Source: Actinomycetota bacterium
Lineage (GTDB): Bacteria > Actinomycetota > Actinomycetes > Streptosporangiales > Streptosporangiaceae
DNA: 64,000 bases
Direction of reading: 5' to 3'
Assembly: GCA_021324595.1 (NCBI GenBank)
Contig: JAJPIV010000080.1
Location: 38,649 to 102,648, forward strand
Below are positions 1-64,000 of this stretch, in pieces. The position numbers were made by a program, and so were the translations under genes. The first letter of the stretch is position 1, and every line of letters starts with the position of its first letter. The notes under the pieces are model-generated. The model was not told the origin of the DNA, searched no databases, and saw only the letters and a list, made by a program, of their open reading frames with translations.

Positions 1-2
1 TC

Positions 3-425
3 TCCGATGAGCTCGACCAGCAGCCAGCCAGCCGGTACTACCTGGTGGCGGTCGAGGGCGGGCGGATCGCCGGCTACGCGGGGCTGCTCGGCGCGGGCTG
101 GCAGGGCGACGTGCTCACCCTGGCCGTGGCGACGGGTCACTGGGGCCGGGGGATCGGCTCGGCGCTGCTGGAGGCGCTGCTCGCCGAGGCGCGGCGGCGG
201 GGCTGCACCGAGGTCTTCCTCGAGGTGCGGACCGACAACCACCGGGCGCAGCGGCTGTACCGCAGGCACGACTTCACCGAAGTGGGGATCCGGCGCGGCT
301 ACTACCAGCCATCCGGGGCCGACGCCCTGGTGATGCGCCGGGCCCTGCCGCCCGGGGCGGAGGCCGCCGGCCCCGCCGGGGCCGGCGCGGCCGGCCCCGG
401 CGGTGACACCGGGGAGGGATCATGA
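3..425 (+). CDS. rimI: Ribosomal-protein-alanine N-acetyltransferase, 5'-truncated by the window
   Basis: GNAT-family acetyltransferase that acetylates the N-terminus of a ribosomal protein (S18 in model bacteria). The frame is open from the first bases of the window, reading [20 protein letters not shown], so the true start lies upstream; the GTG at 45 in the ORF track is internal. The acetyl-CoA loop is visible as [16 protein letters not shown], and the C-terminal [13 protein letters not shown] matches the usual GNAT tail. The last ~25 residues are Ala/Gly/Pro-rich. Its TGA overlaps the tsaD start as ATGA, indicating translational coupling. rimI–tsaD adjacency is a common bacterial arrangement, often with tsaB upstream (not visible here). 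Confidence 0.88.
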
Positions 426-1453
426 CGGCGCCGCTGGTGCTGGGAATCGAGTCGTCCTGCGACGAGACCGGCGTGGGAGTGGTCCGCGGCCATGAGCTCC
501 TCGCCGACGCCATCGCCTCCAGCGTCGACGAGCATGCCAGGTTCGGCGGGGTGGTGCCCGAGGTGGCGAGCCGGGCGCACCTGGAAGCCCTGGTCCCCGC
601 GGCGCACCGGGCGCTTTCCGCCGCCGGGGTCAGCCTGGGCCAGGTGGACGCGATCGCGGTGACGGCCGGGCCGGGCCTGGCCGGCGCGCTGCTGGTCGGC
701 GTGTCCGCCGCGAAGGCCTACGCCCTGGCGCTCGGCAAGCCGCTCTACGGGGTCAACCACCTGGCCGCGCACATCGCGGTCGACCAGCTGGAGCACGGGC
801 CGCTGCCGGTCCCGTCGGTGGCGCTGCTGGTGTCCGGCGGGCATTCCTCCCTGCTGCTCGTCCGCGACCTGGCCGGCGGGGTGACGCCGCTCGGCTCGAC
901 CATCGATGACGCGGCGGGCGAGGCGTATGACAAGGTCGCCCGCCTGCTTGGCCTGCCGTTCCCCGGGGGTCCCCCGATCGACAAGGCGGCCAGGGACGGC
1001 GATCCGGCGTTCGTCGCGTTCCCCAGGGGCAAGTACCGGGACGGCACCGCCGACTTCTCGTTCTCCGGCCTGAAGACGGCGGTGGCGCGCTGGATCGAGG
1101 CGCGGCAGGCCTGCGGCCTGGCGGTCCCGGTCGCCGACGTCGCCGCATCGTTCCAGGAGGCGGTCGCCGACGTGCTGACCCGCAAGGCCGTCGACGCCTG
1201 CCGGGCGCACGGCGTGGATCACCTGGTGATCAGCGGCGGGGTCGCGGCGAACTCCCGCCTGCGGGCGCTCGCCGCGCTGCGCTGCGAGAAGGCCGGGATC
1301 CGGCTGCGGGTGCCGCGGCCGGGGCTGTGCACCGACAATGGCGCGATGGTGGCGGCGCTCGGCGCCGACCTGGTCGCCGCCGGGGTCCCGCCGTCGCCGG
1401 CCGGCTTCGCCGCCGACTCCGGGCTGCCGGTCACGCGGGTTCACGTGAGCTGA
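422..1453 (+). CDS. tsaD: tRNA N6-adenosine threonylcarbamoyltransferase TsaD
   Basis: Transfers the threonylcarbamoyl group to A37 of ANN-decoding tRNAs, working with TsaB and TsaE. The 343-aa length is normal for the bacterial Kae1/Qri7/TsaD family. N-terminal [14 protein letters not shown] is the ASKHA nucleotide-fold signature; NHLAAHIAV supplies the metal-binding HxxxH pair; [12 protein letters not shown] and the C-terminal [12 protein letters not shown] and CTDNGAMVA are conserved. The start ATG overlaps the rimI stop by 4 nt. The next gene downstream is separated by the groES promoter region. Confidence 0.96.
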
Positions 1454-1567
1454 CCGCCGGTGAAGGGGTGCCGTGCGGCCGCGGCGCGGGCCGGGGGCGT
1501 TGGCCCCGTGCTGCGCAGGGTAGCCTTGGCCAGGATGCGGCCGGCAGGCCCGGCGCGGCGGCGCGGC

Positions 1568-1596
1568 TTGACGGGGCATTCCAGCCCGGCTACCCT
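1568..1596 (+). promoter_or_regulatory. Candidate groESL promoter (-35 TTGACG, -10 TACCCT, 17-bp spacer)
   Basis: TTGACG at 1568–1573 and TACCCT at 1591–1596 are separated by exactly 17 bp, a good vegetative (HrdB-type) arrangement. The predicted transcription start falls at about 1603, at the first base of the CIRCE operator, so HrcA binding would block initiation. Confidence 0.6.
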
Positions 1597-1602
1597 GCGG
1601 AC

Positions 1603-1629
1603 CTGGCACTCTATGGTGTAGAGTGCTAA
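1603..1629 (+). promoter_or_regulatory. CIRCE operator (HrcA-binding inverted repeat)
   Basis: The consensus is TTAGCACTC-N9-GAGTGCTAA. Here the left half is CTGGCACTC (two mismatches), the spacer is exactly 9 bp (TATGGTGTA), and the right half GAGTGCTAA is perfect. It lies about 94 bp upstream of groES. Known role: repression of groESL by HrcA, relieved on heat shock. The hrcA gene is not in the window. Confidence 0.93.
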
Positions 1630-1722
1630 TGCGACGAGGATGGTCTGGCACCCGCGACGGCAGGCCCCATGGTCGCCTCTCTAGTAACGCAGCTAGCCCT
1701 TTACGCAAGGGGAGGTCAGATC

Positions 1723-3802
<2,080 letters not shown>

Positions 3803-3830
3803 CCGCCGCCGGCGGCCTCCTCACGGCGAA

Positions 3831-3866
3831 GCGGCGGGCCGGGACGCGGTCGTCCCGGCCCGCCGT
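3831..3866 (+). terminator. Intrinsic-type hairpin ending groESL
   Basis: GGCGGGCCGGGACG (3833–3846) pairs perfectly over 14 bp with CGTCCCGGCCCGCC (3851–3864) around a CGGT loop, extended by one C:G and one G:U pair. There is no U-tract, as is common in high-GC actinobacteria. It starts 28 bp after the groEL stop and abuts the next promoter. Confidence 0.75.
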
Positions 3867-3873
3867 CGCGGCC

Positions 3874-3879
3874 TACGAT
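3874..3879 (+). promoter_or_regulatory. -10 box TACGAT for leaderless DUF429 gene
   Basis: TACGAT ends 6 nt before the GTG start at 3886, so transcription is expected to begin at or very near the start codon. No Shine–Dalgarno sequence fits in between. Confidence 0.55.
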
Positions 3880-3885
3880 GCCCCG

Positions 3886-6224
<2,339 letters not shown>

Positions 6225-6333
6225 GGTCGCGGCACGGCGTCCCGGGACCGTGCCCCCCCGGGCGCTGGCCTGGCGGGCCGGCCGGGCGCCTGCGCCTGCG
6301 GCGAGAACCGCCGCCCGGTCCCGCCGCGGGCGG

Positions 6334-6339
6334 GATCAT
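6334..6339 (+). promoter_or_regulatory. Weak -10-like box GATCAT upstream of the metallophosphoesterase gene
   Basis: GATCAT keeps the key A at position 2 and T at position 6 and ends 6 nt before the ATG at 6346. It supports leaderless initiation but is a poor match on its own. Confidence 0.3.
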
Positions 6340-6345
6340 GGGGTC

Positions 6346-7101
6346 ATGGCCCGTTCCGTCGCCGTGCTCTCCGACATCCACGGGGTGCTGCCCGCGCTCG
6401 ACGCCGTCCTGGCCGAGCCTGCCATCCGCAGCGCCGAGCGGATCGTGCTCACCGGGGACATCGCCGCGGGACCCCAGCCCGCCGAGGTGCTCGACCGGCT
6501 GCTCGGCCTCGGCGACCGGGCCGTGTGGGTCCGGGGCAACGCCGACAGGGAACTGGTCCAGCTGGCCCGCGGCGAGGGCGGCGACGTGCCGGATCCCATC
6601 GCGCCGTGGGCGGCGAGCCAGCTCGGCGCTAGCCACGTGGACTGGCTGGCCGGGCTGCCGCTCGCGGTGACGCTGCCGGTGGACGGCTTCGGCCCGGTCG
6701 TGTTCTGCCACGCGACGCCGCGGGACGACGCGGAGGTCGTGCTGGTCAACTCGCGGCTCGAACGGTGGGCCGACGTGCTCGCGGACCTGCCGGACGAGGT
6801 CAGGACGGTGGTCTGCGGGCACACCCACATGCCGTTCACCAGGCTGGCGGACACCCGGCTGGTCATCAACCCGGGCAGCGTCGGCATGCCGTACGGCCGG
6901 CGAGGCGCGCACTGGGCGATCCTCGGCGCAGGCACCGTCGAGATGAGGCGCACCGACTTCGACCCCGAGGCCGCCCGCGCCCGGATCCTCGCTGCCTCGT
7001 CCTACCCGGACGTCGCCGAGTGGGCCGACTACTTCGTCTTCGCGCGAGCCAGCGACGCCGCCGCCCTGGCCGCATTCGGCCCGCGGGATGGCCGGGCGTG
7101 A
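6346..7101 (+). CDS. Metallophosphoesterase (YfcE/calcineurin-like)
   Basis: Binuclear-metal phosphoesterase of the calcineurin superfamily; the substrate is unknown. All metal-binding blocks are visible: SDIHGVLPALDAV (DxH), GDIAAGPQP (GD), VRGNADREL (GN), an internal H in FCHATPRDD, and GHTHMPF (GHxH). The product MARSVAVLSDIHG… is 251 aa. The ORF-track start at 6250 would add a Pro/Arg-rich stretch with no homology appearance, so ATG 6346 is preferred. It sits between guaB and guaB3 on the same strand, but no functional link is established. Confidence 0.85.
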   Translation: MARSVAVLSDIHGVLPALDAVLAEPAIRSAERIVLTGDIAAGPQPAEVLDRLLGLGDRAVWVRGNADRELVQLARGEGGDVPDPIAPWAASQLGASHVDWLAGLPLAVTLPVDGFGPVVFCHATPRDDAEVVLVNSRLERWADVLADLPDEVRTVVCGHTHMPFTRLADTRLVINPGSVGMPYGRRGAHWAILGAGTVEMRRTDFDPEAARARILAASSYPDVAEWADYFVFARASDAAALAAFGPRDGRA

Positions 7102-7161
7102 CCGGCAGGCCCGGCAAGGGCGCGGCACGGGCGGCACGATCCGGCGCGGAGCGGGACGTGG

Positions 7162-7167
7162 CAGACT
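7162..7167 (+). promoter_or_regulatory. -10-like CAGACT upstream of guaB3
   Basis: CAGACT ends 6 nt before the GTG at 7174, the same spacing seen at several neighbouring leaderless genes. The first base departs from the TANNNT pattern. Confidence 0.35.
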
Positions 7168-7173
7168 GGCGAC

Positions 7174-8301
7174 GTGGCGCAGGTGGAGATCGGACGGGGC
7201 AAGAGCGGCCGGCGCGCGTACGCGCTCGATGAGATCGGCATCGTCCCGTCGCGGCGGACGAGGCACCCGGAGGACGTGTCGACGGCATGGCAGATCGACG
7301 CCTACCGGTTCGAGCTGCCCCTGGTCACCGCGCCGATGGACAGCGTGGTCTCCCCGGCGACCGCGATCGCGATCGGCAAGCTGGGCGGGCTGCCGGTGCT
7401 CGACGCGGAGGGGATCTGGACCAGGTACGCCGATCCGGAGCCGCTGCTCGCCGAGATCGCCGAGCTCGGCGACGAGGCCGCGACCGCCCGGCTGCAGGAG
7501 ATCTACGCCGAGCCGGTCAAGGAGGAGCTGATCGGGCAGCGGATCGAGGAGATCCGGGCGGCCGGGGTGACGATCGCCGCCCGGCTCTCGCCCCAGCGGA
7601 CGATCCGCTACCACAAGGCGGTGATCGACGCTGGCGCGGATTTCGTGGTGATCCGCGGTACCACAGTCTCCGCCGAGCACGTCTCCAGCCAGGCCGAGCC
7701 GCTCAACCTCAAGCACTTTATCTACGAGCTGGACGTCCCGGTGATCGTCGGGGGCTGCGCGACCTACACGGCGGCGCTGCACCTGATGCGGACCGGGGCG
7801 GCCGGGGTGCTGGTCGGATTCGGCGGCGGATCGGGCCAGACCACCGCGGCGGTGCTCGGCGTCAAGGTGCCGATGGCTACCGCGATCGCCGACGTGGCCG
7901 CGGCCCGGCGGGAATACCTCGACGAGTCAGGTGGTCGCTACGTGCACGTGATCGCCGACGGCGGGATGACGCGCAGCGGCGACATCGCCAAGGCGCTGGC
8001 GCTGGGCGCCGACGCGGTCATGGTCGGCTCCCCGTTCGCCCGGGCGGCCGAGGCCCCGGGGCGCGGCTACCACTGGGGCGCCGAGGCGCATCACCCGGAG
8101 CTGCCGCGCGGCGCCCGGCTCCGGGTGGGAACGGTCGGCACGCTCACGCAGATCCTGCACGGCCCGTCCACCGTCGCGGACGGCTCGATGAACCTCGTGG
8201 GCGCGCTGCGCCGCACGATGGCGACGTCGGGCTACTCCGACCTGAAGGAGTTCCAGCGCGTCGAGGTCGCGGTCACCCCCGGCGCCGCTCCCGGCCGCTG
8301 A
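7174..8301 (+). CDS. guaB3: GuaB3 family IMP dehydrogenase-related protein
   Basis: A 375-aa (beta/alpha)8-barrel of the IMPDH/GMP reductase superfamily. It keeps the phosphate-site barrel (VIADGGMTRSGDIAKALALG) but lacks CBS domains. Where GuaB has GPGSICTTR, this protein has VGFGGGSGQTTAAVLG: the catalytic Cys position reads Gln or Gly by simple alignment, so it is unlikely to be a conventional IMPDH. The GuaB3 family is widespread in actinobacteria next to guaB. The stop codon lies in a partial copy of the tandem repeat that follows immediately. Confidence 0.9.
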   Translation: MAQVEIGRGKSGRRAYALDEIGIVPSRRTRHPEDVSTAWQIDAYRFELPLVTAPMDSVVSPATAIAIGKLGGLPVLDAEGIWTRYADPEPLLAEIAELGDEAATARLQEIYAEPVKEELIGQRIEEIRAAGVTIAARLSPQRTIRYHKAVIDAGADFVVIRGTTVSAEHVSSQAEPLNLKHFIYELDVPVIVGGCATYTAALHLMRTGAAGVLVGFGGGSGQTTAAVLGVKVPMATAIADVAAARREYLDESGGRYVHVIADGGMTRSGDIAKALALGADAVMVGSPFARAAEAPGRGYHWGAEAHHPELPRGARLRVGTVGTLTQILHGPSTVADGSMNLVGALRRTMATSGYSDLKEFQRVEVAVTPGAAPGR

Positions 8302-8433
8302 GCGTGCCCGCCCCGGCCGCTGGGCGTGCCCGCCCCGGCCGCTGGGCGTGCCCGCCCCGGCCGCTGGGCGTGCCCGCCCCGGCCGCTGGGCGTGCCCGCC
8401 CCGGCCACTGGGCGTGCCCGCCCCGGCCACTGC
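8302..8433. repeat. Tandem repeat, 22-bp unit x6
   Basis: Six head-to-tail copies of GCGTGCCCGCCCCGGCCRCTGG begin at the base after the guaB3 stop. Copies 1–4 have G and copies 5–6 have A at the R position; the last copy ends C instead of G. The final 11 bases of guaB3 (CCGGCCGCTGA) match the end of one more unit, so the array runs into the gene. The remaining gap to the TetR gene (8434–8602) shows no further gene; it holds a -10-like box before the TetR start. Confidence 0.95.
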
Positions 8434-8590
8434 GAGGCCCGGCGGTAGGGCGCGGCCCCGCGGACCGCGGGCGCCACCTGGCCGGCGCCGGGCGGGCGAG
8501 CACGGTTCCCCGGCGCCCGGTCGCGCGGACGCCGCCGGACCGGGCCAGGCCGGGGCCGGCCGGCGAGCGCCACCGGGCCTTCGCGTGGGC

Positions 8591-8596
8591 GACAAT
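8591..8596 (+). promoter_or_regulatory. -10-like GACAAT for the TetR gene
   Basis: GACAAT ends exactly 6 nt before the ATG at 8603, consistent with leaderless expression of the regulator. Confidence 0.45.
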
Positions 8597-8602
8597 GGCG
8601 GC

Positions 8603-9334
8603 ATGGGCGAGGCGAACGCGGTCCGGCCGGCCGCCCGCCGGCGCCCGGCGCGGACCAGGGGCGGCTGGGAGCCGGCGGGGACTGCCGCGGCCCGGCGCAC
8701 GGCCCACGGCGAGCGGGTGACCGCCAAGGGGCTGCGCACCCGGGAGGAACTCGTGGCCGCGGCCCGGCGGGTCTTCGAGCGCGACGGGTATTCCGCCGCC
8801 CGGGTCGCGGACATCGCGGCCGAGGCCGGGGTTGCCCACGGCAGCTTCTACACCTACTTCTCGTCCAAGCAGGACGTGTTCCTCGCGGTGATGCGGTCGG
8901 TCGGCGACCAGTTCACCGCGGCGGTCACGCCGCCCCCGGCCGCTGAACGTGCCGATCCGTACCAGGCGCTCGACCGGGCGAACCGCCGCTTCCTCGACGC
9001 CTACCGCGCGAACAGCGCGATCTGGGCGCTGGCCGAGCAGGTCGCCACCATCGACCCGCGGATCCACCGGATCCGGCTGCAGGGGCGCCGTGAGCACGTC
9101 GATCGGGTGGCGAAGGCGATCCGCCGCTGGCAGGACCGCGGCCTGGCCGATCCGGACGTGGACCCCGAGACCACCGCGGGCGCCCTGGTGTCGATGATCT
9201 CCAACTTCGCCTACTGGTGGCTGGCCGGCGGCGACAGCTACGAGCCAGAGGCCGCCGCCGCCACGCTGACCAGGATCTGGGCTCGGGCGGTCGGCTTGCG
9301 CTGCCCGGACGCCGGGGGCACGCGCCCGCGCTGA
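8603..9334 (+). CDS. TetR/AcrR family transcriptional regulator
   Basis: A 243-aa one-component repressor. The N-terminal HTH is clear at about residues 45–90: TREELVAAARRVFERDGYSA then VADIAAEAGVAHGSFYTYFS and SKQDVFLAVM. The C-terminal half is the divergent ligand-binding domain. ATG 8603 is preferred over the much longer ORF from 8348, which reads through the tandem repeat. Downstream lie a palindrome (9449–9466) and two coupled acyl-CoA dehydrogenase genes, so a fatty acyl-CoA or similar ligand is inferred. A basic, Arg-rich 40-residue extension precedes the HTH. Confidence 0.9.
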   Translation: MGEANAVRPAARRRPARTRGGWEPAGTAAARRTAHGERVTAKGLRTREELVAAARRVFERDGYSAARVADIAAEAGVAHGSFYTYFSSKQDVFLAVMRSVGDQFTAAVTPPPAAERADPYQALDRANRRFLDAYRANSAIWALAEQVATIDPRIHRIRLQGRREHVDRVAKAIRRWQDRGLADPDVDPETTAGALVSMISNFAYWWLAGGDSYEPEAAAATLTRIWARAVGLRCPDAGGTRPR

Positions 9335-9448
9335 GCCCGCCAGCGACCGGCGAGCCGCCGAGAGGGCGACGGCACATCGATCGGCATGGCCGCCATCCGG
9401 CCAGGACCCGGCCGGATGGACTATGCCGCCGCCCGCTGCCGCGACATA

Positions 9449-9466
9449 ATCGACATAGATGTCGAT
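9449..9466. promoter_or_regulatory. Palindromic operator candidate for the TetR regulator
   Basis: ATCGACAT-AG-ATGTCGAT: perfect 8-bp arms around a 2-bp centre. It is an AT-rich island in an otherwise GC-rich gap (9335–9571). CATAAT (9445–9450) and GATAAT (9464–9469) overlap its two edges and look like -10 boxes, so a bound dimer would block transcription of the acyl-CoA dehydrogenase pair. Confidence 0.7.
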
Positions 9467-9571
9467 AATGTGCGGCGTGCTGCCGTCCGCCCGCGTGCCG
9501 GAGGCCGGCCCGGGACGGCGGGCGGCAGGCGACCGGCCAGGTCCGGGCGCCAGAGGCGGAAGGGCAGGCAG

Positions 9572-10927
9572 ATGCGGAGCGAGGATGACGCCGGGCGGGT
9601 GCCCGCTGAGGCCGGGGAAGTCCGGCGCGAGGCCCGCGCCTGGATCAAGGAGCACCTGGACCCGGCCATGCGGCTGGCCGACTGGCTCGAGGTGCTCGCC
9701 GACTCAGGCTGGGCGGCCCCGTCCTGGCCGCGGCGCTGGCACGGCAAGGGCCTGCCGCCCGCCCTGGCCGCGGCCGCCCAGGAGGAGCTCGCCGCCGCGG
9801 GCGCGCCGGGCCCGCCAGCGGGCCTGGGCATCATGCTCGCCGGGCCGACGATCATAGACCACGGCACCGAGGAGCAGAAGCGCCGCTTCCTGCGCCCGCT
9901 GCTCACCGGTGAGCACGCCTGGTGCCAGCTGTTCAGCGAGCCGGGCGCGGGCTCGGACCTGGCCAGCCTGGCCACCCGGGCGCGGCGTGACGGCGAAGAG
10001 TTCATCGTCGACGGGCAGAAGGTCTGGACCTCGCTGGCCCAGGTCGCCGACTACGGCATGCTGCTGGCCCGGACCGATCCCAGCGCCCCGAAGCACCACG
10101 GGATCAGCTACTTCGCGCTCGGCATGGGCCAGCCAGGGGTCGAGGTCAGGCCGCTGCGGCAGATGACCGGTGACTCCCTGTTCAACGAGGTGTTCCTGTC
10201 CGGCGCGCGGGTGGCGGCGGGCGACCTGATCGGCGAGCTCAACGGAGGGTGGGCGGTCGCCCGCACCACGCTCGCTCACGAGCGCACCAGCCTCGGCGCC
10301 CGGGTCGGCGGCCGCCGGCCGTTCCCCTCCCCGGCCGGCTCGCGCCTGGCCGGCCAGAGGGAGGTCACGGTCGCCGAGTTCATGGCGCGCTGCCGTCAGC
10401 GGTCACCGGGCCGCACGAGCAACGCGGACACCTCGATGGTGGCCGCCGGGGCGGGCCCGCTGATCCGGCTGGCCGCCGACCTCGGCCGGGATGCCGATCC
10501 GCTGGTCCGCCAGGAGCTCGCGCGGCTCCACACCATCTGCCAGATCAACGCCTGGAACGGGCTGCGCGGCCGGGCCGCAGCCGAGGCCGGCGGGCCGCCC
10601 GGGCCCGAGGCGTCGCTCGGCAAGCTGATGGCCTCGCAGATCGCCAGGCTCTGGCGGGAGACCGCGACGCTGGTCTGCGGCCCGGCGGCGATGCTCGCCG
10701 GGCCGGATGGCCCGCTGGACGGCCAGGTGGCCCTGCAGGCCCTCGCCGCGCCCGGCCCGGCCATCTACGGGGGGTCCGACCAGATCCAGCGGAACGTGAT
10801 CGGCGAGCGGGTCCTCGGGCTGCCGAAGGAGCCGGACCCGTCGGTCGGCCTGCCGTGGCGCCAGCTGCGCGCCGGCCCGGCAGGCCGCGGCCCGGCAGGC
10901 GGCGGCCGGGAGGGCGGGCGGTCATGA
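9572..10927 (+). CDS. Acyl-CoA dehydrogenase, first subunit of a coupled pair
   Basis: FAD-dependent acyl-CoA dehydrogenase family, 451 aa. Visible blocks: QLFSEPGAGSDLAS (FAD/substrate loop), GQKVWTSLAQVADYGMLLAR, and the C-terminal IYGGSDQIQRNVIGERVLGL. The stretch in which the usual catalytic Glu precedes the last FAD motif is altered, whereas the partner downstream keeps a Glu, suggesting an alpha2beta2-type heteromer in which only one subunit is catalytic. ATG 9572 is preferred (AGGCAG just upstream); the ORF start at 9386 would read through the palindrome. The stop overlaps the next start by 4 nt. Confidence 0.9.
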   Translation: MRSEDDAGRVPAEAGEVRREARAWIKEHLDPAMRLADWLEVLADSGWAAPSWPRRWHGKGLPPALAAAAQEELAAAGAPGPPAGLGIMLAGPTIIDHGTEEQKRRFLRPLLTGEHAWCQLFSEPGAGSDLASLATRARRDGEEFIVDGQKVWTSLAQVADYGMLLARTDPSAPKHHGISYFALGMGQPGVEVRPLRQMTGDSLFNEVFLSGARVAAGDLIGELNGGWAVARTTLAHERTSLGARVGGRRPFPSPAGSRLAGQREVTVAEFMARCRQRSPGRTSNADTSMVAAGAGPLIRLAADLGRDADPLVRQELARLHTICQINAWNGLRGRAAAEAGGPPGPEASLGKLMASQIARLWRETATLVCGPAAMLAGPDGPLDGQVALQALAAPGPAIYGGSDQIQRNVIGERVLGLPKEPDPSVGLPWRQLRAGPAGRGPAGGGREGGRS

Positions 10928-12120
10928 CCACGTTCGTGTTCACTGCCGAGCAGCAGGAGCTGCGCCAGACGCTGCGCAAGTTCCTCGCGGACCACTCACC
11001 GCCCGCGCAGGTGCGGCGCCTGATGGAGACCGAGGAGGGCTACGACCCGGCGGTGTGGTCGCTGATGGCCGATCAGCTCGGGCTGCTCGGGCTGACCGTT
11101 CCCGAGGAGCACGGCGGCCTGGGCTGCGGGCCGGTCGAGCAGGTCGTCGTCTGCGAGGAGATGGGCCGCGCGCTGTTGTGCGCCCCCTATTTCGCCACCG
11201 CCGTGCTCGCCACCGGAGCGCTCCTGGCCAGCGGCGATGGGCGCGCTCAGGCGGAGCTGCTGCCGCCGATCGCCGCCGGGTCCATGATCGCCACGCTGGC
11301 GGTCGCCGAGCAGGACGGCGCCTGGTCGGCGCGGGGACTGCGGACCCGGGCGATCGCGTCCCCCGGCGGCGGCCACCGGCTCAGCGGGGCGAAGAGCTAC
11401 GTCATCGACGGCGCGATCGCCGACCTCATTCTCGTGGCGGCTCAGGCCGACGGCGGCCCGAGCCTGTTCGCGGTCCGGGCCGGCGCGCCCGGGCTGACCA
11501 GGCGCCCGCTGCGGACCCTGGACCTGACCAGGAAGCAGGCGGCCGTCGAGTTCGACGAGGTCCCGGCGGCGCTGATCGGCACCGAGGGCGCGGGCGAGGA
11601 GATCGTGAGCCGGACCGTCCGGCTCGCGGCCGTCGCGCTCGCCGCCGAACAGGTCGGCGGCGCGCAGCGGTGCCTGGACATGAGCGTGGAGTACGCACGG
11701 CTCCGGGTCCAGTTCGGGCGGCCGATCGGCAGCTTCCAGGCGATCAAGCACACGTGCGCGGACATGCTGGTCGATGTCGAGTCGGCCAGGTCGGCCGCCT
11801 ACTACGCCGCCTGGGCCGCCGCGCAGGACGCCCCCGACCTGCCGCTGGTGGCGAGCATGGCCAAGGCGTTCTGCTCCGAGGCGTACTTCCGCGTCGCGGC
11901 GGAGAACATCCAGGTGCACGGTGGCATCGGGTTCACCTGGGAGCACGACGCGCACCTGTACTACCGGCGGGCCAAGTCCACCGAGGTGATGCTCGGCGCT
12001 CCGGCCGAGCACCGCGAGGTCGCCGCGGGCTACCTGCTCGGCCGCGCCGGCCAGCCTCCCGGCCGCCCCGGCGCGCCCGGCGGCCCCGGCGCGCCCGGCA
12101 TGCCGGCCCGGCCATCCTGA
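10924..12120 (+). CDS. Acyl-CoA dehydrogenase, second subunit of a coupled pair
   Basis: A 398-aa acyl-CoA dehydrogenase. It begins MTTFVFTAEQQELRQTLRKF (N-terminal helical domain), has YARLRVQFGRPIGSFQAIKH (helical C-domain), and HGGIGFTWEHDAHLYYRRAK, where the Glu after Trp sits at the position of the catalytic base of the MCAD type. The last ~25 residues are Gly/Pro/Ala repeats. ATG 10924 overlaps the preceding TGA as ATGA. Likely a heteromeric FadE-type enzyme acting on an unusual (perhaps steroid-, branched- or polyketide-derived) acyl-CoA; the substrate is not determinable here. Confidence 0.92.
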   Translation: MTTFVFTAEQQELRQTLRKFLADHSPPAQVRRLMETEEGYDPAVWSLMADQLGLLGLTVPEEHGGLGCGPVEQVVVCEEMGRALLCAPYFATAVLATGALLASGDGRAQAELLPPIAAGSMIATLAVAEQDGAWSARGLRTRAIASPGGGHRLSGAKSYVIDGAIADLILVAAQADGGPSLFAVRAGAPGLTRRPLRTLDLTRKQAAVEFDEVPAALIGTEGAGEEIVSRTVRLAAVALAAEQVGGAQRCLDMSVEYARLRVQFGRPIGSFQAIKHTCADMLVDVESARSAAYYAAWAAAQDAPDLPLVASMAKAFCSEAYFRVAAENIQVHGGIGFTWEHDAHLYYRRAKSTEVMLGAPAEHREVAAGYLLGRAGQPPGRPGAPGGPGAPGMPARPS

Positions 12121-12139
12121 CTGCCTGCCGGGCGGCCGG

Positions 12140-12145
12140 TAGCGT
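12140..12145 (+). promoter_or_regulatory. -10 box TAGCGT for glpD
   Basis: TAGCGT ends 7 nt before GTG 12153 and 10 nt before ATG 12156; the spacing favours the GTG as a leaderless start. Confidence 0.5.
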
Positions 12146-12152
12146 GTGGACT

Positions 12153-13886
12153 GTGATGGCGGGCGTGACGGCGAGCATCGGACCTGACCAGCGCGGCAAG
12201 GCGCTCCGCGAGCTGACCGAGGCCGAGCATCAGGTCCTCGTGGTCGGCGGCGGGGTCGTCGGCGCGGGCGTGGCGCTCGACGCGGCCACCCGCGGCCTGT
12301 CGGTCGGCCTGCTCGAGGCCAGGGACTTCGGGTCGGGAACCTCCTCCCGGTCGAGCAAGCTGATCCACGGCGGCCTGCGCTACCTGGAGCAGCTCAACTT
12401 CGGGCTGGTCCGCGAGGCGCTGACCGAGCGGTCGCTGCTGCTCCAGCGGGTGGCGCCGCACCTGGTCAGGCCGGTCAGCTTCCTGCTCCCGTTCACCCAT
12501 CACGGCTGGGAGCGCGCCTACCTCGGTGCGGGCGTGAGCCTGTACGACCTGCTCGCGGTCACCCGCGGCCAGCTCCGCGGGCTGCCGGTGCACCGCCAGC
12601 TCACCAGGAGGGGCGCGCTCCGGCTCGCGCCCGCCCTGCGCAGGTCCGCGCTCACCGGCGGCCTGCTGTACTGGGACGCCCGGGTGGACGACGCCAGGTA
12701 CGTGGTCAGCCTGATCAGGACGGCCGCGGCCTACGGCGCCCGGGTCGCCTCGCGCACCCAGGTCACCGGCTTCGTGCGGGAGGGCGAGCGGGTCACCGGC
12801 GTCCGCGCCGTGGACCTGGAGTCCGGCTCGGAGCTCGTGATCAGGGCCCAGCAGGTGGTGAACGCCACCGGGGTGTGGACCGACGAGATCCAGGCCATGG
12901 TGGGCGGGCGGGGCTCGATCAACGTCCGCGCGTCCAAGGGCATTCACCTGGTCGTGCCGCGGGACCGGATCCAGTCCCGGACCGGGATCATCCTGCGCAC
13001 GGCGGTCAGCGTGCTGTTCGTGATCCCCTGGGGGCGGCACTGGATCATCGGCACCACCGACACCGACTGGGCGCTGTCCAAGGAGCACCCGGCGGCCAGC
13101 CGCAGCGACATCGACTACCTGCTGGGCCAGGTCAACCGGGTGCTCGCGGTGCCGCTCACCCATGACGATGTCGAGGGCGTCTACGCGGGCCTGCGGCCGC
13201 TGCTCGCCGGGGAGTCGGAGATCACTTCGAAGCTGTCCCGGGAGCACGCCGTCGCCCATCCGGTGCCCGGGCTGGTGATGATCGCCGGGGGCAAGTACAC
13301 CACGTACCGGATCATGGCGCGGGACGCGGTCGACGCGGTCGCGCACGGCCTGGACGGCAGGATCCCGCCATCGTGCACCGATCAGATCCCGCTGGTGGGG
13401 GCTGACGGCTTCCGCGCGATGTGGAACTCGCGGTACGCCCTCGCCCGGTCCTCCGGCCTGCACGTGGCCCGGATCGAGCACCTGCTGCACCGCTACGGCA
13501 CCCTGGTGACCGAGGTGCTCGACATGATCGCCGCCCAGCCGGACCTCGCCAGGCCGCTCACGGCCGCCGACGACTACCTGCGCGTCGAGGCGGTCTACGC
13601 GGTCACCCGCGAGGGCGCCAGGCACCTGGACGACGTGCTGGCCCGCCGCACCCACATCTCGATCGAGACCTGGGACCGCGGCCTGGCCGCGGCGGAAGAG
13701 GTGGCGACGCTGATGGCGGGGCCGATGCGCTGGCGGCCCAGCCAGGTCACCAGGGAACTGGAGAACTACCGCGCGGGCGTGGCCGCCGAGCGCAAGTCAC
13801 AGGAGGCCGACACCGACACCGACGCCGACGCGATCAGGCTGGGCGCCCCCGACATCGTGCCCGTGCTCGCCGTCAACGGCGGCTGA
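12153..13886 (+). CDS. glpD: Glycerol-3-phosphate dehydrogenase (FAD)
   Basis: Membrane-associated flavoenzyme oxidising sn-glycerol 3-phosphate to dihydroxyacetone phosphate and passing electrons to the quinone pool. N-terminal VLVVGGGVVGAGVALDAATR is the FAD-binding GxGxxG; FGSGTSSRSSKLIHGGLRYL and IGTTDTDW are GlpD signatures; GGKYTTYRIMARDAVD closes the FAD domain. The C-terminal DAO_C helical cap (about residue 430 on) is present. The 577-aa length is normal. GTG 12153 is preferred for the -10 spacing; ATG 12156 is the next codon. The larger ORF in the track starts far upstream inside the acyl-CoA dehydrogenase gene and is a shadow there. No glpF or glpK lies nearby. Confidence 0.94.
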   Translation: MMAGVTASIGPDQRGKALRELTEAEHQVLVVGGGVVGAGVALDAATRGLSVGLLEARDFGSGTSSRSSKLIHGGLRYLEQLNFGLVREALTERSLLLQRVAPHLVRPVSFLLPFTHHGWERAYLGAGVSLYDLLAVTRGQLRGLPVHRQLTRRGALRLAPALRRSALTGGLLYWDARVDDARYVVSLIRTAAAYGARVASRTQVTGFVREGERVTGVRAVDLESGSELVIRAQQVVNATGVWTDEIQAMVGGRGSINVRASKGIHLVVPRDRIQSRTGIILRTAVSVLFVIPWGRHWIIGTTDTDWALSKEHPAASRSDIDYLLGQVNRVLAVPLTHDDVEGVYAGLRPLLAGESEITSKLSREHAVAHPVPGLVMIAGGKYTTYRIMARDAVDAVAHGLDGRIPPSCTDQIPLVGADGFRAMWNSRYALARSSGLHVARIEHLLHRYGTLVTEVLDMIAAQPDLARPLTAADDYLRVEAVYAVTREGARHLDDVLARRTHISIETWDRGLAAAEEVATLMAGPMRWRPSQVTRELENYRAGVAAERKSQEADTDTDADAIRLGAPDIVPVLAVNGG

Positions 13887-13908
13887 CCGGCCCGGGCCCG
13901 GCCGCCAC

Positions 13909-14925
<1,017 letters not shown>

Positions 14926-14953
14926 CGGAGGCGCCGGCGCGTGCCGCACGCGG

Positions 14954-16339
14954 TCATCGCCCGGCCGCCTGCTGGTCCGCGGGCGGGCCAGCGGCGAGAT
15001 CCGCGGTCGCGGGGTGGCCTGCGCCCTCAGCGCCGGCGCGTTCGCCGCCGGTGAGCGAAGCGGCGACGCCGGCCGGGGACGCGGCGGAGCCGGCCCCGGC
15101 CCGGCTGGACCGCCGCCCGCGCATGACCAGCCCGGCCAGGCCCGTCGCGCACAGCCCCGCCGCGACGGCCGCAGCCAGCGCCCCCCGTCCGCTCGGGCCC
15201 GCGGGCCGTGCTGCCGTGGCGCCGGGCGCGCCGGGATGGCGCTCCCGGGCGGGCCGGCGGGGCGCCGGGAGCGGCCGGACGAGCACGCCCACCGGGCGGA
15301 TGTGCCCGTCCATCGCGAACCCCCAGTCGAGCAGCCGTTCCGCCGAGGTGATCTCGGTGAGCGGGGTGGCGTGCAGGATCGTCACGATCAGCGTGACGCC
15401 GTGCCGGCGGGCCATGCCGATGTAGGTGGCCCCGGCCGCCGTCGTCCAGCCGATCTTGCCGCCAAGCCCGCCCCGGTACTGGGTCAGCAGGTAGTTCTGG
15501 TTGGCCAGCCAGACGCTGCGGTGCGCGGTGACCGGGAACCGGGCGGTCAGCGTGCGGTCGTACCGCATGAACGCCGGCATCCGCAGCGCCTGCCGCGCGA
15601 TCAGCGCCAGGTCGTAGGCGGACACGACCTGCCCGGGCGCGGGCAGGCCGTTCGGCTGCCTGGCGACCACGTCGTAGGCCTGCAGGTGACGGGCCTCGGC
15701 GTTGATCAGCGCGATTCCCTTGCTGAACGAGCCGCTGGCCTGGATCAGCGCCACCGCCGCGTCGTTGGCGGAGATGAGCAGCAGGGCGCGGAACAGGTCG
15801 GCCACCTTGTACCGGTGGCCGGGGATCAGCCCCACGATGTTCGGCTCGACCGAGGCGGCCCGCCTGGTCGCGAGCACGGTCTGGTCCGGCCTGAGCCTGG
15901 GCAGCATGGTGATCGCCGTCAGCACCTTCAGCGTGCTCGCCGGCGGGAACAGGCCATGCGGGTCCTTGGCCGCGATGACCTCGCCGGTCGTGGCGTCCGC
16001 GATCACGTACGCGGAGGCCGGCACGGCGGGCAGGGGCACCGCACGGCCGGGCGGGTAGCTCACCACGATGCCGTGCCCGGCCATGCGGCGCCCGCCGACG
16101 TCGGGGAGCGGGATGCCCCCGGGCGTGACGGCGGCGCGGTGCCGTGCGGCCGGGGCGCCAGGGCCAGCCCGGCCGGCGCCGGCGGCCGGGCGCGCGGCAG
16201 CGCTCAGCGCCCGGGCGGCGGCCGGCGCGACGGACGGGCCGGGCATGGTCGCCGAGGACGCGATCGCCAGTCCGACCGTGGCGGCCGCGGTGACGATGCC
16301 GGCCACCGACAGGGCGGCGCTGCGGGTGCTCGACTGCAT
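14954..16339 (-). CDS. D-alanyl-D-alanine carboxypeptidase (penicillin-binding protein, S11)
   Basis: Low-molecular-mass PBP trimming the terminal D-Ala of peptidoglycan stem peptides. The three active-site motifs are present: SxxK as PASTLKVL, SxN as SANDAAV, and KTG-like KIG in GGKIGWTTAAG. An N-terminal hydrophobic segment (SVAGIVTAAATVGLAIAS) is the export signal, a Pro/Ala-rich linker follows, and a C-terminal hydrophobic stretch (AAAVAAGLCATGLAGLVM) plus Arg-rich tail anchors the enzyme. ATG 16339 is chosen because GGGGGGAAC immediately precedes it; the longer ORF adds a basic non-family extension. 461 aa. Confidence 0.92.
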   Translation of the reverse strand: MQSSTRSAALSVAGIVTAAATVGLAIASSATMPGPSVAPAAARALSAAARPAAGAGRAGPGAPAARHRAAVTPGGIPLPDVGGRRMAGHGIVVSYPPGRAVPLPAVPASAYVIADATTGEVIAAKDPHGLFPPASTLKVLTAITMLPRLRPDQTVLATRRAASVEPNIVGLIPGHRYKVADLFRALLLISANDAAVALIQASGSFSKGIALINAEARHLQAYDVVARQPNGLPAPGQVVSAYDLALIARQALRMPAFMRYDRTLTARFPVTAHRSVWLANQNYLLTQYRGGLGGKIGWTTAAGATYIGMARRHGVTLIVTILHATPLTEITSAERLLDWGFAMDGHIRPVGVLVRPLPAPRRPARERHPGAPGATAARPAGPSGRGALAAAVAAGLCATGLAGLVMRGRRSSRAGAGSAASPAGVAASLTGGERAGAEGAGHPATADLAAGPPADQQAAGR

Positions 16340-16614
16340 GTTCCCCCCGATCCCGCGGGCGGCAGGGCCGGCCGCGGGCGCCCCGCCGCGGCGGCTGGCT
16401 GGATCACCACGGGCGAGGACGGCGCCCGCGCGGGGCCGGCGCTGCCTGCTGTGCCCTGTGGACCTTCCCCGCGGCGCGCCGCCCGTACTCCTGCCGCAAT
16501 CTCGCGCGAGGCCGCGGCAACCGGTGCGATCGCCGCCGATCGCTCGCAAAGACTCGCCCAGGAGCGGGCCGGCCAGAGGCCAGCCGCTCGCCCGGGGGGC
16601 GCGCAGGCCGGCCG

Positions 16615-16620
16615 TAACCT
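16615..16620 (+). promoter_or_regulatory. -10 box TAACCT for the acyl-CoA mutase gene
   Basis: TAACCT ends 6 nt before the ATG at 16627. It lies in the divergent gap (16340–16626) between the carboxypeptidase and mutase genes, which shows no other gene. Confidence 0.5.
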
Positions 16621-16626
16621 TGTGCC

Positions 16627-18207
<1,581 letters not shown>

Positions 18208-18269
18208 CCGGGTCCCGGCCCCGGCGCCGGGCCCAGGCGGCCGTGCCCCGGCGCCGGGACGGCCCCGGC

Positions 18270-18332
18270 GGTCACAACCGGGCACACCCGCCCCGGCAAG
18301 GCGCCGGGCGGTCACAATCGGGCAACACCCGC
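18270..18332. repeat. Two-copy direct repeat in the mutase–amidohydrolase gap
   Basis: GGTCACAACCGGGCACACCC and GGTCACAATCGGGCAACACC begin at 18270 and 18310 (40-bp period) and continue CGC in both. They lie 20 bp before a TACGAT box (18352–18357). The whole gap 18208–18661 is 454 bp; besides this repeat and box it holds a 30-codon frame from GTG 18366 to 18458 with no recognisable product. Confidence 0.7.
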
Positions 18333-18661
18333 GCCCGGGCGGTCCGGGCGCTACGATGCTTACCTGTGCCGGGACGCGTCCCGCCGCCTGCGGGATGCGG
18401 GGGAGGGTGCTCTCCGGCGCTGCGTCGGCACGGCGGGAGCCGCCGCGTCAGCGCGTGATCCGGCCAGTGGTGCGGGCGGCCCTGGCCTGGGCCGGCGGGA
18501 GGATGGCGTGGATCGCCACGCCCGCGTGCGCACCGCGGGTTCCGCGTCGTCGCAGCGGTGCCAGGGTCGAGACGAGTGCGCGAAGGATCACATGGACACG
18601 CTCTGTGCCCGGCGGTTCCGGGCAACATCCCCGGCGGAACGGGGGCCGCGGGGGAGGCGGC

Positions 18662-20107
18662 ATGGCCGAGCATGACCTGGCCGGGGAGCTCGACGCGTTC
18701 CTCGCCGCCCACGAGGCGGAACTGATCGAGTTCCGGCGGGACCTGCACGCTCACCCCGAGGTGGGGTACGCCGAGCACCGGACGACCCGCCAGATCGCGC
18801 TGCGCCTCGAGGCCGCGGGGCTGCGGCCGGCGATCCTGCCCAAGGGAACCGGGCTGATCGCCGACATCGGCGGCGGCGCCGGGGACGAGGCCTCGGTCGC
18901 GCTGCGCGCCGACATCGACGCGCTGCCGATCACCGACGAGAAGAACGTCCCCTACCGGTCCCTCAACGCCGGGGCGTGCCACGCCTGCGGCCACGACGTG
19001 CACACATCGGTCCTGCTCGGCACCGGGCTGTTCCTCGCCCGCGCGGCCGCCTCCGGCGCGCTGCCCGGCAAGGTCCGGCTGATCTTCCAGCCCGCCGAGG
19101 AGGTGCCCGGAGGCGCCCTCGACGTGCTCGCCGCCGGGGGCATCTCGTCGGTGGACCGGATCTTCGCGCTGCACTGCGACCCCAAGCTGGAGGTCGGCAA
19201 GGTCGGCACCAGGATCGGCGCGATCACCGCCGCCTGCGACAAGGTCAAGGTGACGCTCTCCGGCCCGGGCGGGCACACGGCCCGGCCGCACCTGACCGCC
19301 GACCTGGTCTTCGCGCTCGGCAAGATCATCACTGAGCTGCCGGCCGCGCTGTCCCGGCGGATCGACCCGCGCTCGTGCCTCAGCCTGGTCTGGGGCAAGG
19401 TGAGCGCGGGCACCGTCGCGAACGCGATCCCGGATCTCGGCGTCGCTGAGGGGACCGTGCGCTGCCTGGACGACGGCGCCTGGCACGCGGCCCCCGAGAT
19501 GCTCAAGGCCCTGGTGGAGTCGGTCACCAGCGCGTACGGGCTGACCGGAGACCTCAGCTACGTGCGGAGCGTGCCCCCGGCGGTGAACGACGCGGCGAGC
19601 ACGGCGATGATCGCGGCCGCCGCCGACCGGGTGCTCGGCCCCGGAGCGGTCACGCAGGCGCCGCAGAGCCTGGGCGGGGAGGACTTCGCCTGGTACCTGG
19701 AGTCGATCCCGGGGAGCCTGTTCCGGCTCGGCACCCGCCGGCCCGGCTCGGTGGACGAGTTCGACATCCACCAGCCGATGTTCGACGTGGACGAGCGGTG
19801 CATAGGCGTGGGCGTCCGGGTGATGTCCGCCACCGCGCTGACCGCGATCGGCCCGGGCAACGGCGCGGGCCCCGCGGGCGGGCCGGCGCGGCTGACGGGG
19901 GCGACCATGGGCGCTGCCGGGGGCGCGGCGGGCGGGTCGCTCGCGGGCGGGGCGGGCGGCCCGCTCGCGAGGAGGGCGGACGGTGAGGCGGCCGGGGCCG
20001 CGGGCGGCGCCGCGCTCGCCGGACCGTTATTAGCCGGGGCGGCCGGCGGCGCCGCGCCCGCCGGGCCGGCGCGTGCCCGGGCCGGGCGGGCATATCCTGG
20101 TCGGTGA
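18662..20107 (+). CDS. M20 family metallo-amidohydrolase
   Basis: Zinc amidohydrolase/aminoacylase of the M20D type (hippurate hydrolase, N-acyl-amino-acid or auxin-conjugate hydrolase relatives). Visible: RRDLHAHPEVGYAEHRTTRQ, metal ligands in GACHACGHDVHTS, the catalytic Glu pair in FQPAEEVPGG, HCDPKLEVG, GPGGHTARPH in the dimerisation domain, and GGEDFAWYLE. ATG 18662 is preferred because GGGGGAGGCGGC immediately precedes it; the frame is open further upstream. The last ~80 residues are an Ala/Gly-rich tail not found in typical members. The substrate is unknown. Confidence 0.9.
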   Translation: MAEHDLAGELDAFLAAHEAELIEFRRDLHAHPEVGYAEHRTTRQIALRLEAAGLRPAILPKGTGLIADIGGGAGDEASVALRADIDALPITDEKNVPYRSLNAGACHACGHDVHTSVLLGTGLFLARAAASGALPGKVRLIFQPAEEVPGGALDVLAAGGISSVDRIFALHCDPKLEVGKVGTRIGAITAACDKVKVTLSGPGGHTARPHLTADLVFALGKIITELPAALSRRIDPRSCLSLVWGKVSAGTVANAIPDLGVAEGTVRCLDDGAWHAAPEMLKALVESVTSAYGLTGDLSYVRSVPPAVNDAASTAMIAAAADRVLGPGAVTQAPQSLGGEDFAWYLESIPGSLFRLGTRRPGSVDEFDIHQPMFDVDERCIGVGVRVMSATALTAIGPGNGAGPAGGPARLTGATMGAAGGAAGGSLAGGAGGPLARRADGEAAGAAGGAALAGPLLAGAAGGAAPAGPARARAGRAYPGR

Positions 20108-20140
20108 ACGCCCGACCCTGATGCCGGAGCAGCAACGAAC

Positions 20141-20887
20141 GTGTCCGCACCCGACAAGCGCGCCGCTGCCGGGGACCTGCCGGTGACCGCGGGGCGGCGC
20201 ACGGCCGACGGCAGGCTCGTCTACCGGATGGTGGCTCCCCTCGTCATCTGGTGGGGCTGGGTGGCCGTGGCCCTCTTCGGCCTGGGCGACCTGGCGGTTC
20301 AGGGACACGACCTGCTCTCGCTCAGATTCGGGCTCGGCGTGCTCACCGTGACCGGCGTCGTCTACGCCTGCACGCTGTGGCCGCGCGTGCTCGCCGGCGA
20401 GTCCGGCATCGAGGTGCTCAACCCGCTGCGCCGGTTCCACATCCCGTGGAGCGCGGTGAACGGGATATTCCTCGGGGACTCGGTCGAGGTGCAGTGCGCC
20501 CGGCCGGCGCCGCAGAAGGACAAGACCGTGTACAGCTGGGCGCTGTCCTCGCCGCGCCGGGCCCGGGCAAGGGCGCAGCTGCGGGGGCTGCGCTGGGACC
20601 GGGGCTCGGGCAGCCGCCCGGCGAGCTACGACCGGCTGCCCGAGCCCGCGCGCCAGATGGCCAAGGCGCAGCCGGCCGAGGTGTTCGCGCGCGAGCTCGC
20701 GCGGATGGCAGAGGAGGCGAAGGCCCGCGCCGCTGCTGGTGCCGGAGCCGGCGCGGCGGGCGCCGGCGCGGCCGTGTCCGCGGCCGGCCAGCGGCCCGAG
20801 ACGCTGACCGCCCGGTGGGCGTGGCAGCCGCTCGCCGCGATCGTCGCCCCCGGGATCGCCCTGGCGATCGCGCAGCTCATCCGCTGA
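20141..20887 (+). CDS. PH domain-containing membrane protein
   Basis: A 248-aa actinobacterial protein with two N-terminal transmembrane helices (APLVIWWGWVAVALFGLGDL and a second ending VTGVVYACTLWP), then a bacterial PH-like domain (LAGESGIEVLNPLRRFHIPW, SAVNGIFLGDSVEVQ), an Ala-rich linker and a final hydrophobic segment (PLAAIVAPGIALAIAQLI). GTG 20141 has GGAG 12–15 nt upstream. A TATCCT box at 20093–20098, inside the 3' end of the amidohydrolase gene, is followed after 5 nt by a five-codon frame (GTG 20104), a possible minimal leader. Function unknown. Confidence 0.75.
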   Translation: MSAPDKRAAAGDLPVTAGRRTADGRLVYRMVAPLVIWWGWVAVALFGLGDLAVQGHDLLSLRFGLGVLTVTGVVYACTLWPRVLAGESGIEVLNPLRRFHIPWSAVNGIFLGDSVEVQCARPAPQKDKTVYSWALSSPRRARARAQLRGLRWDRGSGSRPASYDRLPEPARQMAKAQPAEVFARELARMAEEAKARAAAGAGAGAAGAGAAVSAAGQRPETLTARWAWQPLAAIVAPGIALAIAQLIR

Positions 20888-20923
20888 GCCGGCCCGTCAT
20901 CCGCCGGGCCCGGCCCACCGGGC

Positions 20924-21376
20924 TCACGCTCCGATCGAGGTGCACGGCCGGGCCCGCAGCTCGCGGACGTAGTCCGCCGGCGCCCCGGCGGCCTCGGCGG
21001 CATCGGCGACGATCCCCAGGTACCGCGCGGAGGGGAGCCCGCCCTCGTAGTCGTTGAGCACGTACAGCCAGGCGAGCACGTCGCCGTCGAGAGTCGCCAC
21101 CCGAACCTTCAGCTTGCGGTAGTAGCCGAGCGTCGCCCCGTCCCAGCTGTCCAGCGTCTCCTCGTCGGCCGGGCTGACCTCGTAGAGCACGACGAACACG
21201 CGGGATCCGGCGTCCTCCACGACGGTGGCCAGCGCGCCCTCCCAGCCCAGATCCGCGCCGCCGAAGGTGAGCCGCCAGCCTTCCAGCCAGCCGATGCCCG
21301 CCTGCGGCGAGTGCGGGCAGCGTCGCGCCATCTGGGCCGCGTCCATGTTGCTGCCGTAGGCCGCGTACAACGCCAT
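20924..21376 (-). CDS. Gamma-glutamylcyclotransferase-like (AIG2/GGCT fold) protein
   Basis: A 150-aa cytoplasmic protein starting MALYAAYGSNMD; the YGSN loop is the substrate-binding signature of the GGCT fold. The conserved Glu of the active site is plausibly in VSPADEETLDSWDG, followed by the usual GYYRKLKVRV and WLYVLNDYEGG strands. GGCT-like enzymes release 5-oxoproline from gamma-glutamyl compounds, but many bacterial members have unknown substrates. It converges with the PH-domain gene across a 36-bp gap. Confidence 0.82.
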   Translation of the reverse strand: MALYAAYGSNMDAAQMARRCPHSPQAGIGWLEGWRLTFGGADLGWEGALATVVEDAGSRVFVVLYEVSPADEETLDSWDGATLGYYRKLKVRVATLDGDVLAWLYVLNDYEGGLPSARYLGIVADAAEAAGAPADYVRELRARPCTSIGA

Positions 21377-21498
21377 GGTTGACTAGCGTACGAGGCCAGA
21401 GCGGCGCGAGTGGTCAGGATGTCCCCGGCGGAGCGGCCTTGCCCGGGCAATCGCCGGCCGGCGGGGCGCTGCCCTGGATGTGATCGGATGGGGGGAAC

Positions 21499-22986
21499 GT
21501 GAGGCAACCGCGCCCGCGCGTGGCGATCATCGGCGGAGGTCCCGGAGGGTACGAGGCTGCCCTGGTCGCCGCGCAGCTCGGCGCCCAGGTGACCCTGATC
21601 GAGGAGAGCGGCCTCGGCGGCTCGTGCGTGCTGACCGACTGCGTTCCGTCCAAGACGCTGATCGCCACGTCGAGCCTGCTGGCGGCGGTCGAGGAGGCTC
21701 CCCATCTCGGCGTCCGCGTGGTGGCGGGCGGGCCGGAGCGTGATCCCGGCCCGGCCCGCGGCCGCGGTGACGGGCCGGGACGCCGGGACGGGACGGCGAG
21801 CGGTGGCCGGCCGGGGCCCGGGGACCGGGCCGGGCGCCAGGGCCGCGCGCGGGTGGATGCCCGGCAGCTGAACGCCCGCGTCCGCGCGCTGGCGGCGGCG
21901 CAGTCCGCCGACGTGGCCGCCCGGCTGCAGGCCGAGGGGGTCGAGGTGGTGGCCGCCCGGGGCAGGCTGGCCGGGCCCGGGCTCGTGGCCGCCGGCGGCC
22001 GGCGGATCCAGGCGGACACCGTGCTGATCGCCACCGGGGCGCGGCCCCGGGTGCTGCCCGGCGCGGAACCCGACGGCGACCGGCTGCTCACCTGCCGGCA
22101 GCTGTACGACCTGACGGAACTGCCGGGCGAGCTGGTCGTGGTCGGCTCCGGGGTGACCGGGGCGGAGTTCGCCAGCGCCTACCAGGCGCTCGGCTCGCGG
22201 GTCACGCTGGTCTCCTCGCGCGAGCGCGTGCTGCCGAACGAGGACGCCGACGCGGCCGTGGTGGTGGAGGACGTGTTCCGGCGCCGCGGCATGCGGGTGC
22301 TCAGCCGGTCCAGGGCGGCGTTCGCCCGGCGCTCCGGCGACGGCGTGGAGGTCGGCCTGGACGACGGGCGGACCGTCTGCGGATCGCACTGCCTGCTGAC
22401 CGTCGGCGTCGCTCCGGCCACCGAGGGAATCGGGCTCGGCGAGGCAGGCGTCGCCATGGACGAGCGGGGGTTCATCACCGTCGACCGGGTCTCGCGGACG
22501 TCGGTGCCCGGCGTGTACGCGGCCGGGGACTGCACCGGGGTCTGGATGCTCGCCTCGGTCGCCGCGATGCAGGGCAGGATCGCGATGTGGCACGCGCTGG
22601 GCGAGGCGGTGAAACCGCTGCGGCTCGGGCATGTCGCCGCGACGATCTTCACCGAGCCGGAGATCGCCACCGTCGGGGTCAGCCAGGCCGAGACGGACAG
22701 CGGCGCGGTGCGCGCGCGGACCGTCAAGCTGCCGCTGGGCACCAATGCCCGGGCCAAGATGGACGGGCTCGACGACGGGTTCGTCAAGCTGTTCACCACG
22801 CCGCACAGCGGCATCGTGCTCGGCGGCGTCATCGTCGCGCCGCGGGCCAGCGAGCTGATCCTCGCGGTCTCGCTCGCGGTCGAGCAGCAGCTCACCGCCG
22901 AGCAGGTCGCCCAGACCTTCGCGGTCTACCCGTCGCTCAGCGGCAGCATCACGGAGGCGGCGCGTCGGCTGATGCAGCCGGCGTAG
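21499..22986 (+). CDS. lpdA: NAD(P)H-quinone/disulfide oxidoreductase (LpdA family)
   Basis: Group I flavoprotein disulfide reductase fold, 495 aa. FAD motif RVAIIGGGPGGYEAALVAAQ at the N-terminus; redox pair in GGSCVLTDCVPSKT with canonical CxxxxC spacing; NAD motif VVVGSGVTGAEFASAYQALG; second FAD motif GVYAAGDCTG. The C-terminal dimerisation domain ends VYPSLSGSITEAARRL, where lipoamide dehydrogenases have the His–Glu dyad, so it is not an ordinary E3. Similar actinobacterial LpdA proteins reduce quinones. Residues ~75–115 are a Gly/Arg/Pro-rich insertion with no family match. GTG start follows GGGGGAAC. It overlaps the DUF3052 gene tail-to-tail. Confidence 0.85.
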   Translation: MRQPRPRVAIIGGGPGGYEAALVAAQLGAQVTLIEESGLGGSCVLTDCVPSKTLIATSSLLAAVEEAPHLGVRVVAGGPERDPGPARGRGDGPGRRDGTASGGRPGPGDRAGRQGRARVDARQLNARVRALAAAQSADVAARLQAEGVEVVAARGRLAGPGLVAAGGRRIQADTVLIATGARPRVLPGAEPDGDRLLTCRQLYDLTELPGELVVVGSGVTGAEFASAYQALGSRVTLVSSRERVLPNEDADAAVVVEDVFRRRGMRVLSRSRAAFARRSGDGVEVGLDDGRTVCGSHCLLTVGVAPATEGIGLGEAGVAMDERGFITVDRVSRTSVPGVYAAGDCTGVWMLASVAAMQGRIAMWHALGEAVKPLRLGHVAATIFTEPEIATVGVSQAETDSGAVRARTVKLPLGTNARAKMDGLDDGFVKLFTTPHSGIVLGGVIVAPRASELILAVSLAVEQQLTAEQVAQTFAVYPSLSGSITEAARRLMQPA

Positions 22987-23554
22987 CGCCTGCCGCCGGC
23001 GCAGCGCTCCCGGGGCGGGGCCGCTGGTCGCGGGGGATCACCAGGCGCAGCGCCGACCAGGTCTGGTCGATCGCGCAGACCTTGGTGTCGACCAGGCCGG
23101 CAGCCCGGGCGGCTCGCCTGACCGCCTCGTCGCTGAGGTCGGTGCGCGCCCCGGAGGCCCGCTTGGGCCAGGCGATCCACAGGCCGCAGGCGGGGGCCAT
23201 CCGGGCGCGCAGCCGGCCGGTCATCTCCTGGAGCTCGGCGCGGCTCGTCACGAACGCGACGATCACGTCGAACAGCGGGGCGTCCTCGAGGGCGGCGCGG
23301 ATGATCGCGCGGTCGCCGACCTCCGCCGCGAGCCGGTCGGCGAACCCGTCCGGCGCGCCGACCACGGCCACCTCGTCATCCTCGCCGATGCCCAGCTTGC
23401 GCCCGAGCGGCACTGGCGCCTGCTGGTTCCCCGGTGCGGGCTGGTTCCCTGGTGCGGGCTGGTTCCCTGGTGCGGGCTGGGGCCGCGGCGCCCGGGAGCC
23501 GGGGACGGCCGGCCGCCCCGGGCGGGCCCGCTCGCCGCGAGGATTCCCCGACAC
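22949..23554 (-). CDS. DUF3052 family protein
   Basis: A 201-aa actinobacterial protein of unknown function. The conserved core is KLGIGEDDEVAVVGAPDGFA then FDVIVAFVTSRAELQ and GLWIAWPKRASG, ending TWSALRLVIPRDQR. N-terminal to this lies a Pro/Arg-rich stretch with three QPAPGN-like copies encoded by an 18-bp tandem repeat. The C-terminus is Ala/Pro-rich. GTG start at 23554. Its last 38 bp overlap the 3' end of lpdA on the other strand. XdhC-like gene 12 bp upstream, probably cotranscribed. Confidence 0.8.
   Translation of the reverse strand: MSGNPRGERARPGRPAVPGSRAPRPQPAPGNQPAPGNQPAPGNQQAPVPLGRKLGIGEDDEVAVVGAPDGFADRLAAEVGDRAIIRAALEDAPLFDVIVAFVTSRAELQEMTGRLRARMAPACGLWIAWPKRASGARTDLSDEAVRRAARAAGLVDTKVCAIDQTWSALRLVIPRDQRPRPGSAAPAAGATPAASADAPPP
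23423..23476. repeat. 18-bp tandem repeat x3 inside the DUF3052 gene
   Basis: CTGGTTCCCYGGTGCGGG occurs three times in tandem (23423, 23441, 23459). The unit is a multiple of three, so it inserts six residues (QPAPGN in the minus frame) per copy and keeps the frame. Confidence 0.9.
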
Positions 23555-23566
23555 CGCCCGCCGCCG

Positions 23567-24166
23567 CTACCGGAAGTCGAACCCGCCCGGGCAGCCGTTC
23601 CGGTCGGCGATCAGCCCGGCCAGCGTGGAGATCGCGATCTCCGGCGGCGTCTTCGAGCCGATATTGAGGCCGATCGGCCGGTGCACCCGGGCGACCTCGT
23701 CGGGTTCCACGCCGAGCAGGGCAAGCGCCTCGACGTGCGGCGGCTCGACCCGCGGGCTGCCCATGATCCCGACCCAGCGGGCAGGGGTGGCGAGCGCGTC
23801 CCTGAGCACCACCCCGATCTCCTCCCTGTGGTGGTCGGTCACCACCACGTCGGTCCCCGCATCCGGCACCGAGTCGATCGCGGCGCGCACGTCCAGGCCG
23901 TCCCCGGCCGCCTCCTTCGCCAGCTGCGCGTCGGGCTCCACGAGCACCGTCCGGTAGCCGGCGTCGGCGGCGTAGCGCAGCAGGTACCGGGCGACCGGGG
24001 TGGCGAAGACCGCGACCAGGGACCGGTCCGCGGGCGGCGCGGGCACGGTTCCGTGCGCGATCTCGCAGGCGGCGTCGTGCTCGGCATCGCGCGGGTGAGG
24101 GTGGTGCTCGTGGCGATCGTGGTGCGCCTGAAGGTCATCGTGGCCGTCGTGTCCGGTGCTGGTCAT
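23567..24166 (-). CDS. XdhC/CoxI family protein
   Basis: A 199-aa protein with the XdhC C-terminal Rossmann-like domain: AVFATPVARYLLRYAADAGYRT, VVVTDHHREEIGVVLRDAL, WVGIMGSPRV and HRPIGLNIGSKTPPEIAIS. XdhC-type proteins help insert molybdenum cofactor into xanthine dehydrogenase-type enzymes. The N-terminal CoxI domain is absent and replaced by a His-rich segment (HHDRHEHHPHPRDAEHD), a possible metal-binding tail. ATG 24166 is preferred over the longer 24202 start, which adds a basic peptide. No molybdoenzyme subunits lie nearby; location after the purine-salvage genes hints at purine oxidation, but this is inference. Confidence 0.8.
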   Translation of the reverse strand: MTSTGHDGHDDLQAHHDRHEHHPHPRDAEHDAACEIAHGTVPAPPADRSLVAVFATPVARYLLRYAADAGYRTVLVEPDAQLAKEAAGDGLDVRAAIDSVPDAGTDVVVTDHHREEIGVVLRDALATPARWVGIMGSPRVEPPHVEALALLGVEPDEVARVHRPIGLNIGSKTPPEIAISTLAGLIADRNGCPGGFDFR

Positions 24167-24217
24167 AGCCTTGAGCTTGCCACGCCGGCCCGGGGGTGTC
24201 ATGGGTGCCCCGTGCCG

Positions 24218-25987
24218 CTAGCCGTCGAGCAGCTCGCGCACGGCCTGCCGCAGCGGGTCCATCCTGGCACGGGCAGCCCGCCTGGCCTCGTCCAGCCGCC
24301 CGGCGATGACCGGCTCGACGACCTGCAGGTACGCCTTGATCTTCGGCTCGGTGCCGCTCGGGCGGATCACCACCCGGGCGCCGCGCATCCGGAAGCGCAG
24401 CACGTCGGCCGATGGCAGGTCCGCGGTGCCGCCGGTCAGGTCGGTGAACGAGGTCACGGGCTCACCCGCCAGCTCGGACGGGCTCGCCGCCCGCAGCCGC
24501 GCCATCACGTGGACCGGTTCCCGCGTCGCCACGGTGACCTGCTCGGTCAGGTGCACGCCGTGGGCGACCTCCAGCGCGTCATAGGCCTCAAGCAGCGACT
24601 CGCCGCCCGCCCTGGCCCTGGCGGCCAGGCCGAGCACCGCGAGCGCGGCTCCGATCCCGTCCTTGTCCCGGACCGTCGTGCCGACGCAGTAGCCGAGGGC
24701 CTCCTCGTAGCCGAACACGAACCGGCACTCGGGCCGCAGGTCGCCGGCCCTGGCGATCCACTTGAACCCGGTGAGCGTCTCGACGTACCGGGCGCCCGCC
24801 GCCGCCGCGATGCCGGCCAGCATCGTCGCCGACACGATCGTGGAGGCCACCAGCGGCCGCCGTCCCCGGCCGCCCTCCGCCGCGGCGTCGCCTGCCTGGG
24901 CGGCCCGGTCCTGCGGCGCCGCCTGCTCGCGTGCCGCGTCCCGGCCGAGCAGGTAGGCGCCGAGCAGCGCCCCGACCTGGTCGCCGGTGAGCTGGCGCCA
25001 GCCGCCCGGTGCCCGGTCGTCGGGGACGGCCACCGCGAGCCGGTCGCCGTCCGGGTCGTGGGCGAGCACCAGGTCCGCGCCGGTCCGCCGCGCCTGGGCA
25101 AGCGCGAGGTCCAGCGTGGCGTGCTCCTCCGGGTTCGGCGAGGCGACCGTCCGGAAGTCCGGGTCCGGCTTGGCCTGCGCCTCGACCAGGTCCGGGGGCG
25201 GGAATCCGGCCTGCTCGAAGGCCCGCAGCGCGAGCTCGCCCGCGACGCCGTGCAGCGGCGTGTAGACGTAGCGCAGCCAGGCGGCGCCGCGCGGGGCGCG
25301 TGCGGCGGCGCAGACCGCGTCCAGGTAGGCGGCCGCGACCTCGTCGCCGAGCTCGGTGATCAGCCGGTCTCCCGGCGCGGCGACGGGCACGCGGGACAGC
25401 GGCCCGAGCGCGCGGACCGCCGCCTCGATCTCCAGGTCGGCGGGGGGCGCGATCTGGGCGCCATCGCTGAGGTAGAGCTTGTAGCCGTTGTCGGGCGCCG
25501 GGTTGTGGCTTGCCGTGATCATGATGCCGGCGGCGGCGCGCAGGTGCCTGACCGCGAACGCGAGCAGCGGCGTGGGCTGGCGCGGGGGCAGCAGGAGCGC
25601 GGGGATCCCGGCCCCGGCCAGCACGCAGGCGGCTTCCTGGGCGAGCTCCTCCGACCGGTGCCGCGCATCGCAGCCGATCACGACGCCGGAGCTGGTCGCG
25701 GCCGGGTCCACGTAACGCAGCCAGCCGGCCAGCGCGGCGGTGGTGGCGCGGACGACGGCTCGGTTCATCCGGTTGGGCCCGGCGCCGACGGCACCGCGCA
25801 GTCCGGCGGTGCCGAACTCCAGCCGCCCGGCGAACCGGTCGGCGAGCTCGGCGGCGGCCCGCTCCGCCGCGTCGCCGGGGCCGGACCGCGCCGCGCCGAG
25901 CAGGGCGGCGAGCTCGGCGCGGTCGCCCTCATCGGGGTCGTCGGCGATCCACGCCATCACCTGGTCGCGCAGCTCGTCCCCGATCAC
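24218..25987 (-). CDS. Phospho-sugar mutase (phosphopentomutase/PGM2 type)
   Basis: Alpha-D-phosphohexomutase superfamily, 589 aa. The phosphoserine loop is [20 protein letters not shown]; the metal loop is [11 protein letters not shown]; the sugar-binding loop is [11 protein letters not shown]; the phosphate-binding loop is [13 protein letters not shown]. The PGM2 length and the direct coupling to PNP (GTGA overlap) point to ribose-1-phosphate to ribose-5-phosphate interconversion during nucleoside salvage, though glucose- or mannose-phosphates cannot be excluded. The neighbouring deoA, deoC, cdd and add support the pentose role. Confidence 0.85.
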
Positions 25988-26835
25988 GACGGCCTCCCGC
26001 CGCCCGGGTCACCGTCCAGCGCGCCCGGCAGGATCTCGCGGAGCAGGGCGCCGACCGCCGGGGCGGACCGGCGGCCCGCGGCGATCACCTCGGCGTGCCC
26101 GAGCCCGGCCGCGGACAGCCCCGCCGCCGGGTTGGTGACCAGGGACAGGCCGAGCACCTCGGCGCCGAGGTGGCGCGCGGCGATCGCCTCCAGCGCGGTG
26201 GACATTCCGACCAGGTCGGCGCCCGCGGCGCGGAGCATCCGGATCTCGGCGGGCGTCTCGTAGTGCGGGCCGGGCAGTGCGGCGTAGACCCCCTCGGCCA
26301 GGCCGGGGTCCGCTCGCCTGGCCAGGCCCCGCAGCCGCGCCGAGTACAGGTCGGACAGGTCGGCGAACCGCGATCCGCAGCCGGGCGGCGGCTCGGGGCC
26401 GGCGAGCGGCGAGCGCCCGGTGAGGTTCAGGTGGTCGCTGATCAGCACCGGCTGGCCCACGGCATACGCGGGGTTGATGCCGCCCGAGGCGTTGGTGAGC
26501 ACGACGGCGCGGCAGCCCGCGGCGACCGCGGTGCGCACCCCGTGGACGACCACGTGGACCGGGTGCCCCTCGTACAGGTGGAGGCGGCCGAGCAGGACGA
26601 GCACGCGCAGCGGGCCGAGCCGCACCGACCGGCCGAGGCCGGCGTGACCGGGCACGGTCGGCGGCGGGAAGCCGCCGAGCTCACCGAGCGGGAACTCGGC
26701 CGCCGGCTCGCCGAGGGCGTCGGCCGCTGCGGCGAAGCCGGAGCCGAGCACGACGGCCACGTCGTGCCCTGGCTGGCCGGAGAGGCGGGCAAGGCGCGCC
26801 GCGCTCTGGCGCGCGGCCGTGTAGGGGTCGGTCAC
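25984..26835 (-). CDS. Purine-nucleoside phosphorylase (PNP, trimeric type)
   Basis: Cleaves purine (deoxy)nucleosides with phosphate to base and (deoxy)ribose-1-phosphate. 283 aa, PNP/MTAP family: [30 protein letters not shown] (active-site His), [45 protein letters not shown] and [11 protein letters not shown] start follows GAGGAAGAG. It ends in a 4-nt overlap with the mutase gene that uses its product and begins 38 bp after the permease gene, so uptake and catabolism look like one operon. Confidence 0.94.
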
Positions 26836-26872
26836 CTCTTCCTCACTCGCAGCAGGGTAGCGGCTGCCCCGG

Positions 26873-28147
26873 TCAGGCCTTCACGTACGGCTTGCCGTCG
26901 GCGGCCGGCGCCCGCACCCGCCCGACCAGCCCGGCCACCGCGATGATCGTCGCCACGTAGGGCGCCATCAGCAGGATGAACGAGGAGACCGGGACCTGCA
27001 GGCTGCCGAGCTCGGTGGCAAGCTGGGTGCTGAACCCGAACAGCAGCGCGGCGGCGACCGAGCCGAGCGGCGTCCACCGTCCGAAGATCATGGCGGCCAG
27101 CGCGATGTAGCCCATGCCGGAGCTGATGTCGGAGGTGAAGAAGCCAACCGACCCGATGGTCAGGTAGGCGCCGCCGATTCCGGCCACCAGCCCGCCGAGC
27201 ATGACGTTGCGGTACCTCACCCACAGCACCCTGATGCCGACCGTGTCGGCGGCCACGGGATGCTCGCCGACGGCCCGCACGCGCAGCCCCCACCGGGTGC
27301 GGAACAGCGCGACCTGGATCACCAGGATGAGCGCGTAGGTGAGGTAGAGGAACACGTTCGAGTCGAAGAACACCGGCCCGATGACCGGCAGGCTGCCCAG
27401 GACCGGGATCCTGACCGGGGTGAACGTGTTGCCGGTGTTGAAGGTGCTGGCGTACGGGATCATGATCCGGTCGTACAGGTAGTTGGTGAGCCCGAGCGCG
27501 ATCACGTTGAGCACCACGCCGAGGATGATCTGGTCCACCAGGAACATGATCGCGAAGACCGCCAGGACCGCCCCGAGCAGGCCGCCGGCCAGGGAGCCGG
27601 AGATCAGGCCGAGCCAGACGCCGCCGGTGACGCTCGCCACCGCCGCGCCGGTGAACGCGCCGAACAGCAGCTGCCCTTCGATCGCGATGTTGATCACGCC
27701 GGCGCGCTCGCACAGCAGGCCCGACAGCGCGCCGAGCACCAGCGGCACCGAGGCGGTGAGCGTGCCCTGCAGCAGGTCGACGACCTGCAGCGGCCCGACC
27801 GGGTTGCCCGCGTCGGCCCAGGACAGCAGCGCGAGCAGGAAGCAGGCGAGCGCCGCGGAGACGGTCAGCCGTCGGCCGGCCCGGCCGAGGTCGGCGGCGG
27901 CGCGGACGGCAGCCAGGCCGAGCGAGATCCCGCCGAGCACGTAGCAGAACTGCCTGCCCGGCACGCGGATCGCGGGCAGGCGGGGCGAGGCCCCGGGCAG
28001 CGAGAGCGCGAAGACCGCGTCGCCGCGGTGAGCGAGCAGGCCGAAGACCGCGACGTCGAGCAGGCCGAGCAGGGCGAACGTGCCCGCGGCGAGGTACCTG
28101 CGGTTCGCGGCGGCCGGGGCCGGCACGCCGGCGGTCAGCGCGGTCAC
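26873..28147 (-). CDS. ABC transporter permease, second nucleoside permease (BPD_transp_2)
   Basis: A 424-aa integral membrane protein with about ten hydrophobic segments. The BPD_transp_2 core is [24 protein letters not shown], then [23 protein letters not shown] and [24 protein letters not shown]. The first ~110 residues hold three extra helices. GTG 28147 overlaps the stop of the upstream permease as GTGA; the track's 906-aa ORF in this frame continues as a shadow. With the ATPase, the other permease and the BMP lipoprotein it forms a nucleoside importer. Confidence 0.9.
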
Positions 28148-29462
28148 CCGGTCCACCCCTTCGGCGCGAGCGCCTGCGGCCCGGCGCCGCCCGGCGCGCG
28201 CAGCCGGAACAGCAGCCGGATCAGCGGCGGCGCGGCGACGAACAGGACGATCAGGCCCTTGATGACGTCTACGACGTCCGACGGCACCCCGGTCGCGGCC
28301 GCCATCAGCGTCCCGCCGCCGTCGAGGGCGCCGAACAGCAGTCCGGCCAGGACCACGCCCCAGGGCCTGGCCCGGCCGAGCAGCGCGACGGTGATGCCGT
28401 CGAAGCCGTAGCTGCCGTAGCTGTTGAACGTCAGCGGCTGAGTCTGACCCTGGACGATCGTCGCCGCCGACAGGCCGGCGAGGGCGCCGGCGATCAGGAA
28501 CGCCAGCACCCAGACCCGCTCGACGGAGATGCCGGCGCTGCGCGCCGCGCTCGGGCTCGCGCCCACGGCGCGGAACCGGAATCCGATCGTCGTCCGGGAC
28601 AGCAGCCAGGCGGTCACCGCCGCGGCGGCGACCGCGATCAGGAAGCCGGCGCCGACCTGCGGCGGCGGCCCGCCGGCGCGGGGGAGCATCGCGTTCGGGG
28701 CGAGGTTGGGCGCGACCGCGTTGGTCTGGTTCGGCGCCTGGAGCGCGGCCCGGCTGGTCAGCAGGAACGACAGCAGGTTGTACATGACGTAGTTGAGCAT
28801 GATCGTGAGGATCACCTCGTGGGCGCCGGTGCGCGCCTTGATCTCGCCCACGATCCAGCCGATCACCGCCCCGCCCACCAGCGCGCCGGCCACGCAGGCG
28901 ACGGCGTGTACCACGACCGGCAGGCTCACGTCGACACCCAGCCAGGTGGCCACGAGCGCGCCGCCGATCCACTGCCCGGCGGCGCCGATGTTGAACATGC
29001 CGGCCCGGAACGCGACCGTGACCGACAGGCCGGTGAGGATCAGCGGGGTGGCCTCGAACGCGGTCAGCGAGAGCGGGTAGAAGACCGCGGCGATGGACCC
29101 GCCGTGGAACGCGGCCGCGATCGTTGCCGGGCTGAAGACCGCGCCCTCGAAGAGGGCGGAGTAGGCGGCGCTCACCGAGTCCCAGGTGGCGGCGAGCGCG
29201 GCCCCCGGCGCGTAGCCGAAGGATGCCCAGGCGCGCAGCACCACCGGGTCGCTCGCGACGATCAGTACCCCGCCGATCACCAGCGCCACGACGAACGCCA
29301 GGATGGTGATCACGGCCGGGCTGCCCTCCGTGATCGCCTGGATGATCGCGCGCCCGGTCAGCGGCCGCGGGCCGCCCGCCGGGGCGGCCGGCGCGGCGCC
29401 CTGATCCTGCCGCTCGGCCGAGGTGGCGTCCGCGTCCGCGGGACCTGCTGCTGCCTGGTCGC

Positions 29463-29466
<4 letters not shown>
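28144..29466 (-). CDS. ABC transporter permease, first nucleoside permease (BPD_transp_2)
   Basis: A 440-aa permease starting MSDQAAAGPADADATSAERQ (polar, Ala-rich cytoplasmic tail of ~45 residues), then about ten helices. LTGLSVTVAFRAGMFNIGAAGQ, LTIMLNYVMYNLL and GFRFRAVGASPSAARSAGIS are family features. YGSYGFDGITVALLGRARPWG is the conserved C-terminal region. It overlaps the ATPase gene upstream (ATGA) and the second permease downstream (GTGA), so the three are translationally coupled. The paired-permease BMP-type ABC systems import purine or general nucleosides. Confidence 0.9.
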
Positions 29467-31058
<1,592 letters not shown>

Positions 31059-31078
31059 CGGCAGTTTCCCTCCGTCCG

Positions 31079-31111
31079 CTGGCGGCGGCCCGCGCCGCGG
31101 GCCGCCGCCAG
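31079..31111 (-). terminator. Intercistronic hairpin after the BMP lipoprotein gene
   Basis: CTGGCGGCGGCCCG (31079–31092) and CGGGCCGCCGCCAG (31098–31111) are perfect 14-bp arms with a CGCCG loop. It lies inside the operon, 32 bp after the BMP stop and 20 bp before the ATPase start, with no U-tract: more likely a partial terminator or mRNA-stabilising element than an operon end. Confidence 0.75.
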
Positions 31112-31143
31112 CCGGGCGGTGCCTGCCACCGGGCGCGGGCCCG

Positions 31144-32244
31144 CTACACCGGGCTCTTGGTGGCCGGGGAGATCTTGCCGCTGATGATCTCCTGCTCGAC
31201 GGCCTTCAGCTCGGCCTGCAGGCCGGCGGGGACCTTGCTCGCCCAGTCGTGGAACGGCGCGAGGACGGCGCCGCCATTGGCCAGCGTGCCCACGTAGGTA
31301 CCGCCGTGGAAGGTGCCGTTCGCGGCCTCGAGCACCGCGGTCTTCACCGCGCTCGCGATCCCCTTCTCCACGCTGGTGATGAAGTACGGGCAGTAGGCCG
31401 CGGCGCTGACGCAGCCGTCGGTGTCCACCCAGAACATGCTGACCTTCTTGCCCGCGGCGTCCGCGGCCTGCACGGCCTTGGCGCTGCCCAGGCCGACGCC
31501 GCCGGCCACCGGGAAGATGATGTCGGCGCCCTCGTGAATGAACGTGTCGGCGATGGTCTCCCCGGCTGTCAGGTTGGTGAAGCTCCCGGCGAACACGCCG
31601 TTCTGCTTCGGCTCGCTCCAGCCGAGCACCTGGACGTGGGTGTGGTGCTGCGCGTTGTAGTACTGCACGCCGTCCCAGAAGCCGTCCATGTAGATCGTGA
31701 CCGTGCCGAACTTCTCGCCGCCGTAGGTGGCGACCTTCCCCGTCTTGGTCATCCCGGCCGCCAGGTAGCCGCCGAGGAACGCGTCCTGGACCGTGTTGAA
31801 GACCAGCTGGTCGATATTGCTGAGCTTGCCGCCGGGCTTGGTCGGCAGGCAGAAGGAGGCGTAGGAGCAGTCGACGATCGCGAACTTCTGCTTGGGATTG
31901 GCCGCGGCCGCCTGCTGGGTGGCGGCTCCCATGAGGAAGCCGACCGTCACGATGATCCCGCACTTCTCGCCGAGGAACGTGCTGATGTTCGTGGCGTAGT
32001 CCGAGGGCGACGTGGACTGCAGGTACCGCACGGTGATCTTGTCCGGCTCGGCCGCCTGGGCCGCCTTCATGCCCTGCCAGGAGGTCTGGTTGAACGACTT
32101 GTCGTTGATGCCGCCGGTGTCGGTGACCATGCAGCCGAGGAACTTGGCCTTCGTCGCCGTCGTACTCGGCGCGGGCTTGGCGCAGCCCGCGGCGAGCAGC
32201 CCCACGGCGCTCAGCGCGGCAAGGGTCTTGACCGTCCGTCTCAC
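31144..32244 (-). CDS. BMP family nucleoside-binding lipoprotein
   Basis: Extracytoplasmic solute receptor of the PnrA/BMP family, 366 aa. Signal peptide MRRTVKTLAALSAVGLLAAG ends in a lipobox LAAG|C. The mature protein shows GGINDKSFNQTSWQGMKAAQ and YATNISTFLGEKCGIIVTVG, family hallmarks, and a C-terminal VGTLANGGAVLAPFHDW. GTG 32244 has a textbook AGAGGAGG 7–8 nt upstream. It is the first gene of the uptake operon and captures nucleosides outside the membrane. An AT-rich patch at 32355–32370 (minus strand TAGGTATTAGATT) is the probable promoter region. Confidence 0.94.
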   Translation of the reverse strand: MRRTVKTLAALSAVGLLAAGCAKPAPSTTATKAKFLGCMVTDTGGINDKSFNQTSWQGMKAAQAAEPDKITVRYLQSTSPSDYATNISTFLGEKCGIIVTVGFLMGAATQQAAAANPKQKFAIVDCSYASFCLPTKPGGKLSNIDQLVFNTVQDAFLGGYLAAGMTKTGKVATYGGEKFGTVTIYMDGFWDGVQYYNAQHHTHVQVLGWSEPKQNGVFAGSFTNLTAGETIADTFIHEGADIIFPVAGGVGLGSAKAVQAADAAGKKVSMFWVDTDGCVSAAAYCPYFITSVEKGIASAVKTAVLEAANGTFHGGTYVGTLANGGAVLAPFHDWASKVPAGLQAELKAVEQEIISGKISPATKSPV

Positions 32245-32512
32245 GGGAACCTCCTCTGCGGGGGCGGCGGGCTGCCGCGGTACGCACGGCGCGCTGACCC
32301 GCCCCGGCCGGCCAGGGCACGCAAGTACCCCCGGGATCCCCCCGGGCTGATCGGAATCTAATACCTACCAGGTGCCCGCGGAAGCGGGCGAGCCCGGCGA
32401 TCCGGGCCCGTTGTGAAATCGATACGCATGGTGCTGGCGGTGCGGCGGCAGCCGCGGGCTCCGCCCCGGTGACCGTGGGCCTGGCGAGTCGGGACGAAGG
32501 TCCCTGGGAGCC

Positions 32513-32620
32513 GTCACCAGGCCGGCGGGAATGTGACCCAGGAGACATTGGCCTTCGGCCTCGGGAACTTCCTGTGGTGGGAGCGTCACCAGGCCGGCGG
32601 GAATGTGACCCAGGAGACAT
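32513..32620. repeat. Two 36-bp identical direct repeats separated by 36 bp
   Basis: GTCACCAGGCCGGCGGGAAT followed by GTGACCCAGGAGACAT occurs at 32513–32548 and 32585–32620, identical over 36 bp. The preceding GGGAGC is also shared with a one-base difference. Each copy contains a GTCAC…GTGAC dyad and two near-direct half-sites (GTCACC-AGG, GTGACCCAGG). They lie in the divergent gap 32245–32653 between the BMP and BlaI-like genes. The rest of that 409-bp gap shows only the AT-rich patch noted with the BMP gene. Confidence 0.92.
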
Positions 32621-32653
32621 CACCGGGCTTGGCGGCAACAGGGGAGACGCGGC

Positions 32654-33019
32654 ATGGGCGACATCGGGCCAGGCGGGGCGTGCGTGCGGTCGTTCGGCGA
32701 ACTGGAACTGGCGGTCATGGACCTGGCCTGGGCCTCGCCATGCCCGCTGCACCCGGGTGAGGTGCAGCAGCGGCTGCGGCCTGCGCACCCGGTCGCCTAC
32801 ACGACCGTGCTCACGGTGATGAGCAGGCTGCACGCCAAGGGATGGCTGGCCCGCAAGAAGGAAGGCCGGGGCTACGGCTACTGGCCGACCACGAGCCGCG
32901 CCGAGTACGCCGCCGGGCTGATGAGCCAGGCGCTCGCGATCGGCGGGAACGACTCGGCGACGCTGGCGCAGTTCGCCAGGCGGCTCAGCTCGGCTCGCCG
33001 CACGGCTGGAGCCGCCTGA
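32654..33019 (+). CDS. BlaI/MecI/CopY-family transcriptional regulator
   Basis: A 121-aa winged-helix repressor. After a short N-terminus the core reads FGELELAVMDLAWAS, then HPGEVQQRLRPAHPVAYTTVL and TVMSRLHAKGWLARKKEGRG, the penicillinase-repressor HTH. The C-terminal dimerisation region follows (SRAEYAAGLMSQAL). GGGGAGA lies ~8 nt before the ATG. No BlaR1-type membrane sensor peptidase is adjacent. Position between the two arms of the nucleoside regulon, beside paired repeats, suggests local regulation, but actinobacterial BlaI homologues often act elsewhere. Confidence 0.88.
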   Translation: MGDIGPGGACVRSFGELELAVMDLAWASPCPLHPGEVQQRLRPAHPVAYTTVLTVMSRLHAKGWLARKKEGRGYGYWPTTSRAEYAAGLMSQALAIGGNDSATLAQFARRLSSARRTAGAA

Positions 33020-33196
33020 TCGGCGGTACCGCCGGCTCGCGGGCGGCTGCGGCCTGCCGACGACAGGGGCCGGGTCCCGGTCCCGGCGCGCCCGGTGGCC
33101 GGTGCCGGCAGGCCCGCGCGGCCGCCGGGGCAATGGAATACTCTGCTGGCAAGTTGCCGGGAAGGCGGGGATTGACCCGAAGCTGGGAGATGCCCG

Positions 33197-33604
33197 ATGA
33201 CGACCGACTGGCCCGCGCTGCGAGCGACCGCGGCGGCGGCCGCGGCCAATGCCTACGCCCCGTATTCGCGGCTGCGGGTCGGCGCGGCCGGGCAGACGAC
33301 CGCCGGGACGGTGGTTACCGGCTGCAACGTGGAGAACGCGTCCTTCGGCCTGACCCTGTGCGCCGAGTGCGGCCTGGTGAGCGCGCTGCACGCGGCCGGG
33401 GCGGGCAGGCTGGTCGCGGTGAGCGTGGTCGCGGGGGACGGCGCGCCGCTGGTGCCGTGCGGCCGGTGCCGGCAGCTGCTGCTCGAGGCGGGCGGCCCCG
33501 GCCTGCTGATCGACTCGCACGGCGGGCCGCGGCGGCTGGGCGAGCTGCTGCCTGACGCCTTCACCGGGACCGACCTGGCCGAGCGCCGCGACCACGGTGA
33601 CTGA
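33197..33604 (+). CDS. cdd: Cytidine deaminase
   Basis: Hydrolytic deamination of (deoxy)cytidine to (deoxy)uridine. 135 aa, tetrameric Zn type: AYAPYSRLRVGAA, substrate loop GCNVENASFG, zinc/catalytic CAECGLVSAL (Cys and Glu) and PCGRCRQLLLE (two Cys ligands). GGGAGATGCCC precedes the ATG. The stop overlaps the deoA start by 8 nt. The 177-bp gap before it contains a TACTCT box near 33138, a possible promoter for cdd–deoA–add. Confidence 0.95.
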   Translation: MTTDWPALRATAAAAAANAYAPYSRLRVGAAGQTTAGTVVTGCNVENASFGLTLCAECGLVSALHAAGAGRLVAVSVVAGDGAPLVPCGRCRQLLLEAGGPGLLIDSHGGPRRLGELLPDAFTGTDLAERRDHGD

Positions 33605-34949
33605 GGCGGCCCGGGCCGCGGACGGCCCGGCTCCGGCGCCCGGGCGCGCACCGGCGGTGGTCGACCTGATCCGGGCCAAGCGGGACGGCGGCACGCTGAC
33701 GGCCGGGCAGATCCGCTGGCTGATCTCCGCGTACACCGCCGGGGAGGTCGCCGACGAGCAGATGGCGGCGCTGGCGATGGCCATCTTCTTCCGCGGCCTG
33801 AACCGGGCTGAGCTGAGCGCGTGGACCGACGCGATGATCGGCTCCGGCCGGCGGCTCGACCTCAGCGGGGTGCCGGCGCCGACCGTGGACAAGCACTCCA
33901 CGGGCGGGGTGGGCGACAAGGTCTCGCTGATCCTCGTCCCGCTCGTCGCCAGCTGCGGCGCCGCCGTGCCGCAGCTGTCCGGCCGGGGCCTGGGGCACAC
34001 CGGCGGCACCCTCGACAAGATGGAGGCGATCCCCGGCTGGCGGGCCGGCCTCCGGGGGAGCGAATTCGCTCGCCTGCTCTCCTCCGTCGGCGCGGTGATC
34101 GCGGCGGCCGGGGAGGACCTGGCGCCCGCCGACCGCAAGCTCTATGCCCTCCGAGACGTCACCGGGACCGTCGAGTCGATCCCGCTGATCGCCAGCTCGA
34201 TCATGTCGAAGAAGATCGCCGAGGGCACCGCGGCGCTGGTGCTCGACGTCAAGGTGGGCAGCGGCGCGTTCATGCGGGACCTGGCCCGGGCCAGGGAGCT
34301 GGCGCGCGCGATGACCGAGCTCGGCGCCGGCCACGGGGTGCGGACGACCGCGCTGCTCACCGCGATGGACGCCCAGCTCGGCCGCGCGGTCGGGAACGCG
34401 GTGGAGGTCGCCGAGGCCATCGAGGTGCTGCGCGGCGGCGGGCCCGCCGACCTGGTCGAGGTGACCCTGGCGCTGGCGCGGGAGATGCTGGCCCTGGCCG
34501 GGATCGCGGCCGACCCGGCGGCCGCCCTGGCCGACGGCCGGGCGCTGGCGAAGTTCCGCCAGATGGTCGCCGCCCAGGGCGGCGACCCCGACGCCCCGCT
34601 CCCGTCCGCCGCGCACGCCAGGCGGGTCGCGGCGGATGCCTCCGGCTGGCTGCTGCGGCTGGACGCGCTCGCGGTCGGCACCGCGGCCTGGCGGCTCGGG
34701 GCCGGCCGGGCGCGGAAGGAGGACCCGGTCAGCCCCGGAGCTGGGGTGCTGTGCCTGGCCAAGCCGGGCGATCCGGTGGCGGCCGGGCAGCCGCTGCTGG
34801 AGCTGCGCGCCGACGACCCGGCCCGGTTCGACGGCGCCCTCGCGGCGCTGGACGGCGCCGTCGCGATCGGGCCGCAGCGCCCGGAGCCCGGGCCGCTGAT
34901 CATCGGCAGGATCCGCCAGCCCGGCGGACGCCGCCGTGCGCGACAATGA
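33597..34949 (+). CDS. deoA: Thymidine phosphorylase
   Basis: Phosphorolysis of thymidine/deoxyuridine to base plus 2-deoxyribose-1-phosphate. 450 aa: GTG start inside the cdd end; [21 protein letters not shown]-terminal helical domain; [20 protein letters not shown] (phosphate site); [19 protein letters not shown] (nucleoside site); [20 protein letters not shown]; and the C-terminal pyrimidine-phosphorylase domain. The product feeds deoxyribose-1-phosphate to the mutase and then DeoC. ATGA overlap with add. Confidence 0.96.
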
Positions 34950-36088
34950 GCGCCATGACCGCGACCCTGGACGCGACCTCGCCCTCGCTGGATGCGATCC
35001 GCCGGGTGCCGAAGGTGCTGCTCCACGATCACCTGGACGGCGGCCTGCGCCCGGCGACCATCGTCGAGCTGGCCGAGCAGGGCGGCTACCGGGGGCTGCC
35101 CACCACCGACCCGGGCGAGCTCGGCGCGTGGATGGCGGCATCGGCCGCGGAGCACGGCAGGCTGGAGCATTACCTGGCGGGGTTCCGCCACACCGTGGCG
35201 GTCATGCAGAGCCGCCAGGCCCTGGTCCGGGTCGCCGCCGAGTGCGCGCAGGACCTCGCCGCCGACGGCGTCGTCTACGCGGAGGTCCGGTTCGCCCCCG
35301 AGCTGCACGTCGAGGGTGGGCTGAGCCTGGACGAGGTGGTCGAGGCGGTCCTCGAGGGGTTCGCCGCGGGCAGCGCCGGCCGGCCCATCCGCGTCTACGG
35401 GCTGCTCACCGCGATGCGGACGGCGGCCCGGTCGCTGGAGATCGCCGAGCTCGCGGTGCGCCACCGCGACCACGGGGTCGTCGGTTTCGACATCGCCGGC
35501 GCCGAGGCGGGCAGCCCGCCCAGCCGCCACCTGGACGCGTTCCAGTACGTGGCCCGGGAGAACTTCCACATCACGATCCACGCGGGCGAGGGGTTCGGCC
35601 TGCCGTCGATCTGGGAGGCCGTGCAGTGGTGCGGGGCCGAGCGCCTCGGCCACGGCGTGCGGATCATCGATGACATCACGGTGGAGCCGGACGGCACCGC
35701 CAGGCTCGGCCGCCTCGCCGCCTACATCCGGGACCGCCGGATCCCGCTGGAGATGTGCCCGTCGTCCAACGTGCACACCGGCGCGGCCCGGTCGATCGCC
35801 GAGCACCCGATCGGCCTGCTGCGCCGCCTGTCGTTCCGGGTCACGGTGAACACCGACAACCGGCTGATGAGCGCGGTCAGCCTGTCGAGCGAGTTCGCCG
35901 CGCTGGTCCAGGCGTTCGGGTACGGCTGGGCGGACATCCAGTGGCTGACCATCAACGCGATGAAGAGCGCGTTCGCCCCGTTCGACGAGCGCCTGGACCT
36001 GATCAACACGGTGATCAAGCCGGGTTTCGCCGCCGCCATGGCCCCGCCGGTGAGCACCCGGCCGCCGGCGCGCCGCCTGGGCCGGTAG
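34946..36088 (+). CDS. add: Adenosine deaminase
   Basis: Deaminates (deoxy)adenosine to (deoxy)inosine, which PNP can then split. 380 aa TIM-barrel amidohydrolase: zinc ligands in [23 protein letters not shown] (His and substrate Glu region), ERLGHGVRI and [12 protein letters not shown], and Asp in [11 protein letters not shown]. The start ATG overlaps the deoA stop; an alternative ATG lies 9 nt later. Last gene of the plus-strand salvage operon. The following 287 bp (36089–36375) contain no gene; a GATAAT hexamer at about 36323 is a possible -10 for the sulfotransferase gene. Confidence 0.95.
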
Positions 36089-36375
36089 CGTTCCGCCAGG
36101 ATCCGCGGGGCGAGGGCCCGGCCTGCCGCCGATCCGGGGGCGGCGCCGGGTCGGCCGGGCGGTCCGGGCGAGAATGCACCTGTGCCGTGGCGTTTGCCGC
36201 ACCTGAGGTGACCGCGCCGGCGGTTCTTCCGCGTTTCACGGCCGGTGACGGGCGCATGAGGCTAGGGTGCGGATGGGGAATTCGCGCTCCGGGCCGGATG
36301 GGTGAGCGCTGCCAGGCTGACCGATAATGGCGCGCGCGTGCTCATCCAGGCGCTTCCGGGCAATGGATCGGGCGT

Positions 36376-37473
36376 TTGGGGGGATTGGCCCTGCGGCACG
36401 AAGTCATCCCGGGCCGGAGGGCCGAGGGCGCCGTTCCGGCGGGCCCGGCCGGCGGCCCGCCGGTGCCGGTGCTGTTCATCGCCGGCTTCGGGCGCAGCGG
36501 GAGCACCCTGCTCGACCGCCTGCTGGGCAGCGGCCGCCAGCTGCACAGCGGCGGGGAGATCGGCGGGGTGTGGGCCCTGGGGCTGGTCGACGACCGGCTC
36601 TGCTCGTGCGGCGCCCGCTTCTCGCGCTGCGCGTTCTGGCAGGCGGTGGGCAGGGCCAGCTTCGGGGACCTGAGCGACGCCCAGATCCGGGAGGTGGTGC
36701 GGTACCTGCGCCGGGCCTTCCCGGTCAAGGGGGCGTGGCGCCTGCTGAGCCGCAGGACGAGAAGGCGGCTCATCGAGTCGGCTCCCCCCGCCTTCTTCGA
36801 GGTGACCGCCCGGATGTACCGGGGGCTGCTGGACGTGAGCGGCAGGCGGGTGGTCGTCGATTCTTCGAAGCTGGTGACCTACCTGGTGCTGCTGGCGCAC
36901 GTGCCATCGCTGGACCTGCGCGTCGTCCACCTGGTCCGCGATCCCCGCGCCGTGGCGCACTCCTGGCTGCGGCCGGGGGCCGCCGATCCGGATGGCCGGT
37001 CGTCGATGCCCCGGATCGGCATCCTCACGTCCGCCGCCCTGTGGCTGATCCTCAACGGCGCCGTGGAATGGGCGGCCCGGTGCCTGTCGCTTCCGTACGT
37101 CCGGGTCCGCTACGAGGACCTGGTGCGCGACCCGGCCGCCGTGGTGAGGCAACTGCGGTCGCAGGTCCTGGCGGACCCGGACCGGGAGGATCCAGCCCCC
37201 CGGGATCGTGCCGCCGCTGACCTCGGCGCCGGGCACATCGTCTCCGGCAATCCGATGCGGTTCCGCCGGGGCCGCGTGGAGATCGCGGAGGACGCGGGCT
37301 GGAAGGCGGATCCGGCCGCGGCGCGCGCGATCGTGGCGGCGGTCACGTTCCCGCTGCGGTGGCGGTACGGATATGGCGGGGTGCGCCTGGCCGGGCCCGG
37401 GCGCCGGCGCGGCATCGCCGGCCGGGGCCAGCCCGGGGCGGCGGACCCGGAGTCAGCCGCCGGCGGTGCGTGA
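36376..37473 (+). CDS. PAPS-dependent sulfotransferase family protein
   Basis: A 365-aa sulfotransferase-fold protein. The 5'-phosphosulfate loop is IAGFGRSGSTLLDRLLGS; the 3'-phosphate motif is VVHLVRDPRAVAHSWLRP (Arg and Ser); the catalytic/structural YVRVRYEDLVRDPAAVVRQ is typical. GEIGGVWALGLVDDRLCSCG resembles the acceptor-side cap of actinobacterial carbohydrate sulfotransferases. Start is uncertain: TTG 36376 is the track start without a good ribosome-binding site, and TTG 36385 is possible. It overlaps the convergent glycosyltransferase gene by 21 bp. Likely adds sulfate to the polysaccharide made by neighbours (inference). Confidence 0.8.
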   Translation: MGGLALRHEVIPGRRAEGAVPAGPAGGPPVPVLFIAGFGRSGSTLLDRLLGSGRQLHSGGEIGGVWALGLVDDRLCSCGARFSRCAFWQAVGRASFGDLSDAQIREVVRYLRRAFPVKGAWRLLSRRTRRRLIESAPPAFFEVTARMYRGLLDVSGRRVVVDSSKLVTYLVLLAHVPSLDLRVVHLVRDPRAVAHSWLRPGAADPDGRSSMPRIGILTSAALWLILNGAVEWAARCLSLPYVRVRYEDLVRDPAAVVRQLRSQVLADPDREDPAPRDRAAADLGAGHIVSGNPMRFRRGRVEIAEDAGWKADPAAARAIVAAVTFPLRWRYGYGGVRLAGPGRRRGIAGRGQPGAADPESAAGGA

Positions 37474-38691
37474 CCGGGCCAGGGCCTCGTACCTCGACTC
37501 GACGTCGCGCATGTTGCGCTGGTAGTCGGCCCGGGCAGCCACCAGCCGCAGGTTCTCAGGCCGCGCCGACCGCGCCAGGGACTCGTCCGCCAGCGCCCGC
37601 ATCAGCGCGCTCGCCACCGCGGCCGGATCCGCCGGCGGCACCACGATGCCGTTGACGCCGTCACGAACCCACTCGCGCACCGACGCGACGTCGCCGACGA
37701 CCGGCAGCGCGCCGCACGCCATGGCCTCCAGGAGCGTGTTCGGGGTGCCGTCGTGCTCGGCGAGCGACACGCTGACGCGGCTGGCGCGGAAGGCGTCGGC
37801 CATGCCGGCCCGGGACAGCGGCGGGAGCAGGTGCACCCGCGCCTGGTCCAGGCGCGCCTGCGCCAGCATCCGGAGCGCGTGGCGCGATCCCGCCATGCCC
37901 GGGCAGACCACGTGCGCCCGCGGCGCCGACGCGAGCACCGGCGCGAGCGCGCGGAAGAAGACGTCGGTCCGCACGTACTCCCTGATGCCCCGGGGGTTGA
38001 GGATGACCGGAGCGCGCTCGGGTATCCCGAGGCGCCGCCGAAGGTCGCTGGGGCCCGGCCGGAAGACCGAGGCGTCGACGCCGCCGTTTCCCGGGATCAC
38101 CCAGACCTGGCGGTCCCGCGGGAAGCCCCACGCCCGCGCGACGCGCGAATCGCGCTGGCAGTCACAGTGCAGCACCGAGGCGGCCGCCAGCGCCCGCCGC
38201 GTCGCGCTCGCCATCATCGGAGTCCGGCCGGCGAACAGCGTCAGGTCATTGCCCCAGACGGAGACGATGACGCGCGCGCCGGCCAGCGCCGCGGCGGCGA
38301 TGCCCTCGAACGGGATCCGCATCGCGTGGACGACGTCGGGCTGATGCCGGGCCACCACCTGGCGCAGCCGCTCCCGCTTCACGCGCACCAGCGCCGGCCC
38401 GGCCAGGCACCGGACGGCCGCGACCCGCCGCGGGGTGACCCATCCCGCCGCCCGCCCGGCCGCGCGGATGGCCAGCCGGGCGGGGCCGCCCGGCGGCCGG
38501 CCGCCGCCGGCTCCGGCCCGCCCCGCCGCGGCGAGGACGAGCGGCAGCGGCACGACGTCGGCGCCGGGAAGCACATCCGCGGGCACCGGGTAGGAGGAGA
38601 TCGCCTGGACCTGGTGACCGCGATCGGTGAAGTACCCGATCCACTGGATCGCGATCGGGCTGCGCAGGTCGGCGATGAACGTGAGCCTCAT
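37453..38691 (-). CDS. Glycosyltransferase family 4
   Basis: A 412-aa GT-B fold transferase. N-terminal domain MRLTFIADLRSPIAIQWIGY and QPDVVHAMRIPFEGIAAAAL; C-terminal nucleotide-sugar domain with VILNPRGIREYVR and the acidic motif SLAEHDGTPNTLLEAMACGA. ATG 38691 is preferred: it overlaps the upstream gene's stop by 4 nt and starts the homologous region, while the longer ORF adds shadow sequence. Last gene of the minus-strand polysaccharide block. Confidence 0.9.
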   Translation of the reverse strand: MRLTFIADLRSPIAIQWIGYFTDRGHQVQAISSYPVPADVLPGADVVPLPLVLAAAGRAGAGGGRPPGGPARLAIRAAGRAAGWVTPRRVAAVRCLAGPALVRVKRERLRQVVARHQPDVVHAMRIPFEGIAAAALAGARVIVSVWGNDLTLFAGRTPMMASATRRALAAASVLHCDCQRDSRVARAWGFPRDRQVWVIPGNGGVDASVFRPGPSDLRRRLGIPERAPVILNPRGIREYVRTDVFFRALAPVLASAPRAHVVCPGMAGSRHALRMLAQARLDQARVHLLPPLSRAGMADAFRASRVSVSLAEHDGTPNTLLEAMACGALPVVGDVASVREWVRDGVNGIVVPPADPAAVASALMRALADESLARSARPENLRLVAARADYQRNMRDVESRYEALARSRTAGG

Positions 38692-39761
38692 CGGACGGCG
38701 CCCCGGGCGGATCCGGCGGACCGGATGGCGGACGCCATCGCGCGGGCGACCTCCTCGGCCGAGAACGCGGCCCGCAGCGAGGCCGGCACGGCGCGCGTCC
38801 TGGCCTGACGGGCCGCGGCCACCAGCTCGCAGGGCGTGGCCGCCCGCATCGCGACGACGGCGTCCCCCGCGGCCCGCCGGAGGTCGGCCGTTGAGCCGAC
38901 GCCCGGGCCGAGCACGACCGGCCGCAGGCCGACCAGGGCCTCGGCGGCCACGAGCGGCCACGGATCCATGCGGCTGGGCAGCAGGACGACGGCCGACCGC
39001 TCGAAGATCCTCCGCCGGTCCTCGCCCTCCACGAACCCGGCGTACTCAAGGCCGGGCAGCTGCCTGGCCAGGGCGGCGGTCTCCCGGCGGAGCGGGCCAT
39101 CGCCGGCCATGATCAGCCCCGGGAAGACCGACAGCAGCTCGGCGGCGGCCGCGAGCACCAGGTCGGCTCCCTTGCGCCGCGACAGCTGCCCGAGGAACAG
39201 CGCCGCGCCGGCGGGCCGCGGCGGGCCGATCGTGCGCAGGTCCGGTCCCTGCACCGAGTTGGGCGCGCGGTGGCAGGGAAGCGCCGGCGCCAGCTCGCGG
39301 ACGAACTGCTCGGCGGCGGCGCCCGGGACGATCGCCGCCGAGCAGGCGGCCAGGAACTCGCGCCGGACCGCCGACGACAGCCCGCCGCGGTGCCGGCCCG
39401 TGCCGTGGGCGCTCTCGACCCAGCTGATCAGCGGCACGCCGCGGCGCCTGGCCCACGCCCAGGCCGACCAGCAGGCGGGGACGTCCCAGCCGCCGAGCAC
39501 GATGGCCCGGGGCCGCAGGGCGTCCAGCGCGGATCGCACCCCGCGGGACAGCTCCAGGGCCACCCGCCCGGCCTCGACCCGGTGGCCGGGCAGGACTTCG
39601 ACCCGGAACCGGACTTCGGGCCACGGGATGGTCCACCGCCGGCCCGGCGCCGGGTCCCGCCGCGAGAGCAGCACGGCGAACTGCCCGCCGAGGGCATCGC
39701 TCAGGCAGTTGAACAGCGGCACCCGGTAGGGGGCCAGCGATCGCTGGAAGAGCACGATCAC
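38688..39761 (-). CDS. Glycosyltransferase (GT4-like)
   Basis: A 357-aa GT-B transferase beginning VIVLFQRSLAPYRVPLFNCL, the 'APYRVPLF' opening common in exopolysaccharide GT4 enzymes. Downstream: LFLGQLSRRKGADLVLAAAA, IMAGDGPLRRET, and PSRMDPWPLVAAEALVGLRP (acidic donor-binding motif). The GTG start at 39761 overlaps the flippase stop as GTGA, fixing the start. Sugar specificity is unknown. Confidence 0.9.
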   Translation of the reverse strand: MIVLFQRSLAPYRVPLFNCLSDALGGQFAVLLSRRDPAPGRRWTIPWPEVRFRVEVLPGHRVEAGRVALELSRGVRSALDALRPRAIVLGGWDVPACWSAWAWARRRGVPLISWVESAHGTGRHRGGLSSAVRREFLAACSAAIVPGAAAEQFVRELAPALPCHRAPNSVQGPDLRTIGPPRPAGAALFLGQLSRRKGADLVLAAAAELLSVFPGLIMAGDGPLRRETAALARQLPGLEYAGFVEGEDRRRIFERSAVVLLPSRMDPWPLVAAEALVGLRPVVLGPGVGSTADLRRAAGDAVVAMRAATPCELVAAARQARTRAVPASLRAAFSAEEVARAMASAIRSAGSARGAVR

Positions 39762-41281
39762 GCTGCCTGCCCTCCGTCCCGCGCGAGCGGCGCGATGGCC
39801 ACCGGGCGCGCGGCGGCGAGGTAGCGGGCGATCTGGCGCAGGGCGAGAGCGCCCGCCGCCCCGGCGGCGACGGCGGCGCAGCCCACGGCCACGCCGCCCA
39901 GCCGCTGGCGCCCCCACGCGAGCAGGAGGGCGGCGCACGCCGTGCCGCCCCACGCGACGGCGGGCCGGAGGACCGGCCGGCCGCGGGCCCGCGCGGGCGG
40001 GCGCAGCCACCTCAGCCGTGTCACCGCCGGGGCCGCCTCGAAGATGACCGTGCAGGCGAGCAAGGCCCCGGCCGCGCCGGCGGCGCCCCACCGGCCGGCG
40101 GCGGGGACCGACAGGGCCGCCTGAGCCGCGAGGCTCCCGGCGAACCACAGGCGCAGCGCGCCCACGCCGTTCTCCGCCTGCAGCAGGCGCACGAACGGCC
40201 GGTACGCGCTCCGCACGGTCTCGGCCAGGACGATGACCAGCACCGCCCACGCGCCGCGCCCGTAGCCGGCGCCGAACGCCAGGCGCACGCCCTGCGCGCC
40301 CGCCGTCACCACGGCGAACGCGAGGGCCGCACCGCACGCCACGGCCACGATGGCGAGCTGGGCCGCCAGGCCGCAGAGGACCGGCCTGGCCTGGCGGGTC
40401 GCGCGGCACAGCGACACGAACATGCTGTCGGTGAACGGCGTCGTGACCCTGCGGGCCAGGCTTCCCACCTTGCTCGCGACGCCGTACAAGGCCGCGCCCG
40501 CCGGCCCGGCCGCGTGGCCGGCGACGGCCATGCCGATCGTCACGCTCAGCAGCGGCAGGGCGTCGGCCAGCACCACGCCGGTGGACTCGTACCACGCCCG
40601 CGCCCACCAGGCGAACGCCGGCGCGCCCGCGGGCCGTGCCCGCTGCGGCTCACCGGGCCAGCGCCGGCGCGCGACGATCACCAGCGCCAGGTCGAAGGCG
40701 ATCTCCACCGCCGCGTAGGCCAGGGCCACCGCGACGGCGGTCCGGTACCAGTACGCGGCCGCGACGCAGGCGAGCGTCCCGGCGACCGCGGGCCCGGCGC
40801 CGAAGATCCGCTCCAGGTCCATCCGGCCCAGCGCCAGCAGCCGCAGGGCGCACGTCTGGCACCTGAGGTTCACCCCGATCGCCGCGATCACCGCGAGCGC
40901 GGCCAGCTCCGGCCACCTGGTGTCCGCCAGGTACGGGCCGAGCAGGCCGCCGGGCAGCAGGCAGGCGAGCGCGAGGACAGCCACCAGGACCGCGGTGGCC
41001 AGGCGGTAGAACGCGCTCGCGCCGCGCAGTACGCTGGCCCGCCCGGCGCCGTCATGCTCGGTCATCCTGCGCAGGAAGACCAGCGACATCCCCATGTCCG
41101 CCACCGAGGCCAGCGCCGACAGCGACACCAGCAGCGTCCACAGGCCGAGCTCCGGGGTGCTCAGCAGGCGGGTCAGCAGCGGCAGGGTGAGGACGGACAC
41201 GACGAGCGTGCCCTGAGACCAGAGCCAGGCGGCGATCGTGTTCACGTACAGCTCGCGCCTCACGCGGTGGCGGCCGGCCAT
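39758..41281 (-). CDS. Polysaccharide flippase (Wzx/MATE-like oligosaccharide transporter)
   Basis: A 507-aa integral membrane protein with about 12–14 hydrophobic segments and little else; begins MAGRHRVRRELYVNTIAAWL then TLVVSVLTLPLLTRLLSTPE, the arrangement of Wzx-type flippases. It would move the undecaprenyl-linked repeat unit across the membrane. ATG 41281 overlaps the polymerase gene by 22 bp. The track's 989-aa ORF in this frame is a shadow beyond that ATG. Confidence 0.85.
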   Translation of the reverse strand: MAGRHRVRRELYVNTIAAWLWSQGTLVVSVLTLPLLTRLLSTPELGLWTLLVSLSALASVADMGMSLVFLRRMTEHDGAGRASVLRGASAFYRLATAVLVAVLALACLLPGGLLGPYLADTRWPELAALAVIAAIGVNLRCQTCALRLLALGRMDLERIFGAGPAVAGTLACVAAAYWYRTAVAVALAYAAVEIAFDLALVIVARRRWPGEPQRARPAGAPAFAWWARAWYESTGVVLADALPLLSVTIGMAVAGHAAGPAGAALYGVASKVGSLARRVTTPFTDSMFVSLCRATRQARPVLCGLAAQLAIVAVACGAALAFAVVTAGAQGVRLAFGAGYGRGAWAVLVIVLAETVRSAYRPFVRLLQAENGVGALRLWFAGSLAAQAALSVPAAGRWGAAGAAGALLACTVIFEAAPAVTRLRWLRPPARARGRPVLRPAVAWGGTACAALLLAWGRQRLGGVAVGCAAVAAGAAGALALRQIARYLAAARPVAIAPLARDGGQAA

Positions 41282-42708
41282 CGCACGTTCCCAGGTCGGG
41301 GCGGGGGGACCGGGACCGGCCGGGGGACGTCCTCCAGCAGGGCCGACCGCCTCCGGCAGGCGAGGGCGGTCACCGCGAGCAGGCCCGCGAACGAGGTCAG
41401 CATCGCGGCGATGGCGCCCCGGGTGAAGATGTCGAGCAGGACCGATCCGCCCACGGCGACCAGCACCGACTCCCGCAGGCTCGCCGAGCCGGCCAGGCGC
41501 AGCGCGAGCAGCTCGGTGAGCGCGCCGAACAGCACCGAGCCGATGAGCGCCCCGGGCAGCCCGAAGTTCGCGTACATCTCGCCGAACTCGGGGAAGGCGA
41601 TGCCGGAGTTCCCCGGATCCATCTGGCCGGTGACGACGCTGATGGCGTCCTGCGGCTTGCCGCTCCACAGCGCCCGCGGAATGGGGAAGATCACCGTCTG
41701 CAGGTAGCTGGCGCCGTGCAGGTAGGGGGTGCCGTCCGGGACGGTGCCGGCCAGCCCGGCCAGCGGGAGGAACAGGTCGTTCCCGGAGCCGAACGGCTGC
41801 GCGAGCACGGCCCCGGGCGTCACGTCCCGGCTCCCGGCGGCGCCGCGGGCCACGGCGATCAGCGCCGCGGCGCCGACGACCGCCAGCATGCCGGCCGCCG
41901 CGAGGCGGCGCGGCGGGAGCGGCCGCGCGCTGGTCTTCAGCCAGATCAGGCCGGCGGCGCACACGGGCACGAAGAACCGGCCGCGCTGACCGTCGCCGAG
42001 CAGGACGACGGCGGCCAGCGCGGCCACCAGGAGCGGGCGGGCGATCCGCGCCGGCGTGGCGCGGCCCAGCCGGAGCGGCAGCAGGACGATCGCCAGCCCC
42101 GCTACGCACTGCGCGACGCTGAGGAACGCGAGATTGCCGGTGAGCTCGCGGTAGAACGTGCCGTAGCCGCCGGGGCTGGTGTAGGCGAAGAAGTCCCGCG
42201 GGCTCGCGTGGCCGAGGACGATCATGGCGGCGACCGCGGCGATGCCGGTGACCAGCGCCCTGCGGGCAGCCCGGTCCAGGCGCGGACCGGACAGGGTCAC
42301 CGGCAGGCGGCGCATCGGCGGGAACGGCCACAGCGTCCGGGCGGCGATCGCGCCGAGCAACATCCCGGCCTGCGCCAGGGCGGCGATCTGAAGGGCCAGG
42401 TCGACGCCGCCCTGGTAGTCGTTGCCCGCGATGGTCGTGCGGCCGAAGGCCTCGGCGCCCGTGGCGGGCAGGAGCACGAACAGGAACATGGCCATCAGGA
42501 CCGCGGTGAACAGCATGGAGAACGACCGCCGGGTCAGCGCCCAGGCCAGCGAGGCGGCCCAGCTCGCCCACAGCACGGTGAGCCAGAACGCGCCGGCTGG
42601 GGCGGAATCCGGCGGCGCGGGGCTGAGCAGGCCGGACAGGGCCACGACGGCCACGACGGAGGACGCGACGGCGACGAAGGCGAGCGGGACGGCCAGCCGC
42701 CGGGTCAC
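41260..42708 (-). CDS. O-antigen/exopolysaccharide polymerase-like membrane protein (Wzy-like)
   Basis: A 482-aa protein with about 11–12 transmembrane segments and a large extracytoplasmic loop near residues 280–350 (GSGNDLFLPLAGLAG, IPRALWSGKPQDAIS), followed by GIAFPEFGEMYANFGLPGAL. This loop pattern is shared with O-antigen polymerase-type Wzy proteins, which join repeat units outside the membrane. GTG start overlaps the aminotransferase stop (GTGA). Adjacent to the flippase gene, as in most Wzx/Wzy loci. Confidence 0.82.
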   Translation of the reverse strand: MTRRLAVPLAFVAVASSVVAVVALSGLLSPAPPDSAPAGAFWLTVLWASWAASLAWALTRRSFSMLFTAVLMAMFLFVLLPATGAEAFGRTTIAGNDYQGGVDLALQIAALAQAGMLLGAIAARTLWPFPPMRRLPVTLSGPRLDRAARRALVTGIAAVAAMIVLGHASPRDFFAYTSPGGYGTFYRELTGNLAFLSVAQCVAGLAIVLLPLRLGRATPARIARPLLVAALAAVVLLGDGQRGRFFVPVCAAGLIWLKTSARPLPPRRLAAAGMLAVVGAAALIAVARGAAGSRDVTPGAVLAQPFGSGNDLFLPLAGLAGTVPDGTPYLHGASYLQTVIFPIPRALWSGKPQDAISVVTGQMDPGNSGIAFPEFGEMYANFGLPGALIGSVLFGALTELLALRLAGSASLRESVLVAVGGSVLLDIFTRGAIAAMLTSFAGLLAVTALACRRRSALLEDVPRPVPVPPPRPGNVRWPAATA

Positions 42709-43769
42709 CGCCCTGACACCGCCTCACCGAGCACGTGGCGGACTCGGGCGATCTCGGACCGCGTCATCGCAGGGTAGAGGGGGACCGACACGATCGCCCC
42801 GTGGAGCCGGTCGGCGACCGGGAAGGTCCCCCGCCCGGCCCACCGGCGGGCCGGGACCGGCCTGCTGAACCCGACCCCGCGGGCGCGGGCACGCGCCACC
42901 ACGGCGGCCGGGTCGCCGGTGGCCAGCAGGTACCGCCACCATGTGCCGGTCCGGCCGGCGGGCGCCCGCAGCACCCGGCGCGCCCGCTCACCGAGCGCCT
43001 CGTCGTACAGGCGGGCGATCCCGGCGCGGCGGTCCAGCAGCTCGGGCAGGCGCGCCAGCTGGGCGGCGGCGAGCGCGCAGGCCAGGTCGGCCATCTTCGC
43101 GTGCGGGACCGGCGCGTCCGGTGGCAGGTCAGACTCCGGGTCGGTCCACCGCCGTGCCGCATCGACGTCCTCGGGCGATCCCGCCAGGGCCCCGCCCTCG
43201 CCGCCGCAGATCAGCTTCGTCGCCGAGAACGACAGGACCGCGAAGCGGCCGAACGTGCCCGCCGGCCGCCCGCCCACCGTGCCGCCCGCACAGGTCGTGA
43301 CGTCCTCGATGACCGTCACGGGGCTGCCCGCGGCCTCGGCCGCCGATGCCGCGGGGATGCCGAACTGGTGCACCACGACCGCCGCCTTGCACCGGCCGGC
43401 CAGCGAGGCGAGGGTCCCCGGCGGGAAGGACAGGTCGGCGGGATCCGCGTCGACCAGGTACGGGGTCCCGCCGGCCCGCAGGACCGCCCGCTCGATGGAG
43501 GCGCAGCAGTACGCGGGAACCGCCACCAGCTCCCCGGCGACGCCGGTCACGCGGAGGGCCACTTCCAGGGCGGCCGAGCCCGATGAGACGGCAGCGGCCG
43601 CGGGCCGGCCGAAGGCGGCGGCCACCGCGGATTCCAGCTTCCGGCCGGCCTCGCCGCCCGCCCCGACCCAGGCGCGATCCAGCGCGGCGATCACCGCGCG
43701 GCGCTCGGCGTCCCCGATGTCCGGGCGCGCGTGCGGAATCGGCGGCCCGGGGGGCTCGTCAGCCGACAT
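42705..43769 (-). CDS. DegT/DnrJ/EryC1/StrS-family aminotransferase
   Basis: PLP-dependent sugar aminotransferase, 354 aa. IPHARPDIGDAERRAVIAAL is the family N-terminus; AAVSSGSAALEVALRV binds the cofactor phosphate; VIEDVTTCAGGTVGG carries the cofactor-facing Asp; LSFSATKLICGGEGGAL contains the Schiff-base Lys. Expected to convert a nucleotide keto-sugar, possibly from the 4,6-dehydratase at 50218, into an amino sugar. It overlaps WbqC by 11 bp and Wzy by 4 bp. Confidence 0.92.
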   Translation of the reverse strand: MSADEPPGPPIPHARPDIGDAERRAVIAALDRAWVGAGGEAGRKLESAVAAAFGRPAAAAVSSGSAALEVALRVTGVAGELVAVPAYCCASIERAVLRAGGTPYLVDADPADLSFPPGTLASLAGRCKAAVVVHQFGIPAASAAEAAGSPVTVIEDVTTCAGGTVGGRPAGTFGRFAVLSFSATKLICGGEGGALAGSPEDVDAARRWTDPESDLPPDAPVPHAKMADLACALAAAQLARLPELLDRRAGIARLYDEALGERARRVLRAPAGRTGTWWRYLLATGDPAAVVARARARGVGFSRPVPARRWAGRGTFPVADRLHGAIVSVPLYPAMTRSEIARVRHVLGEAVSGR

Positions 43770-44448
43770 GGACGTCCAGGGACGGCTCGGAGAGGACCTC
43801 GCGCGCGGCGGGCAGGCCCGCGTTGGCCATCAGGTCCAGGACGGACGGGTCGGCGAGCCCCCGGCGGCTGGCTGGCGCCGGCCAGGACTGGACGGCGACC
43901 TCGATGCCCTCGGCGCGGAAGCGGTCCAGCGGCAGGTACGACACGCCCGGGCCGCCGGAGATGTAGCAGGTGCCGCCCACCTCCTTGACCAGGTCGAGGA
44001 CCAGGTCCCCCTTCGCCGAGCGCACCGGCAGGTCGGAGCTGCGCACGACCTTCACGTCAGGGGCGAGCAGCCTCAGGCACGCGCGGAAGGTCCGCCAGCA
44101 GACCTCGTTGATGGTCTCGGCCTCGTCCCGGTAGACCGCCTCGACCGCCGGGGCCAGGTCGTTCCAGTGCGGGCGCCTGGCGTAGCAGTGCCGGATGGTC
44201 CGCAGGTGCCGCCGCCACGTCGGCTGGACCCCGGCTTCCGACCACAGCGCGAGCCTGGACCCCCGCAGCGGCAGGCGCAGGACGATCGGCCGGCCGTCGG
44301 ACGACTCGACCACCGTCCGGTCCTCCCACTTGGTGGCCGAGCGCGAGAACTTCACCGAATCGAGCCAGATGTACACGTCACTGGCGAAGACCCGGTTCCA
44401 CACGTGGGTGCGCGCCCAGTAGGTCGGCTGGGTGATGGCCACTCTCAT
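43759..44448 (-). CDS. WbqC family protein
   Basis: A 229-aa protein starting MRVAITQPTYWARTHVWNRV, with SDVYIWLDSVKFSRSATKWE and later LVKEVGGTCYISGGPGVSYL, the WbqC-like pattern. Members occur in O-antigen and exopolysaccharide clusters beside aminotransferases, but the biochemical role is not firmly established; a part in modifying an amino sugar is inferred from context. Start fixed by ATGA overlap with the PIG-L gene. Confidence 0.88.
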   Translation of the reverse strand: MRVAITQPTYWARTHVWNRVFASDVYIWLDSVKFSRSATKWEDRTVVESSDGRPIVLRLPLRGSRLALWSEAGVQPTWRRHLRTIRHCYARRPHWNDLAPAVEAVYRDEAETINEVCWRTFRACLRLLAPDVKVVRSSDLPVRSAKGDLVLDLVKEVGGTCYISGGPGVSYLPLDRFRAEGIEVAVQSWPAPASRRGLADPSVLDLMANAGLPAAREVLSEPSLDVHVG

Positions 44449-45074
44449 CGCCGGCCGCCGACCGTCATCCGCAGCGCGCGGAACGCCTCCGCGTACTCCA
44501 GTCCCGCGAACGCCCCGCGGATGCGCGCCCAGCTCGTGATCACGTCGGGGTCGATGATCTGCCGGCCCGCCTGCGATCCCCCGTACCGCCGCACGGCGGC
44601 CAGCTTGCGGTCCATCACCGGCGAGATGTCCACGTAGTAGTTCAGCTCGGCCTCCCGGCCGTCGAAGGCCCACGCCGAGCCCGGGTACTCGTAGGCGAGC
44701 ACGGTGGCCGCGACGTAGCCGGACCGGGACAGCGGCCTGGTGGCCGCCAGCCCCGCCTCGAACATGACGACGTGATCCTGGTGGTAGGAGGGAGAGGGGA
44801 TGCAGACGACGTCCGGGGCCTCGGCGGCGAGCAGCTTCTCGATCTCGCCCACCAGGTCGCGCCGGTCGAGGCAGAGCATCCGCGCCTCGTACTCCGGGCC
44901 GTGCAGCACCCGGTAGCGGAAGCCGAGCTCGGCGGCGACCTGGTCCACCTCGATGCCGCTGTCCCGCGACTCCACGCCGAAGATCACGAACGGGTCGCGC
45001 GCGCAGGCCAGCATGCCGCCGCAGCCGAGCGTCTCGTCGTCCATGTGCGGGGCGATCACCACGAGGTCAGCCAT
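44445..45074 (-). CDS. PIG-L family N-acetylglucosaminyl deacetylase-like protein
   Basis: A 209-aa zinc-dependent deacetylase of the LmbE/PIG-L fold. VVIAPHMDDETLGCGGML supplies the His-Asp zinc ligands and catalytic Asp; PSPSYHQDHVVMFEAG supplies the distal His. Members remove N-acetyl groups from GlcNAc-type sugars or mycothiol/bacillithiol precursors. Between WbqC and the FkbM methyltransferase, overlapping both, it likely acts on a sugar intermediate of this pathway. Confidence 0.9.
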   Translation of the reverse strand: MADLVVIAPHMDDETLGCGGMLACARDPFVIFGVESRDSGIEVDQVAAELGFRYRVLHGPEYEARMLCLDRRDLVGEIEKLLAAEAPDVVCIPSPSYHQDHVVMFEAGLAATRPLSRSGYVAATVLAYEYPGSAWAFDGREAELNYYVDISPVMDRKLAAVRRYGGSQAGRQIIDPDVITSWARIRGAFAGLEYAEAFRALRMTVGGRR

Positions 45075-45942
45075 GGTCCTGCCCTTCGTTCTGCCGGTGG
45101 CCGGCCCGGGCCGGGCCGCCCGCCTGCCGCGGGACCCGCGACGCCGGGCCGTCGAGCGCCAGCACCCTGCCCTTCTCGGCGATGGGCACGAACCCCAGGC
45201 CCAGCAGCCCTGCCCGCAGGTCGCCCGCGGTCACCGGCCCCTGCTCCGACACGGTGTCGTGCAGTTCGATGACGAGCCGGCGAGCGCGCGTCAGGACCGG
45301 CTCGGCGGCCTGGATCAACGCCGCCTCGGCGCCCTCGATGTCGCAGACCACGGCGTAGTCGGGCCAGCCCCCGGCCAGGTCGGCGAGGTCCACGACCGGA
45401 ACGCGCGGGTGCCGTTCCCCTGAGGCGTCCGGGACGACCCTGGAGCACAGGGATGAGCGGCCGAGGGCAAGGGACGTGGTGGCCGAAGGCTCGCCCGGTG
45501 CCACGCCGACGGCGCCGTGAATGGCCCGCACCGTGGCGCCGGCCCTGGCCGCCGCGGCGGCCGCGGTCGCCGTGAGCGCTTCCAGCAGCCGCGGATTGGC
45601 CTCGACGCACACCACCTCGGCGCCCGGCGCCGCGACGTCGAGTATGTGCGAGGTGGTGACGCCGAGGCTCGACCCGAGCTCCAGCACCCGCGAGAACCCC
45701 GCGAGATGGGCGCGGATGAAGCGGATCTCGGCGCTCTCGTAGATGCCGAAGGCGATCTGCGCCTTGACGGCGGGGGTGAACGCCGCCGGGGAGGTGTCGA
45801 TGACGACGCCGAAGCTCCTGATCCGGTCACGGAGGGCCAGCGAGATCAGGCTTCCGACCGCGGGCTGGGACAGCGCGCGCGCCGTGGCCGCCTTCGCCTG
45901 CCGCGCGGCACTGGCGGCCAGCTCAGCCAGCCGGCTGCTCAT
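45067..45942 (-). CDS. FkbM-type SAM-dependent methyltransferase
   Basis: A 291-aa protein. SAM motif FSRVLELGSSLGVTTSHILD, acidic strand AEVVCVEANPRLLEAL, and the FkbM feature VVCDIEGAEAALIQ with LVIELHDTVSEQG. Likely O-methylates a sugar of the polysaccharide. ATG 45942 overlaps the preceding gene by 4 nt, and an N-terminal Ala-rich helix (LAELAASAARQAKAATARAL) precedes the fold. The longer ORF start is a shadow. Confidence 0.85.
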   Translation of the reverse strand: MSSRLAELAASAARQAKAATARALSQPAVGSLISLALRDRIRSFGVVIDTSPAAFTPAVKAQIAFGIYESAEIRFIRAHLAGFSRVLELGSSLGVTTSHILDVAAPGAEVVCVEANPRLLEALTATAAAAAARAGATVRAIHGAVGVAPGEPSATTSLALGRSSLCSRVVPDASGERHPRVPVVDLADLAGGWPDYAVVCDIEGAEAALIQAAEPVLTRARRLVIELHDTVSEQGPVTAGDLRAGLLGLGFVPIAEKGRVLALDGPASRVPRQAGGPARAGHRQNEGQDHG

Positions 45943-46622
45943 GGCCGGCGCCACGCGCGCAGGCAGATGTCGTTGGGAAGGTAGGAGCGGTCCAGCTCCA
46001 GGTGCGACCAGTCGCGCGCGTCCAGCAGGCCCGCCACCTCGGCGGCCGAATAGTGCAGCCGGCCGTCGGCTGGGACGTGCAGGAACGTCACTGCGATGCC
46101 GCGCCTGCTGGCGGCCCACATCGCGTCGACGGCCCGCGCGGTCTCGGGCTTGGACCATCCGCTTGAGTAGTTGAAGGGCCCCGATGCCACGGCCCAGTCG
46201 CACGCGCTGAGGTCGGCGACGCTGCCGACGCGGAACTCCCCCCGCGGCCGGCGGCGACGGGCGAGCGCGATCATCTCCGCCGACCAGTCCAGGCCGGCGT
46301 ACGAGACGCCCGCGGGGACCAGGTCGGCGAGCCGCCCAGTCCCGCAGCCGAGCTCGAGCACGCGGTCCCCGGGCTGGATCGGCAGCCGCAGCAGCGCGTG
46401 CAGGCGCTGCTCGTGCGACTGGGGGGATCCGCAGTCGGCGACCAGGTAGTCCGGCCCGGCGGTCCTGGCGCGGCGGTCCCATGCCGCCGGGGTGCTCTCG
46501 GCGAGCCAGGGCGCCGGCCTCGCCCCGCCCGCGACCGCCGGGATCCGCGGGCCGGGCTCGCGCGCCTGCCCGCCCGGCGCCCCCGGAGCCGTCGCGGGAA
46601 TCCCCGAAACCGGCACAGTCAT
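45939..46622 (-). CDS. Class I SAM-dependent methyltransferase
   Basis: Methyltransferase of the UbiE/Methyltransf_11 type: RVLELGCGTGRLADLVPAG (motif I), YAGLDWSAEMIALARRRRPR (motif II region), SACDWAVASGPFNY. About 227 aa. Start is uncertain: ATG 46622 has GGGGGA five nt upstream, and ATG 46646 is also in frame. First gene of the nine-gene overlapping run 37453–46622. The 205-bp gap above it (46647–46851) has no gene; minus-strand TAGTGT near 46720 is a possible -10. Confidence 0.82.
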   Translation of the reverse strand: MTVPVSGIPATAPGAPGGQAREPGPRIPAVAGGARPAPWLAESTPAAWDRRARTAGPDYLVADCGSPQSHEQRLHALLRLPIQPGDRVLELGCGTGRLADLVPAGVSYAGLDWSAEMIALARRRRPRGEFRVGSVADLSACDWAVASGPFNYSSGWSKPETARAVDAMWAASRRGIAVTFLHVPADGRLHYSAAEVAGLLDARDWSHLELDRSYLPNDICLRAWRRP

Positions 46623-46851
46623 TGCCATCCCCCGTTTCCGGGCCATTGCCTGCCTAACCTGACGGGCGCTTCGGCGCCGGTCGAATTGAAATCTCCGGCC
46701 TCGCGATCCGGCACACTATCAGCCCGGTGCCCGGGCGGGGGCCGGAACGCCGGCATGGCGGATTTCGTGCAGGCTTTCCGAGTTTGGCGGGAGGCGCGAA
46801 ATGGAGTGGCTCACGGTCGCCGGCCTGGCCGGGTCACGTGGCCGGCGCGAT

Positions 46852-48084
46852 TCACCGGTCATCTGGCCACGGCATGGTCGGAGATGCCCCGACCAGTTCC
46901 CCGGCCGACTCCACGACGCGGGCGCCGAAGGCCGCCGCGGTCCTTCCGGCCGCCTCGGCCAGTCCCGCGGCCGACAGCCGCTCCAGGAGAGCGCGGTCCG
47001 CGGCGAGCGCCTCGATGGCCTCGATGATGGCGTCCGGGCTGCGAGCCGGGATGGTCATCGCGCACGCCGGCCCGCCCGCCTCGGGGGTCGCCACGACCGG
47101 CAGCCCGAGGGCCGCCGCCTCCAGGGTCACGAGCGCGCTCCCCTCCGAGAGCGAGGGGAAGAGCAGGACGTCGGCCCGGCGGAACTCCTCCAGCAGCCGG
47201 GCGCGCGGGACAGGGCCGTGGATGGTGCCGACCTCGCTGAGCCGGCGCAGCCCGAGCGGGGTGAGGTTGGCCGGCCCGAAGAAGTCAACCGTGACAGGCA
47301 GGTCAGGTCGTGCGCGCAGCGCCTGATGGATGTACTGCACGCCCTTGTGGAGCATCAGCGTCCCCGCGAAGACGATCCGCAGGGACCCGTGCGCCCGGAA
47401 GTCCCGCCTGCGCGGGGCGCGCTGATCGCCGGGGATCGGGTACGGGATGACCCGGAACTTCCCGCGCGGCGCGCCGAATCCCTGCGAGATGTCGATGAGG
47501 TGGGCGGACGGCACCCAGATGAGGTCGGCGAGCTGCCACTCCGCCTCCATCCGGTGATCCCAGCCCGACAGCCTGGCCACCCGTTCCGGGGCCCATCCGG
47601 GGAAGCGCGCGAGCTCCTCGGCGGCGACGGCGGACTCGTGCCGCAGCGGCGGGGAGACCTGCTCCATGATCCGGTGCTGCCTGCCCGCGAACAGCTCAAG
47701 GCTGCCTGACTGCAGGCCGACGACCGCGGGCGAGTCGCACTGCCGGGCGATCGAGCGGAAGGCGCGCGACAGCGCACGGTCGACGAGCGTCGTGTCGTAC
47801 CCGGACAGGACCATCCGGCGCCGCGCCCGGGCGAGCACGAGCAGCTGCGGATGCCTGCGCAGGCGCGCGGCGGGAATGCCCGCGACGACCCGGTTCATGG
47901 TCCGCTGCCCGGCCGCGCGCGCCAGGGCTCGCGCGGCCCATCCCGGCGCCAGGCACGCATCGACGTGCGCGCTGCGCAGCAGGCCGCCGGACTCCAGGGC
48001 CACCGCCGTGGCCAGGCCCATCCGCACGCTGGGCGAGAAGTAGTCGACGGCGCGTTCACGCCGCCCGGTGAACGCCGTGCTCAT
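46852..48084 (-). CDS. Glycosyltransferase (GT4-like)
   Basis: A 410-aa GT-B transferase. The N-terminal domain is divergent (RRERAVDYFSPSVRMGLATA). The C-terminal domain has RIVFAGTLMLHKGVQYIHQA and the Ex7E motif LFPSLSEGSALVTLEAAALG. SHESAVAAEELARFPGW-like and LADLIWVPSAHLIDISQGFG segments are typical of actinobacterial exopolysaccharide GT4 enzymes. Start ATG 48084 overlaps the upstream methyltransferase stop (ATGA). Confidence 0.87.
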   Translation of the reverse strand: MSTAFTGRRERAVDYFSPSVRMGLATAVALESGGLLRSAHVDACLAPGWAARALARAAGQRTMNRVVAGIPAARLRRHPQLLVLARARRRMVLSGYDTTLVDRALSRAFRSIARQCDSPAVVGLQSGSLELFAGRQHRIMEQVSPPLRHESAVAAEELARFPGWAPERVARLSGWDHRMEAEWQLADLIWVPSAHLIDISQGFGAPRGKFRVIPYPIPGDQRAPRRRDFRAHGSLRIVFAGTLMLHKGVQYIHQALRARPDLPVTVDFFGPANLTPLGLRRLSEVGTIHGPVPRARLLEEFRRADVLLFPSLSEGSALVTLEAAALGLPVVATPEAGGPACAMTIPARSPDAIIEAIEALAADRALLERLSAAGLAEAAGRTAAAFGARVVESAGELVGASPTMPWPDDR

Positions 48085-48860
48085 CGCGGCCGTGCCCGCG
48101 GGCCGCAGGCGGGCGGGCGGGCTCCCGCCTGGAGGCAGAGCACCCGGAGGGTCCGGGGGCGCCCCGGCGGGCGGGCGGTCCCCGGCCCCGCGGCCCCGGG
48201 CGCCGGGGCCAGCCCGGCGCGCCCGGCCGCGGCCAGCCACCACCGGAGCCGGTGCCGCTGCCGTGATGCCCGCAGGTACCGCCGGTAGGACTGCCACCGG
48301 CCCGGAGCGGCCGGCCAGGCCGGCCCGCCCGCCACCGGGCGGAGCAGCCGCTCCAGCCAGCGCACGGGGTGCCGCAGGTCGGGCACCGTGCACACGACGA
48401 CGCCGCCGGGCCGCAGCGCGCGGGCGCATTCGGCCAGCACGGCGCCGGGGTCGGTGACGTACTCGAGCATGCTGGAGGCCACCACCGCGTCGAACCGGGA
48501 GGCGGCCACCGGCAGCCGCCGCCAGCCTGGCTCCAGGAGCACCCAGGCGGCTGGCCCGCCGGGGCGCGGCGGCCGGGCACGGCCGGCCGCGGCCGCCCGG
48601 CGCAGCATCTCCGGCGAGATGTCGCACCCCACCACCCGCAGGCCGTGGCCGGCGAGCCACCGGGACATCTCGCCGGTGCCGCAGCCGAGGTCCAGCACCA
48701 GGCCGCCGGGGGGGACCTGCCGCGCCACCGGCAGGCCCACCGCGGAAAGCCGGCCGGCCAGGGTCCCGCCGGCGGCGTACTTCGCCGCCCAGGCCGGCGC
48801 CTTGGCGTCGAAGAGCCGGCGCACGAGCTCGGCGTGGGCATCGGCTGTGGTCCGCGCCAT
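48081..48860 (-). CDS. Class I SAM-dependent methyltransferase
   Basis: A 259-aa enzyme: VLDLGCGTGEMSRWLAGHGL (motif I), VVGCDISPEMLRRAAAAGR, FDAVVASSMLEYVTDPGAVL and LRPGGVVVCTVPDL (motifs III–IV). The last ~70 residues are Arg/Pro/Ala-rich and probably unstructured. It is the first gene of a two-gene unit with the glycosyltransferase. A TACGAT box lies 7 nt before the ATG on the minus strand, indicating a leaderless transcript. Confidence 0.87.
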   Translation of the reverse strand: MARTTADAHAELVRRLFDAKAPAWAAKYAAGGTLAGRLSAVGLPVARQVPPGGLVLDLGCGTGEMSRWLAGHGLRVVGCDISPEMLRRAAAAGRARPPRPGGPAAWVLLEPGWRRLPVAASRFDAVVASSMLEYVTDPGAVLAECARALRPGGVVVCTVPDLRHPVRWLERLLRPVAGGPAWPAAPGRWQSYRRYLRASRQRHRLRWWLAAAGRAGLAPAPGAAGPGTARPPGRPRTLRVLCLQAGARPPACGPRARPR

Positions 48861-48867
48861 GACGCAG

Positions 48868-48873
48868 ATCGTA
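48868..48873 (-). promoter_or_regulatory. -10 box TACGAT (minus strand) for the methyltransferase–glycosyltransferase unit
   Basis: ATCGTA on the plus strand reads TACGAT on the minus strand, ending 7 nt before the ATG at 48860. It marks a second promoter within the minus-strand polysaccharide block. Confidence 0.5.
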
Positions 48874-48981
48874 TCCGAGCCATTGCGCCGAGTGATCGAA
48901 ATGGCTCACGCGGCGTCCTCCCGGCCCGCGTGCCTGGCGCCCCGCCGGGGGTGCCGGGAGGCCAGCGTCGCTGGCCCGGTG

Positions 48982-49064
48982 CCCGGGCACGAGGTGGCGC
49001 CGGGCGTGATTTCCCGGTCGCCCAGGCCGGGCACCACCGTTCCCGGGCGCGAGGTAGCGTCGGG
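48982..49064. repeat. Imperfect direct repeat in the deoC promoter region
   Basis: CCCGGGCACGAGGTGGCGCC and CCCGGGCGCGAGGTAGCGTC (plus GGG in both) start at 48982 and 49042, period 60 bp, 3 mismatches over 23. The second copy contains the TAGCGT -10 box; the first has TGGCGC at that place. Confidence 0.7.
49055..49060 (+). promoter_or_regulatory. -10 box TAGCGT for deoC
   Basis: TAGCGT ends 7 nt before the ATG at 49068, implying that deoC is transcribed from its own promoter as a leaderless or near-leaderless mRNA. Confidence 0.5.
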
Positions 49065-49067
49065 GGC

Positions 49068-50063
49068 ATGGCGGGCGAGGAGGGCGGGGCGGCCCGGACC
49101 GTGGCGACTGGGGGCACGGCCAGGGATCCCGGGTGGCTCACGGGTGCGCCCGGCTCGGACGCGGCGCTGCGGCAGCTGCTCCGCGGGCTGCCGGGTGTCG
49201 ACGAGGCGGGAACGCGGGCAAGGTGCGAGGGCCTGGCGACCCGGTCCGTGAAGCGCCAGGCGAAGCTGGCCGCGATCGACCTGGCCATCCGGATGACCGA
49301 CCTCACCACGCTGGAGGGCGCCGACACCCCGGGCAAGGTGCGCGGGCTGTGCGCGAAGGCGCGCCGTCCCGACCCGGACGACCCGGCGGTCCCCCCGGTC
49401 GCGGCGGTGTGCGTCTACCCGGACCTGGCCGGCCTGGCCAGGTCCGAGCTGGCCGGCAGCGGCGTCGCGGTCGCGTCCGTGGCGACGGCGTTCCCGTCCG
49501 GCCGGGCGCCGCTGGCGGTCAGGCTGGCCGACGTGGCCGAGGCGGTCGCGGCCGGCGCCGACGAGATCGACATGGTGATCGACCGCGGCGCGTTCCTGGC
49601 CGGGCGCTATGGCCAGGTCTGCGAGGAGGTCCGCGCGGTCCGGCAGGCATGCGGGAGCGCGCGCCTGAAGGTGATCCTGGAGACAGGCGAGCTGGCCACG
49701 CTCGACAACGTCTGCCGCGCCGCGTGGCTGGCGATGCTGGCCGGGGCGGACTTCATCAAGACCTCGACCGGGAAGGTCAGCCCGGCCGCCACGCCGGAGG
49801 CCGCGCTGGTGATGCTCGCGGCCGCGCGCGACCACGAGCGCGCCACGGGCCGGCGGGTGGGCGTCAAGGTCGCCGGCGGCGTCCGCACCGCCAGGGACGC
49901 GATCCGCTACCTGGTGCTGGTCCGCGAGACCGCCGGCCCCGGCTGGCTGAGCCCCCGCCTGTTCCGGATCGGCGCCTCAGGCCTGCTCAACGACCTGCTC
50001 ATGCAGCGCCGGGCCCAGCTGACCGGAGCGTACTCGGGGGCGGAGTACTTCACCCTGGACTGA
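49068..50063 (+). CDS. deoC: Deoxyribose-phosphate aldolase
   Basis: Splits 2-deoxyribose-5-phosphate to acetaldehyde and glyceraldehyde-3-phosphate. 331 aa, longer than the short ~220-aa type, matching the long bacterial/eukaryotic class. KLAAIDLAIRMTDLTTLEGA begins the barrel; AGADEIDMVIDRGAFLAG; Schiff-base Lys in ADFIKTSTGKVS; second Lys in VGVKVAGGVRTARDAIRY. The N-terminal ~55 residues are variable. It is separated from deoA/add by ~13 kb of polysaccharide genes. Ends 154 bp before the dehydratase gene. Confidence 0.95.
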   Translation: MAGEEGGAARTVATGGTARDPGWLTGAPGSDAALRQLLRGLPGVDEAGTRARCEGLATRSVKRQAKLAAIDLAIRMTDLTTLEGADTPGKVRGLCAKARRPDPDDPAVPPVAAVCVYPDLAGLARSELAGSGVAVASVATAFPSGRAPLAVRLADVAEAVAAGADEIDMVIDRGAFLAGRYGQVCEEVRAVRQACGSARLKVILETGELATLDNVCRAAWLAMLAGADFIKTSTGKVSPAATPEAALVMLAAARDHERATGRRVGVKVAGGVRTARDAIRYLVLVRETAGPGWLSPRLFRIGASGLLNDLLMQRRAQLTGAYSGAEYFTLD

Positions 50064-50217
50064 CCGGGGCATATTCCCCCGCCCCGGGAACAATGCCTGA
50101 TTCCGGATGCGGAATGCCAGGTCATCCCGGCTCGCCTGCAGCCGAGACGCGGCCCGGCCATTCGAGTAATGTGCTAGGGGCATTTTCCGGCGCCTGGCAT
50201 TTCCCGGGAGCCGGCCG

Positions 50218-52212
50218 GTGAAGTGCGGCGGCAACATGAGGGGTGTTGAAGTGCGGAACGGGGGCATCCGCTGGTCCGCGGTCCTGGCCGGGCTGCGCAG
50301 GCGCCGGGCGTGCCGCGCGCTCGAGGCGGCGTACGACGCGGGCTGCTGGGTCCTGGGCCTGTCGGTCGCGGCCCGCGTGACCGGCGACCTGGCGGGCGCC
50401 CGCCACGGCGCCCGCCTGGCGGCGGCCGCCGTGGCGGTCGCCGCCCTCGTGGCGGGCAGCGGCCTGCTGGCCGGGCTGTACCGGGGGCGGTACCGGCGCG
50501 GCAGCCTCGATGAGGCCCTCGGCGTCAGCCGGGCAGCGGGCGTGACCGCGCTCGCGCTCGCCGTGGCCGGCCGGGTGCTGGTGGCCGGCCAGCGCGCCCC
50601 GCTGGCGACCATTGCGGCGGGCGCGGCCGCGGCGCTGCTGGCCATGGTCGGCGCGCGGTACCTGGTGGCCGCGATCCGGCAGTCGCCGCCGTGGCTGGCG
50701 TCGGCGGCCGCGGCGGCGCGGGCCGGGGCGCCGGGGGCCAGGGTGATCGTCTTCGGCGCCGGGGAGGCCGGGACGGCGCTCATCCGGAGCCTGATCCGGC
50801 AGCGGGACGGGCACTACCTGCCGGTCGCGCTGCTGGACGACGACCCGGACAAGCGCCGGCTGCGGGTCTGCGGCGTGCCGGTCCTCGGCGACCGGCATGA
50901 CCTCGCCGACGTCGCCCGCCGGACCGGCGCGACCATCCTGGTGATCGCGATCGCCAGGGCGAGCGGCAGCGTGATCCGCGAGCTGACCCGGGCCGCCGAG
51001 CAGTGCGGGCTGGTGCCGAAGGTGGTCCCGTCGGCCGCCGAGCTGCTCAGCGGCGGGGCCCGGATCGAGGGCGTGCGCGACCCGAGGATCACCGACCTGC
51101 TTGGCCGCAGGCCGGTCCAGACCGACCTGCCCGCCATCGCCTCCCACTTCGCCGGGCGGCGCATCCTGGTCACCGGCGCCGGCGGCTCGATCGGCTCGGA
51201 GATCTGCCGGCAGCTGCACCGGCTGGGCCCCGGCGAGCTGGTCATGCTCGACCGGGACGAGTCGGCGCTGCACGCGATCGAGCTGGAGCTGCACGGCCGC
51301 GCCCTGCTCGACTCGGACCTGACGGTGCTTGCCGACATCCGGGATCCGGCGCGGATCAGGCAGGTCTTCGATCGCTGCCGGCCCGAGATCGTCTTCCACG
51401 CGGCGGCGCTGAAGCACCTGCCGCTGCTCCAGCGCTACCCGGGCGAGGCCGTCAAGAGCAACGTCTGGGGAACGCTGACCGTGCTCAAGGCGGCGGCCGG
51501 CTGCGGGGCGTCCGCGTTCGTCAACATCTCGACGGACAAGGCCGCCGACCCGACCAGCGTGCTCGGGTACTCCAAGCGGCTCGCCGAGCGGCTCACCGCG
51601 GAGTACGCGGCCCGCACCGGCGCGCGGTACCTGAGCGTGAGGTTCGGCAACGTCCTCGGCAGCCGCGGCTCGGTGCTGACCGCGCTGAGCGCTCAGGCGG
51701 CGGCCGGCGCCCGGCTCACCGTGACCCATCCCGAGGTGAGCAGGTACTTCATGACCGCGGACGAGGCCGTGCAGCTCGTGCTGCAGGCGGCGGTGCTCGG
51801 GCGGCCGGGCGAGGCGCTGGTCCTCGACATGGGCGAGCAGGTCAAGATCGTCGACATCGCCCGGAGGATCGCCGCGAACGCGCCGGAGCGGGTGGAGATC
51901 GTCTTCACCGGGCTGCGCCCCGGGGAGAAGCTGGCGGAGAGCCTGCTGGCCGCCGACGAGGTGGATGAGCGGCCGTATCACCCGCTGATCCGGCACGTCA
52001 GCGTGCCGCCGATCGCGCCGGAGGCGGTGGAGGCGCTCGACCCGGCGATGCCGTGCGAGCGCCTGGTGGCCGCCCTCAGGCGGTCCTCGGCGGGTTCCCG
52101 GGCCGGAGGCCCGGCGGCCGGGGCGGATCTCGCGGCCGCGTCGCTGGCGATGCTGCGGCCCACGCCAGGCGGGCGAGCCGATCGCACAGGACATCGAGCT
52201 GGCCGGCCGTAG
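50218..52212 (+). CDS. Nucleotide-sugar 4,6-dehydratase/epimerase (CapD/PglF/WbpM family)
   Basis: A 664-aa membrane-anchored SDR. About four N-terminal helices (residues ~35–155), a first Rossmann domain (RVIVFGAGEAGTALIRSLIR, ~175), then the catalytic SDR domain (RILVTGAGGSIGSEICRQLH, ~315) with FHAAALKHLPLLQRYPGEAV and NISTDKAADPTSVLGYSKRL, where the usual Tyr is replaced as in other long dehydratases. The likely reaction is UDP-GlcNAc to a 4-keto-6-deoxy sugar. Start is ambiguous among GTG 50218, ATG 50236 and GTG 50251 (GGGGTG 6 nt upstream). A TAATGT box at 50167–50172 may drive it. Its 3' end overlaps the phosphatase gene by 137 bp. Confidence 0.88.
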   Translation: MKCGGNMRGVEVRNGGIRWSAVLAGLRRRRACRALEAAYDAGCWVLGLSVAARVTGDLAGARHGARLAAAAVAVAALVAGSGLLAGLYRGRYRRGSLDEALGVSRAAGVTALALAVAGRVLVAGQRAPLATIAAGAAAALLAMVGARYLVAAIRQSPPWLASAAAAARAGAPGARVIVFGAGEAGTALIRSLIRQRDGHYLPVALLDDDPDKRRLRVCGVPVLGDRHDLADVARRTGATILVIAIARASGSVIRELTRAAEQCGLVPKVVPSAAELLSGGARIEGVRDPRITDLLGRRPVQTDLPAIASHFAGRRILVTGAGGSIGSEICRQLHRLGPGELVMLDRDESALHAIELELHGRALLDSDLTVLADIRDPARIRQVFDRCRPEIVFHAAALKHLPLLQRYPGEAVKSNVWGTLTVLKAAAGCGASAFVNISTDKAADPTSVLGYSKRLAERLTAEYAARTGARYLSVRFGNVLGSRGSVLTALSAQAAAGARLTVTHPEVSRYFMTADEAVQLVLQAAVLGRPGEALVLDMGEQVKIVDIARRIAANAPERVEIVFTGLRPGEKLAESLLAADEVDERPYHPLIRHVSVPPIAPEAVEALDPAMPCERLVAALRRSSAGSRAGGPAAGADLAAASLAMLRPTPGGRADRTGHRAGRP

Positions 52213-52699
52213 CGGCGTAGGCGCGCGGCGGCCCGCCGGCGGGATCGGCGATGTCGTCCTCGGGGCTGGCGCCCATCAGCGCGGCCCGGTCCCTGCCCTG
52301 GTGGGCGAGGGCCAGCCAGTCCGCCAGCGGCTGGCCCGCCGTCCTGGGGCCCACGCGGTCCCCGCGGCGGACCAGCTCCTTGATCGTGAATGACCGCGGC
52401 CAGGCCCGCGGAAGCGTGACCACCGCGTGCCTGAGCTGCTCGCGGGTCGCGGTGAGCACCAGGTCGGCGCCGGCCAGGTCGTCCGCGCCGACCTGCCTGC
52501 TGCGGTGCGCGGCCACGTCGAGCCCGCGGCCGCGCAGCTCGCGGATCACCTCGGGGAGAGGCGGCTCGCCCCCCGGGAGCAGGCCCGCGGACCGCACCCG
52601 CGCGGCTGGTTCCAGCACCGCGAGCCGGCTCGCCAGCAGGGCCTGCGCGAGCACCGACCGGCAGACGTTGGCGGTGCACAGGATCAGGACATCGGTCAT
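52076..52699 (-). CDS. Low-molecular-weight protein tyrosine phosphatase (Wzb-like)
   Basis: A 208-aa LMW-PTP. The CX5R loop is CTANVCRS right after the first strand (MTDVLILCTANVCRSVLAQA), and the general-acid Asp is plausibly in EDDIADPAGGPP. Such phosphatases dephosphorylate BY-kinases and control capsule/EPS export; the divergent neighbour is exactly such a kinase. ATG 52699 is preferred because the fold starts there. The C-terminal ~45 residues overlap the dehydratase gene in antisense and look unstructured (Pro/Arg-rich). Confidence 0.88.
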   Translation of the reverse strand: MTDVLILCTANVCRSVLAQALLASRLAVLEPAARVRSAGLLPGGEPPLPEVIRELRGRGLDVAAHRSRQVGADDLAGADLVLTATREQLRHAVVTLPRAWPRSFTIKELVRRGDRVGPRTAGQPLADWLALAHQGRDRAALMGASPEDDIADPAGGPPRAYAATAGQLDVLCDRLARLAWAAASPATRPRDPPRPPGLRPGNPPRTA

Positions 52700-52747
52700 C
52701 GGGCCCCGCCCGCCAGCCATTGCCAGGAGATCGTGATTACCAAATGA

Positions 52748-52762
52748 AGTATAGCGTATACT
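52748..52762. promoter_or_regulatory. Palindromic divergent promoter core between phosphatase and kinase genes
   Basis: AGTATA-GCG-TATACT: perfect 6-bp arms, 3-bp centre, in an AT-rich island of the 160-bp divergent gap. TATACT is a strong -10 on both strands, so two back-to-back promoters or one symmetric operator occupy the same 15 bp. Confidence 0.65.
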
Positions 52763-52859
52763 CACCGTTACCTACGCGTGAGCCGGTGACACGCGGCGAC
52801 CGGGCCCCGGCACGCGCACCCGGTCGGCGGAACGCCTGCGGAAATCCGGAGGAAAGCGG

Positions 52860-54524
52860 ATGAGCACCGAGCACGCGCCCAATGCGGCATTGCTCAGTTA
52901 CGTCATTGTCGCCCGGAAGCGGAAGTGGTGGATCGCGAGCATGGCGCTGCTCGGCCTGCTCGGCGGGATCGGGCTGTCGCTGATCGAGCCGAAGCAGTAC
53001 CAGGCGACGGCGCAGGTGCTCGTCGAGACCGCGGGCGGGGTGCCGGCTCTCGGCGGCTCCGCGGCCGGCGTCACCCCGACGGTGGTGCAGACCGACGTGC
53101 AGCTGGTGACCAGCGCGCCGGTGAGGCGCGCGGTCGGGCCAGCGCTCTCCGCGAGGTCGGCGGTGACCGCGTCCGAGGTCGCGCAGACGAACGTCATCGC
53201 GATCACCGCCGCCAGCGGCGCGCCGGAGCTGGCGGCCCGCGCCGCCAACGCCTACGCGCGCGCGTTCGTCCGGTACGAGGAACAGGTCGCGCTCACGTCC
53301 CTGGCCGCGATGGAGAGCCAGCTGCGCAAGCAGATCCGGGCGCAGGAGCGGCAGATCAACGCGCTGAAGGTCCAGCGCGGGACCGGGGCGCAGGTGGCGG
53401 CGCTGCTCAACGAGGTCGCGGTGAGCCGTGAGCAGCTCGCGCAGATGCAGGTGCAGGGCGCGACGGCGAACGCGAGCGGGGTCGCCTTCGTGACCCCGGC
53501 CCAGGCCCCGGCCGGCCCGAGCGCGCCGCGGCCGGTGCAGGACGCCGCCCTCGGGCTGCTGGCCGGGGTGATCGTGGGCCTGGCCGTCGCGTTCCTGCTC
53601 GACAGCTTCGACGACACCGTGGGGTCCAAGGACTCCGCCGAGCGCATCGGCGGCGTCCCGGTCCTCGCGATGGTCCCGATGATCCCCTCGTGGAAGAGGG
53701 GCGACGAGGCCGTGGTCGTGTCCATCACGCAGCCGTTGTCGACGGCGGCGGAGGCCTACCGGTCGCTGCGCACCTCGCTGCAGTTCATCAGGCAGGAGCG
53801 CGAGCTGCGGACGCTGCTCGTGACCAGCCCCGCGGTGGCCGAGGGCAAGTCCACCACGGTCGCCAACCTCGGCGCGATGTTCGCCCAGGCCGGCGAGCGG
53901 GTGGCGCTGGTCTCCTGTGACCTGCGGCGGCCCCGGCTCGGGGAGTTCTTCGGCCTGGGGGAGAGGGCCGGGCTCAGCGCCATCCTCCGCGGCGCGGCCG
54001 CGCTGCCCGCGGGGATGCAGCAGGTCAGCGGCAACCCGAACCTGTGGCTGCTCGGCGCCGGCCCGGTGCCGTCCAATCCGGCCGAGCTGCTCAGCGGCCC
54101 GTTCGCGGAGGAGGCGTTCGCCTGGCTGCGGGAGAACGTGGACCTGGTCCTGATCGACAGCCCGCCGGTCCTGCCGGTGACCGACGCCGCGGTCCTGTCG
54201 CGGTACGCCGACGGCGTGCTCGTCGTCGTCGCGGCCAACCAGACCAAGCGGGTGGACATGCAGCGCGCGGTGGAGAAGCTGATCCAGGTGAGCGCGCCGC
54301 TGGTGGGAGTCGTCATGAACGGCGTGACCAGGCAGACCGGCTACGGGTACGGCTATGGGTACGGGTACGGCTACGGGTACGGGCTCGACCATGGCGCGGC
54401 CGACGAGCAGGTGCCCGTTCCGCGTAATGGCCGGCCCGCGGAGCGGCAGGCGCGCAACGGGCACGTGCGGGTGCGGTCCTGGTCGGCGGCGCCCGACCCG
54501 GCGCGGGATGGCCGCGGACGCTGA
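52860..54524 (+). CDS. Polysaccharide biosynthesis tyrosine autokinase (Wzz + BY-kinase fusion)
   Basis: A 554-aa fused chain-length regulator and bacterial tyrosine kinase. Wzz part: TM1 (~residues 25–42, WWIASMALLGLLGGIGLSLI), periplasmic coiled region (QLRKQIRAQERQINALKVQR), TM2 (~225–245). Kinase part: Walker A SPAVAEGKSTTVANL (~325, Ala in place of the usual Gly before EGKS), Walker A' VALVSCDLRRP (~349), Walker B VDLVLIDSPPVLP (~428). The C-terminal Tyr cluster is a (Gly-Tyr)7 run. GGAGGAAAG precedes the ATG by 6 nt. It controls length and export of the polysaccharide through phosphorylation cycles with the adjacent phosphatase. Confidence 0.93.
   Translation: MSTEHAPNAALLSYVIVARKRKWWIASMALLGLLGGIGLSLIEPKQYQATAQVLVETAGGVPALGGSAAGVTPTVVQTDVQLVTSAPVRRAVGPALSARSAVTASEVAQTNVIAITAASGAPELAARAANAYARAFVRYEEQVALTSLAAMESQLRKQIRAQERQINALKVQRGTGAQVAALLNEVAVSREQLAQMQVQGATANASGVAFVTPAQAPAGPSAPRPVQDAALGLLAGVIVGLAVAFLLDSFDDTVGSKDSAERIGGVPVLAMVPMIPSWKRGDEAVVVSITQPLSTAAEAYRSLRTSLQFIRQERELRTLLVTSPAVAEGKSTTVANLGAMFAQAGERVALVSCDLRRPRLGEFFGLGERAGLSAILRGAAALPAGMQQVSGNPNLWLLGAGPVPSNPAELLSGPFAEEAFAWLRENVDLVLIDSPPVLPVTDAAVLSRYADGVLVVVAANQTKRVDMQRAVEKLIQVSAPLVGVVMNGVTRQTGYGYGYGYGYGYGYGLDHGAADEQVPVPRNGRPAERQARNGHVRVRSWSAAPDPARDGRGR
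54339..54383. repeat. (Gly-Tyr)7 codon repeat in the kinase tail
   Basis: GGC/GGG-TAC/TAT hexamers run seven times in frame, giving seven alternating Tyr residues, the autophosphorylation cluster. A 6-bp period can gain or lose Tyr residues by slippage without a frameshift. Confidence 0.93.
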
Positions 54525-54540
54525 GCATCACCTTACTAAA

Positions 54541-54563
54541 AGTAGTCTTTCAACTACTGAAAG
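54541..54563. promoter_or_regulatory. Interleaved inverted repeats upstream of the WecA-like gene
   Basis: The order is AGTAGT–CTTTCA–ACTACT–GAAAG. AGTAGT pairs with ACTACT and CTTTCA pairs with TGAAAG (sharing one T), giving an A-B-A'-B' layout. It is AT-rich and sits where the -35 of the downstream TAGCAT box would be, so a protein-binding operator is most likely. Confidence 0.6.
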
Positions 54564-54576
54564 TGATAGCCGCTGT

Positions 54577-54582
54577 TAGCAT
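54577..54582 (+). promoter_or_regulatory. -10 box TAGCAT for the WecA-like gene
   Basis: TAGCAT ends 6 nt before the GTG at 54589. This implies that the initiating-transferase operon (54589–61794) has its own leaderless promoter, separate from the kinase gene. Confidence 0.55.
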
Positions 54583-54588
54583 GGCCCT

Positions 54589-55626
54589 GTGCGGGGGACA
54601 TTCACCATTACGGTCGCGGCCCTGTCGTGCGGTGCCTTCGTGGCCGCGGCCGAGCCATTCACGATCGCGATGCTGCGCCGCGCGGCGGCGCTCGACGTGC
54701 CCGGCGCCCGTTCGTCGCACCGGGTCGCCACGCCGCGCGGGGGCGGCGCGCCGATCGCGGCCGGGCTGGTCACCGTCGGCCTGCTGGTTCACAGCGGCGC
54801 GGCGATCGCGTTCGCCGTGGCGGTCGCCGGCTACGCGGCGATCGGCCTCGCCGACGACCTGGCGGGGTCCCAGGGCGGCCTGCCTGCCCGGCGGCGGCTG
54901 GCGCTGCAGGCGGCCGTCGCCACGGTCGTCACCGCTGCCCTCGCCCGCCAGGCCGGCTGGCCGGCCCTGCCGGCCGCCGCGGCGGCCGCGGCCGGGGCGC
55001 TCTGGCTCACCGGGTTCGTGAACGCGTTCAACTTCATGGACGGCGTCAACGGCATCTCGGCCGCGCACGCCGCCATCGGCGGCTGCGTCTACGCCGGCCT
55101 CGGCCTGTGGCGGCGCGATGGGTTCGTGGTTGCCGCCGGGGCGGCGGCCGCCGCGGGCGCGCTGGCGTTCTTGCCGTGGAACGCATGGCGCGCCCGGGTG
55201 TTCCTGGGTGACGTCGGCAGCTACGGCCTGGGCGCTGCGCTCGCGGTGCTCGCGATCCGCCTGGTGGCCGACCAGGTGCCGCCCGAGGCGGCGCTCGGCC
55301 CCATGCTCCTGTACGTCGCCGACACGGGCTGGACGCTGCAGCGCCGGATCCGGGCAGGGGAGCCCTGGCTCGAGGCGCACCGGACCCACGTCTACCAGCG
55401 CTGGTGCGACATCGGCTGGTCGCACCAGCGGGTCACGGCCACGGCGGCCGCCGTGACCACGCTGCTGTGCGCGCTCGGCATGGCCAGCCTGACCGGGAGC
55501 CTCGCGCTGCGGGCCGCGGCCGACGCGGCGGCGGCCGGGCTCGTCGCGCTCTACCTGCGGTCCCCGGCGCTGCTCGCCCGGCCGGCCGGCCGGGCGCGGC
55601 GCCTGGAGCGCCTGGAGCGTGCGTGA
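54589..55626 (+). CDS. Polyprenyl-phosphate glycosyl-1-phosphate transferase (WecA/MraY-like)
   Basis: Integral membrane enzyme that starts repeat-unit synthesis by moving a sugar-1-phosphate from a UDP-sugar to undecaprenyl phosphate. 345 aa, ~10 helices. Catalytic features: SSHRVATPRGGGAPIA (cytoplasmic loop), the DD pair in IGLADDLAGS (~86), VNAFNFMDGVNGI (~145), VFLGDVGSYGLGAAL (~205) and HRTHVYQRW (~265), the His-rich loop of the family. First gene of a tightly coupled five-gene operon plus one small ORF. Confidence 0.93.
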   Translation: MRGTFTITVAALSCGAFVAAAEPFTIAMLRRAAALDVPGARSSHRVATPRGGGAPIAAGLVTVGLLVHSGAAIAFAVAVAGYAAIGLADDLAGSQGGLPARRRLALQAAVATVVTAALARQAGWPALPAAAAAAAGALWLTGFVNAFNFMDGVNGISAAHAAIGGCVYAGLGLWRRDGFVVAAGAAAAAGALAFLPWNAWRARVFLGDVGSYGLGAALAVLAIRLVADQVPPEAALGPMLLYVADTGWTLQRRIRAGEPWLEAHRTHVYQRWCDIGWSHQRVTATAAAVTTLLCALGMASLTGSLALRAAADAAAAGLVALYLRSPALLARPAGRARRLERLERA

Positions 55627-56857
55627 CATGCGGATCCTGATGGTGACCCACTACTTCCCCCCGGAGGTCGGCGCCCCGCAGGCCAGGCTGTCCGCGCTCG
55701 CCGCCGCATGGGCGGCCGACGGCGACGAGGTGACCGTGCTGACCGGCATGCCGAACCATCCGACCGGGGTGCTGCCGCCGCAGTACCGGCGCGCGATCCG
55801 GCGGACCGAGCAGCGGGACGGGTACCGGGTGGTCCGCACCTGGCTCTACGCCACCGCCAACGAGAGGGTGGTCCGCAAGACCCTGTGCCACCTGAGCTTC
55901 ATGGCCAGCGCCGTGCTGCTGGGCTGGCGCCGCTGCCGGCGGGCCGACGTCGTCGTCGTCTCCTCGCCCACCTTCTTCTCCATCGGCGCGGCCTGGCTGC
56001 TGGCCCGGCTCGCGCGCGCCCGGCTCGTCGTCGAGGTCCGCGACCTGTGGCCGGCGATCTTCACCGAGCTCGGCGTGGTCACCAGCCGGCGGCTGATCGG
56101 CCTGCTGGAGCGCCTGGAGCTGGCCGCGTACGCGGCCGCCGACCAGGTGGTCGTGGTGACCGAGGGGTTCCGCGCGAACCTGATCTCCCGCGGCGTGCCG
56201 CCGGGGAAGGTCCACGTGATCCGCAACGGGGTGACGCCAGGCCGGTTCGACCCGGACGCCGCGCCCGACCCCGGGCTGCGCGCCCGGCTCGGCGCCCGGC
56301 CCGGCGACTGCCTGGTCCTGTACGCGGGGACGCACGGCATCTCCCAGGGCCTGCGCGCGGTCGTCGACGCGGCGGCGCTGCTCGCCGGCCTGCCGGTCAG
56401 GTTCGCGTTCGTCGGCGAGGGATCGGAGAAGGAGGGCCTGCGCGGCTACGCGGCGCGGCGGGCTCCCGGGCAGGTGACGATGCTGCCCGCGGTCCCGCAC
56501 GCCGAGGTCCCGGCCCTCATCGCCGCGGCCGACATCTGCCTGGTGCCGCTGCGCGACGTGCCGTTGTTCTCCGCGTTCATCCCCTCCAAGATGTTCGAGT
56601 ACCTGGCCGGCGGGCGGGCCGTGGTGGGCTCGGTGCGCGGGGAGAGCGCGCGGATTCTCGCCGAGGCGGGCGCGGTGGTGGTGCCTCCGGAGGACAGCGC
56701 GGCGCTGGCGCGCGCGATCGCGGCGCTCGCCGCCGACCCGGCCGAGCGCCTGCGGATCGGGCGGCGGGGCCGCAGCTACGCCGAGCGCTGCTGCGACCGG
56801 CTGGCGCTGGCGCGCGAGTACCGCAAGATCCTCGACCTGGCCGCGGACCGCCGGTGA
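55619..56857 (+). CDS. Glycosyltransferase family 4 (WbuB-like)
   Basis: A 412-aa GT-B transferase: MRILMVTHYFPPEVGAPQAR (N-terminal acceptor domain), VEVRDLWPAIFTELG, HVIRNGVTPGRFDPDA, VLYAGTHGISQGLRAVVDAA, and IPSKMFEYLAGGRAVVGSVR (donor site). These are the WbuB-like signatures typical of enzymes adding the second sugar, often an N-acetyl amino sugar. GTG 55619 overlaps the WecA stop by 8 nt; ATG 55628 is an equally plausible start. Its stop overlaps the next GTG. Confidence 0.92.
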   Translation: MRDMRILMVTHYFPPEVGAPQARLSALAAAWAADGDEVTVLTGMPNHPTGVLPPQYRRAIRRTEQRDGYRVVRTWLYATANERVVRKTLCHLSFMASAVLLGWRRCRRADVVVVSSPTFFSIGAAWLLARLARARLVVEVRDLWPAIFTELGVVTSRRLIGLLERLELAAYAAADQVVVVTEGFRANLISRGVPPGKVHVIRNGVTPGRFDPDAAPDPGLRARLGARPGDCLVLYAGTHGISQGLRAVVDAAALLAGLPVRFAFVGEGSEKEGLRGYAARRAPGQVTMLPAVPHAEVPALIAAADICLVPLRDVPLFSAFIPSKMFEYLAGGRAVVGSVRGESARILAEAGAVVVPPEDSAALARAIAALAADPAERLRIGRRGRSYAERCCDRLALAREYRKILDLAADRR

Positions 56858-57729
56858 GGCTGCTGGTCACCGGGGGGAGCGGCTTCCTCGGACGGCACGT
56901 GCTCGCCGAGGCGGCCAGGCGCGGGCACGAGTGCGTCGTCCTGGCGCGCAGCGAGGCCGCCGCCCGCACGGTCGCCGGGCTCGGTGCCCGCCCGCTGGCC
57001 GGCGACGTGGGCCGGCCCGCCGGCCTGGCGGGCGCGTTCGGCTCGGCGCGCTGCGACGTCCTGGTCAACCTCGTCTCGCTCGGGTTCGGGCACGCCCCCG
57101 GCATCGTCGCCGCGGCGCGGGCCGCCGGCATCCGCCGCGCGGTGTTCGTCTCGACCACCGCGGTCACCACGAGCCTTCCGGTGCGGTCCACCCCGGTGCG
57201 CCTGGCCGCCGAGGAGCACATCCGCCAGTCCGGCCTGGACTGGACGATCCTGCGCCCGACCATGATCTATGGCGCGCCCGGTGACCGGAACCTGTCGCGG
57301 CTGCTCGCCATCCTCGCCAGGACGCCGGTCCTGCCGGTCCCCGGTGGCGGCGCGCGCCTGCAGCAGCCGGTCCACGTCGCCGATGCGGCCGCCGCGGTCG
57401 TCGCCGCGGCGCTGCGGCCGGCCAGCGCCGGGCGGTGCTACGACGTCGCCGGGCCCGAGCCGATGCCGTTCACCGTGCTCCTGCGGCACTGCGCGGACGC
57501 GGTCGGCAGGAGGACCAGGTTCGTCCCGGTGCCGCTCGGCCCCGCCGTGGCCCTCGCCGCCGCCTACGAGCGGCTCGCCAGGCACCCGGGCATCAAGGCC
57601 GAGCAACTGCGGCGGCTGGCCGAGGACAAGGCGTTCGCGATCGACGCCGCCGTGCGCGACCTCGGCTTCGCGCCCCGCCCATTCCCCGCCGGCATACGCG
57701 CCGAGGCCCAGGCCATGGGGCTGCGGTGA
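56854..57729 (+). CDS. NAD-dependent epimerase/dehydratase (extended/atypical SDR)
   Basis: A 291-aa Rossmann protein: VRLLVTGGSGFLGRHVLAEA at the N-terminus, then VFVSTTAVTTSLPV and ILRPTMIYGAPGDRNLSRLL. The usual YxxxK pair is not obvious, which fits the atypical NmrA/complex-I-like SDR group as much as a classical epimerase. Context suggests reduction or epimerisation of a nucleotide or lipid-linked sugar. GTG 56854 and GTG 57726 overlaps (GTGA) tie it to both neighbours. Confidence 0.83.
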   Translation: MRLLVTGGSGFLGRHVLAEAARRGHECVVLARSEAAARTVAGLGARPLAGDVGRPAGLAGAFGSARCDVLVNLVSLGFGHAPGIVAAARAAGIRRAVFVSTTAVTTSLPVRSTPVRLAAEEHIRQSGLDWTILRPTMIYGAPGDRNLSRLLAILARTPVLPVPGGGARLQQPVHVADAAAAVVAAALRPASAGRCYDVAGPEPMPFTVLLRHCADAVGRRTRFVPVPLGPAVALAAAYERLARHPGIKAEQLRRLAEDKAFAIDAAVRDLGFAPRPFPAGIRAEAQAMGLR

Positions 57730-59510
57730 CCGGGGCGGACGTCGCGCTGGCCGCCCGCACCGCGGTGCGGCTGCGGCCGTCGCAGGTCGCGCACCGGGCC
57801 AGGCTCCGGGCGCAGCGCGCGGCCCTGCGCCGGTGGCCCCGGGCCGGCCGCCGGCTGCTCGCCGGGCCCGATCCGGCCGGCGCGCGCGGCTGGCCGCGCG
57901 GCTTCGCCCCGCTCGACGCGCGGGCGGGGCTCGGCTGGCCCGGCCTGGCCGGCCTGGCCGGCGGCAGGATCGAGGCGCTGGGCATCGCCCGGGATCTCGG
58001 TGACCCGCCGGACTGGGAGCAGGCCGGCGCTCCCCGGCTGTGGCGCTTCCACCTGCACTACTGGGACTGGGCCTGGGGCCTGGCGGCCGAGCCCGACCGG
58101 GCGGCGGCGCGCGCCGCGTTCGCCGCGCTCTGGCGGTCCTGGCGTTCGGCGGTCACGTTCGGCCGCGGCGACGCCTGGCTGCCCTACCCGGCGGCCCTGC
58201 GCGCGTGGGCCTGGTGCGGCCAGCACCGGCCGCTGGTGGCGGGCGGCGAGCTGGAGCGCGAGTTCACCGCCGAGCTCGCGGCCCACTGCGGGTTCCTCCG
58301 CCGTCACCTGGAGGCCGATGTCGGCGGTAATCACCTGATCAAGAACCTCAAGGCGCTGGCCGGCCTGGCGGTGTTCTTCGGCGACGAGCGGCTGCTGCGG
58401 CGCGCGCTGGGCCGCCTGGCCGGCCAGGCCGCCGTGCAGGTGCTGCCCGACGGCGGCCACTACGAGCGGGCCCCGGCCTACCACTGCCAGGTGCTCGCCG
58501 ACCTCATCGACGTGGCGGGCCTGGCCGCCGCGGCCGGGATCGCCGCGCCCTCCGAGCTGGCCGTCCTGACCGGGGCGATCGGGCGGATGCGCGGGTGGCT
58601 CGGCCAGGTGCTGCTGCCCGGCGGCCAGGTGCCGCTGCTGAACGACGGCTACCCGGTGCCCGCGGCGCTCGTGGCCGCGTGCCGGCCCGGCCCGGCTCCC
58701 GCCCGGCCGCTGGTGGTGCTGCCCGGCAGCGGGCTGGCCCGCGCCACGGCCGGCGGCTGGCACCTGCTCGCCGACGTGGGCGCTCCGTGCCCGGACGAGC
58801 TGCCCGCCCACGCCCACGCGGACCCCCTCGGCTGCCTGGTCCACCTGGACGGGGCGCCGCTGCTGGTGGACACCGGCACCTCGGGTTATGAGCCCGGCCC
58901 GGTCAGGTCCTACGAGCGGTCCACCAGCGCGCACAGCACGGTCCAGGTGGACGGCGCGGACTCGACCGAGGTGTGGGGCGCGTTCCGGGCCGGGCGCCGG
59001 GCGCGGGTCCGTGACCTGACCGCCCGGGAGGACGCCGGGAGGATCATCATCGAGGCGTCCCACGACGGCTTCCGGCGGCTGCCCGGCAACCCGGTCCATC
59101 GCCGCCGCTGGACGCTGACGGCCCGGGAACTGCTGATCACCGACGAGGTGACGGGCTCGGGTCGCCACCAGGTGGCGGCCACCTGGCACCTGTCGCCCGG
59201 GACGCTGGTGCGGATCGAGCCGGACCTGGCCGGACGGGCCGCCGGCGGCGGCGCCGGCGTCCCGTGGTGCCGGTCGGCAGTGCTCACGGCCGGCGGCCCG
59301 GGCGGCCCGGCCGTGGCCGTCACGCTGCGCGCCTCCAGCCCGGCGCTTCTCCAGGCGGGCTCGGCGCCGGTCGCGAGCGGCTTCGCCCGCACGGTCCCGG
59401 CGCCGGTGCTGACCTGCCGCGTGGACGCCGCCCTGCCGGTGCAGCTCGAGGTCCGGCTGCGCCGCGTCACGGGCACCGGCCCCGGCCGGCCCGCGGGGGA
59501 GGCGTCGTGA
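57726..59510 (+). CDS. Heparinase II/III family protein
   Basis: A 594-aa protein of the alginate-lyase/heparinase II/III fold. N-terminal alpha/alpha toroid (LWRFHLHYWDWAWGLA, YPAALRAWAWC, GGNHLIKNLKALAGLAVFFG), catalytic-region PDGGHYERAPAYHCQVLADL, and a C-terminal beta domain opening with DELPAHAHADPLGCLVHLDG (conserved His-Asp) and RSYERSTSAHSTVQVDG. No signal peptide is visible, so a cytoplasmic role or non-classical export is implied. Such proteins often sit in EPS loci beside two-domain oxidoreductases. GTG start overlaps the upstream TGA. Confidence 0.88.
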   Translation: MTGADVALAARTAVRLRPSQVAHRARLRAQRAALRRWPRAGRRLLAGPDPAGARGWPRGFAPLDARAGLGWPGLAGLAGGRIEALGIARDLGDPPDWEQAGAPRLWRFHLHYWDWAWGLAAEPDRAAARAAFAALWRSWRSAVTFGRGDAWLPYPAALRAWAWCGQHRPLVAGGELEREFTAELAAHCGFLRRHLEADVGGNHLIKNLKALAGLAVFFGDERLLRRALGRLAGQAAVQVLPDGGHYERAPAYHCQVLADLIDVAGLAAAAGIAAPSELAVLTGAIGRMRGWLGQVLLPGGQVPLLNDGYPVPAALVAACRPGPAPARPLVVLPGSGLARATAGGWHLLADVGAPCPDELPAHAHADPLGCLVHLDGAPLLVDTGTSGYEPGPVRSYERSTSAHSTVQVDGADSTEVWGAFRAGRRARVRDLTAREDAGRIIIEASHDGFRRLPGNPVHRRRWTLTARELLITDEVTGSGRHQVAATWHLSPGTLVRIEPDLAGRAAGGGAGVPWCRSAVLTAGGPGGPAVAVTLRASSPALLQAGSAPVASGFARTVPAPVLTCRVDAALPVQLEVRLRRVTGTGPGRPAGEAS

Positions 59511-59626
59511 TCGCCGCGAGGGCCGGGGGCACTCGGGCAGGCGGCGTGCCCACGGGGAGGCGGCGTGGCCACGAGGTGGCGGACCGCGTGACCAGGGGAG
59601 AAGCGACCATGGGGGAAACGCCGTGA
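59507..59626 (+). CDS. Small coupled ORF, 39 aa, unknown
   Basis: GTG 59507 overlaps the heparinase stop (GTGA), and its own TGA overlaps the GTG start of the next gene (GTGA). The product, MIAARAGGTRAGGVPTGRRR then GHEVADRVTRGEATMGETP, is basic and polar with no hydrophobic segment and no family recognised. It may be a true small protein or simply a ribosome-passage ORF that keeps the two flanking genes coupled across 112 bp. Confidence 0.4.
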   Translation: MIAARAGGTRAGGVPTGRRRGHEVADRVTRGEATMGETP

Positions 59627-61794
59627 GGCAGGTCGTTCAGCCGCTCGCGGGCGGGCCGGTCCGGGTGCTCGACGTGCCACGGCCGGTTCCGGCGCCGACG
59701 GAGGTGCTCGTGCGCACCCTCGCCTCGGTGCTGTCGCCGGGCACGGAGAGCGCGGTCACCGCCCTGGCCCGCTCCGGCCTGGTCGCCAAGGCCCGGGCCA
59801 GGCCGGACCTGGCCCGGCAGGTCGTCCGCAGGGCGCGGGCCGACGGGGTCGCCGCGGCCGTGGGCGCGGTGCGGAGCAGGCTCGCCGGCGACATCCCGCT
59901 CGGCTACTCGGCGGCGGGCGAGGTGATCGAGGTCGGCGCCGCGGTGACCGGGATCCGGCCCGGCCAGGTCGTCGCGACGGCGGGGGCGGGCAAGGCGAAT
60001 CACGCCGAGTACCAGGCGGTCCCGGGCCTGCTGTGCGCCGTGGTGCCCGACGGCGTGCCGCCCGGCGACGCCGCGTTCGCCACCCTTGCCGCGATACCGC
60101 TGCATGCCCTGCGGCTGGCCGGGGTGGGCCCGGGGTCGAAGGTGGTGGTGATCGGCCTGGGCCTGATCGGCCAGCTCGCGGCCCGGCTCGCGATGGCGGC
60201 GGGATGCGACGTGGCCGGGATCGACCCGGCCGGGCACGCCCGGGACGCCGCGCGCGGCTCCGGGGTGCTGGCGCTGGAGGAGTCAGGCGAGGCGACTACG
60301 CAGCGGGTGCTCGCCTGGTCCCGGGGCCGGGGGGCCGACGCGGTGCTGGTGTGCGCGGCGACCCCCTCGGCGGACCCGGTCGCCCGGGCGCCCGGGCTCT
60401 GCCGGGACCGGGCCAGCGTGGTGATCGTCGGCGACGTGGGCCTGCGGCTGGACCGGGCGCCGTTCTACGCGCGCGAGCTGTCGCTGCTGTTCGCCCGGTC
60501 CTATGGACCGGGCCGGCATGAGCCGTCCTATGAGCAGTGGGGCGTGGACTACCCGCCCGGGCAGGTCCGCTGGACCGAGGGGCGGAACCTGGAGGCCGTG
60601 CTCGACCTGCTCGCGGTCGGCCGGCTCGCCGTCGCCGACCTGGTCACGCACCGGTTCCCGATCGAGGACGCGGCCCGCGCTTACGAGCTGATCGAGCGGC
60701 GCTCCGAGCCGTACCTGGCGATCAGCCTCAGCTACCCGGGGCCGCCGGCCGCCCCGCCTGCCCGGCCGGCGCCCGCGGCGCCTGCGGCCCCGCCGCCCGC
60801 GGCCGAAGCTGCGCTGCCCGCCGCGCGGCGGGCCGCCGGGCACGGCCCGATCCGCGCGCCCGGCGTCGGCTGGATCGGAGCGGGCTCGTTCTCCGGCCAG
60901 ACGCTGCTGCCGGCGTTCCGCGCCGCCCGGCTCACCAGCCTGGTGGCGGTGGCCTCGGCGAGCGGGCTGTCCGCGCGCTGCTTCGCCGAGCGGCACGGCT
61001 TCACCGCCGCCGTGAGCGGCGCGGGAGCGGTCATCGACCACCCCGAGGTGGATGTAGTGGTGGTCGCGACCCCGCATGACTCGCACGCCGAGCTCACGGC
61101 GCGGGCGCTGGCCGCCGGCCGGCACGTGTGGTGCGAGAAGCCGCTCGCGCTCAGCGCCGACGGGGTCGACTCGGTCGAGGCCGCGTGGCGGGCGTCGGGC
61201 AGGCAGCTCATGATCGGGTTCAACCGCCGCTGGTCGCCGGCCGTCCTGGCGGCCGCGCGCGCCCTCGCAGGCGTCCCGGGGCCGCGCTACGTGACTTACC
61301 GGGTCGCCGCCGGGCCGGTGCCGGCGGGCCACTGGTACCACGACCGGCGGCAGGGCGGGCGGCTGCTCGGCGAGGTGTGTCACTTCGTCGACACGGCGCA
61401 GGCGCTGGCCGGGGAACCGGTCGCGCAGATCCGCGCCGTGCTCGGCGGCGACGACCGCGACGGCCACGGCGTTCCCGGGGCGGACGCGGCCGTGTGCGTC
61501 AGGTTCGCCGCCGGGTCGCTCGCGGTGATCTGCTACGGCAGCGCGCGGTTGCGCGACGGCAAGGAGCGGGTCGAGGTCATGGCCGGGCCGCACGCCCTGG
61601 TGATCGACGACTTCAGGTCCGCGCGCCTGGACGGCCGGGTGCTCTGGAGGGGGAGGCGGGACAAGGGTCACCGGGCGCAGGCCGCCGCGTTCGCCGCGGC
61701 GATCTCCGGAGGGGCCGCGCTGCCCACCGCCGACATGATCGCCACCATGCGCGCGACCATCGCCGCCGCGGATTCCGGGGTGCGCGGTGATTAA
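59623..61794 (+). CDS. Two-domain oxidoreductase: MDR dehydrogenase fused to Gfo/Idh/MocA
   Basis: A 723-aa fusion. Residues 1–~365 are a zinc-type medium-chain dehydrogenase/reductase (ASVLSPGTESAVTALAR, IPLGYSAAGEVIEVGA, VVVIGLGLIGQLAARLAM). A Pro/Ala linker (~370–410) leads to a Gfo/Idh/MocA domain (GVGWIGAGSFSGQTLLPAFR, VVVATPHDSHAELTARALAA, VWCEKPLALS, HFVDTAQALAGEP). Both domains bind NAD(P), suggesting sequential redox steps on a sugar. This bi-domain family is found next to heparinase II/III genes in polysaccharide loci, as here. Last gene of the operon, followed by a hairpin. Confidence 0.9.
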   Translation: MRQVVQPLAGGPVRVLDVPRPVPAPTEVLVRTLASVLSPGTESAVTALARSGLVAKARARPDLARQVVRRARADGVAAAVGAVRSRLAGDIPLGYSAAGEVIEVGAAVTGIRPGQVVATAGAGKANHAEYQAVPGLLCAVVPDGVPPGDAAFATLAAIPLHALRLAGVGPGSKVVVIGLGLIGQLAARLAMAAGCDVAGIDPAGHARDAARGSGVLALEESGEATTQRVLAWSRGRGADAVLVCAATPSADPVARAPGLCRDRASVVIVGDVGLRLDRAPFYARELSLLFARSYGPGRHEPSYEQWGVDYPPGQVRWTEGRNLEAVLDLLAVGRLAVADLVTHRFPIEDAARAYELIERRSEPYLAISLSYPGPPAAPPARPAPAAPAAPPPAAEAALPAARRAAGHGPIRAPGVGWIGAGSFSGQTLLPAFRAARLTSLVAVASASGLSARCFAERHGFTAAVSGAGAVIDHPEVDVVVVATPHDSHAELTARALAAGRHVWCEKPLALSADGVDSVEAAWRASGRQLMIGFNRRWSPAVLAAARALAGVPGPRYVTYRVAAGPVPAGHWYHDRRQGGRLLGEVCHFVDTAQALAGEPVAQIRAVLGGDDRDGHGVPGADAAVCVRFAAGSLAVICYGSARLRDGKERVEVMAGPHALVIDDFRSARLDGRVLWRGRRDKGHRAQAAAFAAAISGGAALPTADMIATMRATIAAADSGVRGD

Positions 61795-61811
61795 CCCTGA
61801 GAATTCAGGGT
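61794..61811 (+). terminator. Hairpin terminator after the polysaccharide operon
   Basis: ACCCTGA-GAAT-TCAGGGT: a perfect 7-bp stem starting at the last base of the TAA stop. There is no strong T-tract, but its position marks the operon end and the left limit of the decayed insertion sequence region. The gap 61812–61880 holds nothing else recognised. Confidence 0.65.
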
Positions 61812-61880
61812 GGTCTCTAGCGCGCTGGCGCGGCAAACGTGAGAAGTGCTCCTGACCTGGGAGGATATGGGTGCTGATTC

Positions 61881-61900
61881 TCAGACCTCCGGAAGTAGGT
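61881..61900 (+). repeat. Left terminal inverted repeat of the insertion sequence
   Basis: TCAGACCTCCGGAAGTAGGT; differs from the right repeat only at positions 6 and 17. The transposase start (61945) lies 44 bp inside. Confidence 0.85.
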
Positions 61901-61944
61901 GAGCCGCGGACCGTCTGGCCTGCCGTTTCCTTGATGCCCTTGTT

Positions 61945-64000
61945 ATGCGGAAACTGTTGAATTTACGGTTGGATGAGGGCATGACGCCGGCGGCCGCGGC
62001 CATCCTGGAGGGCATGCCCGGCCCCAGGCTCCTGCACCACGCGGACCGTGCCGGCACAACCTGGTTCCTGGCCGGATCGGCGCGGCTGGCCTGCTACCCG
62101 TCCGGGGACGCGGGGATGCGCAACGTCGCGGTGGCGGTACTGCGCCAGCTCGGGTTCGGCGGCCGGGCGGTCGCCGGGGTGATGGGGCTGACCGGGAATT
62201 ACGTCGCCACGCAGCATAACCGGGCGCTGCGGCGCCCGGGCCGCAGGCAGGCGAGCCGAAGGCGGAAGACGAGCCCGCGGCGCCTGAGCAGGAAGGCGAG
62301 ACCGAGGCCCGGACCGCGGCGCCCGGGCCCGCACCCTCGCCTGCCGGCGGCCTGGTCCCGGCGGGCGGGCGGGAGCGGTCGCCGGGCGCCGGGCTGGCCC
62401 GGGTCGCCGGCGGCGTGCTGCCCAGCCGGCATGCGGGGGTGATGCTGGCCCGCGCCTACCTGGACCGGATCGGCGCGGAGGCAATCCTGGCGGCCGGGCT
62501 GCCGCCCGGGCTGGCCCGGCCGCGGTATGACGACCTGGGGCTGCTGACTGCCACGTCGCTGGCGTTCGCGCTCGGGATGTCATCGGCGGAGGGGGCCGAG
62601 CACCTGATCCCGGCCCGGGCCGGGATCCTGGCTGGGGTCGGCCGGCTCCCCGGCCCCCGGACGCCGGGGCCCCGGCTGGCCGCGATCGCCGGGGCGTGCG
62701 GCCCGCTGGCCCTGCAGCGCCAGCTGGCCGCGGCGATGCTGGCCGTCGGCGCCCCGGGCCTGCACGCGTACTACGCCGGTGATCACTTCGTCCCCTGCGA
62801 GGGCGCCAGGCCCGTGGCTGGAACACCAAGCGCCGCCACGCCCAGCCCGGCCGCGCCGGCACCATGGTCGCCGGCTACCAGGGCCGGGCGGTGTGCCTCG
62901 CCGCCGGCGGGCCGTCCGGGCTTTCCGCCACCTTGCCGCCCGTCCTGGCCCAGCCGCGCCAGGTGCTCGGCGCGGAGGCGAAGATCATGCCCGGCTTGGA
63001 CCGGGGCGGCTCCTACCCGGTCGCCTTCCGCGCCATCCGCGAGCAGCGCGCCGACTGGGTCACCTGGCGGCGCGGCCCGCTCGCCCAGGTCACCGCCGCG
63101 CCGCGCCGGCACTGGGCCGCCCCCGGCGACGGCAGGCCCGCCGAAGTCCTCACCCTCGCCGATGAGAGCGCGGAGATCAAGGACAACGGCGAGGCCCGGC
63201 AGATCACCTTGTCCGAGGACGGCGTCCCGGTGCTGCAGGTGCTCACCAGCGACACCACCGCCCCGGCGGTGGCGCTGCTGGCCTGGCTGCGCTGCCGGTG
63301 GCGGATCGGGAACCTGTTCAAGTACCCGGAGTCCCGCTACGGCATCCACTGGCTGTGCGACTACCACGCCAGCCCCGAAGACGACGACCACCTGACCGCC
63401 ACCCCGACGCAAGGCCGCCCGCGCCCGGCAGCGCCAGGCCGAGGCGGCCCTGGCCGCCGCCGAGTGGGCGCTCGCCGCCGTGATCTCCGCCCCGGACCTT
63501 TCCGCCGCCGCCAAGAACAAGGCCGCCCCGGCCGCCGAGAACAAGATCACCAAGGCCAGGGACGCCGTCACCGCGGCGAAGGCGGCGCTCAAGCACACCC
63601 CCGCTAAGCTGCCCGCCAGCCAGGCCACCCCCGGCGCGCAGAAGGCCATCCTGGCCACCCGGCGCCGCTCCCTGCAGATGGTCCTGCGGCAGCTCGCCGC
63701 CGCCGCCGGGCACTGGCCCGGCAACCGGCTCAACGACTACCCGCGCGACCCCGGCGAATACCGGGCCATCACCCGCCGCCTGCTCCACCCCGGCGGCCAG
63801 ATCACCCGCACGCCCCCCGCGTGATCACCGCGACCCACGATCCGCCCGCCCCGCCCCGGATCACCCGCGCCCTCGCCCTGCCCCCCGAGCAGATCAACGC
63901 AACCCCGCCCCGCATGCCCGGCGACAGCCCCGCCCATCACCTACCAGCCCGCGGCACCGCCAATCTGACAACGATCAAGGACCGACTTCCGGAGATCTGA
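61945..64000 (+). pseudogene. Transposase pseudogene with at least four frame changes
   Basis: The pieces read in order as one DDE-type transposase. Frame 1 from ATG 61945 gives an HTH-like N-terminus (AVLRQLGFGGRAVAGVMGLT). Frame 3, from about 62225, gives a Pro/Glu linker, YDDLGLLTATSLAFALGMSS and YYAGDHFVPCEGARPVA. A shift near 62818 moves to frame 2: WNTKRRHAQPGRAG, KIMPGLDRGGSYPVAFRAIR, LRCRWRIGNLFKYPESRYGI. A shift near 63405 returns to frame 3: RKAARARQRQAEAALAAAEW to TGA 63824. Frame 2 from 63821 then ends TANLTTIKDRLPEI at 64000. Candidate catalytic acids are D in GDHF and D in GLDRGG; the WRIGN position, where an E is expected, reads G. Confidence 0.85.
63981..64000 (-). repeat. Right terminal inverted repeat of the insertion sequence
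   Basis: ACCGACTTCCGGAGATCTGA, ending at the last base of the window. The transposase's terminal TGA is the last three bases of the repeat. Confidence 0.85.

Follow-up and report, generated by a model that had tools for sequence, protein, structure and literature searches.

A 39-codon frame doubly overlapping its neighbours in an actinomycetotal operon, perhaps a translated lineage-specific spacer at an old GTGA junction

In mycobacteria, "coupled" small ORFs are linked to the next gene by an RTGA overlap, and at least one of them combines a conserved linkage with a non-conserved peptide sequence (Shell et al., 2015; PMC4633059). A second route to such an arrangement is provided by the MIRU elements, which insert at start codons and couple to the genes there by a -4 nt overlap (Supply et al., 1997, as described in PMC12548453). 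Genes may also be joined directly, by 4-nt overlaps at which termination is followed by reinitiation (PMC6728339), and mgtQ is described as an intergenic small ORF that promotes translation of mgtB (PMC8092293). The architecture considered here, a small frame coupled by overlapping codons, is thus already known from coupled small ORFs and MIRU.

The present frame lies in a stretch of 64,000 nucleotides (the window) from contig JAJPIV010000080.1 of an Actinomycetota bacterium, and its translation reads VIAARAGGTRAGGVPTGRRRGHEVADRVTRGEATMGETP. Its GTG start is placed within the GTGA that ends a heparinase gene, the stop of which is the TGA at 59508-59510, while its own stop (TGA, 59624-59626) is part of the GTGA at 59623-59626 that opens an oxidoreductase gene with the GTG at 59623-59625 (Table 1). 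The original prediction of a doubly overlapping 39-codon frame was exact in its coordinates, and both flanking genes are real by Pfam. The same reading frame is free of stops already from 59015, deep within the heparinase gene, and an alternative in-frame ATG would open a five-codon minicistron sharing the stop TGA of the longer frame. A longer oxidoreductase with an upstream start was rejected, as there is no in-frame ATG, GTG or TTG before 59623 and the N-terminus MRQVVQP... aligns with MKQVVQP, at which the relatives align. Upstream, genes for a family-4 glycosyl transferase (PF00953), a GT4/GT1-type glycosyl transferase and an SDR/epimerase-like protein precede the heparinase II/III gene, so that the set looks like a polysaccharide operon. 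The junctions between the second glycosyl transferase and the epimerase and between the epimerase and the heparinase (57726-57729) are 4-nt GTGA overlaps. On the 3' side of the oxidoreductase, 61945-63824 holds several overlapping frames on the + strand and no clean gene; it has the look of a gene that decayed or was frameshifted, by eye resembling a transposase, and Pfam matched none of four of its frames at E values up to 0.1.

Table 1. Coordinates of the bridging frame, its neighbours and associated signals in the window
Feature	Position	Strand	Basis and remarks
Heparinase II/III-family gene, 594 aa	57726..59510	+	Heparinase II/III C-terminal domain PF07940 (Pfam, 4.6e-46); gene calls, junctions
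Strong Shine-Dalgarno GGGGGAGG	59495..59502	+	4 nt 5' of GTG 59507; dG -10.4 kcal/mol
39-codon bridging frame	59507..59626	+	GTG...TGA, 4-nt overlap at both ends; coding score -0.10
19-bp tandem repeat CGGGGAGGCGGCGTGCCCA, 2.6 copies	59534..59582	+	TRF; SD-plus-GTG-like units
Alternative in-frame ATG, 5-codon minicistron (MGETP, stop)	59609..59626	+	SD AGGGGAG at 59594-59600, dG -8.2
Own Shine-Dalgarno of the oxidoreductase, GGGGGA	59611..59616	+	dG -8.4
Bi-domain oxidoreductase gene, zinc-ADH-like and GFO/IDH/MocA	59623..61794	+	Pfam; homologue starts

The most informative comparison comes from locus L040 of genome G058, which belongs to the same phylum but another class. It is the only relative found that shares the five-gene order, from the family-4 glycosyl transferase through the second glycosyl transferase, epimerase and heparinase to the oxidoreductase, with identities of 50, 68, 65, 51 and 63%, respectively, and its heparinase and oxidoreductase genes are joined by one direct GTGA overlap (4066-4069) without a small frame. 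Relatives with directly adjacent flanking genes had been named beforehand as evidence that would count against the prediction, and this is such a case. In L012, the heparinase is followed by the oxidoreductase after a short spacer that holds no bridging frame. In L057 a different gene, asparagine-synthetase-like by eye, overlaps the orthologous oxidoreductase by ATGA, and in L011 a gene on the opposite strand lies between the heparinase and an oxidoreductase about 2 kb away. The heparinase end of L011 (3022-3060) keeps GAGGAGG-cggtc-GTGAAGC, which resembles an oxidoreductase start and may be a fossil of one. The same-genus genomes searched hold no heparinase and no close oxidoreductase, so that acquisition, or repeated loss, is the probable history of the operon.

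The Shine-Dalgarno sequence at GTG 59507 is the strongest of the 52 found at xTGA gene ends that do not coincide with the start of another called gene (median -3.2), and true 4-nt-overlap starts have a median of -6.5. The heparinase genes of L040 (-9.5) and L011 (-11.9) likewise end at a GTGA preceded by a Shine-Dalgarno sequence. This, together with the top rank of the signal, suggests that the GTG at 59507 is probably a former oxidoreductase start, and the rank itself makes initiation there at the present day plausible, and indeed likely. On balance, we lean towards the reading that a lineage-specific spacer of 116 nt sits at an old GTGA junction and is perhaps translated as a relay, with the peptide as a by-product; the ancestral state, the translation of the frame and the relay effect are all things we infer. 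The ancestral junction between heparinase and oxidoreductase was probably a single Shine-Dalgarno-GTGA overlap like the other junctions of the operon, into which about 116 nt, consisting in part of short tandem repeats resembling a Shine-Dalgarno sequence with a start, would have entered in this lineage. The old start, GGGGGAGG-cgtc-GTGA, would have been retained at the heparinase end, while the oxidoreductase kept its own start with its own Shine-Dalgarno sequence. Ribosomes ending the heparinase probably re-initiate at GTG 59507 and translate the frame, and those stopping at 59626 could re-initiate at 59623, which would at most help translation of the oxidoreductase. Against this reading stands that the polarity of the change is taken from one direct syntenic relative, L040, and indirect signs, and that the codon score of the frame exceeds nearly all off-frame gene stretches and about 95% of open shuffled spacers.

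It had also been argued that chance would rarely give a small frame with such overlaps at both ends, which did not hold for a genome of 75% GC. A simple codon-usage gene caller, which places starts approximately, was applied to 394,478 bases of this genome and gave 130 co-directional gaps of 20-400 nt, 80 of them of at least 80 nt. The upstream gene ended in an xTGA containing a start codon at 33 of the 130 gaps and the downstream gene started with xTGA at 40, so that 10.2 gaps with xTGA at both sides are expected under independence; 10 were found, four of them in frame and the same number fully bridged. With stop-free probabilities from shuffled spacers, about 2.1 bridged frames are expected in the 130 gaps, against the four observed. 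For gaps of at least 80 nt, about 1.1 bridges are expected and one was observed, the 59507 frame itself; genome-wide, gaps of this size should hold about 11 doubly overlapping bridging frames. The 116-nt spacer stays open in 64% of shuffles. Three further frames in the contigs from the same genome (L063-L079 and the window) bridge gaps of 22, 49 and 58 nt, each opening in a GTGA and closing in an RTGA, and none is like the 59507 frame by eye. Furthermore, 21 of 23 oxidoreductase homologues open with ATGA, GTGA or TTGA regardless of the preceding gene or intergenic region; the downstream overlap is nearly free, because residue 2 of the oxidoreductase is Lys or Arg. As about 40% of genes start with xTGA, about 40% end with it and stops are rare, bridging frames with double overlaps arise by themselves, and the 39-codon frame can be accounted for by a retained GTGA, a Lys/Arg second codon, a one-in-three chance of matching frames and the scarcity of stops at 75-78% GC. 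As the evidence stands, these base rates are the main lesson: in this high-GC genome the architecture of a doubly overlapping bridging frame is insufficient on its own for calling a gene.

The same figures fit pure coincidence, in which the frame is not usefully translated and the oxidoreductase initiates independently. The match between observed and expected bridges, the Shine-Dalgarno sequence that the oxidoreductase has of its own and the weak codon signal of the frame all agree with this, but the Shine-Dalgarno sequence at GTG 59507, the strongest of the 52 comparable gene ends, makes initiation there likely, and we regard coincidence as possible though somewhat doubtful. The original prediction had offered two options, a basic 39-aa protein or a frame whose translation carries ribosomes from the heparinase to the oxidoreductase. 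The second of these fared better: it is possible because of the unusually strong signal at the first GTG, and is weakened by the oxidoreductase's own Shine-Dalgarno sequence and the direct junction in L040.

A MIRU-like mobile insertion into the GTGA start site, with an own frame ending in GTGA that preserved the coupling, would account for a 116-nt block with GTGA on both sides where L040 has a single one, and MIRU insertion sites offer a precedent. However, a DNA search of the whole genome gave no second copy of the block, and its sole non-self match was a stretch of 49 nt with 82% identity within a short-chain-dehydrogenase-looking gene, so this origin is very improbable. More specifically, an element of this kind outside mycobacteria, which enters GTGA coupling sites and keeps the coupling through its own frame of reiterated Shine-Dalgarno-start units, is likewise very improbable. 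The score of the 19-bp repeat was reached by none of 2000 dinucleotide shuffles, yet the window holds about three dozen arrays scoring at least 50; by far the strongest of these is located at 8285-8432 (22-bp unit, 6.7 copies, 97% matches, TRF score 266). An excess of strong Shine-Dalgarno-start units within the spacer was not convincing, with three against 1.0 in shuffles, 6.4% of which reach three. Other candidates were set aside as well: the spacer has no Rfam match, its predicted fold is unremarkable (17 of 200 shuffles fold equally well), and TANNNT, the only promoter type covered, is absent from 59401-59622, where an internal oxidoreductase promoter was sought.

The codon usage of the frame is that of a poor gene. 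Its GC content by codon position is 74/72/85%, compared with 81/62/97% for the heparinase, and 99% of 39-codon stretches from real genes have a higher codon score. A score as high as that of the frame is reached by 18% of intergenic stretches without a stop and by 5% of shuffled spacers that stay open. The peptide matched nothing in Pfam or NCBIfam and had no relatives in the loci or plasmids compared, and the plasmid collection contained distant oxidoreductases only, without the spacer. A functional 39-aa protein is unlikely, and as a basic protein encoded by the operon it is the least credible of the explanations: the frame is intact, its Shine-Dalgarno sequence is strong and third-position GC is above that of the other two positions, but it is absent from L040 and L012, its codon score falls within the bottom 1% for stretches of real genes, the repeat period of 19 is not a multiple of three, and there are no homologues. 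Real-gene codon usage and conserved residues, as expected of a functional small protein, are both lacking, and the base rates, the weak codon signal and the lack of the frame in a related operon together show that this is not a conserved small protein.

Returning to the described systems, the TGA of the 59507 frame overlaps the downstream RTG start as in the mycobacterial coupled small ORFs. Its linkage, however, is neither above chance, the frequency being as expected, nor conserved, with L040 and L012 lacking it; and while the mycobacterial examples were analysed mainly where they come first in leaderless transcripts, this frame lies between two operon genes. With MIRU it shares a short block at a start site, a frame whose -4 nt coupling lies where the block would have inserted and a minimised disturbance of the operon, but the block is single copy and shows no sign of mobility or of belonging to a dispersed repeat family. 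Like mgtQ, the frame is small and intergenic and might affect the following gene in cis, whereas mgtQ is described as using alternative stem-loops and acidic residues, and the fold of the present spacer has a z of -1.57. The direct 4-nt overlap junction is the state in L040 and the probable ancestral state of the junction in the window, where the heparinase and oxidoreductase genes, unlike in such a junction, now lie 112 nt apart with the frame between them. If the relay is real, this would be an operon that has stayed coupled although a new spacer was acquired between two of its genes.
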